A DNA stretch of 39,665 nt, taken from the NCBI GenBank assembly GCA_015521325.1, contig WAOK01000055.1, positions 1-39,665 on the forward strand. Reading direction: 5' to 3'. The notes beneath the pieces are model-generated. The model was given only the letters and a program-made list of their open reading frames with translations. It did no database searches and was not told the origin of the DNA. Origin of the DNA: Desulfurococcales archaeon. GTDB taxonomy: Archaea; Thermoproteota; Thermoprotei_A; Sulfolobales; NBVN01. The translations under genes were made by a program, and so were the position numbers. Of this stretch, positions 1-39,665 are shown piece after piece. The stretch's first letter is position 1; the number at the start of each line of letters is the position of its first letter.

Positions 1-504
1 GTCGACTTCTCTCAGAACAGGGAGGCGGCGGAGGCACTCGCGTCTATGCTCGGTACAGAGTTCGTCGTTGTTGATGCCCCTGTTAGGGCACTGCTCTCAT
101 CGAGGGGGTTCCCCACTCATGAGAGGAGGTGGTGCACTGAGGTCAAGACAGCTGCGCTTGAGACCGCAATTAAGAAGGTTGGGGCGTCTCTGGTGCTGCT
201 CGGGGACAGGGACGCTGAGTCTAGGGGTAGGGTCATGAAGCCGTTTGTTGAGCGTGTGTCAGGTGCTGTGAGGGCTTACCCGATAAGGTTGTGGAGCACG
301 GGCATGACCCAGCTCTACGCGCGTTCAAGGGGTCTCCTGGTGAGCCCGCTCTACGAGTCGGGCTTTTACAGGGTCGGGTGCTACATATGTCCCTCGCTGA
401 GGTCTTGGGAGCTCTGGCTCCTCATGAACGACGGGGCCGTGAGGGAGGGCACCGATGAGTCTGTGCTGAGGGAGTTCCTCAGGCATCGTCTGGGGGGCGG
501 ATGA
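1..504 (+). CDS. PAPS reductase-family protein (5' truncated by window)
   Basis: The reading frame is open from base 1, so the N-terminus and the nucleotide-binding P-loop lie outside the window. The visible 167 residues carry the C-terminal part of the phosphoadenosine phosphosulfate reductase / adenine nucleotide alpha-hydrolase fold: an RRWCTEVK stretch, a LVLLGDRDAESR segment typical of the motif after the PP-loop, and a late GCYICPS element with a CxxC pair. Such archaeal proteins are often annotated as PAPS reductases, but the family includes many PP-loop enzymes that act on other sulfur or nucleotide substrates, so the exact reaction is not assigned. The 3' end overlaps the convergent ASCH gene by 26 bases. 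Confidence 0.8.
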   Translation, partial: VDFSQNREAAEALASMLGTEFVVVDAPVRALLSSRGFPTHERRWCTEVKTAALETAIKKVGASLVLLGDRDAESRGRVMKPFVERVSGAVRAYPIRLWSTGMTQLYARSRGLLVSPLYESGFYRVGCYICPSLRSWELWLLMNDGAVREGTDESVLREFLRHRLGGG

Positions 505-1096
505 CGCCCTTCTTCACGAGAAGCGAGAGCGCCCTCCTAAGGACACGCCTAATCACGCGCCTATTAGTGGGCGAGCCAGCCGTCTCTAGGGCTACCTGCC
601 TTATTGATTTCCCCCTCGCCAACCTATCTAGGAGGGACCTCTCCTCAGCGGTCAGCTCGTCCCTCAAGTACCTGAGGGCCAACCTAGCTATGTCCTGCGG
701 CTTCAGGCCATAGTAGGGATCCTCGGACACGAGTTCGTCGAATCGCTGGGTGACCTCTAGCTCTATTATGGTGACTAGATCATCGTCGCTTATGTCCCCG
801 TAGACCCTCTTGAGCTCCCTAAGGAGTTCCTCCCTCGACATGAAGCCGTCTAGCCTGGCTTCCTTATCACTTAACTCCCTCACCTTCTTGTAGTAAACCC
901 TCACGATCTTCGCCTTAGCTATCGGTCTTCCCCAGCTGTGTATGATGACCTCATCGTACCTCGGCACCACCTTACCCAGCCTTATCGTAGCCCTCTTCTC
1001 CCCTCTAAGCAGTAGCCTGGCGTACTCTCCCCTCACCATCAGGTGCCTGCGGAGGTAAACAGTTCGCTTGCTCCCCAATCCCTCGCCCCTCTGCAC
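479..1096 (-). CDS. ASCH (PUA-like) domain protein with C-terminal helical domain
   Basis: About 205 residues from a GTG start. The first ~110 residues fit the ASCH fold, a PUA-related beta-barrel thought to bind RNA: HLMVRGEYARLLLRGEK followed by ATIRLGK is the characteristic opening, then VIIHSWGRPIAKAKI and an ELEV strand. Residues ~130-205 are helical and basic (AEERSLLDRLARGKSIRQVA, then RRVIRRVLRR) and resemble a helix-turn-helix. An alternative start is the internal ATG at HLMVRGE. RNA binding is inferred from the family; the target is unknown. The gene faces the CorA gene across a very short shared promoter region. Confidence 0.75.
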   Translation of the reverse strand: MQRGEGLGSKRTVYLRRHLMVRGEYARLLLRGEKRATIRLGKVVPRYDEVIIHSWGRPIAKAKIVRVYYKKVRELSDKEARLDGFMSREELLRELKRVYGDISDDDLVTIIELEVTQRFDELVSEDPYYGLKPQDIARLALRYLRDELTAEERSLLDRLARGKSIRQVALETAGSPTNRRVIRRVLRRALSLLVKKGVIRPPDDA

Positions 1097-1112
1097 TTAT
1101 CATCTGGCAAGC

Positions 1113-1125
1113 CCGATTTAATCGG
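1113..1125. promoter_or_regulatory. Inverted repeat overlapping TATA-like boxes of divergent ASCH and corA
   Basis: CCGAT-TTA-ATCGG is a 5-bp inverted repeat with a 3-base centre. It contains TTTAAT on the plus strand and TTAAAT on the minus strand, about 15-20 bases from the corA TTG and about 20-27 bases from the ASCH GTG. This geometry suggests one AT-rich element serving both genes, or an operator on it. Seen directly as sequence; the function is inferred. Confidence 0.4.
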
Positions 1126-1135
1126 TGCCTCCTTA

Positions 1136-1960
1136 TTGCGTGATGATGAAGGTACCGCGTGCTATGAGTTCAGGCCCGAGTCGGGTGGCATTGGTTGTCT
1201 CTGGAAACACGTCCCCTCACTCCCGGAGGACGTGGGTAAGGTCAGGGGTGCCAGGGCAGAGGCTAGTGGCGACGTCCTGAGGGTGTTCTTCAGGGTATTC
1301 TCCGGGGGTAGGCTGAGGAGGTTCGTGGCAGAGATCGATAGGGCAGCGGGCACCCTCGTCACGTACGGCGAGAGGGTTGAGGAGGTCGTTCAGCAGGTTC
1401 TCGAGGAGGCGAGGAGGGTGAGGCCTTCCTCCCTTAAGGAGTTCGTGGCCGTCTTCGTGAACGGTATCCAATCCGTTTACCATGATGAGCTGGCAGAGAT
1501 AGATGCCTTGGTAGAGAACACCGTGCCGAAGCTCATGAAGGGTGAGAAGGGAAGGGACGACTTCACGAAGATATACCACAGGCTGAGGAACCTCCACAGG
1601 GCGGTCCACGACCTCATATTCTTCGCTGTGAGGGCCGAGGGCTTCCTCGGCCTTGGCACGGTGCTCTCGAGCGGCCCGACGTACTTCGAGGGGATGGTCT
1701 CGACCACCCTCGACAGGTTCATGGATCTGTTCATGCTGTACTACACCGTCGTTGGCGAGAAGACTAACAGGGTTGTCACGAGGCTCACCGTTATCTCCTC
1801 AATATTCCTGCCCCTCACCCTCATAGCGAGCATATACGGGATGAACTTCCGCTACATGCCGGAGCTATACGTCCCGTGGGCATACCCAGTAGTCCTGACA
1901 GGAATGCTTGCAATAGCCGCCGCGCAAATAATTTACTTCCGGAGAAAAGGGTGGCTTTGA
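1136..1960 (+). CDS. corA: CorA-family divalent cation transporter
   Basis: Membrane transporter for Mg2+ or related divalent ions, normally a homopentamer. The large N-terminal cytoplasmic domain ends in a long helix (VHDLIFFAVRAEGF onward). The C-terminus has the two CorA transmembrane helices, separated by the signature loop SIYGMNF, with a final basic tail (YFRRKGWL). From TTG 1136 it has 274 residues. I chose this start because it lies just after the TTTAAT box and clear of the ASCH gene; an in-frame upstream start at 1043 would run through that gene and the shared promoter. Length and topology are normal for archaeal CorA. Ion specificity cannot be read from sequence. Confidence 0.88.
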   Translation: MRDDEGTACYEFRPESGGIGCLWKHVPSLPEDVGKVRGARAEASGDVLRVFFRVFSGGRLRRFVAEIDRAAGTLVTYGERVEEVVQQVLEEARRVRPSSLKEFVAVFVNGIQSVYHDELAEIDALVENTVPKLMKGEKGRDDFTKIYHRLRNLHRAVHDLIFFAVRAEGFLGLGTVLSSGPTYFEGMVSTTLDRFMDLFMLYYTVVGEKTNRVVTRLTVISSIFLPLTLIASIYGMNFRYMPELYVPWAYPVVLTGMLAIAAAQIIYFRRKGWL

Positions 1961-2018
1961 CGATGATGTTAATTGCACGGACTGATCAGTGATGAGCCTC
2001 CACCGGTTCTGACAAAAG
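1955..2018 (+). ncRNA. Candidate C/D box guide sRNA between corA and nfeD
   Basis: Reading forward: box C-like ATGATGT (1963-1969), 12-nt guide TAATTGCACGGA (1970-1981), box D' CTGA (1982-1985), 3-nt spacer, box C' GTGATGA (1989-1995), 13-nt guide (1996-2008), box D CTGA (2009-2012). Spacing matches archaeal dual-guide C/D sRNAs. CTTTG (1955-1959) can pair weakly with CAAAAG (2013-2018). A TATA-like AATAATTTA at 1927-1935 sits about 28 bases upstream. The box C has T instead of A at its last base. I could not recognise targets: D' would read TCCGTGCAATTA and D would read AACCGGTGGAGG. It lies over the region that a longer NfeD start would translate. Confidence 0.6.
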
Positions 2019-2056
2019 AATTAACGGCCGATGAAGAGAGTAGGCGGGGCGCATCA

Positions 2057-3298
2057 TTGAGAGCGATAATTGTCCTTATCATCGTTCTTGCCGTTCTGTC
2101 TGCTGCGGCCATCACCAAGTCAGCTGAATACGGAGGAGGCGCCGTCGTCGTAGTTATTGATGGCCCAATAGATGCTGGCGCCGAACACCTCGTGTCGAGG
2201 GGTGTTGAGGAGGCATCCGCTCGTGGGTGGGCCCTTATTCTAGAGATAAACACGTACGGTGGCTACCTCGTGTCCGCTGACAGGATCGTTGAGACGCTTA
2301 AGTCGTCAGGGCTTGAGTGCGCTGGATGGATCCCGCCTGGTGGTAAGGCGGTCTCCGCCGGGGCCCTCATCGCCTTAGGGTGCGGGAGAATATTCATGGG
2401 TGAGGGCTCCGTCATAGGCGCTGCCGAGCCCAGGCCTGCCGATGAGAAGGTAGTGAGGTATGTCGAGTCAAGGTTCGCCTCACTCGCTGAGGAAGCGTTC
2501 GGAGGGAATAAGGAGCTCGTGCAGATAGCGAGGTCGTTCGTGACAGAGAATAAGGTCCTAACATATGATGAGGCCGTTAGTGTGGGTTTCGCTGAGCCAG
2601 CTGAGACCCTACAGCAGGTACTCACCCAGATAGGGGTGAGTGACTACGTTACCTTGAGGCGGGGCGTCATCGAGGACATCCTCTCCGTAATCACCACGCC
2701 CGCTGTGAGCGCCTTAATGATTAACCTCGGGTTCTTCATGATACTGGCGGAGGTATTCCAGACAGGGTTTCAAGGCTATGCCGTCGTCGGTTTCGTCCTC
2801 CTTATCCTGGGCCTCTATGGCATGTACGTGATCCCTGCACCCCTCGCCATAATAGCGCTACTGGCCGCCGGGGCAGCCCTCCTCGCTGCCGAGGTCTTCA
2901 CCCCGGGATTCGGTGTGTTCGGGGTGTCTGGAGCCGTGCTCACCGCCGTAGCTGTTGGGTGGGCGCTCGCGAGCCAGCCACCTGAGACCAGATCGGGGGC
3001 CCAGGTAGCCCTGCTTGTCGGGCTCTCGATGCTCGGGGCCTTCATGGGCTACATCGTCTATGAGGCGGGCAAGATAAGGAGGCTTAAGAGGCTCACGACG
3101 AGCGAGGCCCTTATAGGTAAGAGAGGTGTGGCGAAGACCCCGCTAAGTAGGTCGAGAGCGGGGGTGGTGCACGTTGCTAAGGAGGACTGGACCGCCTACT
3201 CGGTTGAGGAGGATATAGGGCCTGGAGAGGAGGTGGAGGTCGTTCGGGTCGACGGACTCATTCTCTACGTTAGGAGGGCTAGGGAGCCCAAATCTTAA
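2057..3298 (+). CDS. nfeD: NfeD-family membrane-bound serine protease (ClpP-like)
   Basis: 413 residues from TTG 2057, opening with a hydrophobic signal/anchor (LRAIIVLIIVLAVLSAAA). An extracytoplasmic ClpP-like domain follows: strand GGAVVVVIDGPIDAG, INTYGGYL, catalytic serine in KAVSAGALIAL (about residue 100) and lysine in ADEKVVRY (about residue 131). Both align with Ser97/Lys138 of the Pyrococcus protease PH1510. Several membrane helices (residues ~230-330) and a C-terminal OB-like NfeD domain (EEVEVVRVDGLILYV) complete it. The start was chosen because the upstream TTG 1973 would translate through the C/D sRNA candidate and place about 28 hydrophilic residues before the anchor. It sits directly before the slipin gene, its classical partner. 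Confidence 0.88.
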   Translation: MRAIIVLIIVLAVLSAAAITKSAEYGGGAVVVVIDGPIDAGAEHLVSRGVEEASARGWALILEINTYGGYLVSADRIVETLKSSGLECAGWIPPGGKAVSAGALIALGCGRIFMGEGSVIGAAEPRPADEKVVRYVESRFASLAEEAFGGNKELVQIARSFVTENKVLTYDEAVSVGFAEPAETLQQVLTQIGVSDYVTLRRGVIEDILSVITTPAVSALMINLGFFMILAEVFQTGFQGYAVVGFVLLILGLYGMYVIPAPLAIIALLAAGAALLAAEVFTPGFGVFGVSGAVLTAVAVGWALASQPPETRSGAQVALLVGLSMLGAFMGYIVYEAGKIRRLKRLTTSEALIGKRGVAKTPLSRSRAGVVHVAKEDWTAYSVEEDIGPGEEVEVVRVDGLILYVRRAREPKS

Positions 3299-3323
3299 GC
3301 CTCTGCAAGGCCTTACTTAAAGG

Positions 3324-4190
3324 GTGGTTGCTTCGGTAGACCCTGTCTCAGCGACCATACTAGCTATCTTCGTGCTATTCATAGCGGCTTTGGTGGCGAC
3401 ACACATCAAGATAGTGCCCGAGTACAAGAGGCTCGTCATCTTCAGGCTCGGCCGAATGATAGGTGTTAAGGGCCCGGGCATAGTCTTCCTAGTTCCCCTC
3501 ATCGACAGGGGGGTCTATGTTGACCTGAGGGAGGCCGTCATTGACGTCCCGCCGCAGACGTGCATCACGAAGGACAACGCCCCCGTCGAGATCGACCTCC
3601 TCATCTACCTCAAGGTATTCGACCCGGCCCTCGCGGTGACCTCAGTGCAGAACTACGTCACCGCCTCCGTCGGCATAGCGGTGACGACCTTGAGGGCGAT
3701 AGTCGGTGACCTGGTGCTTGATGAGGTGCTGGCGAAGAGGGAGTACATAAACAACACACTGAGGGCGAAGCTCGACGAGGTGACGGACAGGTGGGGTATT
3801 AAGGTCACGTCGGTGGAGATAAAGGAGATCAAGCCACCGGCCGACGTGCAGGAGGCGATGATCAAGCAGATGGCGGCGGAGAGGAATAAGAGGGCCATGA
3901 TCCTCGAGGCGGAGGGCAAGAAGCAGGCGGCGATACTGGAGGCGGAGGGATACATGGAGTCCAGGATAAAGAGGGCTGAGGGAGACAGGAAAGCAGCCAT
4001 CCTTGAGGCCGAGGGCCGGGCGAAGGCGCTCGAGCTGATCAATGAGGCCGCTATGAGGCTCTCGCCGAACGCCATGACGCTCCAGTACTTCGAGGTGCTT
4101 AAGGAGATAGCGTCATCCCCGTCAACGAAGATACTGCTCCCAATGGAGGTCACTAAGGCATTAGAGGCGATCGAGAAGATCCTTAGGTGA
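3324..4190 (+). CDS. Slipin / stomatin-like SPFH (band 7) protein
   Basis: 288-residue membrane-associated scaffold protein. There is one N-terminal membrane helix (ILAIFVLFIAALVA), then the SPFH domain (VPEYKRLVIFRLGRM ... PPQTCITKDN), then a coiled coil built from three copies of ILEAEG plus IKRAEG (residues ~190-240), and the hydrophobic C-terminal segment STKILLPMEV. In Pyrococcus the matching C-terminal hydrophobic segment of slipin PH1511 is the cleavage site of the NfeD-type protease PH1510. The protease gene lies 25 bases upstream here, so the pair probably works together in membrane quality control. GTG start; no separate promoter is obvious. Confidence 0.9.
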   Translation: MVASVDPVSATILAIFVLFIAALVATHIKIVPEYKRLVIFRLGRMIGVKGPGIVFLVPLIDRGVYVDLREAVIDVPPQTCITKDNAPVEIDLLIYLKVFDPALAVTSVQNYVTASVGIAVTTLRAIVGDLVLDEVLAKREYINNTLRAKLDEVTDRWGIKVTSVEIKEIKPPADVQEAMIKQMAAERNKRAMILEAEGKKQAAILEAEGYMESRIKRAEGDRKAAILEAEGRAKALELINEAAMRLSPNAMTLQYFEVLKEIASSPSTKILLPMEVTKALEAIEKILR

Positions 4191-4196
4191 TGCGTC

Positions 4197-4925
4197 ATGA
4201 CGCCAGATGAGGGCGTGAGGAGAGCTAGGCTCGCTGCTGTGAGGAGGGCCATAGAGATAGTTAGGGAGGAGAGCCCCGAAGTAATAGGTGTGGGCACGGG
4301 CTCCACGACAGCGCTCTTCATCGAGGAGGCCCACAGAGCCGGGGTGCTGAGGGGAAAGACGCTCGTGCCCTCATCAATAGACACGATGTTACGCCTCGCG
4401 GGCCTCGGGTACGCCGTCGCCGACCCCGGAAGCGTTGAGTACGTCGACGTATACGTGGACTCAGCTGACCTAGTGGATAAGTCAGGCACCGTAATCGTGA
4501 AGGGGGGCGGTGGGGCCCTCACGACCGAAAAAATAGTGATGAGCTCGTCTAGGAAGGCAATCATCGTGGTCGATCACAGAAAAGTTATTGACGAGGTCGG
4601 TGCCGGTGTGGCTGTGCCCGTCGATGTGCTTCCGAAGGCACTGCGCTTCGTGCTTAGGAGGCTGAGGGAGCTTGGTTTCGATGCCTCCCCTAGGCAGGCA
4701 GAGAGGAAGAAGGGACCTGTTGTGAGTGACGTTGGCGGCGTCCTGGTTGATGCAGTGATCGGTGAGGGCATGACACCCGAGGAAGCTGCCTACGCCATAT
4801 CCTCTGTGCCCGGAGTAATTGAGCACGGTCTCTTCATCAGGATGGCTGACACAGTCCTCGTGAGCAGGGCCGATGGATCGGTTACGGAATTACCTGGCAT
4901 GCGTGTGTGTTCGGGAAGGCATTAG
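4197..4925 (+). CDS. rpiA: Ribose-5-phosphate isomerase A
   Basis: Interconverts ribose 5-phosphate and ribulose 5-phosphate, supplying ribose for nucleotides. 242 residues with the expected order of motifs: VIGVGTGSTTALFIE (phosphate-binding loop), YVDSADLV (acidic active-site motif), VKGGGGALTTEKIV (catalytic Glu/Lys region), and the C-terminal IEHGLFIRMADTVLVS strand. The ATG lies 7 bases after the slipin stop, so it is probably co-transcribed with it. The 3' end overlaps the convergent thioredoxin reductase gene by 4 bases. Confidence 0.95.
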   Translation: MTPDEGVRRARLAAVRRAIEIVREESPEVIGVGTGSTTALFIEEAHRAGVLRGKTLVPSSIDTMLRLAGLGYAVADPGSVEYVDVYVDSADLVDKSGTVIVKGGGGALTTEKIVMSSSRKAIIVVDHRKVIDEVGAGVAVPVDVLPKALRFVLRRLRELGFDASPRQAERKKGPVVSDVGGVLVDAVIGEGMTPEEAAYAISSVPGVIEHGLFIRMADTVLVSRADGSVTELPGMRVCSGRH

Positions 4926-5956
4926 TCGAAGGTGGGGGTCTCTACCTCACCGCTCTTTTTCCTCATTATGTATTCGTATGCTGAGAGGGCCGCTATCGCG
5001 CCCTCAGCGGCTGCTGTGACCACCTGATCGAACTTCTTCTTGCACGGCCCAGCAGCGCAGTCCCCGGCGGCGTAGATACCTTCGATGCTGGTCCTCATCT
5101 CCTTATCTACTAAGGCGTGGCCCTTCTCGTCGATCTCGATCCCTATTTTCTGGAAGAACTCCCTCGGGGGCTCCGACCCTATCTCTATGACCACGCCATC
5201 GAGTTCGATCATCTTCTCCTCTCCGGTCTTGACGTTCCTCACCCTCACCCACTCAACCTTCTCCTCACCACCTATCTCCGCGACAACGTGATTCAGCACC
5301 AGCTCGATCTTCGGGTCCTGCGTCACGAGCTTGACGTACACCGGGAACGCCCTGAACTTATCCCTCCTGTGTATTAGGTAGACCTTGTTGGCGTAGGATG
5401 AGAGGAGCACCGCCGCTTGGAGGGCGGAGTTACCTCCCCCTACGACAGCCACCACCTTCCCCCTGAACATTGGTGCGTCACAGGGAGCGCAGTACGTGAC
5501 TCCCCTGCCGCTCAGCCTGTCCTCCCCAGGGACCCCCAGTTTCCTCCTCTTGCTCCCTACCGCGAGTATAACCGCCTGTGCAACGAACTCCTTCCCCTTC
5601 TTAGTTATCACCTTGAATGCGCCGCCCCCGTTTCTCCTGATGTCGACGACGGTGTCCCTCAGTATAGGTACTTTGTACTTGACCACATGGCTCTCGAATT
5701 TCTTGGCGAGATCCGGGCCTTGAATCGAGGGTATACCCGGGTAGTCATCTACTTCACCGGCGTCATTGAGGGTGCCGCCGACGTCGTCGGCTATGACAAG
5801 CGTTTTGAGCATGAACCTAGCGGAATAGAGGGCTGCAGTCAGCCCTGCCGGGCCAGCACCCACTATCACCACATCATACTCCCTGTCCAGCTTCATGGGT
5901 TTGAGAAGCCTGAATTTCAGACTCACGTCCGTCACCTGCTCTACATGGTCAACCAT
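4922..5956 (-). CDS. trxB: Thioredoxin reductase-like flavoprotein
   Basis: 344-residue FAD/NAD(P)H disulfide oxidoreductase. FAD-binding GAGPAGLTAALYSARF begins near residue 33; the redox pair is C156-A-P-C159; the second dinucleotide motif is VVGGGNSALQ near 172; HRRDKFRA suggests NADPH preference; IYAAGDCAAGP near the C-terminus binds FAD. The length is slightly above the family norm because of about 20 extra N-terminal residues; an internal ATG at MKLDREYD is an alternative start. A TTAAAG box about 20 bases upstream on the minus strand fits a near-leaderless transcript from the ATG at 5956. It probably reduces thioredoxin or protein disulfide oxidoreductase in the cytosol. Confidence 0.92.
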   Translation of the reverse strand: MVDHVEQVTDVSLKFRLLKPMKLDREYDVVIVGAGPAGLTAALYSARFMLKTLVIADDVGGTLNDAGEVDDYPGIPSIQGPDLAKKFESHVVKYKVPILRDTVVDIRRNGGGAFKVITKKGKEFVAQAVILAVGSKRRKLGVPGEDRLSGRGVTYCAPCDAPMFRGKVVAVVGGGNSALQAAVLLSSYANKVYLIHRRDKFRAFPVYVKLVTQDPKIELVLNHVVAEIGGEEKVEWVRVRNVKTGEEKMIELDGVVIEIGSEPPREFFQKIGIEIDEKGHALVDKEMRTSIEGIYAAGDCAAGPCKKKFDQVVTAAAEGAIAALSAYEYIMRKKSGEVETPTFD

Positions 5957-6008
5957 AACACATAAAGGTTTCCTTTAACGGCGTTAACTGAGTAAACAGA
6001 AATAATTC

Positions 6009-6710
6009 ATGACCGCAACCCCTAAGCATGGGTCGAGAGGCATGGGGGTCATTGAAATAGCGCCGACCATACGAAAGCTGGGCATAGCTGCCTCGCTGAT
6101 CAGATGCTCTTGGAAAGCGTGCACCGAGAACGGAAAAGACGTGTTGAGGGAGGCGGCAGAGACCGTTAAAGGGGCCCTCACCTTGGCTGAGCTGAGAAAT
6201 CACAGGAACGTGAGGGCGTACAGGAACATTATGTGGAGGCTAGGGATAGACCCGACGAAGGTCAGGCCCTCGAGCGAGGCCCTTGCCAGGAGAGTCCTCC
6301 GAGGGAAGGGTGTTAGATCGATAGTCCCCGCCGTCGACGCGTGTAATGCCGCCTCTATGACCACCCTCGTGGTCATCAGCGTGTTTGACGCTTCGAGGGT
6401 CAGGCCGCCACTGACGCTGAGGTTTGCTAGGAAAGGCGAGGTTTTTCGGGATTTCTCCGGGAGGGAGAGGGTGCTAGGTGGCAGGGAGATCGTTCTTACT
6501 GACTCTGAAGGCAAGATCCTTCACTTATACCCCTACAGGGACTCGGCCTCAGCAGCGGTTAATGAATATACTCATGAGGTGATCGCAGTCGCTTATGGGG
6601 CTCCAGGCATGGATCTTGGGTCGTTACTTAAGGCGCTGACCTCGTTTAAGGAGTACCTGACGAGGTTATGTGATGCCGTGTCTTGCTCGGAGGTCGAGGT
6701 GTTTAGGTAA
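6009..6710 (+). CDS. B3/B4 tRNA-binding-domain protein
   Basis: 233-residue stand-alone B3/B4 domain, related to the B3/B4 module of the phenylalanyl-tRNA synthetase beta subunit. Supporting stretches are AYRNIMWRLGIDPTKVRPSSEALARRVL, then IVPAVDACNAASM and HLYPYRDS. Archaeal and bacterial free-standing versions have been suggested to act on tRNA or in editing, but the role is unproven. An in-frame ATG at 6042 (starting MGVIEIAP) may be the real start. It is divergent from the thioredoxin reductase gene; AATAATT at 6000-6006 is the only TATA-like element nearby and would suit the 6042 start. Confidence 0.8.
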   Translation: MTATPKHGSRGMGVIEIAPTIRKLGIAASLIRCSWKACTENGKDVLREAAETVKGALTLAELRNHRNVRAYRNIMWRLGIDPTKVRPSSEALARRVLRGKGVRSIVPAVDACNAASMTTLVVISVFDASRVRPPLTLRFARKGEVFRDFSGRERVLGGREIVLTDSEGKILHLYPYRDSASAAVNEYTHEVIAVAYGAPGMDLGSLLKALTSFKEYLTRLCDAVSCSEVEVFR

Positions 6711-6767
6711 GTAATGATTTGAGAAACGGCTTTAGCCTCATCCGCCCCTGTGAGAGGGTAGCTGGTC

Positions 6768-7862
6768 TTGATTAAGATAAGCTCACCCAGCATAGGAGAC
6801 GAGGAGGTTAAGGCCGTTACCGAGGTTCTAAGGAGCGGTTACCTAGCGTACGGCCCGGTGGCGAAGGAATTCGAGAGAGAGTTCGCTAAATACATCGGGG
6901 TCAAGCACGCCCTGGCCGTGGTTAACGGAACCATAGCCATATATGCCGCCCTAAAAGCCCTCGGCATCGGACCCGGTGATGAAGTGGTTGTGCCGGACTT
7001 CACCTTCTTCGCCACCGCCTCAATGGTTGTGGCTACAGGAGCTAGGCCCGTGTTCGCGGACATCGAGCTCACCACCTACGGGATGGATCCCTCATCCTTA
7101 GAGAAGGTAATCAGCGAGAGGACGAAGGCCGTCATTGTTGTGCACTTGTACGGGCACCCCGCCCGGTTCGACGAGCTCGCGGGCATAGCCAGGGAGGCAG
7201 GCGCGTACGTGATAGAGGACTGCGCGCAGGCGCATGGGGCTGAGTACCACGGGAAGAAAGTAGGGTCACTTGGAGACGTCTCGGCCTTCAGCTTCTACGC
7301 GACGAAGAACATGACCATGGGCGAGGGAGGAGCCGTGCTCACAGACAACGACGAGGTTGCTGAGAGGGTGGAACTCCTTAGGAACCACGGGCAGGTAGGG
7401 AGGTACAACCACGTAACGATAGGGTGGAACTTTAGGATAACGAACATACAAGCGGCGATAGGTCTCGCGCAGCTGAGGAAGCTCGACAGGATGAATGACA
7501 GGAGGAGGGAGATAGCGAGGAGGTACGATGAGGAGCTCTCCCTAATCGATGCTCTGCGCACGCCCTCAGAGGCTCCTTGGGCAAGGCATGTCTACCACCT
7601 CTACACCGTGTGGGTGGAGAGGGAGGAGGACAGGGACAAGCTAGCCGAGTACCTTAGGAGCAAGGGGATACAGGCCGCTGTCCATTACCCGAAGCCACTC
7701 CACCTACAGCAGGCACTCGCCGAGTACTCCAGGCCAGGGTGCTGTCCTGTCGCCGAGGCCGCATCGAGGCACGTGCTGTCGCTACCGATGCACCCGCTCC
7801 TAACCGATGAGGAGGTAGAGGCCGTGATCAGGGCGGTTAAGGAATTTTTCTCCAAAAAGTGA
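6768..7862 (+). CDS. DegT/DnrJ/EryC1-family PLP aminotransferase
   Basis: 364-residue sugar aminotransferase type. It opens with SSPSIGDEEVKAV and LRSGYLAYGP, has NGTIAIYAALKALGIGPGDEVVVPDFTF, the aspartate motif VIEDCAQAHGA, and the PLP lysine K180 in FYATKNMTMGEGG, followed by the RNHGQVGRYNHVTIGWNFR segment typical of the family. These enzymes usually aminate keto sugars attached to nucleotides for glycan building; the substrate cannot be told here, and no sugar-nucleotide genes adjoin it except a distant epimerase at 38678. TTG start. A short palindrome GGCTTTAGCC (6728-6737) lies upstream. Confidence 0.93.
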   Translation: MIKISSPSIGDEEVKAVTEVLRSGYLAYGPVAKEFEREFAKYIGVKHALAVVNGTIAIYAALKALGIGPGDEVVVPDFTFFATASMVVATGARPVFADIELTTYGMDPSSLEKVISERTKAVIVVHLYGHPARFDELAGIAREAGAYVIEDCAQAHGAEYHGKKVGSLGDVSAFSFYATKNMTMGEGGAVLTDNDEVAERVELLRNHGQVGRYNHVTIGWNFRITNIQAAIGLAQLRKLDRMNDRRREIARRYDEELSLIDALRTPSEAPWARHVYHLYTVWVEREEDRDKLAEYLRSKGIQAAVHYPKPLHLQQALAEYSRPGCCPVAEAASRHVLSLPMHPLLTDEEVEAVIRAVKEFFSKK

Positions 7863-7883
7863 TCCCTTATCAGGTGCGTTATT

Positions 7884-8582
7884 TTGAGGAACGAGCTGAG
7901 CGAGCCAATGGAGGACTACATAATCACCATCTACAGGCTGGAGGAGGTATTCGGGATAGCCCGGACATCCGCCATAGCAAGGGAGATGGGGGTCAGGCCG
8001 GCGACAGTGACCAAGATCGTGTGGTGGCTCGTTAAGGAGGGACTGGCCACCACAGAGAAATACAGAGGCACTAAGCTGACCACCAAGGGGAGGGAGCTGG
8101 CTGAAAAAATTCTCAAGAAACACAGGATCCTTGAGGCGTTCCTCCACCGCCTCGGCTTCGACCCATACAAGTCCCACATACTCGCCCACAGGCTCGAGCA
8201 CATACCGGACGAGGTCGTGAACGCTATCTACGAATTCATCGGGAAACCAGAGACATGCCCGCACGGCAACCCCATAACCGACGCTGAGGTACCGACCACG
8301 CCGAGGCTCTGCGATCTAGTGCCCGGCACCAAAGCCAGGATCGTAAGGATACTCGGCGAGCTCAGGCACGTAATGTCGGTGCTCAACGAGCACGGCTGCT
8401 GGAGAGGTGATGAGGTGAGACTCATTGATAAGTGGAAGCGCGGAGCTAGGCTCGTTTGTGGAGGGCGGGAGATCGCAATTAATTTAGACGTATGCAAATC
8501 ACTTGTTGTAGAGGTGTTGGGCAAGGATGATACCGCTGGCGCAGGTGCCTCCGGGAACAAGAGTAAGGGTAGTGACTATTAG
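7884..8582 (+). CDS. DtxR/MntR-type metal-dependent transcriptional regulator
   Basis: 232 residues. The N-terminal winged helix (residues 1-65: MEDYIITIYRLEE, IAREMGVRPATVTKIVWWLV) is followed by the metal-sensing dimerisation domain (residues ~66-135, including HILAHRLEHIPDEVV with His/Glu ligands) and a C-terminal SH3-like FeoA domain (residues ~145-225, CDLVPGTKARIVRI). It likely represses metal-uptake genes when Fe or Mn is bound. The TTG start is 22 bases after the aminotransferase stop. Its 3' end overlaps the next gene, feoA, by 56 bases in another frame, so the two are translated from one message. Confidence 0.9.
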   Translation: MRNELSEPMEDYIITIYRLEEVFGIARTSAIAREMGVRPATVTKIVWWLVKEGLATTEKYRGTKLTTKGRELAEKILKKHRILEAFLHRLGFDPYKSHILAHRLEHIPDEVVNAIYEFIGKPETCPHGNPITDAEVPTTPRLCDLVPGTKARIVRILGELRHVMSVLNEHGCWRGDEVRLIDKWKRGARLVCGGREIAINLDVCKSLVVEVLGKDDTAGAGASGNKSKGSDY

Positions 8583-8748
8583 GGGAGGCTCCCACCTAGT
8601 CAACAGGCTCTTTCAGATGGGCCTGACTCCGGGAACAATTGTGGAAGTGATCCGAAACGATGTAGGCCCTATAGTCATATCGTTCCGGGGCGTCACAATA
8701 GGTATAGGGCGGGGCGTGGCGATGAAGATCTTTGTAGAGCCGGCCTAG
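8527..8748 (+). CDS. feoA: FeoA-family protein
   Basis: 73-residue stand-alone SH3-like protein. VPPGTRVRVVTIRGG, NRLFQMGLTPGTIVEVI, GPIVISFRG and IGIGRGVAMKIFV are a full-length FeoA match. FeoA normally assists the ferrous iron permease FeoB at the membrane, but no feoB is in this window. Its coding start lies inside the DtxR gene, consistent with co-regulation by iron. The ATG at 8527 gives a normal FeoA N-terminus (IPLAQVPPG). Confidence 0.9.
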   Translation: MIPLAQVPPGTRVRVVTIRGGSHLVNRLFQMGLTPGTIVEVIRNDVGPIVISFRGVTIGIGRGVAMKIFVEPA

Positions 8749-8786
8749 CTATATTTGCTTCGATAGTAACCTTCCTCGGTGGTAGC

Positions 8787-9554
8787 GTGTTCTTCAGGGA
8801 AGAGTATATAGGAGAATTCAGGTTCGTCGAGTACTCACCCTACAGGCTCACACACCCAGGATACGCCATCGTCGCCCTCCCCGACGCCGGCCTCGTAGGC
8901 GTTATAGGGGCGAGCCACATGATCAAGGTTCTGGATATGGAGGAAGTCGGCGGCGCTGACTCACCGCTCCTCCCCCCGGTAACAATTGTTTCTAAAGGAG
9001 AGATCAGGCTACCAATAAGGATCTTCGCTAAAAACAACATCCTCCTCATATACAGCGAGATAGCCCTCCCGCCCCAAGCCATGTACGGCTTCTCAAGGGC
9101 CCTCATAGATTACGTCGAGAGGAAGGGAAGCGAGCACCTCATACTGATGACAGGACTGGCCGTGCCGCACAGATTCGAGATAGAGAGCCTACGCACCTAC
9201 TACATACCAACAACGAAGGATGCTGACGAGGCAGCGAAGGGCTCTGGAGCCCAGAGGTTCGAGAACGGGTTCCTCGTAGGACCCTACGCCCTCCTCCTCA
9301 AGGAGGCCGTGAGGGCAAGGATAAGCACACTAATGGTTGCCACCGAGTCATTCCTGGAGTTCCCCGACCCAGAGGCGTCTGCGAGGAACCTCCAAGTGAT
9401 TGGGAAGGTCATAGGGGTCGAGATAGACGTTAAGGAGCTCCTTGAGAAGGCCGAGGTGATAAGGCTTAGGGCTAGGGACGCTATGAAGTCGGTGATGAAG
9501 AACCTGGAACAGATGAGGAAGGAGTACGAGTACGCGCCGCCCCTCCACATATGA
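8787..9554 (+). CDS. PAC2-family (proteasome assembly chaperone-like) protein
   Basis: 255 residues with the PAC2 fold: YAIVALPDAGLVGVIGASH near the N-terminus, LPPQAMYGFSRALIDYV, LILMTGLAVPHR, FLVGPYALLLKEA, TLMVATESFLEFPDP, then a C-terminal helix pair (VEIDVKELLEKAEV). Eukaryotic PAC2 helps assemble the proteasome; archaeal members of this ATP-grasp-associated family are widespread but mostly uncharacterised. GTG start. It is likely in the same transcription unit as the following small heat-shock gene, 4 bases downstream. Confidence 0.85.
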   Translation: MFFREEYIGEFRFVEYSPYRLTHPGYAIVALPDAGLVGVIGASHMIKVLDMEEVGGADSPLLPPVTIVSKGEIRLPIRIFAKNNILLIYSEIALPPQAMYGFSRALIDYVERKGSEHLILMTGLAVPHRFEIESLRTYYIPTTKDADEAAKGSGAQRFENGFLVGPYALLLKEAVRARISTLMVATESFLEFPDPEASARNLQVIGKVIGVEIDVKELLEKAEVIRLRARDAMKSVMKNLEQMRKEYEYAPPLHI

Positions 9555-9558
9555 GGGG

Positions 9559-9894
9559 GTGGTGCTGGTGTCTGCCCCGAGCTGGTCTCACAAGGGCTGG
9601 CTAAGGCCCCTATACAGCATTAGGGACCTCGGCGATAGGCTAGAGATCCTCATTGACCTACCCAGCGCTGACGAAGCGAGCATAGAGGTGAGGGCCAGCG
9701 GGAGGAGGGTCTCCATAAGCGCTAAGCTTAGGAAGGAGACAGTCTTCAGCGACTGGAGCGGTAGGGGAGGTGAGGTAGTGTTCACGGAGTTCCGTGAGGA
9801 GATAACCCTGCCGACCGAGGTTGTTGAGGAGCCAGTAGCCGTAGATGTTAGGAGGGGCGTAGTTAGGGTGATTTTTAAGAAGGCAGGGGCCTGA
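9559..9894 (+). CDS. Hsp20 / alpha-crystallin-like small heat-shock protein
   Basis: 111 residues spanning mostly one alpha-crystallin-type beta-sandwich: LGDRLEILIDLPSADEASIEV, ASGRRVSISAK, TEFREEITLPTEV, VAVDVRRGVVRVIFKK. The N-terminal arm and C-terminal IxI tail of classical small heat-shock proteins are short or absent, so it could equally be a CS/p23-like chaperone domain. A GTG start follows the PAC2 stop by 4 bases, suggesting translational coupling and a shared protein-quality role. Confidence 0.78.
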   Translation: MVLVSAPSWSHKGWLRPLYSIRDLGDRLEILIDLPSADEASIEVRASGRRVSISAKLRKETVFSDWSGRGGEVVFTEFREEITLPTEVVEEPVAVDVRRGVVRVIFKKAGA

Positions 9895-9906
9895 GGATCA
9901 CTCAAT

Positions 9907-9915
9907 AATTTAAAG
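9907..9915 (+). promoter_or_regulatory. TATA box for lysS
   Basis: AATTTAAAG in the 52-base gap after the Hsp20-like gene lies about 32-40 bases before the lysS TTG. This is the expected position for a TATA box giving a short leader. No other element is evident in the gap. Confidence 0.55.
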
Positions 9916-9946
9916 CCTTTACCCAGCACAGGCTTAGGGTCGCGGA

Positions 9947-11419
9947 TTGTCATCAGACGAGGTAAGCATGAGGAAGGCTATCAGGGAGGAGCTGATAAGG
10001 GAGGGCATAAACCCCTACCCACACAACGTCAGGTTCAGGCCCACGCCCGTCAAGGAGATACTGGCAAGGCCTCAGCTAGGTGTGAAGCTGGGCGTGGCAG
10101 GGAGGGTGGCTGCGATAAGGAGGCACGGCGGCCTCACGTTCATCGACCTCATAGACGATGGCGCGAGGATACAGCTCATGATAACGAAGAAGGGGCTTGG
10201 GAAGGAACGCTACGAGTGGTTCCTCAAGTACGTCGACATGGGGGACTTCATCAACGTGTTCGGCGAGGTCATACTTACTAAGAAGGGTGAGCTGACGGTT
10301 AGGGTCGAGGACTACGCACTAATAACGAAGGCCCTCAGGTCACCGCCGGTCAAGTGGGGGCACAGGCTCCTCGACCCGGAGGTCAGGTACAGGAAGAGGT
10401 ACCTCGACATCATGATGACCCCGCAGGTAAGGGAGATGCTCCTCAAGCGCTTCCTGCTGGTGCAGGAGATAAGGAAGTTCATGTGGGGGAGGGGCTTCGT
10501 CGAGGTCGAGACACCCATCCTTCAGCCGGTATACGGAGGGGCCGAGGCCACCCCATTCGTTACGCACATAAATGCGCTGGACGAGGACTGGTACCTGAGG
10601 ATATCGCTTGAGCTCTACCTCAAGCGCCTCATAGTCGCGGGCTATAACAAGGTCTTCGAGATAGGGAAGAACTTCAGGAATGAGGACATAGACGCTATGC
10701 ATAACCCGGAGTTCACGATGATGGAGGCCTACGAGGCGTACGCGGACTACAACGACATGATGAGGCTCGCGGAGGACCTCATAAGCACCGTCGCCAAGGC
10801 AGTGAACGGCACTACGAAGACAGTGTTCAGGGGGAACGAGATAGACCTCTCCCCACCCTATAGGAGGCTCCGCTTCGCCGACGCGCTAAGGGAGTACGCC
10901 GGGATAGATCCGGACGAGGCGAGCGATGACCTAATCAAGGAGAAGCTTAGGGAGAACCACATAACCCTGAAGGGCGGGTACGAGAGGGGCAAGGCTCTCA
11001 TGAAGCTCTTCGACAAGCTCGTTGGGAGGGAACACCTCATACAGCCGACGTTCGTCATAGACTACCCGGCGTCGGCATCACCGCTGACGAAGCCCCATAG
11101 GGAAGACCCGAGGTACGCGGAGAGGTTCGAGCTATATATAGGCGGTGTGGAGCTCGCTAATGCCTACACCGAGCTCAACGACCCCGTCCTCCAGGAGGAG
11201 TACTTCAGAGCTGAGGAGGAGAGGAGGAAGAGGGGTGACGAGGAGGCCCACCCGTTCGACTGGGACTTCGTTGAGGCGCTCCAGTTCGGGATGCCGCCCA
11301 CGGGCGGGATAGGGATAGGTATCGACAGGCTCGCGATGATAGTGCTGGGGGCCGACAGCATCAAGGAGGTCATACCGTTCCCGATGCTGAAGAAGTCCGG
11401 AGGGCCTAAGCCCGAATAA
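9947..11419 (+). CDS. lysS: Lysyl-tRNA synthetase, class II
   Basis: 490 residues. The N-terminal OB-fold anticodon-binding domain (residues ~40-130, LGVKLGVAGRVAAIRRHGG) is followed by the class II catalytic core: motif 1 GFVEVETPILQP, motif 2 FEIGKNFRNEDIDAMHNPEFTM, motif 3 GGIGIGIDRLAMIV. It charges tRNA-Lys. Many euryarchaea use the unrelated class I enzyme, so the class II form fits a crenarchaeal setting. TTG start (LSSDEVSMRKAI); an alternative ATG at MRKAIREEL is 18 bases downstream. The 3' end overlaps the convergent nucleotidyltransferase by 14 bases. Confidence 0.96.
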   Translation: MSSDEVSMRKAIREELIREGINPYPHNVRFRPTPVKEILARPQLGVKLGVAGRVAAIRRHGGLTFIDLIDDGARIQLMITKKGLGKERYEWFLKYVDMGDFINVFGEVILTKKGELTVRVEDYALITKALRSPPVKWGHRLLDPEVRYRKRYLDIMMTPQVREMLLKRFLLVQEIRKFMWGRGFVEVETPILQPVYGGAEATPFVTHINALDEDWYLRISLELYLKRLIVAGYNKVFEIGKNFRNEDIDAMHNPEFTMMEAYEAYADYNDMMRLAEDLISTVAKAVNGTTKTVFRGNEIDLSPPYRRLRFADALREYAGIDPDEASDDLIKEKLRENHITLKGGYERGKALMKLFDKLVGREHLIQPTFVIDYPASASPLTKPHREDPRYAERFELYIGGVELANAYTELNDPVLQEEYFRAEEERRKRGDEEAHPFDWDFVEALQFGMPPTGGIGIGIDRLAMIVLGADSIKEVIPFPMLKKSGGPKPE

Positions 11420-12404
11420 CGTAGCCCGGGTTTTCCCTCGACCCAACGACAACAACACACTCATCGCCGCCGTCCACCCTCTCGAGGATACCGCTCACCC
11501 TTAATCTACCGCCAAGGTAGAGGGCGTAGGTGAAGAAGTTCTCGTAAGTGATCACCGAAACAACCCTGCACCCGCCGACCTCAACTCTCCTAGAGACCCT
11601 CGCCTCACCAGGGTACATGAGCGCCTCACACGAGCCGGGCTCTACCTCGAGAACACCCTCAAACACACCCACCGGTGTGAGGACCCTCCTCCCGTACCTC
11701 CTCGGCCTGTCCCTAGCCATGACGAAGTTCAGCTCCCTCCCCCTCAGCAACCTAGCCTTGTAAGGCGGCATCACACTCAAGACATCGCTGGAGCTCAGCC
11801 CATACAGTGACGCCTCCTTAACGACACGGCGCTCAAGCGCCCTCGGGGGCTGGGCCGGGAAGGCGTCGCCCACACATTCGGCGAGAAGGATGGAGTCCCT
11901 GCACCCGTAGACAACTACGTCGATGTCCGACACCTCGAGGCTGTGGATGCCGGGCAGGATCGACCCCGTCACCCCCACACTACCAGGCCCTATGCCGCAG
12001 ACCCTGGATAAGGCATCAACGACGTCGCAGACCGCCTCCTCGAGCTCGTCGGAAGCCTCCCTCAATATCTCGTACAGCCTGCCCCTGCCGTAGTAGATCC
12101 TCGCTATCCGCTCCTTCCCCAGGACAGGTACCTTAGCACCCAATACCGGGTCATAGCGCAGGATCCCCGCCCTCTCTGAAGCAGGGAAGACGTTCCTGGC
12201 TCCATACACCCTTATCACTCTCGCGTAGTAGGTGCCCTTCCTCGACCATGGTGTTCTCTCGTTCGTTGGGACATACTTGAGGAAGGCGAAGTAAGCGTTC
12301 GGAGGGTGCTCGTCACCCACAATCACGTACAGCCTCCCCTCAACGTCCTCGACGTAGTCGTGGGTGAGGAGGGGTTCGGCCGGTTTGCTACCGATCACGG
12401 CCAA
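11406..12404 (-). CDS. Predicted archaeal nucleotidyltransferase
   Basis: 332 residues. The centre holds a Pol-beta-type nucleotidyltransferase signature, VTGSILPGIHSLEVSDIDVVVYG (GS followed by a DxD-like SDIDVV metal site, residues ~150-175). The N-terminal ~120 residues (GRLYVIVGDEHPPNAYFAFLKYVP) and the C-terminal beta-rich part have no motif I recognise. Conserved archaeal proteins with this layout are annotated only as predicted nucleotidyltransferases; the substrate is unknown. TTG start, with a GTG two codons later as an alternative. It is divergent from the next operon. Confidence 0.75.
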   Translation of the reverse strand: MAVIGSKPAEPLLTHDYVEDVEGRLYVIVGDEHPPNAYFAFLKYVPTNERTPWSRKGTYYARVIRVYGARNVFPASERAGILRYDPVLGAKVPVLGKERIARIYYGRGRLYEILREASDELEEAVCDVVDALSRVCGIGPGSVGVTGSILPGIHSLEVSDIDVVVYGCRDSILLAECVGDAFPAQPPRALERRVVKEASLYGLSSSDVLSVMPPYKARLLRGRELNFVMARDRPRRYGRRVLTPVGVFEGVLEVEPGSCEALMYPGEARVSRRVEVGGCRVVSVITYENFFTYALYLGGRLRVSGILERVDGGDECVVVVGSRENPGYVIRA

Positions 12405-12456
12405 GGCTCACACCGCTCGTGCGTCCACATCCCCCGAGGGGTTTGGTTCGGTAAGG

Positions 12457-12463
12457 GTTTAAT
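12457..12463 (+). promoter_or_regulatory. TATA box for the oxidoreductase/amidohydrolase/arfC operon
   Basis: GGGTTTAATG lies about 31-37 bases before TTG 12494, the correct distance for a nearly leaderless transcript from that start. It is only 4 bases from the upstream in-frame TTG 12467, which argues against 12467 being used. Confidence 0.5.
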
Positions 12464-12493
12464 GATTTGGCCCTAGCTCATTACGGGAGATCC

Positions 12494-13438
12494 TTGAGGT
12501 TCAGCGTGTACGGCTTCGGGCCTATCGGGAGGCTGATTTTACGGGTAGCGCTTAAGAGGGGCTGGGAACCTGTCGCAGTCATAGACATAGATGAGTCCAT
12601 GGTAGGGAGGGACGCCGGTTCCTTGGCCGGCGTCGGCGACGTTGGTGTGAGAGTGAGCAAGGATCCCTCAGCACTCGATGGCTCCGAGGTGGTCTTCCAC
12701 GCCACCACATCGTGGCTGGATAAGGCCGAACCCCAGATAATGGAGGCCGTGAGGAGGGGGGCGTCGGTCGTCTCCACTTGCGAGACCCTGGCCTGGCCAT
12801 GGCACAGGTACCCGGAAATAGCTAAGAGGATCGGTGACGCCGCGCTAGACGCTGGCGTGACCGTTATAGGTACGGGGATAAACCCGGGGTTCCTCCTCGA
12901 CACACTCGTGGCTGTGCTGTCCGCGAGCGTGGGCCCTGTGAAGAGGGTTGATGCCGTGAGGTACGTGGACCCGCTTAGGAGGAGGGAGTCGTTCCAGAAG
13001 AAGGTCGGGATAGGGCTGACGACGGAGGAGGCGGAGAGGGCCCTTAGGGAGGGGAGGATAAGTGGTCACGTCGGGTTCGCCGAGTCCGCCCACCTGATCA
13101 GCCGCTTCCTTGGGGTGGTTCCTGACGAGGTTAGTGAGTGGCAGAACGTGATAGACTCGGGCGGTAAGTGCGCTGGTGTGGAAGGCGGTGCTAGGGCTGT
13201 GTATAAGGGTAGGGAGTTCGTCAACATACGCTTCGTGGCGAAGGCAGGCGTGTCCGAGGGGGAGGTCATACGTGTCGTCGGTGAGGGCGGTGAGGTAGTC
13301 TGGAGAAGCACTGGCACGCCGGGCGACTACGGGACAGCCGCGGTTGTCGTGTCGGTCGCTGCCGCCATAGACGATGTCCCTGCCGGCCTGGCCACGATGG
13401 TGGACATAGTGCTCCTTAGGCCGGGGTTCTCCTATTGA
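12494..13438 (+). CDS. DapB-like / diaminopentanoate dehydrogenase-like NAD(P) oxidoreductase
   Basis: 314 residues. The N-terminal Rossmann fold (RFSVYGFGPIGRLILRVAL) starts right at TTG 12494. It continues with VAVIDIDESMVGRDAG, VVFHATTSWLD, SVVSTCETLAWPW, and TGINPGFLLDTLVAVLS, the last typical of the family that includes 2,4-diaminopentanoate dehydrogenase and is often misnamed dihydrodipicolinate reductase. The C-terminal part is the substrate/dimer domain. It probably reduces or deaminates an amino/imino substrate; which one is unknown. The TGA stop overlaps the TTG of the amidohydrolase (TTGA), implying translational coupling. Confidence 0.8.
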   Translation: MRFSVYGFGPIGRLILRVALKRGWEPVAVIDIDESMVGRDAGSLAGVGDVGVRVSKDPSALDGSEVVFHATTSWLDKAEPQIMEAVRRGASVVSTCETLAWPWHRYPEIAKRIGDAALDAGVTVIGTGINPGFLLDTLVAVLSASVGPVKRVDAVRYVDPLRRRESFQKKVGIGLTTEEAERALREGRISGHVGFAESAHLISRFLGVVPDEVSEWQNVIDSGGKCAGVEGGARAVYKGREFVNIRFVAKAGVSEGEVIRVVGEGGEVVWRSTGTPGDYGTAAVVVSVAAAIDDVPAGLATMVDIVLLRPGFSY

Positions 13439-14592
13439 GCCCCGCGATCCGGGTAAGTGCCGCTGTACTCTGGCCTGAGCTGGGTTTCGAGGAGGGTGTA
13501 TCCCTTAGTATACGTGATGGTGTACTTGAGTCCGTCGGTAAGGGCAGTTATGGGCTAGATCTTCGTGGGCTAATAGCACTGCCTCTTTTCGCTAACGCGC
13601 ACATCCACATAATGGACTGGGTCATTCAGCAGGCAGGATGGGATCTGGACATAGACTCCCTCGTTGGCGAGCCCTACGGGGTCAAGTACGTCCTTCTTCG
13701 GAGAGCACCAGATGATACGGTAAGGGAGGGCATAGAGACTGTTCGGAGATACCTAATCAGGCAGGGGGTCGGGGCTATCATCGAGTTTAGGGAGTTCGGG
13801 GTGAGGGGTACCAGGATAGACTGCAGGAGAAGACATAAGCACCACATCGTGCTCACGATGCCCACACACCATGACGAGAGGGCTGTGGAGGAGGTTGAGG
13901 AGGCGCTGGCCTGCGCCGATGGTGTGGCGGTGTCGTCGCCGCACTACTTCCCCGAAGACGTCCTCCGATCGATCCTCTCACTAGCCAAGGCAAGGGGGCT
14001 CATGACAGCGTCCCACCTGGCTGAGGTACCTGAGACAAGGGAGGCCGGGGACCTAGAGAGGCTCTTGGGCGCTGGCGGTGCCGACGTGCTCGTGCATGGC
14101 ACGTACCTCAGCGAGGATGACTTGAGTACGATAGCGTCGAGGGGCTCCCTTCTGGTACTGTGCCCCAGGGCTAACAGGTGGTTCCTTGGCGGAGAGCCGC
14201 CGGCGTATGAGGCCCTGCGGTCAGGTGTGGAGTTAGGGATCGGCACAGATAATGCTGGGTGGGTTAAGCCGGATGTTTGGAGGGAGGCTGAGGCACTCCA
14301 CCTTATCCTGCGGAGTAAGGGGGTTTCGTCTCCTGAGCCAGTGCTTAAGGCCCTCATAGGGCCCTCGACACTTGCCGGGCTGGAGCCCTTCGCCGTTGGC
14401 TCCACGGCCTCATTCATGCTCGTGAGTGCTGAGGGAGTCGGGGCTAGATGGTCCCGTAACCCCCTGCTCTCACTCATTAAAAACGGGGGCCCGGAACACG
14501 TTATGGCAGTGGTGATTGATGGGAGGCTCGAGTACTGTGAGCTACCAGAGGCCCTATGTGCTGGTCTACGTGACGTCCTCCGTGGACGGTAA
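13435..14592 (+). CDS. Amidohydrolase-superfamily deaminase-like protein
   Basis: 385 residues. Metal and catalytic motifs in order: H56-x-H58 in ANAHIHIMD, TASHLAE (His plus the Glu three residues later that acts as acid/base in deaminases), LVHGTYLSEDD, and GIGTDNAGW (Asp). This is the pattern of cytosine, guanine and S-adenosylhomocysteine deaminases rather than of hydantoinases. It is coupled to the upstream oxidoreductase (TTGA) and overlaps the riboflavin reductase gene downstream by about 56 bases. The context suggests deamination of a pyrimidine-like intermediate; the substrate is inferred, not shown. Confidence 0.82.
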   Translation: MSPAIRVSAAVLWPELGFEEGVSLSIRDGVLESVGKGSYGLDLRGLIALPLFANAHIHIMDWVIQQAGWDLDIDSLVGEPYGVKYVLLRRAPDDTVREGIETVRRYLIRQGVGAIIEFREFGVRGTRIDCRRRHKHHIVLTMPTHHDERAVEEVEEALACADGVAVSSPHYFPEDVLRSILSLAKARGLMTASHLAEVPETREAGDLERLLGAGGADVLVHGTYLSEDDLSTIASRGSLLVLCPRANRWFLGGEPPAYEALRSGVELGIGTDNAGWVKPDVWREAEALHLILRSKGVSSPEPVLKALIGPSTLAGLEPFAVGSTASFMLVSAEGVGARWSRNPLLSLIKNGGPEHVMAVVIDGRLEYCELPEALCAGLRDVLRGR

Positions 14593-15214
14593 GATCGCTT
14601 CGAGGACCGGCGACTCCCGCCTAAGCTGCCCCTACGACCTGAGAAGGCTTCACAGACTCCGCGCATCCCTCGACGCCGTCATGGTTGGTGCTGGAACGGT
14701 CATAGCTGATGACCCCCGCCTCACGGTTAGGTATGTCCGTGGGAGGAACCCTGCCCGCGTCGTTGTTGATGGGCGCCTCCGCTCCCCCCTCACGGCCAGG
14801 CTGTTCAACGATGGTGAAGCGAGGACGATTGTGCTGACCTCCGAAGCAGGTGATGAGGGGAAGGCTGAGGAGCTGAGGAGGAGAGGGGTTGAGGTTGTCG
14901 TGGCTGGGAAAGGGCCGAGGCTGAGTGGTTCAGAGATACTGTCTGCCCTCGCTAGGCTAGGGATCAGGTCCGTGCTGGTTGAGGGTGGCGGTGACCTCAT
15001 ATGGTCGCTCGTGCGTGAGGGACTCGTCGACGAGTTCAGGGTGACGATCTCTCCCTTCATCATAGGTGGGGCAGGTGCGAGGACCGCCGTGGAGGGAGAG
15101 GGATTCGGTGAGAAGGAAGAGTGGCTGGGGCTGACACTTGCGAATTACTTCCTGTGCGAGTGCGGTGAGGAGATCCATCTGATCTACCGGCGGAGGGAGC
15201 CAACCAGATATTAA
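14537..15214 (+). CDS. arfC: Archaeal riboflavin reductase: diaminohydroxyphosphoribosylaminopyrimidine-type (RibD C-terminal family)
   Basis: 225 residues, a stand-alone RibD C-terminal reductase. RPYVLVYVTSSVDGKIA opens the domain; VMVGAGTVIADDPRLTVRYV, RVVVDGRLRSPLTARLF and VLVEGGGDLIWSLV are strong family motifs; VTISPFIIGG is near the end. In archaea this enzyme reduces the ribosyl side chain of the 2,5-diaminopyrimidinone phosphate before deamination, opposite to the bacterial order. GTG 14537 was chosen because the domain begins at RPYV just after it; TTG 14516 and ATG 14519 are longer options. It overlaps the amidohydrolase. Confidence 0.88.
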   Translation: MSYQRPYVLVYVTSSVDGKIASRTGDSRLSCPYDLRRLHRLRASLDAVMVGAGTVIADDPRLTVRYVRGRNPARVVVDGRLRSPLTARLFNDGEARTIVLTSEAGDEGKAEELRRRGVEVVVAGKGPRLSGSEILSALARLGIRSVLVEGGGDLIWSLVREGLVDEFRVTISPFIIGGAGARTAVEGEGFGEKEEWLGLTLANYFLCECGEEIHLIYRRREPTRY

Positions 15215-15236
15215 GGTCTCCTCGCAGTGGTGTCAG

Positions 15237-16025
15237 GTGCGTGTCTTGAGGAAGGTTACTCTCGCTTTGGTTCTGGCAGCGTTAACTGCTGTATCCGTTG
15301 TCCCTGCTGGTGCTGAGGGCGTTAGGGACCTGATAGGGTATGCCGGAGGGGACTTATGGGCCGTGTATAATTACACGTTCATTATTCAGGTCAATACCTC
15401 GAAGGGCTCTTACGGCACGATAGGACTTACCTACACGATGAGATATGACCTGAAGGAGTATAACTCGACGCACATACGCTTCACGGGCACCAGGATAGGT
15501 GAGGCATCCATAGTGACCAGCAGTAACGATGTAGTGCTCCTGGCGATCCTTCATGTGTGGTTCGCCCAGAACATATCCGACTACCTCCTCTCCTTCATGC
15601 TGAGAAACTTCGACGTCGCCGTCAAGGACTCCCAGCTCTACAGTCTCTCATCCCTCACCCTTGTTCCAATACTCCACGAGCCCGGGGGGACGTGCTTCCA
15701 GCTGAGCTTGGGCGACTCATACGCCAGCGTACAGCAGGTAATGATCAGTGACTTCAGCGCGTACTACGAGTGCGGCACCGGCCTCCTGATAATGGGGATG
15801 AGCAAATCCAGCAAGCAAGGAACTGTCGGGAACGAGACCGGGACCATAACAACGGTGATATCAGTCGAGCTCACGGGAACAAATATAGCGGATAAGCTCT
15901 TCATGCCCGCGGGTAGCGGGGGCCTTACTGAGTGGCTCCCATACGTTGCCTTAGGTCTTGCTGTAGCCGCTGTGGGTGTGACGGCGTATACCTTCGTCCT
16001 TAAGAAGAGGCGCTCACCAAAGTGA
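15237..16025 (+). CDS. Secreted, C-terminally membrane-anchored protein of unknown function
   Basis: 262 residues from GTG. The N-terminal signal peptide is LRKVTLALVLAALTAVSVVPAGA (cleavage likely after AGA); the ~200-residue outer domain is rich in Ser/Thr/Tyr with several NxS/T sites (NYT, NTS, NST, NIS, NET); the C-terminal helix PYVALGLAVAAVGVTAYTFVL is followed by a KKRR stop-transfer. This is the usual layout of crenarchaeal cell-surface proteins. I recognise no enzymatic motif. The stop codon lies inside a perfect inverted repeat shared with the convergent gene. Confidence 0.7.
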   Translation: MRVLRKVTLALVLAALTAVSVVPAGAEGVRDLIGYAGGDLWAVYNYTFIIQVNTSKGSYGTIGLTYTMRYDLKEYNSTHIRFTGTRIGEASIVTSSNDVVLLAILHVWFAQNISDYLLSFMLRNFDVAVKDSQLYSLSSLTLVPILHEPGGTCFQLSLGDSYASVQQVMISDFSAYYECGTGLLIMGMSKSSKQGTVGNETGTITTVISVELTGTNIADKLFMPAGSGGLTEWLPYVALGLAVAAVGVTAYTFVLKKRRSPK

Positions 16026-16030
16026 GCGCC
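16009..16030. terminator. Palindromic bidirectional terminator-like hairpin containing both stop codons
   Basis: GGCGCTCAC-CAAA-GTGAGCGCC is a perfect 9-bp inverted repeat with a 4-base loop. The TGA of the upstream plus-strand gene (16023-16025) lies in the right arm and the TGA of the convergent minus-strand gene (16014-16016) in the left arm. A T-run on either side is lacking, so termination is inferred from position and symmetry. Confidence 0.5.
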
Positions 16031-16298
16031 CATTGACCTCCTCCTTAACAGCCTCAGAGAAGATCTTTAGGAAAGCACCCACGTTACCGACGACCGCGAC
16101 ACCGACGCCCATCACTAGGAGTGTCGCTGCCCCAAGCCCCCTCAGTCCACCGAAGTTAATGACTAGCCTTCCGGTGGCGGCATCAATGCTCATGCTTATG
16201 GAGGCTGACGACAGCACAAACAGTGCACCAATGACCGTAAAGACCGTCGATATGAAGAAGAACTTTGCCCCGTAGTACATCGCCTTATCCCAGCGCAT
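16014..16298 (-). CDS. Small two-helix membrane protein of unknown function
   Basis: 94 residues from ATG 16298. Two hydrophobic helices (FFFISTVFTVIGALFVLSSA and LGAATLLVMGVGVAVVGNV) flank a short polar hairpin (SISMSIDAATGRLVINF). I recognise no family. The start was chosen because CTTATAAC (around 16336-16343) lies about 43 bases upstream and GGTGCGGTGGG supplies a ribosome-binding site just before ATG; a longer frame to 16400 would run through the promoter and the sRNA gene. It overlaps the convergent surface-protein gene by 12 bases. Confidence 0.6.
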   Translation of the reverse strand: MRWDKAMYYGAKFFFISTVFTVIGALFVLSSASISMSIDAATGRLVINFGGLRGLGAATLLVMGVGVAVVGNVGAFLKIFSEAVKEEVNGRSLW

Positions 16299-16325
16299 CC
16301 CACCGCACCGGTTTAGGTAAGCGAG

Positions 16326-16346
16326 CGGTCTAACGTTATAAGACCG
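16326..16346. promoter_or_regulatory. Inverted repeat over the TATA box of the small membrane protein gene
   Basis: CGGTCT-AACGTTATA-AGACCG has 6-bp arms around a 9-base centre holding the minus-strand TATA element (TTATAACG). An operator covering the promoter of the 94-residue membrane protein is a reasonable inference. It also lies about 29 bases downstream of the sRNA on the same strand, so it could instead be a processing or termination structure. Confidence 0.35.
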
Positions 16347-16374
16347 TGGGTTGGGTGAGATAGTAATATTTTGG

Positions 16375-16430
16375 GGCTCAGAACCCGAAACCGTCATCAC
16401 GGCTCAGGCTATCTAGCCCTCATCAACGCC
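16375..16430 (-). ncRNA. Dual-guide C/D box sRNA targeting 23S rRNA
   Basis: On the minus strand: stem GGC (16430-16428), box C TTGATGA (16426-16420), 12-nt guide GGGCTAGATAGC (16419-16408), box D' CTGA (16407-16404), 3-nt spacer GCC, box C' GTGATGA (16400-16394), 12-nt guide CGGTTTCGGGTT (16393-16382), box D CTGA (16381-16378), stem GCC (16377-16375). Spacing is ideal for an archaeal C/D sRNA. The D guide complements ACCCGAAACC and the D' guide complements AUCUAGCC, both in one stretch of 23S rRNA about 15 bases apart (E. coli ~670-692, recalled from memory). By the box D plus five rule, predicted methylations are near C673 and U686. The 5' half overlaps the 3' end of nth. Confidence 0.88.
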
Positions 16431-17096
16431 TACTTTGGGGCAGATGTCCGAGAGTGGGCACTCACCACACCTCGGTTTCCTGGCAGTACAGATCCTTCTG
16501 CCATGGGTTATTAATAGGGTGTGGAGTTTCAGGAGCGCCTCCCTGTCTCTCCCCAGTTCCTTGATCACCGCCTCTCTGATTGCTTCATACTTTTCTCCTC
16601 GCCTGATGAAGCCTAGCCTTGTGAGGACGCGCCTACAATGCGTATCTATTGGGAATGTTGGGTAGCCCCTCACCATTAAGAGGAATACGTCGGCTGTCTT
16701 TGGCCCTATTCCGGGAGTGCTGAGGAGCTTCTTTGCGAGAGTCTCTGGGTCCTCACTCATGAGTGTCGTTTCGTCGAATCCCTGAACGATTGCCTTAATT
16801 GTTCTCGCTTTCTGTCGCTGCATTCCGGAGACCCTTATTGCGTTAGCTATCTCCTCGATCGACATAGCCAGTAGCTTCTTCCTCGATAACCCATCACTAA
16901 TCTCGTAGAGTCTCTCAAGCGCGACGTTGGCGTTCTTATCATTCGTGTTCTGCGTCAAGACGATCGCTATGAGTGTGCCCAGCGGACCCAGGCCCTTCGC
17001 CTTGGCGAGCATGGCCGTGAATTCCTCGGCGTTTGGGGGCCAGCCGTAGGCCTTCTCGAGCCTCCTTAGCACCTCCCTAAGCATCGGCGCCCTCAA
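16413..17096 (-). CDS. nth: Endonuclease III-like DNA glycosylase/AP lyase
   Basis: 227 residues of the HhH-GPD superfamily. The helix-hairpin-helix STPGIGPKTADVFLL carries the catalytic Lys, FPIDTHCRR the catalytic Asp, and the C-terminus has a canonical C-x6-C-x2-C-x5-C iron-sulfur loop (CTARKPRCGECPLSDIC). It removes oxidised pyrimidines and nicks the abasic site. TTG 17096 is used here; ATG 17084 (MLREVLRRLE) is equally plausible. The last codons and the TAG stop are shared with the C/D sRNA, whose box C is read as part of Val-Asp-Glu. Confidence 0.93.
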   Translation of the reverse strand: MRAPMLREVLRRLEKAYGWPPNAEEFTAMLAKAKGLGPLGTLIAIVLTQNTNDKNANVALERLYEISDGLSRKKLLAMSIEEIANAIRVSGMQRQKARTIKAIVQGFDETTLMSEDPETLAKKLLSTPGIGPKTADVFLLMVRGYPTFPIDTHCRRVLTRLGFIRRGEKYEAIREAVIKELGRDREALLKLHTLLITHGRRICTARKPRCGECPLSDICPKVGVDEG

Positions 17097-17126
17097 AAGA
17101 CTCCCCTTAGCGGCTGGCTAGGTAAC

Positions 17127-17141
17127 CCTATAAATATGGGG
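17127..17141. promoter_or_regulatory. Near-palindromic TATA region between nth and the pilin-like genes
   Basis: CCCTATAAATATGGG reads as TATAAATA on the plus strand and ATATTTATAG on the minus strand. It sits about 24-30 bases before ATG 17161 of the pilin-like gene and about 35 bases before the nth start, so it probably serves as a bidirectional promoter core in this 64-base gap. Confidence 0.5.
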
Positions 17142-17160
17142 GATGATTGCGGGGATAAAT

Positions 17161-17505
17161 ATGAGGAAGGGCTTCGAGAGCCTGTACGCGGAATTGGTCA
17201 TGGCCTTAATAGTGACGAGCATAGGTGCAGCGATACTTCCTCTAATGAGGACTGTCGGGAACCTTGATGTAGAAGTTCCAAATACTGATTCATTTCTCTA
17301 TGCCATAGTGGTTAGGGACAGCGGCGACATAGTTGTGATAAACGATGACGAGGTCGGGCACATAATTAATGTTGTATGCAGCGACGGAGACGTGTTGAGT
17401 GAGGAGGTCGATCCGGGATACGGCGTGGTTATTGAGCAGCCCTGCACTTCCTACACAATAATCGACGAGGGCGGCAACGCCGTGCCGGTCACGATCGTGG
17501 GGTGA
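17161..17505 (+). CDS. Small pilin-like secreted protein (class III signal peptide)
   Basis: 114 residues. MRKGFESLYAELVMALIVTSIGAAILPLM looks like a type IV prepilin leader: a basic, glycine-ending tetrapeptide then a Glu five residues in and a hydrophobic helix. The rest is an acidic beta-rich domain (AIVVRDSGDIVVINDDEV) with two cysteines (VVCSDGD, QPCTSY) that may form a disulfide. ATG 17161 rather than 17143 was chosen because the TATA box ends only about 5 bases before 17143. It probably assembles into, or decorates, a pilus-like structure together with the next gene; that is inferred. Confidence 0.6.
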   Translation: MRKGFESLYAELVMALIVTSIGAAILPLMRTVGNLDVEVPNTDSFLYAIVVRDSGDIVVINDDEVGHIINVVCSDGDVLSEEVDPGYGVVIEQPCTSYTIIDEGGNAVPVTIVG

Positions 17506-17511
17506 CGAAGC

Positions 17512-18576
17512 TTGAGGGGTGTCTCAACGATCTTAGGTGTCCTTCTCATGCTCCTACTCCTCATAAGCTTCACCGTAACCCTCACACACTCTCTCCAGTC
17601 CTCTCTCGGTAGGGCCGGTATCGAGATCAGGGAGGCGCTAGCAGAGGCAAGGGCAATATCTACCCCTGTTAAGGCGAGGATCTCTGGGGGCTATGTTGAG
17701 GCTATCTCGGAGGGCCCCGTGACAAGGGTTTCGGCCGTTATCGAGCGCTTAAGTAACGGAACAGTTATCGTTCTACGGTCGAGCACCATTGTTGGAAGTG
17801 AGTGGACGCGGATAACGAACCTCGTCCCCGGGTATAGAGATGTATGGGTGATCTTCGAGGGCGGGAAGGTAATCAAGGCACTACCATCGGAGCCCAGAGA
17901 AGATGTCGGGATAGGTGACGTTGGGGCTTGGTACTTCATGTTGATGAGTGTGAGTAAGTATGTTGCTTTCCAGGAACTAGGTCCGGTAGCGATGTACACG
18001 TATACGCCAGAGTCTAAGGGGACGACATATATGTGGCAAGGTGAGACAGCCGAGCTCGCACCCTCCTCAACGATCTTCGCCACTAACGTGACGCTCATCA
18101 ACTCAAGCACCGCCCTAGCAAGGTTCAGCGCATGCAACTCTGTTAGGTACTATCAGGTCGGCATAATCGGCGCTAAGGTATTCCGTTATGTGGCGAGCTC
18201 CTCGACACGAATCAAGCTAGCGATTAATGCTGCGATAGTCCGAGATGCTGCCCCCGCCTATGAGAGAGATTTCGTTAACGTATCTCTCATAGCCTATGTC
18301 ATTCCGGGCTCAAGCCTCCCATACCACTTTGTCACTATGCCAACCTACCTCCAATACCTCGATAATGTGGACTACGCGAACTTCGGCACATATCCAAGGA
18401 TCGCTGAGAGGGTCGTGCTGTGGAGGGGCACATTCCTCCGTGACGGGGTATACAGCGTGAGTAACGTCACAGCAGTAACGCTCCTATCCGGCGAGGGCTA
18501 TGTGTTTGTGGGGATCGAGCTTAACGGGTGCCCGGGGACCGTGGAGGCAAGGATAGATGTGTCCTTCAGCGGCTGA
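17512..18576 (+). CDS. Pilin-like / surface protein with class III signal peptide
   Basis: 354 residues from TTG. The N-terminus RGVSTILGVLLMLLLLISFTVTL closely resembles archaeal type IV pilin leaders (RGVSPVIAT type), with predicted cleavage after Gly. A ~320-residue outer domain follows: a helix (SSLGRAGIEIREALAEARA), then beta-rich, N-glycosylation-rich sequence (NGT, NVT, NSS, NVS) ending without an anchor. It begins 6 bases after the small pilin-like gene, so the two form an operon. No ATPase or membrane platform of a pilus is in the window. Function beyond surface location is unknown. Confidence 0.6.
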   Translation: MRGVSTILGVLLMLLLLISFTVTLTHSLQSSLGRAGIEIREALAEARAISTPVKARISGGYVEAISEGPVTRVSAVIERLSNGTVIVLRSSTIVGSEWTRITNLVPGYRDVWVIFEGGKVIKALPSEPREDVGIGDVGAWYFMLMSVSKYVAFQELGPVAMYTYTPESKGTTYMWQGETAELAPSSTIFATNVTLINSSTALARFSACNSVRYYQVGIIGAKVFRYVASSSTRIKLAINAAIVRDAAPAYERDFVNVSLIAYVIPGSSLPYHFVTMPTYLQYLDNVDYANFGTYPRIAERVVLWRGTFLRDGVYSVSNVTAVTLLSGEGYVFVGIELNGCPGTVEARIDVSFSG

Positions 18577-19120
18577 TTACGCACTTATCCGATACGCCGA
18601 CGATGTAGAGGTAGAGTGAGTACTCCCTCAGCCCCTCTCTTATCCTCACCACGTGCACTGGGCACCAGTCAGGTATCCTGAAATCCAGTGTCACGACCCT
18701 CGTACCCGGCCTTAATTCGGAGGATAGCTTAGGCTCGAGCTCCCTGTTGACATGGGTGAGTAGGTACATGTACACAATAGTAGCATCGTTAAGTGGTACG
18801 TTGAAGAAGTCGTCATTTATGAGGATCACCCTATCGAGCACGCCCTCACGCCTCGCCCTCTCCTCGGCCTTCTTTACTAGGGAGCCCGATATCTCTATGC
18901 ACACGGCCCTGGCACCGCGCTTGGCCGCTTCAACAGCGACCTTTCCGTCCCCGCAGCCCAGCTCGTAGAACACGTCACCCTCCCTCACCTTGGCGAGGGT
19001 CATCACGTACGGTATTAGGTCGTCCCTCGTCGGCACCCATGGCACAGACTTCGCACCCGACACTGGCACCACCCCGTAACGCGTATATGCTGTGAGCCCG
19101 TATCCATTCACGGGGTTCAT
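18566..19120 (-). CDS. SAM-dependent methyltransferase-like protein
   Basis: 184 residues. Class I methyltransferase core: motif I VFYELGCGDGKVAVEAAKRGA, acidic end of strand 2 CIEISGSLVKKAEERARR, then INDDFFNVPLNDATIVYMYLL and RPGTRVVTLDFRIPDW. Similar small archaeal and bacterial proteins are annotated as methyltransferases of unknown target, some acting on protein lysines. ATG 19120 is used; a minus-strand TATA-like CTATAATC only about 10 bases upstream means a slightly later start such as GTG 19111 is possible. The 3' end overlaps the pilin-like gene by 11 bases. Confidence 0.82.
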   Translation of the reverse strand: MNPVNGYGLTAYTRYGVVPVSGAKSVPWVPTRDDLIPYVMTLAKVREGDVFYELGCGDGKVAVEAAKRGARAVCIEISGSLVKKAEERARREGVLDRVILINDDFFNVPLNDATIVYMYLLTHVNRELEPKLSSELRPGTRVVTLDFRIPDWCPVHVVRIREGLREYSLYLYIVGVSDKCVISR

Positions 19121-19121
19121 C

Positions 19122-19787
19122 TTGCCGATTATAGTTTTTCACGGCCACGCCTGCTTCGAGGTAATTGATTCCGAGGGCAGGAGCATAGTCATCGACCCAC
19201 ACGACGGGGGCAGTATAGGGCTCCCAAGGCCTGAGGCGAGGGCGGACGCCGTCCTCGTCACACATAATCACTTCGACCATAACGCGGTTGAGGTAGTCCT
19301 CAAGCCTGGCGGGGAGAAGCACATAATGAGGAAGGGCGAGTTCGTTGTCCTAGGCAAGCACAGGGCTAGGGGGATTGAGGCATACCACGACCCGTATGGG
19401 GGCAGGATGAGGGGTAAGGTCGTCATGTATGTCGTGGAGGTCGACGGGGTGAGGATCCTGCACGTGGGCGATCTCGGCCACACGCTCAGGGAGGAACATG
19501 TGAGGGCGATAGGCAAGGTCGACGTGGTAATGGCGCCAGTAGGGGGCACGTTCACGATAGGGCCTAAGGAGGCCGCCGAAGTGCTGAGGACCCTAAAGCC
19601 GAAGGCCTTCATACCGATGCACTACTGGGTGCCGGGCGTTAACCTCCCTCTCAAGCCTCTCGACGAGTTCCTTAGGGTCATAGAGGGTGAGCACGAGGTA
19701 GTGAGGGTTGGGAGCAACAGATTCGATACCTCTGAGATAGGGTGGGAAGGCACTAAGGTGGTCGTGCTCGAAGCCCCGAGAAAGTGA
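19122..19787 (+). CDS. Metallo-beta-lactamase-fold hydrolase (UlaG-like)
   Basis: 221 residues. It begins LPIIVFHGHACFEVI, the typical opening of the YtnP/UlaG-like subgroup, followed by IVIDPHDGG, the metal motif THNHFDHNAV, LHVGDLGH and a late FIPMHYW histidine. This is probably a metal-dependent hydrolase; the substrate is unknown. TTG 19122 is preferred over GTG 19092 because it starts the fold and avoids overlapping the divergent methyltransferase. A TATA-like GTATATGC at 19082-19090 lies inside that gene. Confidence 0.87.
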   Translation: MPIIVFHGHACFEVIDSEGRSIVIDPHDGGSIGLPRPEARADAVLVTHNHFDHNAVEVVLKPGGEKHIMRKGEFVVLGKHRARGIEAYHDPYGGRMRGKVVMYVVEVDGVRILHVGDLGHTLREEHVRAIGKVDVVMAPVGGTFTIGPKEAAEVLRTLKPKAFIPMHYWVPGVNLPLKPLDEFLRVIEGEHEVVRVGSNRFDTSEIGWEGTKVVVLEAPRK

Positions 19788-19790
19788 TTT

Positions 19791-19991
19791 TCACGGAATA
19801 TACACTGTCTTAACTATTACCCTATCTCTTCCTGTACTCCTGATATAGGGCTCCTCCTGCTCCCTGTATTCTCTCATGAAGCGCTGTACAGCCATCCTTA
19901 TCAGGTGTGACCTGGTGACCCCTAGCTCGGCCGCCACCCTGTCCATCTCCCTTATTAAGTCCTCACTCGCCTTGAACGTCACTATCTTCAA
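19791..19991 (-). CDS. Ribbon-helix-helix (CopG/Arc-type) DNA-binding protein
   Basis: 66 residues from TTG 19991. The strand IVTFKASEDLIREMD, helix AAELGVTRSHLIRMAVQRFM and a charged tail make a typical ribbon-helix-helix repressor. The start was set at the residue opening the beta strand; it is about 20 bases after a TTTAGTTA element, so the transcript would be leaderless. It lies 3 bases from the convergent hydrolase gene. It is divergent from a second ribbon-helix-helix gene across a spacer rich in inverted repeats, its likely binding sites. Confidence 0.8.
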   Translation of the reverse strand: MKIVTFKASEDLIREMDRVAAELGVTRSHLIRMAVQRFMREYREQEEPYIRSTGRDRVIVKTVYIP

Positions 19992-20031
19992 GGTAATACA
20001 CACCACTAACTAAACCGGAGTGATACCTTAG

Positions 20032-20070
20032 GAGACTGTTCATAGTCTCTAGGGCTCTAATTCCTAGAGC
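20032..20070. promoter_or_regulatory. Tandem inverted repeats between two ribbon-helix-helix genes
   Basis: Two perfect 6-bp inverted repeats lie side by side: GAGACT-GTTCAT-AGTCTC (20032-20049) and GCTCTA-ATTCC-TAGAGC (20054-20070). A third pairing, CTCTAGG (20047-20053) with CCTAGAG (20063-20069), links them. They sit in the 172-base gap between the divergent regulator genes, upstream of the TTATATC box at 20130-20136 of the plus-strand gene. Ribbon-helix-helix dimers bind such repeats; an autoregulatory operator is inferred. The rest of the gap holds AT-rich promoter sequence only. Confidence 0.5.
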
Positions 20071-20163
20071 ATTCATTACTTCTCTTCTAGTCTTCCTCCT
20101 TTAATACGAGTACATAATTAAGGACAATCTTATATCTTCCTCTTGAAATACTAATACATAGAG

Positions 20164-20517
20164 GTGACGCTTATACCGACAGTGCATATATCGCTGCCGG
20201 AGTCCGTGTACAGCGAGCTCAGGAAGCTAGCTAGCAGCATGGGCGTGCAGATCACAGATGTTATTAAGATGTTCATAAGGGAGGGGCTCCATCGAGAAAA
20301 GATTAGGGAGAATGGCGGGGTACCTGAGGCTATTAAGAAGAGGCTGGAGGAGTACGAGTCCAGGATGACGTTCCTGGAGGGCAAAATACACGTCACCGAG
20401 ACGCTGCTCACGACACTCCTCAAGGAGATAGAGGATCTGAAGGCACGTGTTGAGGAGCTCGAGTCGCCGGAGGTCTTCCTCAACCTCCCCAGGAGGGGAG
20501 GAAAGAAAGTTAAGTGA
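20164..20517 (+). CDS. Ribbon-helix-helix protein with C-terminal coiled coil
   Basis: 117 residues from GTG. Residues 1-45 are a ribbon-helix-helix domain (TVHISLPESVYSELRKLASSMG, TDVIKMFIREGLH). Residues ~58-100 form a heptad-rich coiled coil (RLEEYESRMTFLEGKIHVTETLLTTLLKEIEDLKARVEELE), ending in a basic tail. The coiled coil suggests dimers or higher oligomers, or docking to another protein. Clear TATA-like CTTATATC about 30 bases before the start. Divergent from the smaller regulator. Confidence 0.8.
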   Translation: MTLIPTVHISLPESVYSELRKLASSMGVQITDVIKMFIREGLHREKIRENGGVPEAIKKRLEEYESRMTFLEGKIHVTETLLTTLLKEIEDLKARVEELESPEVFLNLPRRGGKKVK

Positions 20518-20539
20518 GTAAAGTAATTAGGGCCCCAAA

Positions 20540-20610
20540 GCGCTTATAATCGGCAAGCCCCACTGAAGCCCCCGCAGCGGGGATAGTGAAGTGGGGTGGG
20601 TTACCCCTGG
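20540..20610. other. Convergent intergenic region with TATA box and nested inverted repeats
   Basis: A TATA-like CTTATAATC (20543-20551) is followed by CCCCAC...GTGGGG (arms about 20557-20563 and 20591-20596) enclosing CCCC-GCAGC-GGGG, then an overlapping GGGGT-GGGTT-ACCCC. The first and last stems compete for the same GGGG. It may be a small RNA or the terminator for the two convergent genes. I found no tRNA, ACA box or complete C/D boxes in it. Confidence 0.35.
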
Positions 20611-20620
20611 ACCCTCAAAA

Positions 20621-21697
20621 TCACCTCGTCTCGGAACCCATTATCTCCTTGACTACGGCGCTCGCTTCTGGGTCGCTGAGTATCCTCTCCCTCACCGGGC
20701 TTATCATCTCGATTAGGTACTCGGCCACTGCCTTCTTCAGGTCGAGGGGGTGGAGCCTGCCCTCCACGAAGTCCTTCTCCAGCTCCTCGTATCTGGCGTA
20801 GGTGACGTCCCCGCCGTATTTCTTGGGCCTCCTCACGATGAACTCCTTCTCGGTTCCGCGGAATATTATGTGCTTGGCTATGGCCAGCACCGGGTTGTTC
20901 TCGACAACCCTTGCGGGGCAGAACGCCTTCCTTATCTTGGCCCTTATCTCGTCGTCGGAGTCTATCACGAATATGGCCGTCTCCGGCTTTGACTTACTCA
21001 TCTTTACCTCGGCCAGTACCTCGTCCTTCGCCACGCCGCCGAAGTCCATCCTGCCGGGGCCTTTGAGGGACGGTATGAGGGGTGTGTGGATCGCCACGGC
21101 CTTCTTAGCCCCGAGCTTCTCCGCCACCTCTCTCTGAAGGACATGGGCTCTCCTCTGATCCATCCCGCCTAGGGCTACGTCGAGGTCCATGTAGATTATG
21201 TCGGTGACCTGCATCAGGGGGTAGATCAGCTTAGAGAAGTCCGACTCAGCCTCATCTGCCCTCCTACCCATTATGGTGAGCGCCCTCTTCACCCTGGCGA
21301 GGGTCACGGACTTTGCTACCTTAAGCAACGTTGCCCAATAGTCGCTGTCCTTCACGAGGTCCTCGGCGTAGACGAGTTCGTACCTCCCCTCGAGGCCTAG
21401 GGCGTTGAGTACGAGGGCCACGTGCTTGGCGGCTGCGTGGATCTTCCTCATGTCCCCGCCGAGCTTGTCGTTCACCCATGCGTGCCAGGTGGCGGCGAGG
21501 AGCTTCATCCTTATGCCGGCGTCCACGAGGTCCTTGAACTTGAGTGCCCAGACGAACCAACCTATGTGGAACACGCCGGATGGTTCAAAGCCCAGGTACC
21601 CGACGCCGCCTGTCTCTAGGACCCTCCTCAGCTCCTCAACTGTGATAACCTCCTCGACGTCGCGGAGGACAATGGCTAGCTTCTCCTCAACATCCAT
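20621..21697 (-). CDS. tyrS: Tyrosyl-tRNA synthetase (archaeal type)
   Basis: 358 residues, class I synthetase charging tRNA-Tyr. GFEPSGVFHIGWFVWALK carries the HIGH-like signature; MQVTDIIYMDLDVALGGMDQRRAHVL is the tyrosine-binding pocket; KMSKSKPETAI is the KMSKS loop. The C-terminal domain ends at VVKEIMGSETR. Length and motifs match archaeal TyrRS. It lies downstream of ppdK on the same strand, 67 bases away, with a GGTG ribosome-binding site (AGGTGTCATC before ATG) and a T-rich stretch between the genes. Confidence 0.96.
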   Translation of the reverse strand: MDVEEKLAIVLRDVEEVITVEELRRVLETGGVGYLGFEPSGVFHIGWFVWALKFKDLVDAGIRMKLLAATWHAWVNDKLGGDMRKIHAAAKHVALVLNALGLEGRYELVYAEDLVKDSDYWATLLKVAKSVTLARVKRALTIMGRRADEAESDFSKLIYPLMQVTDIIYMDLDVALGGMDQRRAHVLQREVAEKLGAKKAVAIHTPLIPSLKGPGRMDFGGVAKDEVLAEVKMSKSKPETAIFVIDSDDEIRAKIRKAFCPARVVENNPVLAIAKHIIFRGTEKEFIVRRPKKYGGDVTYARYEELEKDFVEGRLHPLDLKKAVAEYLIEMISPVRERILSDPEASAVVKEIMGSETR

Positions 21698-21728
21698 GAT
21701 GACACCTAAGAAGTGGAGAGAGGGACGG

Positions 21729-21734
21729 AAAAAA
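21729..21734 (-). terminator. Oligo-T transcription terminator candidate after ppdK
   Basis: The minus strand reads CCTTTTTTCC about 30 bases after the ppdK stop and before tyrS. Archaeal RNA polymerase often terminates at such T-runs without a hairpin. It may separate or attenuate the two genes. Confidence 0.4.
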
Positions 21735-21764
21735 GGTGTGCCCTCAGTGGTTCTCTACTAAAAA

Positions 21765-24725
21765 TCACTTCTTGTCCTTTAGGGCGGCGTGGGCTGCTGC
21801 GAGCCTCGCCACCACTATCCTGAACGGGGAAGCGCTGACGTAGTCTAGGCCTGCCTTGTGGAAGACCTCTATCGACGCTGGGTCACCGCCGTGCTCGCCG
21901 CAGATGCCGACCTCTAGGTACTTGTTGCTCTCCTTCCCTGCCTTCGTCGCCATCGCCACTAGCTTGGCCACGCCCTTCACGTCTATGGTCTGGAACGGGT
22001 TGGCTGGGAGGATGCCTAGCTCGAGGTACTGAGGCATGAACTTGTTCTCGACGTCGTCCCTGCTGAAGCTGAAGGTCGCCTGCGTTAGGTCGTTGGTGCC
22101 GAAGCTGAAGAACGCCGTCTCCTTCGCAATCTCATCCGCCGTCAGCGCGGCCCTAACGGTCTCTATCATGGTGCCGACGAGTATGCGGAGTGACTTCCCG
22201 TCCTTGACGAAGTAGTAGGTGGCGGGCCTCTCACTGTCCTTGGTTAGTGTGTAGCCCCTCTCCTTAGCGACCTCCTCCAGCGCTGGCTCGATGGCGTTCT
22301 GCTTGACGTACACTATCTCAGCGACCTCGCTGACCTGCGGTATCATTATCTCAAGCACCGGGTTCTTGCCCTCCTCGAAGAGCTCGACGGCTGCCTCGAT
22401 CATGGCCTTAGCTAGGTACTTGTAGATCTCTGGGTAGGTCACGCCGACTCTCACACCGCGGTGGCCCATCATCGGGTTGTGCTCCTTGAGGGCGACTACC
22501 CTCTTATAGAGCCACTCGAGCCTCTCGATCTTCTCCTCCAGTTCCTTGATCAGGTCTGCCGCCATGTCCTTCGCTGCCTCACTGCTTCTGAGGGTATGGT
22601 AGGCGACCTTGGCCTCGTACAGCTCTTTCAGTAACTCCTCGGGGGCTGGCAGGAACTCGTGGAGCGGTGGGTCGATAAGCCTTATGACGACCGGCAGTCC
22701 GTCCATTATCTTCAGCATCTCCTTGAAGTCCGGCTTGATCATCTCGGCCAGCTTCTTCATGTTCTCCTCTCTCTCCTCGGTGGTCTCGGAGAGGATCACC
22801 CTCCGGAGGGCCTCTAGCCTCTCCGGCTTCCTGAACATCCTCTCGATCCTCAGGAGTCCGATGCCCTCAGCGCCGAACTTCCTGGCTATCTCGGCGTCCT
22901 CCGGCACGTCGGCGTTGGCCCTCACACCGAGCCTCCTGAACTCGTCGGCCCAGGAGAGGAGCTCCTGTAGCTCCGGTATGAGCTCGGGCTCGATTGTGGG
23001 CACCTTGCCGAGGTAGACGTTGCCCGTGTTGCCGTCGATGGTTATCCAGTCACCCTCTTTGACTATGATGTCGCCGACGCGGAACTCCTTCTTCTCGTAG
23101 TCGATCTTTATCATCTCAGCACCGACGACAGCGGGCTTACCGATGCCCCTGGCCACAACTGCTGCGTGGGAGGTCATGCCGCCGCGGGCGGTCAGTATGC
23201 CGACCGCTGCATAGAAGCCGTGCACGTCGTCGGGCTTGGTCTCCACCCTGACCAGTATGACCTTCTTGCCCTTCCTCGCCCAAGCAACCGCGTCGTCTGG
23301 GTGGAACACTACCTGGCCGCTGACGGCGCCGGGTGATGCTGGGAGGCCCTTAGCTATGGGCTCTGCCTTGGCCTTCGGGTCGATCCTCGGGTAGAGGAGC
23401 TTGAGCACCACGTCGGGCTTTACCTTCAGCACTGCCTCCTCCCTCGTCAGTATGCCCTCCTTAGCCATGTCGACCGCTGTCCTGACCCTCGCTACGGGCG
23501 TCATCTTCGCGGCCCTGTTCTGGAGGAAGTACAGCTTGCCCCTCTCGATCGTGAACTCTATGTCCATTACGTCCTTGTTTAGCCTCTCGAGCTTCTTGCC
23601 AGCCTCTATTAGCTGGTCGTAGACCTCGGGCATCATCTTCTTTAGCTCGTCGAGGTGCAGCGGGGTCCTTATGCCCGCGACGACGTCCTCGCCCTGGGCG
23701 TTCGGCAGGAACTCGCCGTAGGGCTTGTTCTCGCCGGTAGCGGGGTCCCTTGTGAAGTAGACGCCGGTGCCGGAGTCCCAGCCCATGTTGCCGAATACCA
23801 TCATCACGACGTTCACGGCGGTGCAGTCCGCTATATCGGGAGTGATGTTGTTGGCTATTCTGTAGTATATGGCCCTCGGGTTCATCCAGGACCTGAAGAC
23901 CGCCCTTATCGCCAGCTCGAGCTGCTTCCACGGATCCTGCGGGAACTCGCCCCAGTTCTCCTTGATTATCTTCTTGAACTCCTCAACGAGCTGCTTCAGG
24001 TACTTGACGGCGAGCTCCCAGGTCTTGGGAGCGACCTCCCTAGGCGGCTGGGCGTCGAGCCTGAGGCTGTACTTCGGGTACTTCGCCTTAACAGCCTCTA
24101 TCTCGGCGGCGAACTTCTCGCTGGCCTCCTTCCTAAAGGCCTCGTCAAACTCCTCGAACTTCTTGTCGAAGAGCTCCTCAGGTATCTCCAGCACGATCTT
24201 GCCGAACATCTGGAGGAATCTCCTGTATGCGTCGTAAGCGAACCACTCATTGTTAGCCAGCTTGGCCAGCCCGGGGGTGACCTCATCGTTGAGGCCGAGG
24301 TTGAGGACTGTGTCCATCATTCCGGGCATCGAGACCGCTGCGCCGGACCTGACGGAGACCAGCAGCGGGTTCTCGGGAGACCCGAACTTCTTGCCGGACT
24401 TCTCCTCTATCTTGTGCATCGCCTCCCTTACCTGATCGAGCAGGCCCTCGGGAAGGTCTAGGGAGTTGATTATATCCCATATCTGCCTGATTATCTTATC
24501 CCTTATCTCGGGCGGTGGGTTCCGCTCCAGCTCCTTCACGAGCTTGTCCATCTCGGCCTTCCTCGGACCGTAGAAGTCCCTGCACGCCTCCGTGGTTATC
24601 GTGAAGCCTGGAGGCACTGGGAGGCCGAGCTGCGTCATCTGGGCTAGGGAAGCGCCCTTACCGCCGAGGAGCTTCTTATTCCTCCAGTCCGCCTCCTCGA
24701 ATAGGTAGACATACTTCTTAGTCAC
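21765..24725 (-). CDS. ppdK: Pyruvate, phosphate dikinase
   Basis: About 986 residues; converts pyruvate, ATP and phosphate to PEP, AMP and PPi, reversibly, in gluconeogenesis or glycolysis. ATP-grasp domain with GGKGASLAQMTQLGLPVPPGF, VRSGAAVSMPGMMDTVLNLG and GVYFTRDPATGE; phosphohistidine domain with TARGGMTSHAAVVARG (His about 520); C-terminal TIM barrel with PPLHEFLP, MGHRGVR and EVGICGEHGGDP (catalytic Cys about 942). It is longer than typical ~870-900-residue bacterial enzymes, partly through a Lys/Glu-rich helical stretch at ~185-265. GTG 24725 was chosen: GGTGGAG precedes it and CTTATAATC lies about 42 bases upstream. The PPi it makes could feed the membrane pyrophosphatase at 35382. 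Confidence 0.96.
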   Translation of the reverse strand: MTKKYVYLFEEADWRNKKLLGGKGASLAQMTQLGLPVPPGFTITTEACRDFYGPRKAEMDKLVKELERNPPPEIRDKIIRQIWDIINSLDLPEGLLDQVREAMHKIEEKSGKKFGSPENPLLVSVRSGAAVSMPGMMDTVLNLGLNDEVTPGLAKLANNEWFAYDAYRRFLQMFGKIVLEIPEELFDKKFEEFDEAFRKEASEKFAAEIEAVKAKYPKYSLRLDAQPPREVAPKTWELAVKYLKQLVEEFKKIIKENWGEFPQDPWKQLELAIRAVFRSWMNPRAIYYRIANNITPDIADCTAVNVVMMVFGNMGWDSGTGVYFTRDPATGENKPYGEFLPNAQGEDVVAGIRTPLHLDELKKMMPEVYDQLIEAGKKLERLNKDVMDIEFTIERGKLYFLQNRAAKMTPVARVRTAVDMAKEGILTREEAVLKVKPDVVLKLLYPRIDPKAKAEPIAKGLPASPGAVSGQVVFHPDDAVAWARKGKKVILVRVETKPDDVHGFYAAVGILTARGGMTSHAAVVARGIGKPAVVGAEMIKIDYEKKEFRVGDIIVKEGDWITIDGNTGNVYLGKVPTIEPELIPELQELLSWADEFRRLGVRANADVPEDAEIARKFGAEGIGLLRIERMFRKPERLEALRRVILSETTEEREENMKKLAEMIKPDFKEMLKIMDGLPVVIRLIDPPLHEFLPAPEELLKELYEAKVAYHTLRSSEAAKDMAADLIKELEEKIERLEWLYKRVVALKEHNPMMGHRGVRVGVTYPEIYKYLAKAMIEAAVELFEEGKNPVLEIMIPQVSEVAEIVYVKQNAIEPALEEVAKERGYTLTKDSERPATYYFVKDGKSLRILVGTMIETVRAALTADEIAKETAFFSFGTNDLTQATFSFSRDDVENKFMPQYLELGILPANPFQTIDVKGVAKLVAMATKAGKESNKYLEVGICGEHGGDPASIEVFHKAGLDYVSASPFRIVVARLAAAHAALKDKK

Positions 24726-24770
24726 CGATCTCCACCCAACCAAGACCGTAATTGTGTGATTATAAGCTTG

Positions 24771-26300
24771 TCATGCCTTACTCTCGCTCTCGCCCTTCTC
24801 CTCAACCTGCTTACCGGTCTCCTCACCCGAAACAACAGGCTCTATCATCACCCTCAGCCTAGCTTCACCCCTAAGCCATGCCGCCAGCTTGGAGAGTAGG
24901 GAAGCCCACGCCCTAACCGTTGCCTTGATGTTGGTAGGGTCGAAGAAGAGGTAGAATATTATCACTACCAGGGCTGTGTAGAGGAGAGGCGTCACCTGCA
25001 CCATGTAGAAGCTGTACTGTGTCTTCGACCCGAGGAACCATATCAGAACATACATGAGCCACGTACCCCACGCCGCTAGTACTGAGGCGCCCCTATCGGC
25101 TAGCCTACCAAGAACCGGCAGAACGAACACAGATAGCGCCGCGGTGGCTAGGTATAGGTAAGGGTTACCGACCGCTACGAGGTACGGGTAAGGCTCGCCC
25201 GAAGGGGCGGTGTTGTAGTAGAGCACGAAGGCGTTCCTCCCTATGAGCCAGTCCCACGGCGTCGACACTGGTGGACCTCCGCCTGAGGTCTTTATGCTGA
25301 GGTGCCATCTTATGGCGCCTTCGACGGAGTTGCTCCACCACCCCATGAAGCCTAGGTAGCTGATTATCGGTACCGCTACGAGGAAGAGCATGATGACCGG
25401 GATATAGATGAACTCAAGGATAGCTATCCCTGGCTTCTCACCATCCCTTATCCTCTGCACGATCCCCGGCAGGGCTATGAATGCCCCACTGAACTTGGTG
25501 TTGAAGGCGAGGCCTGTGGCGATAGAGGCCCAGAGGGTGGAGCCCAGGGCTGTTGCAAGGAGTGCCGCGTACGTGAAGGCGGAAGTGAATATGTCGAGCA
25601 TTGCCACACCCGACATCACACGGAAGAGGTTGTCGAGGGAGATCACGAATGCCAAGGCAGCACCCAGGAATATGCCGACGTAGCCCCCGACAATCTTCCT
25701 CATGTATATGTATGACATAACCAGTATGGCCACACCAGCGGCGAGAGGGGCCAGCCTCCATGTCGAGTACGTGTCCCCCACTGTGGCAAGGACTAAGGCT
25801 ATGAGGTACTTAGCTAGGGGTGGGTGCTCGTAGTTCATGTAGTCAAGGATCCCTTTCGCCCTCGGGTAGCACTCTCCGACAGCGTACTGCTTAACATCGG
25901 GGATCTCGCTCAAGGCATTAAGGGATTCAGGAGGCACGTCCGCACACACAGCGGGGAGATAGTTTCCGTCTGTGCTGTACGTGTAGTAATCTGTGGACTT
26001 AACGATCCTCCCTCCGAGAGACTCGATAGCCTTCTTGACCTCCCCTACCTTCGTGTAGTAGTCCTGCTGGTTTGCCGGGGTGACGAGCTCTAGCGTCACC
26101 CTAACCATACCATCATGGATCGCCTTGGGCTGGACGCCGAAGATCTTAATAAGTATGTTCCTCGCTGAGGGAACATACCAGGTCTCGTCGGATATGTAGT
26201 CCTGTATCCAGAACGTGAAGCCCGTCTCCACATAAATGAAGTACCCGATTATCGCTATGAGGATCGCTGCCTCTATGGCGAGGGTGAGTAACCTATTCAT
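24771..26300 (-). CDS. GT39/PMT-like membrane glycosyltransferase with inserted extracytoplasmic domain
   Basis: 509 residues, about ten membrane helices. GT-C features: first helix AAILIAIIGYFIYV, acidic motif ISDETWY (residues ~37-42), then EHPPLAKYLIALVLATVGD (~159-177) and RLAPLAAGVAILVMSYIYMRKI, as in protein mannosyltransferases. Unusually, residues ~64-145 form a soluble beta-alpha-beta-beta-alpha-beta unit between the acidic motif and EHPPL, resembling a peptidase-inhibitor I9/propeptide ferredoxin-like fold (AIESLGGRIVKSTDYY ... VPPESLNALSEIPDVKQYA). The C-terminal tail is cytoplasmic and charged. It likely glycosylates surface proteins from a lipid-linked sugar. A TTTTAC element lies about 35 bases upstream. 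Confidence 0.8.
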   Translation of the reverse strand: MNRLLTLAIEAAILIAIIGYFIYVETGFTFWIQDYISDETWYVPSARNILIKIFGVQPKAIHDGMVRVTLELVTPANQQDYYTKVGEVKKAIESLGGRIVKSTDYYTYSTDGNYLPAVCADVPPESLNALSEIPDVKQYAVGECYPRAKGILDYMNYEHPPLAKYLIALVLATVGDTYSTWRLAPLAAGVAILVMSYIYMRKIVGGYVGIFLGAALAFVISLDNLFRVMSGVAMLDIFTSAFTYAALLATALGSTLWASIATGLAFNTKFSGAFIALPGIVQRIRDGEKPGIAILEFIYIPVIMLFLVAVPIISYLGFMGWWSNSVEGAIRWHLSIKTSGGGPPVSTPWDWLIGRNAFVLYYNTAPSGEPYPYLVAVGNPYLYLATAALSVFVLPVLGRLADRGASVLAAWGTWLMYVLIWFLGSKTQYSFYMVQVTPLLYTALVVIIFYLFFDPTNIKATVRAWASLLSKLAAWLRGEARLRVMIEPVVSGEETGKQVEEKGESESKA

Positions 26301-26457
26301 TCATCGTAACCCATGAGTTACTCCCAGGAGGGTAAAAGAATAGTCGCCAACGCTGGGCCTCATCACCCTAGGGAGAAGTCAGAGTCGGTGGTTGCGCTCA
26401 CCGAATGAAGTGAGTATTTTGAGGTAAAAAGCGAGTGGGTAAGGTTAGGTTAGTGCC
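26301..26457. other. Intergenic region with one hairpin, no convincing gene
   Basis: The gap between the glycosyltransferase start and the zinc-ribbon stop holds the glycosyltransferase promoter (CTTTTACCC on the minus strand near 26335), a 6-bp inverted repeat TCGGTG...CACCGA (26385-26404), and on the minus strand a T5 run (26426-26430) that may end the zinc-ribbon transcript. A 31-codon plus-strand frame is open but unconvincing. Confidence 0.4.
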
Positions 26458-26625
26458 TCACTTCTTCCTCTTTCTAGAGCCCTTAGAGCTCACGAAGACG
26501 TAGACCGTGGTGCCACAGTACGGACACTTACCCTTAATGGCTTTTCTGCCGTTCTTGAGGGTGACCTCCTGCGGGTCCTTCAGCTCAACCTTCTTCCTGC
26601 ACTTTACACAGAAGCCTACGACCAT
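26458..26625 (-). CDS. Small zinc-ribbon protein (DUF5679-like)
   Basis: 55 residues from ATG 26625 to [18 protein letters not shown] ... [15 protein letters not shown] has two CxxC knuckles (Cys 6/9 and Cys 34/37), a zinc ribbon, followed by a basic tail [10 protein letters not shown]. Short archaeal proteins of this layout are annotated as DUF5679; roles are unknown, with ribosome, DNA or RNA association suspected from charge. GGTGAG precedes the start, and CTTTTAAGC (around 26662-26670) is the TATA box. A 7-bp inverted repeat lies across the predicted transcription start. Divergent from ahcY. Confidence 0.82.
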
Positions 26626-26634
26626 CCTTGCTCA

Positions 26635-26657
26635 CCCGTACATATATGTAGTACGGG
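26635..26657. promoter_or_regulatory. Inverted repeat at the transcription start of the zinc-ribbon gene
   Basis: CCCGTAC-ATATATGTA-GTACGGG has perfect 7-bp arms. It lies between the minus-strand TATA box (26662-26670) and the ATG at 26625, covering the expected start of transcription. It could be a repressor operator or a 5' leader hairpin; the sequence alone cannot decide. Confidence 0.45.
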
Positions 26658-26698
26658 GAAGCTTAAAAGACTGTCACTTCTTGTCATGTTGTTACTTC

Positions 26699-26728
26699 GA
26701 TTGTGTCAAACAATCCCCTTAAAATTTG
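26699..26728 (+). promoter_or_regulatory. ahcY promoter with adjacent inverted repeat
   Basis: GATTGT-GTCAA-ACAATC (26699-26715) is a perfect 6-bp inverted repeat ending just before CCCCTTAAAATTTG (26716-26729), the TATA region. The TATA box is about 35 bases before the ahcY ATG. TGTCA also occurs three times nearby (26672, 26682, 26704). An activator or repressor site is inferred. Confidence 0.45.
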
Positions 26729-26757
26729 TGGAAACTCACCACAGTCGGGCGAGTAAA

Positions 26758-28023
26758 ATGCCTTACAAGATCAAGGATCCCGCACTCGCCGAGCGAGGTA
26801 GGTCACAGATAGAGTGGGCTGAGAGGAACATGCCCGTCCTCATGAGGATACGTGAAGAGTTTAAGGAAAGCAAACCATTCGAAGGAATCAGGATTGGGGC
26901 CGTTCTTCACGTTACTAAAGAGACAGCTGCTCTCGTGAGGACACTCGCTGCTGGCGGTGCAGAGGTATGGCTGGCGGGCAGTAACCCGCTCTCAACACAG
27001 GACGACGTCGCCGCGGCGCTTGCTGAAGACGGGATAAACGTGTTTGCTTGGAGGGGGCAGACGCCTGAGGAATATGAGTGGTGCATTGCTCAAGTGGCTA
27101 ATGCTAGGCCGAATATAGTGATAGATGACGGTGCCGACCTGCACGCGTACCTACACAGCAAGGCGGTCGAGGCCGGTAAGGAGGTGTGGGGCGGTACCGA
27201 GGAGACAACTACGGGCGTTATTAGGCTGAGGGCCCTCGAGCGGGAGGGGAGGCTCCTCTACCCTGTAATAGCTGTGAACGACTCCCTCACAAAGTTCATG
27301 TTCGATAACAGGTACGGCACAGGTCAGTCAACCATTGACGGCATACTCAGGGCAACGAACACCCTCATAGCTGGTAAGGTCTTCGTCGTGGCCGGGTACG
27401 GATGGGTCGGTAGAGGAATAGCAATGAGGGCGAGAGGGATGGGTGCCAGGGTAATCGTGACCGAGGTGGATCCGATCCGCGCCCTCGAGGCCGTAATGGA
27501 CGGCTTCGACGTGATGCCCATGAGAGAGGCGGCTAAGGTAGGGGACATATTCGTCACGGCGACAGGGAACACCGACGTCATAACTAAGGAGCACATGATG
27601 CTCATGAAGGACGGCGCGATACTGGCGAATGCAGGCCACTTCAACGTGGAGGTCAGCGTCAAGGACCTCGAGGAGATAGCTGTGGCGAAGAGGAAGGTTA
27701 GGGAGAATCTTGAGGAGTACACGCTGCCGAACGGTAAGCGCCTATACCTTATAGGTGAGGGGAGGCTCGTGAACCTAGTAGCTGCTGAGGGGCACCCGAG
27801 CGAGGTGATGGATATGTCCTTCGCTAACCAGGCCTACGCCGCCAGGTACATAGCCCAGAACAGGGACGCCCTAGAGGCGAGGGTATACCGCCTCCCGCAG
27901 GAGATAGATGCCTCGATAGCGAGACTGAAGCTAGAGTCGATGGGGATAAGGATAGACGAGCTTACGGAGAAGCAGAGAAAATACTTGAGTAGCTGGGAGC
28001 TCGGCACCACCGAGTCTCAGTGA
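26758..28023 (+). CDS. ahcY: S-adenosyl-L-homocysteine hydrolase
   Basis: 421 residues from ATG 26758. NAD-dependent enzyme splitting SAH to adenosine and homocysteine, relieving inhibition of methyltransferases. Substrate domain: [38 protein letters not shown] and [12 protein letters not shown] domain: [13 protein letters not shown], then the Rossmann motif [21 protein letters not shown] with [21 protein letters not shown] and NAGHFNVEV. It ends without the long C-terminal Lys-Tyr tail of mammalian enzymes, as usual in archaea. The start follows a TATA box by ~35 bases; an upstream frame to 26686 would cross the promoter. The 3' end overlaps the small Cys-rich gene by 7 bases. Confidence 0.95.
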
Positions 28024-28148
28024 TCTGAGGACGCTATACAGGTTTTTACGCACTCACTCACGCACGCACTATATTCGATGCCCTTCTTGGGCTCGCAAAT
28101 TTCCATGCAGTTCTCCTCGCATATCCCATACTTTGATTTAGCTATCAT
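28017..28148 (-). CDS. 43-residue twin CX3CX3C cysteine-rich protein
   Basis: Minus-strand ORF, ATG 28148 to TGA 28017. It encodes [18 protein letters not shown] then [19 protein letters not shown] and IASSDH. The six Cys are at 10, 14, 18 and 29, 33, 37: two CX3CX3C blocks separated by 10 residues. Cys spaced by four would line one face of each of two helices, so a helical hairpin with disulfides or a bound metal is likely. A perfect GTTATAAC box lies ~30-37 bases upstream, and GGGGATAGG just before ATG may act in ribosome binding. I recognise no family. The ordered Cys spacing plus promoter make a real gene likely. Confidence 0.68.
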
Positions 28149-28177
28149 CCTATCCCCGCTGAAAATATTGAGAGAGG

Positions 28178-28185
28178 GTTATAAC
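28178..28185. promoter_or_regulatory. Palindromic bidirectional TATA box
   Basis: GTTATAAC is its own reverse complement. It lies ~30-37 bases from the ATG of the minus-strand Cys-rich gene and ~19-26 bases from GTG 28204 of the plus-strand stress protein gene, fitting transcription in both directions. A second AT-rich palindrome, GTTTAAAC (28192-28199), is close by. Confidence 0.55.
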
Positions 28186-28203
28186 GATCAAGTTTAAACG
28201 AGT

Positions 28204-28749
28204 GTGAATGACCTCTTAACCTCCTACATCAATCATTACGTGGGTGACTACGTGCAGGAGAAAAAGAACTCGACACCCCCCTACAGAGTAATTGTGGCTG
28301 GCTTCGACGGGAGCGAGGCAAGCCTCAAGGCCGTGATGAGGGCTGCTGAGTTAGCGTCATCACTCGGGGCAGACCTCCACATAATAGCGGTTGTCCCGCC
28401 CCCTACAGTGATACTTGGGCCAATGATGGCGCCGGAACTCCTCGACGTAGCCCCTCTAGCCGATGCCGCTAGGAAAGCCCTTGAGAAAGTGGCTGAAGAG
28501 GTCAGGGGGCGGCATGGGGCAAGGGCTTTCGTCGAGGTCGTGATGGGTAACCCGGCAGAGGAAATACTGAGGTACTCCGAGAGCGTCGGGGCTAACCTGA
28601 TCGTTGTGGGGAGTTCTGGGGCGAGGGGCGCCGCCCTCCTAGGCTCCGTCGCCCATGAGGTCGTGAAGCACGCCAGGGTCGATGTCCTGGTTGTGGGAGA
28701 GGCTGATAAGGGAGGCACCGAATTATCGGGGGGTGGCGAGAGTGAGTGA
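28204..28749 (+). CDS. Universal stress protein (UspA family)
   Basis: 181 residues. After a ~27-residue N-terminal extension, the alpha/beta USP fold begins at YRVIVAGFDGSEASLKAVMRAAELA. The ATP-binding signature appears as LIVVGSSGARGAALLGSVAHEVVKHARVDVLVV (G-x2-G-x9-S type), so it is likely a nucleotide-binding USP. A hydrophilic tail (GGTELSGGGESE) ends it. GTG start, probably leaderless. The stop overlaps the GTG of the DUF2283 gene by 8 bases, so the two are coupled. Confidence 0.88.
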   Translation: MNDLLTSYINHYVGDYVQEKKNSTPPYRVIVAGFDGSEASLKAVMRAAELASSLGADLHIIAVVPPPTVILGPMMAPELLDVAPLADAARKALEKVAEEVRGRHGARAFVEVVMGNPAEEILRYSESVGANLIVVGSSGARGAALLGSVAHEVVKHARVDVLVVGEADKGGTELSGGGESE

Positions 28750-28969
28750 GGAGCCCCGTGAGGAGCTCAAGATCGGTGACATCCACAACATCTGGCTCGA
28801 GTACGATAAGCAGACGGACATACTCTACATAAACTTCGGCACAGACATCGAGGACGCTGATGAATCGGTGATGGTTGATGACGACATAATAGTGAGGATA
28901 AAGAACGGTAGGGTCGTGTCGATAACCGTAATGAACTTCAGCGAGAAGGCAGGGATACCCCTGTTCTAG
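28742..28969 (+). CDS. DUF2283 family protein
   Basis: 75 residues from GTG 28742. The core WLEYDKQTDILYINFGTDIEDADESVMVDDDIIVRIKNGRVVSITVMNF is a full DUF2283 domain (YDxxxDxLYIxF, then a DDGVIVRxxxGRIVGI-like stretch), a small beta protein of unknown function common in bacteria and archaea. The start overlaps the USP stop by 8 bases; a longer frame from 28682 would lie inside the USP gene. Confidence 0.82.
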   Translation: MSEEPREELKIGDIHNIWLEYDKQTDILYINFGTDIEDADESVMVDDDIIVRIKNGRVVSITVMNFSEKAGIPLF

Positions 28970-29018
28970 CGCTGGAAAACTTACTATACTCGATACCTCA
29001 CCGATCATGGAGTAGGTC

Positions 29019-29753
29019 TTGAGGGCCCTCGCCTTCGCCGCTGTGGTGATAGCGTCCTTCATCATCTCATCGATAGCCTGGGGCCCGCCACTCGCCCTAA
29101 TCACGAAACAGCCCGGCATGCCCCTAGCACCGATCAACCTGAGCATAGTCGGGGCAGGCAACGAGACCGGCGGGATTCCCACAAGCTCCGGCAGCGGCGG
29201 CTCACTCTTGGGGGTCGGATCTAATAGCTCGTCTCCTACCATACCGGAGAACCCTCAGAGCCCGTCATTACCAAACCCGTTCGCAGGATTAGGCGACGCT
29301 ATAGGGAACGTCCTCAACCCCGGCGTTAACCCTGAGACGGCAGAGACACCGAAATCCGGTATTGCTCTCGCCTTCGCTGTCGCTGCTCCCGTTGTCCTAG
29401 CGCTCGCTTACTACGCCCTCTATGCGAGGGGTAAGGGCAGGGTTGTTACGGTAAGGCGGCGTAGGAGGTTGCCGAGGGGTACGGCAGGGGTGACCGCAAC
29501 ATTAGCGGATGAGGACAACATCTTCGTGAGGGTTGTCCGCCTCCTCTCTATCAAGGTGTCGGAGGTTCTTGGGAAAGACCCAGACATCTTGACTCATAGA
29601 GAGATCATGCATCACGCCTCTAAGTTACTTGAGTTGGGTGATAGGGTAAGGACAGCCGTTATGGGGTATGAGAAGCTCAGGTTCGCTTCTAGGGAGACGG
29701 ACGAGGATGAGGTCATGGCTGCTGAGGAGGTGCTCAGGCTTGCTTCTAAGTGA
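29019..29753 (+). CDS. Membrane protein with DUF4129-like cytoplasmic domain
   Basis: 244 residues from TTG. N-terminal signal/helix (LAFAAVVIASFIISSIAWG), a ~70-residue low-complexity Gly/Ser/Pro/Asn linker (residues ~45-110), a second helix (GIALAFAVAAPVVLALAYYAL, ~113-134), a basic RRRRR cluster, then a helical C-terminal part (DPDILTHREIMHHASKLLELGDRV ... MAAEEVLRLASK). That part resembles DUF4129, which is common beside MoxR and DUF58 genes, as here. It is the first gene of a five-gene overlapping operon. Confidence 0.6.
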   Translation: MRALAFAAVVIASFIISSIAWGPPLALITKQPGMPLAPINLSIVGAGNETGGIPTSSGSGGSLLGVGSNSSSPTIPENPQSPSLPNPFAGLGDAIGNVLNPGVNPETAETPKSGIALAFAVAAPVVLALAYYALYARGKGRVVTVRRRRRLPRGTAGVTATLADEDNIFVRVVRLLSIKVSEVLGKDPDILTHREIMHHASKLLELGDRVRTAVMGYEKLRFASRETDEDEVMAAEEVLRLASK

Positions 29754-30222
29754 CCAGGTATCTGAGCTGGTCTGGTACGTATCCATTGCCGTGTCTCTCA
29801 TAGGCATCTACGCGTTCGGGGACCTGATCACGAATAGGTGCTGCTGGGTGAAACCGAGGCCCCTCATGCCATATACCCACATACCGATCACGTGGGGAGA
29901 GGACCTGGCCTCCGCCATGAGTAATCCAGTGGTTGCTTGGCGAAGGGCCGGCATGGATTTCGTGCGTGCTGTGGAGGGGCTCACAGGCATCAAGCTCATC
30001 TCTAAGAAGGGGCTGCTGGATGTTGGGCGGTTTAGGAAGCTGGCGGTTATTGTGCTACTCATAGCTAAGTGCGGACCTACGAAGGGAGCTGCGGCGGCAA
30101 GGGCTTTCCTAAGGGTTTATGGGCGGGCACCACCCAAGCTCCGTGAAGCCCTTAAAGAGGCCGCGGGGTTCCTATACCTGGCGAAGGTCGTTAGCCTTGA
30201 GTGCGGACGTGGCGAGGGTTAG
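29740..30222 (+). CDS. Single-helix membrane protein of unknown function in MoxR operon
   Basis: 160 residues from TTG 29740, overlapping the previous stop by 14 bases. One membrane helix near the N-terminus (LVWYVSIAVSLIGIYAFG), then a cytoplasmic, largely helical region (ITWGEDLASAMSNPVVAWRRAGMDFVRAVEGL; FRKLAVIVLLIAKC). I recognise no domain. Its place between a DUF4129-like gene and the MoxR ATPase suggests it belongs to the same membrane-associated complex. Confidence 0.6.
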   Translation: MLLSDQVSELVWYVSIAVSLIGIYAFGDLITNRCCWVKPRPLMPYTHIPITWGEDLASAMSNPVVAWRRAGMDFVRAVEGLTGIKLISKKGLLDVGRFRKLAVIVLLIAKCGPTKGAAAARAFLRVYGRAPPKLREALKEAAGFLYLAKVVSLECGRGEG

Positions 30223-31174
30223 GGAGGTTTTTGAAGAGATTAGGGCGGAAGTCGAGGGGTACATAGTCGGTAGGGAGAAGCTCCTGGAGAGACTATACGA
30301 GGCCCTCCTCATCGGCGGGCACGTCCTCATAGAGGGCGTCCCGGGCACGGCGAAGACCTACCTGGCCCGGGCTTTCGCGGGGACCCTGGGCCTCAACTTC
30401 AAGAGAGTTCAGCTCACGCCCGACCTCCTCCCCTCCGATATAGTCGGCGTGATGGTCTTCAACCAGCGCACCCTGGATTTCGAGTTCAGGCCGGGCCCCG
30501 TATTCACGAACATCCTCCTTGCTGACGAGATAAACAGAACGCCGCCGAGGACGCAGGCAGCGCTCCTCGAGGCGATGCAGGAGGGGCAGGTCACGGTGGC
30601 CGGTGTCACGAGGAAGTTGCCGGAGCCGTTCATGGTCATAGCTACCGAGAACCCTGTGGAGTCTGAGGGAGTGTACCCACTCCCGGAGGCGGAGGTTGAT
30701 AGGTTCCTGTTCAGGGTGCTCGCCACCTACCCCAGCGAGGAAGAAGAGGTCGAGGTCCTGAGGAAGAAGCTCGTGCACGGGGAGTCGCTGGAGGTTAGGA
30801 AGGTCGTGGGGGCTGCTGAGGTGATGCAGCTAAAGAGGGTTATTGAGGGGGTCAAGGCTGAGGAGCCTGTGCTGAGGTACATCGTCAGGCTCGTTAGGGA
30901 GACCAGAGAGAACTCCTCGATACTGCTGGGTGGCTCAACGAGGGCTGCCGTGCACATACTCTACGCCGCGAGGGCGAGGGCCGCTGTGGCGGAGGGGAGG
31001 GACTACGTCATACCAGACGATGTGAGGGACGTCTTCTTCGACGTAATGAACCACAGAATAATACTGAGGCCTGAGGTGATAGTCGGTTCCTACTCGAGGG
31101 AGCCCCTCTGGACTTACAAGACGGTGATGAGGGTGCTAAGGAGTGTCGTCGAAGCAGTCCCAGTACCGAGGTGA
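30197..31174 (+). CDS. moxR: MoxR-family AAA+ ATPase
   Basis: 325 residues from TTG 30197. Walker A IEGVPGTAKTYLARAFA, Walker B NILLADEINRTPPRTQAALLEAMQEGQV, sensor 1 FMVIATENPVESEGVYPLPEAEVDRFLFR, and a C-terminal lid with GGSTRAAVHILYAARARA. MoxR ATPases act as chaperones that help mature partner complexes, usually with DUF58/vWA proteins. The start overlaps the previous gene by 26 bases; longer frames begin inside that gene. The 3' end overlaps the DUF58 gene by 32 bases. Confidence 0.94.
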   Translation: MSADVARVREVFEEIRAEVEGYIVGREKLLERLYEALLIGGHVLIEGVPGTAKTYLARAFAGTLGLNFKRVQLTPDLLPSDIVGVMVFNQRTLDFEFRPGPVFTNILLADEINRTPPRTQAALLEAMQEGQVTVAGVTRKLPEPFMVIATENPVESEGVYPLPEAEVDRFLFRVLATYPSEEEEVEVLRKKLVHGESLEVRKVVGAAEVMQLKRVIEGVKAEEPVLRYIVRLVRETRENSSILLGGSTRAAVHILYAARARAAVAEGRDYVIPDDVRDVFFDVMNHRIILRPEVIVGSYSREPLWTYKTVMRVLRSVVEAVPVPR

Positions 31175-32537
31175 GCACTTAAGGGTACCTGTTGTCTCCG
31201 TCCGCATAATCCTCACTAGGCGCGGGGTCGTTCTCGCCGCCGCGTCCATAGCCATAGCGTTACTGGGGGCCCTCACCCTAAGGTACGAGTACATCACTAT
31301 GTCATCAGCTCTGGCGTTCGTCCTGCTCCTAGACGCCATCTACGTGCTCTCCGTTTCGATTAGGGTGAAGAAGAGTGGCTCGTTCATCGAGAGGGTCAGG
31401 GTTCCGGAGCGAATCGTACTCGGTAGTGAGGCAGTGATGAGGGTGGTTGGGTCGGCTCGCGGGGCCTCACCGAGAGGGAGGCTAGTTCTTGAGGACACTA
31501 TCCCGCCCAGCCTCAAGGTTGTCGGTAAATCGGAGGCGGTGGCGAGGGGGGACTGGGTTGAGCTGGAGTACGTGATTAGGGCCCTCTACAGGGGATCGCA
31601 CCTTGTTGGGCCCGTGAAGATGAGCATGCCCTCCCCTAACGACCTCCTGAGGGTCGACTTCATAACGCCTCCGGTGACCCACGTGTACATCGATGCCGTG
31701 CCGACATTCTATGCTTTGGAGGTGACCGCACCGGTCACTAAGATAAGGTACCCCTCGCCGGGGGCTCACACTGTAAGGGTTAAGGGTGCGGGCGCGGAAT
31801 TCTTCGCATTAAGGGAGTACGTGCCGGGTGACGACGTCAGGCTAATTCACTGGGGGGTCACTGCTAGGAACCCGAGGAGGATGCCCATAGTCAGGGAGGT
31901 ACTCGCTGAGTCGATGTTCGAGGTGTTCGTCGTCCTTGACCCAGGCCCCATGACGAGGGCTGGGTACGCTGAGGGTAGGAGAATTATCGACGATATGGTT
32001 GACGCCGCTGGCGCTGTGGTGACGACGGCGATGAAGAAGGGCGATCCCGTGGGTCTCTACCTGACGGGGGTACCGGCGCTAGCTATCCCGCCTACGAGGA
32101 GGTTCGAGAGGATCATCTTTGGGCTCAAGCACCTGGAAAAGGTTGGGCCCTCACCGGAGACGTTCATTAGCACGGGATCTCTGCCGGATGTGGTGGGGAG
32201 ATTCGTTAAGAGAGGTTCTCTAGTTCTTGTTATCTCCCTCCTGGACTCCATCGTCCCCAGCAGGGCTAAGAAGATGGCGATGTCGCTGAGGGGGTTGGGG
32301 GTTCGGGCGGTGTTCGTGATGCCGTACCTCCCGAAGTACGCTGAGGTAGCTGCTGGAGAGTATCTTAGCGCCCTAGAGCCCTTCGTCGAGGAGGAAAGGA
32401 GGAGGGTCGCGATGCTCGTGAGGGCGCTTAGGGAGGGAGGGGCTGAGGTAGCTCTCCATGGCCCGGATACCCTGGTCTATGGGGCTGTTGCGTCATACAT
32501 GGCTATGGGGGCGGTAGGGGGTGCTTTCCTGGAGTAG
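31143..32537 (+). CDS. DUF58 (vWA-like) membrane protein
   Basis: 464 residues. Two N-terminal helices (VVLAAASIAIALLGALTL; SALAFVLLLDAIYVLSVSI), a beta-rich middle region (residues ~70-190), then the DUF58 signature FALREYVPGDDVRLIHWGVTARNPRRMPIVRE and a vWA-like domain beginning VFVVLDPGPMTR. The classic metal motif DxSxS is not kept (DPGPM instead), so metal binding there is doubtful. GTG start inside the MoxR gene; it overlaps the next membrane gene by 17 bases. It is the usual partner of MoxR. Confidence 0.9.
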   Translation: MSSKQSQYRGEHLRVPVVSVRIILTRRGVVLAAASIAIALLGALTLRYEYITMSSALAFVLLLDAIYVLSVSIRVKKSGSFIERVRVPERIVLGSEAVMRVVGSARGASPRGRLVLEDTIPPSLKVVGKSEAVARGDWVELEYVIRALYRGSHLVGPVKMSMPSPNDLLRVDFITPPVTHVYIDAVPTFYALEVTAPVTKIRYPSPGAHTVRVKGAGAEFFALREYVPGDDVRLIHWGVTARNPRRMPIVREVLAESMFEVFVVLDPGPMTRAGYAEGRRIIDDMVDAAGAVVTTAMKKGDPVGLYLTGVPALAIPPTRRFERIIFGLKHLEKVGPSPETFISTGSLPDVVGRFVKRGSLVLVISLLDSIVPSRAKKMAMSLRGLGVRAVFVMPYLPKYAEVAAGEYLSALEPFVEEERRRVAMLVRALREGGAEVALHGPDTLVYGAVASYMAMGAVGGAFLE

Positions 32538-33201
32538 GACATACGGCCCGCGGTTGGTAGAGTCCCTCGCGTTGCTGGCACCTTCACTAGCCCTCATGCC
32601 CCTGCTCCCTCCAGCGGGTGTTGCGGCGGGTGCAGTCTTAGGGTTGCTTCTCGCCATCGCAGCGCTTCTGGCCTCTAGCAAGGATAAGGGGCTTGCGTAT
32701 GTGGTACTGGCGGTTACCGCGGGGGTAGTGGCGTCCTCCGTGTTCGGGCTTGACCTGCTATCGCTCTCGTTACCTGTCGCTGCAGCGATCTCTCTCGCTG
32801 CCCTCGCCGTTTTCCGCGGTTCCGACTTAGTCGTGAGGACCCTTCTGCTTCTTCTGCCTTACCATCTCTTGGCGGTGCTCGAGAGCCTGGCCGTGCTTGG
32901 TGCGCCGCCCCATAAACTTCTCTCGGCTCTGCTCAACCCTAGGCTCGCTCCTGCATGGGTTCCTGGGGGTGTTGTGAGGGTGGGGCTGGGCATCGGGTTC
33001 TTCACTTACGTATATACTGCGCTGGAGTTAAGGAGTGTGACTGCGGCGTTGTCGCTGGCGGCAGGCCTGGGCTACGCGGCTGTGTGGTCTTTCATGGTAG
33101 CTGATGAGGGATACCCTGTAGGCGTGTCCCTAGCCGCTTCCGCTGTCCTCCTCCCTATCATTCTTGTTGACCTAATTACTAGAAGGAAGTTCCGGGGCTA
33201 A
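32521..33201 (+). CDS. Polytopic membrane protein of the MoxR operon
   Basis: 226 residues with about seven hydrophobic helices (for example SLALLAPSLALMPLLPPAGVA, LAYVVLAVTAGVVASSVFGL, VGLGIGFFTYVYTALELRS, SLAASAVLLPIILVDLI) and short loops, ending RRKFRG. It is the last gene of the operon and takes the position of the multi-helix/transglutaminase protein of similar loci, but no transglutaminase domain is present. Function unknown. Confidence 0.65.
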   Translation: MLSWSRTYGPRLVESLALLAPSLALMPLLPPAGVAAGAVLGLLLAIAALLASSKDKGLAYVVLAVTAGVVASSVFGLDLLSLSLPVAAAISLAALAVFRGSDLVVRTLLLLLPYHLLAVLESLAVLGAPPHKLLSALLNPRLAPAWVPGGVVRVGLGIGFFTYVYTALELRSVTAALSLAAGLGYAAVWSFMVADEGYPVGVSLAASAVLLPIILVDLITRRKFRG

Positions 33202-33277
33202 GGATATTGGATTGGTCGTGCTCCCTTGATTGGTGGGGAGTTGGCTGGGACACCTGAGGGGTGATGAGGAGGCCGCG

Positions 33278-34750
33278 TTACCGACCCTTACCCGCTCCAT
33301 GCTCTAGCCTAAGCTCACTCAAGGGCTTCGAGAGAGCGAATGCCTCTATTCCAAGCATCCTTAAGGCTTTGGCGATCCCCTTGCTTAGTGTGCCGTGCCA
33401 GCAGTAGACCACGAGCGGTTCCTTAGGGGGCTCACCCCTGATCACATCTTCAATGTGTATCGCGCCCGGCAGATGCCATTCCATGAACTCCCTCCTCCCC
33501 CTAGCATCGACCGGGATCATGTCTTTTCCTATCTTGTCGATGACCACATCCCGGTCGAAGGATTCGAGCACCTCTTTCACTTTAGATGTGTCTAGAGGAG
33601 GGTCTATAAAAACCGCCTTCTCCACAGCACCCTTCACGATACTATCAGGTATCTTGCCCAGCTCCACCGCTACCTGTGATGCCTTCGCTCTCGTGGCTTG
33701 AGGGCCTTCCGATATTCTGCAAACCTCCTTTACTTTCTCTACCTCTTCATACAGACCTATGGCTCGGATCAGCTCAACCACTTCTTCCTTGTCAAAACAC
33801 AGAACCGGTCTGACAACTAAGGCGCGACGATTCCTCACTAATGTGTCCACAACCCTCAGGTTAAGGAGAGTCTGCGAGGACGCCTGACCGAGTGCCTCTC
33901 CGGTTATCACTGCGTCGTAGCCGTACCTTGCCGCAGTTGATTGCGCAACCTCATGCATAAGAACTCTTAGTACAACCTGCCTCAGATCCTGTCTAACGAA
34001 TAGTTTTATCCACGCTGTCAGCGGTGTGGCATCAACTAGCATAATCCGAGGGTTATGGGGCGAGAACCACTCCCTCCCAAGGCGGCGAGCTATCCTTACT
34101 GCCCTTAAGCTGTTCTCGATTGACCCGAGGTACAGATGGAGAAAATCCACTTCAACCCCCCTCTTAGCCGCTAACCACGAAGACGCTGTTGAATCGAAGC
34201 CTCCCGAAAAGAGCGCTAACCCTTTCCCACCGGTTCCCACGGGGAGTCCCCCAGGCCCTTTAACGCAGTTAATTATGTAGAAAGCCATATCACCCCTTAT
34301 TTCTATCCTCACCACTACCTCCGGATTCGTTAGGTTCACCCCAGCCGAGTAAGGTAGAAGGGCCGAGCCAACAGCTCTAGCGACGTCCATGGATGTGAAA
34401 CTATGTTTTCCGGCCCTCTTTACCCGGACAGCGAATTTCTTTTCTCTTACGATATTTGAGTAGATCTCCTTAGCCCTTGTCGCTATGTCATCTATGTTGC
34501 TGAACCTATGTGATATAGCTTCACAAACGCTGTGCACTCCGAATACCTTCTTGAGCACTTCCCTAGCAGGTTCAGGTGCCTCTACGAAGAGCACGCCTTG
34601 AGATATATCTATTCTTCCCTCTAACCCATTCCGCCTCAGCGCCTCCCTTATCGCCAACATGAGGCGTCTTTCAAACCTCGGCCTAGTCCTGGCCGATTTA
34701 AGTGGTATCTCTCCCGCCTCCTTTACTATGTATAACACTGCCACCACCAT
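33278..34750 (-). CDS. thiI: ThiI-type tRNA sulfurtransferase with rhodanese domain
   Basis: 490 residues from ATG 34750. Ferredoxin-like/THUMP N-terminal half (residues ~1-165), PP-loop SGGFDS (about 182-187) that adenylates the target, GEALGQASSQTL, then a C-terminal rhodanese-like domain with Cys in VVYCWHGTLSKG. A second Cys in EVCRISEGPQAT corresponds to the disulfide-forming Cys344 of E. coli ThiI. It makes 4-thiouridine in tRNA and may supply sulfur for thiamin. ATG 34750 was chosen because the ThiI-like start VVAVLYIVKEAGEIPLKS begins there; an ATG at 34801 adds 17 residues. TATA-like elements exist for both. Confidence 0.92.
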   Translation of the reverse strand: MVVAVLYIVKEAGEIPLKSARTRPRFERRLMLAIREALRRNGLEGRIDISQGVLFVEAPEPAREVLKKVFGVHSVCEAISHRFSNIDDIATRAKEIYSNIVREKKFAVRVKRAGKHSFTSMDVARAVGSALLPYSAGVNLTNPEVVVRIEIRGDMAFYIINCVKGPGGLPVGTGGKGLALFSGGFDSTASSWLAAKRGVEVDFLHLYLGSIENSLRAVRIARRLGREWFSPHNPRIMLVDATPLTAWIKLFVRQDLRQVVLRVLMHEVAQSTAARYGYDAVITGEALGQASSQTLLNLRVVDTLVRNRRALVVRPVLCFDKEEVVELIRAIGLYEEVEKVKEVCRISEGPQATRAKASQVAVELGKIPDSIVKGAVEKAVFIDPPLDTSKVKEVLESFDRDVVIDKIGKDMIPVDARGRREFMEWHLPGAIHIEDVIRGEPPKEPLVVYCWHGTLSKGIAKALRMLGIEAFALSKPLSELRLEHGAGKGR

Positions 34751-34849
34751 CACGACCTCGCTCTCCAATCTTAAAGCAGTAAGCATGAGAGCGTTATCCA
34801 TTGAGAAAACTTATCTTATCTTTAACGCCGATAATACTGGTTGGTATTC

Positions 34850-35326
34850 ATGAGCTATGGTCGTGATGTAAGAAGGGAAATCAGTTTGGTTAGGTATTCT
34901 AAGGACTGGATAAGGGATGCAGGCTTCGTTGAAGAGAAGGGACTCAATGACTACCTATACACGCTAAAAAAGATCAAGACATCGTCGACAGCTTCGATTA
35001 TTGCCTCAATTCTAGTAGAAACACTATTTCATTATGAGATAGTGAAAGCCATACTTCGTGCATACGAGAGAATAGAATCCATAGGACTAGACGCCCTACT
35101 CCGCTCCAAGCAGGAGAAAGCTCAAGAAGATATCGAGTTTCTTAAGAACGCCATAATAAATCATCTAATCATCGAGAAAGACATGAGCCGATTCTACGAA
35201 TCACTTGCTAAGGATGAGAACCTCCACCCACTAGTTAGGGACATTTTCGGAATACTTGCCAAGAACGAGGTAGAACATCATAAGCAGCTATCAGAGTTGC
35301 TGAGCAGTATTCAGAAGAAGGAGTGA
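34850..35326 (+). CDS. Ferritin-like helical-bundle protein
   Basis: 158 residues. It is mostly long helices: TASIIASILVETLFHYEIVKAILRAYERI, QEDIEFLKNAIINHLIIEKDMSRFYESLA, LVRDIFGILAKNEVEHHKQLSELL. The last contains an ExxH pair typical of di-iron ferritin-like/rubrerythrin-like bundles, with earlier Glu and His residues as possible partners. Metal binding is inferred. ATG 34850 follows a TTTAAC element (34821-34826) by about 24 bases. Codon use is visibly more A/T-rich (AAA, ATA, AAG, GAA) than in neighbours, which may signal separate origin or lower expression. Confidence 0.6.
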   Translation: MSYGRDVRREISLVRYSKDWIRDAGFVEEKGLNDYLYTLKKIKTSSTASIIASILVETLFHYEIVKAILRAYERIESIGLDALLRSKQEKAQEDIEFLKNAIINHLIIEKDMSRFYESLAKDENLHPLVRDIFGILAKNEVEHHKQLSELLSSIQKKE

Positions 35327-35381
35327 ACTTTTCGATGGAACCCTGTTATTTAATTCTTCCTCTAAAAACAGCACGATATTT

Positions 35382-37502
35382 TTATTCAAGTCCCAAGTAA
35401 GCCAGTAGGTTATACTGCACTATCACAATAGAGAATACTAGAGATATCACTGACATCAGCTTTATCAGTATATTGAGTGACGGGCCGGAGGCGTCCTTTA
35501 GCGGGTCGCCGACGGTGTCGCCTATCACTGCAGCCTTATGTGCCTCGCTGCCCTTGCCGCCGAAGTGTCCTTCCTCTATGTGCTTCTTCGCGTTATCCCA
35601 TGTATTGCCGACGTTGCCCTGGAACAGGCCGAGGAGGAGGCCTGATGTTATTGCTGCCAGTAGTGTGCCCGCTAGTGCGTACGGGCCTAGCACGAACCCA
35701 ACTATTAGTGGGGCAGCTATCGCCATGATGCCCGGGGTTATTAGGCGCCTGATGGCGTAGGTCGTCACGATAGCGACTGCCTTGCCGTAGTCGGGCTTCT
35801 CCTTGAACTCGAGTATGCCCGGCTTCTCCCTGAACTGCCTCCTTATCTCCTCGATGAGGACGAAGGCGGCGTCACTGACCGCCATAATGACGAGGGTTAT
35901 GAAGGCTGAGGGCAGCGCTATCCCTATGAGGGCGCCGGAGATCACCTTGGGGTCGAGTATCGAGAGGAGCTGCTTTATCTGCTCCAGGCTGAAGCCGGTG
36001 ACGCTGGCTATGTTGCTGGAATAGGCCGCTAGGAAGGCCAGTGCTGTTAGAGCTGCCGAACCTATTGCGAAGCCCTTCGACACGGACTTCATTGTGTTGC
36101 CTGCCGAGTCCAGTTTGTCCGTTATCGCCCTAACCTCCTCACCCAGCCCTGCCTGCTCAGCAATGCCTGCAGCGTTATCGGTTATGGGGCCATAGGCGTC
36201 GGCCGAGACCACGACACCGGTGAGGCTAAGCATGCCGACCGCCGCCAGCGCTACTCCGTAGATGCCGTACCAGAACGTGCTCCCTGCGAGACCCGCGGTG
36301 GCGAGGAGGTAGAACGATATGAGCTCGGCTATCGCTATGCCTACGGCCGGTATGACGACGCTGAGGAACCCGTAGGACATGCCGGAGAGGATCGTCAGGG
36401 CTGGGCCCATCTGGGACATCTCAGCGACCTTCCTCACTGGGGGCTTGTCCTTGTTGGTGAAGTAGTCACTGGTGAGACCAACCAAGATACCGGCTATCAG
36501 GCCTGCAACAACCACTAACCAGGCCCTTAGGCCGGCTGCCTGACCTAGCAAATGGGTTGAGAGCGGGTACGCTATGGCCGCTATGAAGACCGACGCTATT
36601 ATGGTGGTGAGCGTGAGTGGCTTCGACGGGTCACCGCCCTCCTTAACCCTAACGAAGAATGACGATAGTATGGATGCGATAATCCCTGCGGCAGCAATCG
36701 CTAGTGGGAGCATTGCCCAGTTTAGCCACGCTGCTGGGTCAGTGCTCTGGAGCCCCGCGTATATGGAAGTCGCCGCTACTACCATGGACGAGACTATGGC
36801 ACCGACATAGGACTCGAAGAGGTCGGCACCCATCCCTGCCACGTCGCCGACATTGTCGCCCACGTTGTCTGCGATGACGCCGGGGTTCCTTGGGTCGTCT
36901 TCCGGTATGCCCTCCTCAACCTTGCCGACGAGGTCAGCGCCTATGTCAGCGGCCTTAGTGTATATGCCTCCACCGACCCTGGCGAAGAGGGCCACAGTCG
37001 ATGCGCCGAAGCTGTAGCCGATGATGTCTCTCACGGCATCGGGTGTTAGGCCGTAGAAGACGAACTGGAGTGTCAGCAAGAGGGTGCCGACGCCGACGAC
37101 CATGAGCCCCATTACTAGGCCTCCGTTGAACGCTATCCTCAGTGCCTTGCTTATGCCGTACTCCTTGGCGGCGTAGGTTGTCCTTACGTTAGAGTTGACG
37201 GCTATCCACATCCCGACATAGCCGGCCGTTATAGAGGACAGCGCGCCGAGGACGTAGCTGAGGGCCATCCTAGGCGATATGAGCACACCGACCACGATCG
37301 CTAAAACCGCCGCTATTGAGAGGATGACAGTGTACTGCTTCTTCAGGTAGGCGCTGGCGCCCTCCTTGATGTACTCGTGTATCTCGACCATCCTGCCCTC
37401 TCCCTTCGGCGCCCTCATTATGTACCATGAGAGGGCTAGGGCGTATATGATCGCTAGGGCACCTGCGCCCGCAGCTATCATGAGCGTGACCAGCTCACTC
37501 AT
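35382..37502 (-). CDS. hppA: Membrane-bound proton-translocating pyrophosphatase (predicted K+-independent)
   Basis: 706 residues, ~16 membrane helices. It couples PPi hydrolysis to ion pumping across the membrane. Signature motifs: AADIGADLVGKVEEGIPEDDPRNPG, ADNVGDNVGDVAGMGADLFESY, and near the end GDTVGDPLKDASGPSLNILIKL. At the potassium-dependence site the sequence is GNTMKSVSKGFAIGSAALTA, with Lys where K+-dependent enzymes have Ala, so K+-independence and H+ pumping are predicted. ATG 37502 follows a strong ribosome-binding site (GGAGGGTGGT), and CTTTTTAGG lies about 44 bases upstream. It may use PPi from ppdK and biosynthesis. Confidence 0.95.
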   Translation of the reverse strand: MSELVTLMIAAGAGALAIIYALALSWYIMRAPKGEGRMVEIHEYIKEGASAYLKKQYTVILSIAAVLAIVVGVLISPRMALSYVLGALSSITAGYVGMWIAVNSNVRTTYAAKEYGISKALRIAFNGGLVMGLMVVGVGTLLLTLQFVFYGLTPDAVRDIIGYSFGASTVALFARVGGGIYTKAADIGADLVGKVEEGIPEDDPRNPGVIADNVGDNVGDVAGMGADLFESYVGAIVSSMVVAATSIYAGLQSTDPAAWLNWAMLPLAIAAAGIIASILSSFFVRVKEGGDPSKPLTLTTIIASVFIAAIAYPLSTHLLGQAAGLRAWLVVVAGLIAGILVGLTSDYFTNKDKPPVRKVAEMSQMGPALTILSGMSYGFLSVVIPAVGIAIAELISFYLLATAGLAGSTFWYGIYGVALAAVGMLSLTGVVVSADAYGPITDNAAGIAEQAGLGEEVRAITDKLDSAGNTMKSVSKGFAIGSAALTALAFLAAYSSNIASVTGFSLEQIKQLLSILDPKVISGALIGIALPSAFITLVIMAVSDAAFVLIEEIRRQFREKPGILEFKEKPDYGKAVAIVTTYAIRRLITPGIMAIAAPLIVGFVLGPYALAGTLLAAITSGLLLGLFQGNVGNTWDNAKKHIEEGHFGGKGSEAHKAAVIGDTVGDPLKDASGPSLNILIKLMSVISLVFSIVIVQYNLLAYLGLE

Positions 37503-37676
37503 GTAAGGACCACCCTCCAGTCCTACATGAGGAGTTCCTAAAAAGGAATTCGATAGTTATGATCCCGTTATTAGATAGCGATCTAGTGACCATAAGCGTA
37601 TATATTGCGTGCTAGGCCATAGCATTGAGCGACGCTCGGGAAAGGAGTAAAGTGAATGTGAGGGGTGTGTCGGCTG
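37503..37676. promoter_or_regulatory. Divergent promoter region between hppA and the DHH-like gene
   Basis: It holds the hppA leader and TATA box (minus strand, near 37541), a plus-strand TATA-like GTATATATTG near 37590-37600, and an 11-base odd palindrome GAGCG-A-CGCTC at 37627-37637 that could be a leader hairpin or operator. A closer TAAAGTG near 37648 could instead drive a near-leaderless transcript. No gene is evident. Confidence 0.4.
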
Positions 37677-38681
37677 ATGCCTGGGACAACAATATATCCG
37701 GGATGGGGATGGGACGAGGTCTTCGCCGCCGCTGTCCTCTCTAAGGCCTTAACTAACCGAGGATATTCCATATTCCTCGAGTTCCCGACCCCGTCCGAGA
37801 TTAGGAGGTTGGTGGTCACGGGCGGTTACGCCGTAGGCTTCAGCCACAGGGATGGGGCGAAGTTCCTGGACTCATACGCTGCCTACACACTACCTGAGAA
37901 GAGGCTTGGCTTCGTCACGTACTACGGCAAAGACAGCAGCATGGAGACCGTGATGAAGGCTGAGGGCGTTACAACGACGACGGAGGTAGTGCTCATGTAC
38001 GCAAGCACGGCCCTCGGCACCGATGTGAGGGTGCCGGAGCAGGTTCTCAATGACATTAAGGCGCTTAAGGAGGGGAGGGTATCGGACCTCAGTAAGTCTG
38101 GTAAGGTGCTGTACAGGGCCTACAAGATGAATTACGTGAACAGGGCCTTCAGGGAGCTCATGTACCGCTACGCCATGAACATAATCAATACGGGTTCCGT
38201 TAAGCCCACGCCGGAGATAGTTGCTGAAGCGAAGAAGTACGACAAGGCCATAGAGCTGGCGAAGAAGTTACTCGCTGAGAAAAAGTACGTGAGCTTCGGG
38301 AACGCAAAAGTCATAGTTATCTCGAGAGAGTTCGATGATTTCATAGCCCGGAACTTCGACCTCCTCCGCCCGATCTCCTACGACATACTAATGAAGGTCT
38401 GCAACCATGACGGCTTCGCGATGCTGATCCAGGAAACGGAGCTAGGGCACACCCTAAGGATCTGTCTTAAGACAACTAAGGTTAGCTTTGTGGACTTGAT
38501 AGATCAGCTGACTGAGGAGCTGAGTGAGAGGCTTGACATAACCCTGAAGAGGCATCAGCTGCTCGTGAAGTTCAAGGACTCTAAGGAGGCGACCCTAGAC
38601 AACATGCTCCACGTTGCCTCAGTTATGGCGACCCCTCTCGTGAACCTTCGGGTGAGGAGGGGGAAGAGGGAGAGGCGTTGA
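37677..38681 (+). CDS. Degenerate DHH-superfamily-like protein (possible archaeal Cdc45/RecJ-like)
   Basis: 334 residues from ATG 37677. The N-terminal region (YPGWGWDEVFAAAVLSKALTNRGYSIFLEFPTPSEIRRL) has the shape of a DHH phosphoesterase motif I, but only one acidic residue is left, and no DHH triplet occurs; VTGGYAVGFSHRDGAK and YYGKDSSMETVM follow. The C-terminal ~120 residues (KVIVISREFDDFIARNF, MLIQETELGHTLRICLKTTKVSFVDLI) could be a DHHA1-like domain. Crenarchaeal RecJdbh/Cdc45 proteins, which bind GINS in the replicative helicase, are inactive members of this superfamily, so that is one possibility. No GINS or MCM gene adjoins it. GTG 37665 is an alternative start. Confidence 0.45.
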   Translation: MPGTTIYPGWGWDEVFAAAVLSKALTNRGYSIFLEFPTPSEIRRLVVTGGYAVGFSHRDGAKFLDSYAAYTLPEKRLGFVTYYGKDSSMETVMKAEGVTTTTEVVLMYASTALGTDVRVPEQVLNDIKALKEGRVSDLSKSGKVLYRAYKMNYVNRAFRELMYRYAMNIINTGSVKPTPEIVAEAKKYDKAIELAKKLLAEKKYVSFGNAKVIVISREFDDFIARNFDLLRPISYDILMKVCNHDGFAMLIQETELGHTLRICLKTTKVSFVDLIDQLTEELSERLDITLKRHQLLVKFKDSKEATLDNMLHVASVMATPLVNLRVRRGKRERR

Positions 38682-39646
38682 GGGCCGTAGTAACTGGTGG
38701 GGCGGGTTTCATAGGCGCCAACCTTGTGGAGTACTTGGTTAGGAGAGGGCATGAGGTAGTTATAATCGATAATCTGAGTTCCGGGAGGTACGAGTTCATA
38801 AGGGATTACGTGGAGTCCGGTGAGGCCGAGTTTATAAGGGCCGACCTAGCCGAGCCCGGGGACTGGGTCAAGGGATTCGAGCGCGCTGACGTCGTCTACC
38901 ACCTGGCCGCTAACCCCGAGGTGAAGACATCTATAGTGGAGCCGGGCAGGCACTTCCGCGATAATGTCTTAGTCACGTTCAACGTGCTAGAGGCATCCAG
39001 GAAGGCCGGGGTAGGTTCCTTTGTCTTCGCCAGCTCCTCCACGGTCTACGGTGACGCCGATGTCTTCCCAACGCCGGAGGACTATGAGCCCAAGGAGCCT
39101 ATATCGGTGTATGGCGGGGCGAAGCTCGCTGCCGAGGACCTCGTGAAGACATGGGCGAAGGTTTACGGGCTCCGCTCACTCATACTGAGGTTCGCTAACG
39201 TCGTGGGGCCGAAGCAGACTCATGGCGTTATCGTTGACTTCATTCACAAGCTCCTCAAGAACCCTAGAAGGCTCGAGATACTTGGTGACGGCACGCAGAG
39301 GAAGTCCTACATACATGTCAACGACCTGATAGCCGGGATGGAGAGGTGTAGGGAGTACCTCCTGAGGTCGGGGAAGGAGTACGAGATATTTAACCTCGGG
39401 AACAGGGACTGGGTCACCGTGAGGGAGATCGCGGACATAGTGGTCGAGGTGATGGGCCTTAGGGATGTCGAGTACGTGTACAGACCAGCTACCCCGGATG
39501 GGAGGGGCTGGAAGGGGGATGTTAAGTTCATGCTCCTCGACATAAGCAAGGCCGTGGAACTGACTGGCTGGGAACCGAGCATGAGCTCCGCCGACGCCCT
39601 AAGAGACGCTGCCAGAAGGTACCTAGAGACCGTCAGGGGCGACTAA
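38678..39646 (+). CDS. NAD-dependent sugar-nucleotide epimerase (GalE-like extended SDR)
   Basis: 322 residues. NAD-binding TGGAGFIGANLVEYLVRRGHEV, DNLSSGRYEFI, HLAANPEVKTSI, FASSSTVYGD, catalytic Tyr-x3-Lys in SVYGGAKLAAEDL, LRFANVVGPKQTHGVIVDFI, LGDGTQRKSYIHVNDL, and a C-terminal GWEPSMSSADAL. It matches archaeal UDP-glucose/GlcNAc 4-epimerase-like enzymes; the exact sugar is not evident. The TTG start overlaps the previous TGA (TTGA), so it is coupled to the DHH-like gene. It may supply precursors for surface glycosylation. Confidence 0.92.
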   Translation: MRAVVTGGAGFIGANLVEYLVRRGHEVVIIDNLSSGRYEFIRDYVESGEAEFIRADLAEPGDWVKGFERADVVYHLAANPEVKTSIVEPGRHFRDNVLVTFNVLEASRKAGVGSFVFASSSTVYGDADVFPTPEDYEPKEPISVYGGAKLAAEDLVKTWAKVYGLRSLILRFANVVGPKQTHGVIVDFIHKLLKNPRRLEILGDGTQRKSYIHVNDLIAGMERCREYLLRSGKEYEIFNLGNRDWVTVREIADIVVEVMGLRDVEYVYRPATPDGRGWKGDVKFMLLDISKAVELTGWEPSMSSADALRDAARRYLETVRGD

Positions 39647-39665
39647 CTACGGGTATATGTTAAAA

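Follow-up and report, generated by a model that had tools for sequence, protein, structure and literature searches.

The minus strand of the window, that is, the whole 39.7-kb stretch of DNA that was analysed, carries the endonuclease III gene nth at 16413–17096 (Pfam HhH-GPD, 4.3e-15; EndIII_4Fe-2S, 3.2e-8). A C/D box sRNA of ~56 nt including its terminal stem was located on the same strand at 16375–16430, based on a unique box pattern, Rfam C/D models and conservation in G043, which is the sole genome of the genus besides that of the host. The sRNA was read 5′ to 3′ as GGCG-UUGAUGA-GGGCUAGAUAGC-CUGA-GCC-GUGAUGA-CGGUUUCGGGUU-CUGA-GCC. The 5′ arm of the terminal stem (GGC, 16428–16430) is separated by a single G from box C (UUGAUGA, 16420–16426), which coincides with the Val-Asp-Glu codons of nth. 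The D′ guide (16408–16419; predicted to target U790 of 23S in E. coli numbering), box D′ (CUGA, 16404–16407), the D′–C′ spacer (GCC, 16401–16403), box C′ (GUGAUGA, 16394–16400), the D guide (16382–16393; predicted target 23S C673), box D (CUGA, 16378–16381) and the 3′ arm of the stem (GCC, 16375–16377) follow in this order, all on the minus strand. The boxes were recognised by sequence and pattern search, and the stem arms by sequence. The resulting layout, C-12-D′-3-C′-12-D with both guides 12 nt long, shows the box order C, D′, C′, D and the ~12-nt guides of archaeal C/D box sRNAs, and its boxes, guides, 3-nt spacer and GGC/GCC stem are exactly those described in the initial annotation.

A search for the four-box pattern with up to three mismatches returned a single match in the window, this sRNA, without any mismatch, and none in 100 dinucleotide shuffles of the window. 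When the whole window was searched, the Rfam models sR1 (RF01152; 35.9 bits, E 1.2e-5) and snoPyro_CD (RF00095; 34.7 bits, E 1.1e-3) both matched exactly 16375–16430. No Rfam family reached its gathering threshold for the sRNA (35.9 bits vs 45 for sR1), so that no existing Rfam family covers it. Two features count against the assignment: the first nucleotide of box C is U rather than R, and just 3 bp make up the terminal stem. The isolated sRNA folds as a hairpin hiding both guides, and protein binding is therefore presumed. The genes of fibrillarin and Nop5 are present and adjacent in the host genome (contig C79 of G000). At least 10 strict C-D′-C′ motifs occur in the host genome vs 0 control matches, and most of them also occur in G043.

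A second C/D box sRNA was observed in the window at 1962–2015 on the plus strand (GATGATGT-12-CTGA-3-GTGATGA-13-CTGA; snoPyro_CD, 31.1 bits). It starts 2 nt past the stop codon of a CorA-like gene, overlaps the possible start of an NfeD-like ORF and has a D guide that matches 23S over 10 bp. The G043 copy has lost the D′ guide, box D′ and the spacer by deletion and retains the whole D guide and box D, so that the sRNA of one species may be a half guide.

The overlap with the 3′ end of nth was corroborated, since the reading frame of a gene identified as endonuclease III by Pfam runs through box C into the D′ guide. The end of the gene, GTT GAT GAG GGC TAG, covers box C and reaches into the D′ guide, and the stop codon TAG (16413–16415) falls within this guide; its first 7 nt are coding, and its non-coding remainder includes AUAG. 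The sRNA is kept beside nth in G043, where it is 92.7% identical to the host copy, compared with 78.5% for the nth coding sequence that precedes it. Conservation of the boxes in relatives, which had been proposed as a check, was found there: the boxes and guides are retained, the non-coding AUAG is identical, the spacer has drifted from GCC to UCA and the terminal stem is GGC/GCU. Within the family, the sRNA accompanies nth at only 3 of 20 loci (the host, G043 and G149, a genome of another genus in which the nth stop sits in box C), and linkage to nth is therefore not general. Approximately 25% of archaeal C/D sRNA genes overlap the 3′ end of an ORF (PMC7994747), and a stop codon inside such an sRNA is ordinary for this class. 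Just downstream of the sRNA, a ~68-nt intergenic block (16293–16360, minus strand) is 97% identical in G043 and more conserved there than nth or the next ORF. This block folds at −24.8 kcal/mol, contains the ATG of the next ORF, was found in this genus only and is possibly a structured leader.

Covariance model and pattern searches found neither 23S nor 16S rRNA in the host and G043 assemblies, and guide pairing was therefore assessed on the 23S rRNA of relatives, namely, 10 other genomes of the family from six genera. All 10 of these 23S genes contain GACCCGAAACCGGGCGAUCUAGGCGG. The D guide pairs with GACCCGAAACCG, a target invariant in the 10 genomes, over 12/12 bp (11 Watson–Crick and one G-U), and its best site in 16S has 9 bp compared with these 12. 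The U→C change next to box D in the G043 guide turns the G-U pair with 23S into G-C, thereby giving 12/12 Watson–Crick pairs. According to the established N+5 rule for C/D-guided 2′-O-methylation (PMC4644070), the predicted site aligns to E. coli C673, as the initial annotation had held. In some genera, the register of the D guide relative to box D shifts by one nucleotide, and G674 replaces C673.

The D′ guide led to a different site from that first proposed, U686. In the 23S of the family, guide positions 4–12 form 9/9 Watson–Crick pairs with CCAAUCUAGCCC, the pairing being broken at positions 1 and 3, which adjoin box D′. The N+5 nucleotide corresponds to E. coli U790 and lies 118 nt 3′ of the C673 site; at both C673 and U790 the N+5 nucleotide lies in a Watson–Crick pair in the relatives' 23S. 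The register on U790 is constant in all confident homologues. Homologues of other genera pair with U790 too, one of them over 12/12 bp with a compensatory change, and no comparable site was found in 16S. The reading in which the D′ guide directs methylation at U686, 13 nt from C673, draws on AUCUAG being present at that place in the family 23S with the N+5 nucleotide a paired U. Only 6 contiguous pairs form there vs 9 at U790, because the family 23S reads AUCUAGGCG in place of the E. coli AUCUAGCCA; it contains GAUCUAGGCG, not GAUCUAGCC. Together with the U790 pairing of the homologues, including a covarying pair described below, this makes methylation at U686 very improbable. The premise that the two complementary stretches are separated by no more than 25 nt holds for E. 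coli 23S and fails in this lineage, whose 23S reads GAUCUAGGCGG at the downstream stretch; the argument from a shared region falls with it and is replaced by two sites at the base of one helix. What stands of the earlier interpretation is a double-guide C/D sRNA directed at 23S domain II, overlapping nth and aimed at C673; alignment to the relatives' 23S bore out the D guide over its full length and removed U686 as the D′ target.

The chance expectation was estimated with 352 arbitrary 12-mers preceding CTGA in the window, which were scored identically. Single matches as good as that of the D guide were obtained for 7 of the 352, one being the D guide of the second sRNA, and a comparable pair of joint sites within 150 nt arose once in 20000 random pairs of pre-CTGA 12-mers. 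The lone D-guide match is thus weak evidence; it is the joint match, together with covariation, that carries the argument.

Homologues were collected using a sequence model (R1) built from three sRNA copies; at a cut-off of E ≤ 0.01, it gave matches in 102 of the order's 214 genomes. Among these, the strong ones are double-guide sRNAs sharing both guide cores, and the weakest include C/D sRNAs without relation to the family. Most homologues are not at nth, and the CUAGAU core of the D′ guide is retained in most of those away from it. The D target in 23S has two alleles across the order, CCCGAAACC and CCAGAAACC. In the genomes where both genes were read, the D guide fits its own 23S allele in 12/12 cases and acquires a mismatch when paired to the other; related genomes are counted among these, so that the independent events are fewer than 12, perhaps three. 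The CCCG/CGGG combination occurs in seven of the 12 genomes (guide GGUUUCGGG, one a GU variant) and the CCAG/CUGG combination in the other five (guide GGUUUCUGG). One genus has both alleles: in G017 and G006 the 23S D target is not the same (CCCG or CCAG), and each of the two carries the sRNA guide that fits its own (loci L232, L218, L097 and L094). At the other site, the D′ target of G018 has changed to AAUCGAGCCC, and its guide GGGCUCGAUUGG pairs 12/12.

These matched changes are compensatory, between two unlinked genes, and this covariation is the strongest evidence for the predicted guiding on 23S. It makes a guide function of the sRNA very likely. A resemblance arising by chance from nth codons and downstream sequence, with no sRNA made, could appeal to UGAUGA and CUGA being short words in a protein-coding region; the absence of shuffle matches, the order-wide homologues and the guide–target covariation render it extremely improbable. 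Another possibility is that the D guide works alone and the D′ stretch persists chiefly as code for the Nth C-terminus and stop, given that coding sequence extends over the initial 7 nt of the D′ guide and that the D′ pairing is shorter than the D pairing. This we regard as highly unlikely, as the CUAGAU core is kept in most homologues though the sRNA sits elsewhere, the G018 D′ guide changes in step with 23S and the non-coding AUAG is the same in G043.

The two targets of the double guide are linked by one helix, in which CCGGGC after the first target pairs with GCCCGG in the second, and which we take to be helix 35. Two-sided changes occur in this helix in relatives (CCGGGU/ACCCGG and CCGAGC/GCUCGG). 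Methylation is known to be concentrated in helix 35 (PMC4644070). In the proposed mechanism, L7Ae, Nop5 and fibrillarin would assemble on the C/D and C′/D′ motifs, the D guide would pair with GACCCGAAACCG and direct 2′-O-methylation at C673, and the D′ guide would pair with AUCUAGCCC and direct 2′-O-methylation at U790. The targets lie on both strands of the helix, as in a chaperone-type double guide, and each guide occupies part of one strand, so that the RNP would hold the helix open until release. The sRNP probably also grips both strands, thereby aiding helix formation after it leaves. The D register slides in several genera while the U790 register is fixed in the confident homologues, which hints that the pairing is as important as the precise nucleotide methylated. 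Archaeal C/D sRNAs are mostly without promoters of their own, and the boxes suffice for maturation (PMC7994747); the mature sRNA is on this ground probably excised from the nth mRNA. Taken as a whole, it is highly probable that this is a double-guide archaeal C/D sRNA, processed from the nth 3′ end, which would methylate 23S C673 and U790 and probably aid their helix.

This sRNA adds to the known archaeal C/D class an unusually clear record of guide–target co-evolution. The guides of archaeal C/D sRNAs are reported to evolve fast and to share few targets. Here, a double guide is traceable across many families of one order with the rRNA changing alongside, thereby allowing a clean test in nature of what selection retains, the methyl group or the pairing with two strands (RNA chaperoning). 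A broader reading, to which we give slightly less than an even chance, is that of an order-wide double-guide family that has kept its pairing to both strands at the helix 35 base while its gene moved between loci and the D register slid by one nucleotide from 673 to 674. If true, this would suggest that the bridging of the helix matters more than which nucleotide is methylated, and that the nth overlap would be one of several stations of a moving sRNA gene.

No published description of this sRNA family was found in a search covering mostly literature outside subscription. Sulfolobus sR1 (RF01152) and Pyrococcus snoPyro_CD (RF00095) share the boxes, the spacing, two 12-nt guides and the terminal stem with this sRNA and differ from it in their guides. 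Two yeast C/D snoRNAs, snR60 and snR39b, offer a eukaryotic parallel, and their target nucleotides may correspond to the archaeal sites. They act on the H33–H35 part of 25S (snR60: Am817 and Gm908; snR39b: Gm805; PMC2806949, PMC9196750), and snR60 has two guides ~90 nt apart, similar to the double guide here (PMC2806949). Among archaeal C/D sRNAs overlapping ORFs (Tripp et al. 2017), the commonest place of the stop is box C according to a review (PMC7994747); unlike these, the present sRNA has the stop in its first guide (box C in G149). A chaperone model was proposed for the Nanoarchaeum equitans sRNAs sR15 and sR17 by Dennis et al. 2015 (PMC4644070), and in the same study these two and Ignicoccus hospitalis sR472 carry, as here, guides for opposite strands of one helix. 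The sR472 sites listed there, 23S C897 and G1017, are 120 alignment positions apart compared with 118 nt here, a comparison made by published site names only, in which the D′ site is given as G1017 and not as a U (PMC4644070). I. hospitalis sR472 may be a relative of the sRNA described in our study.
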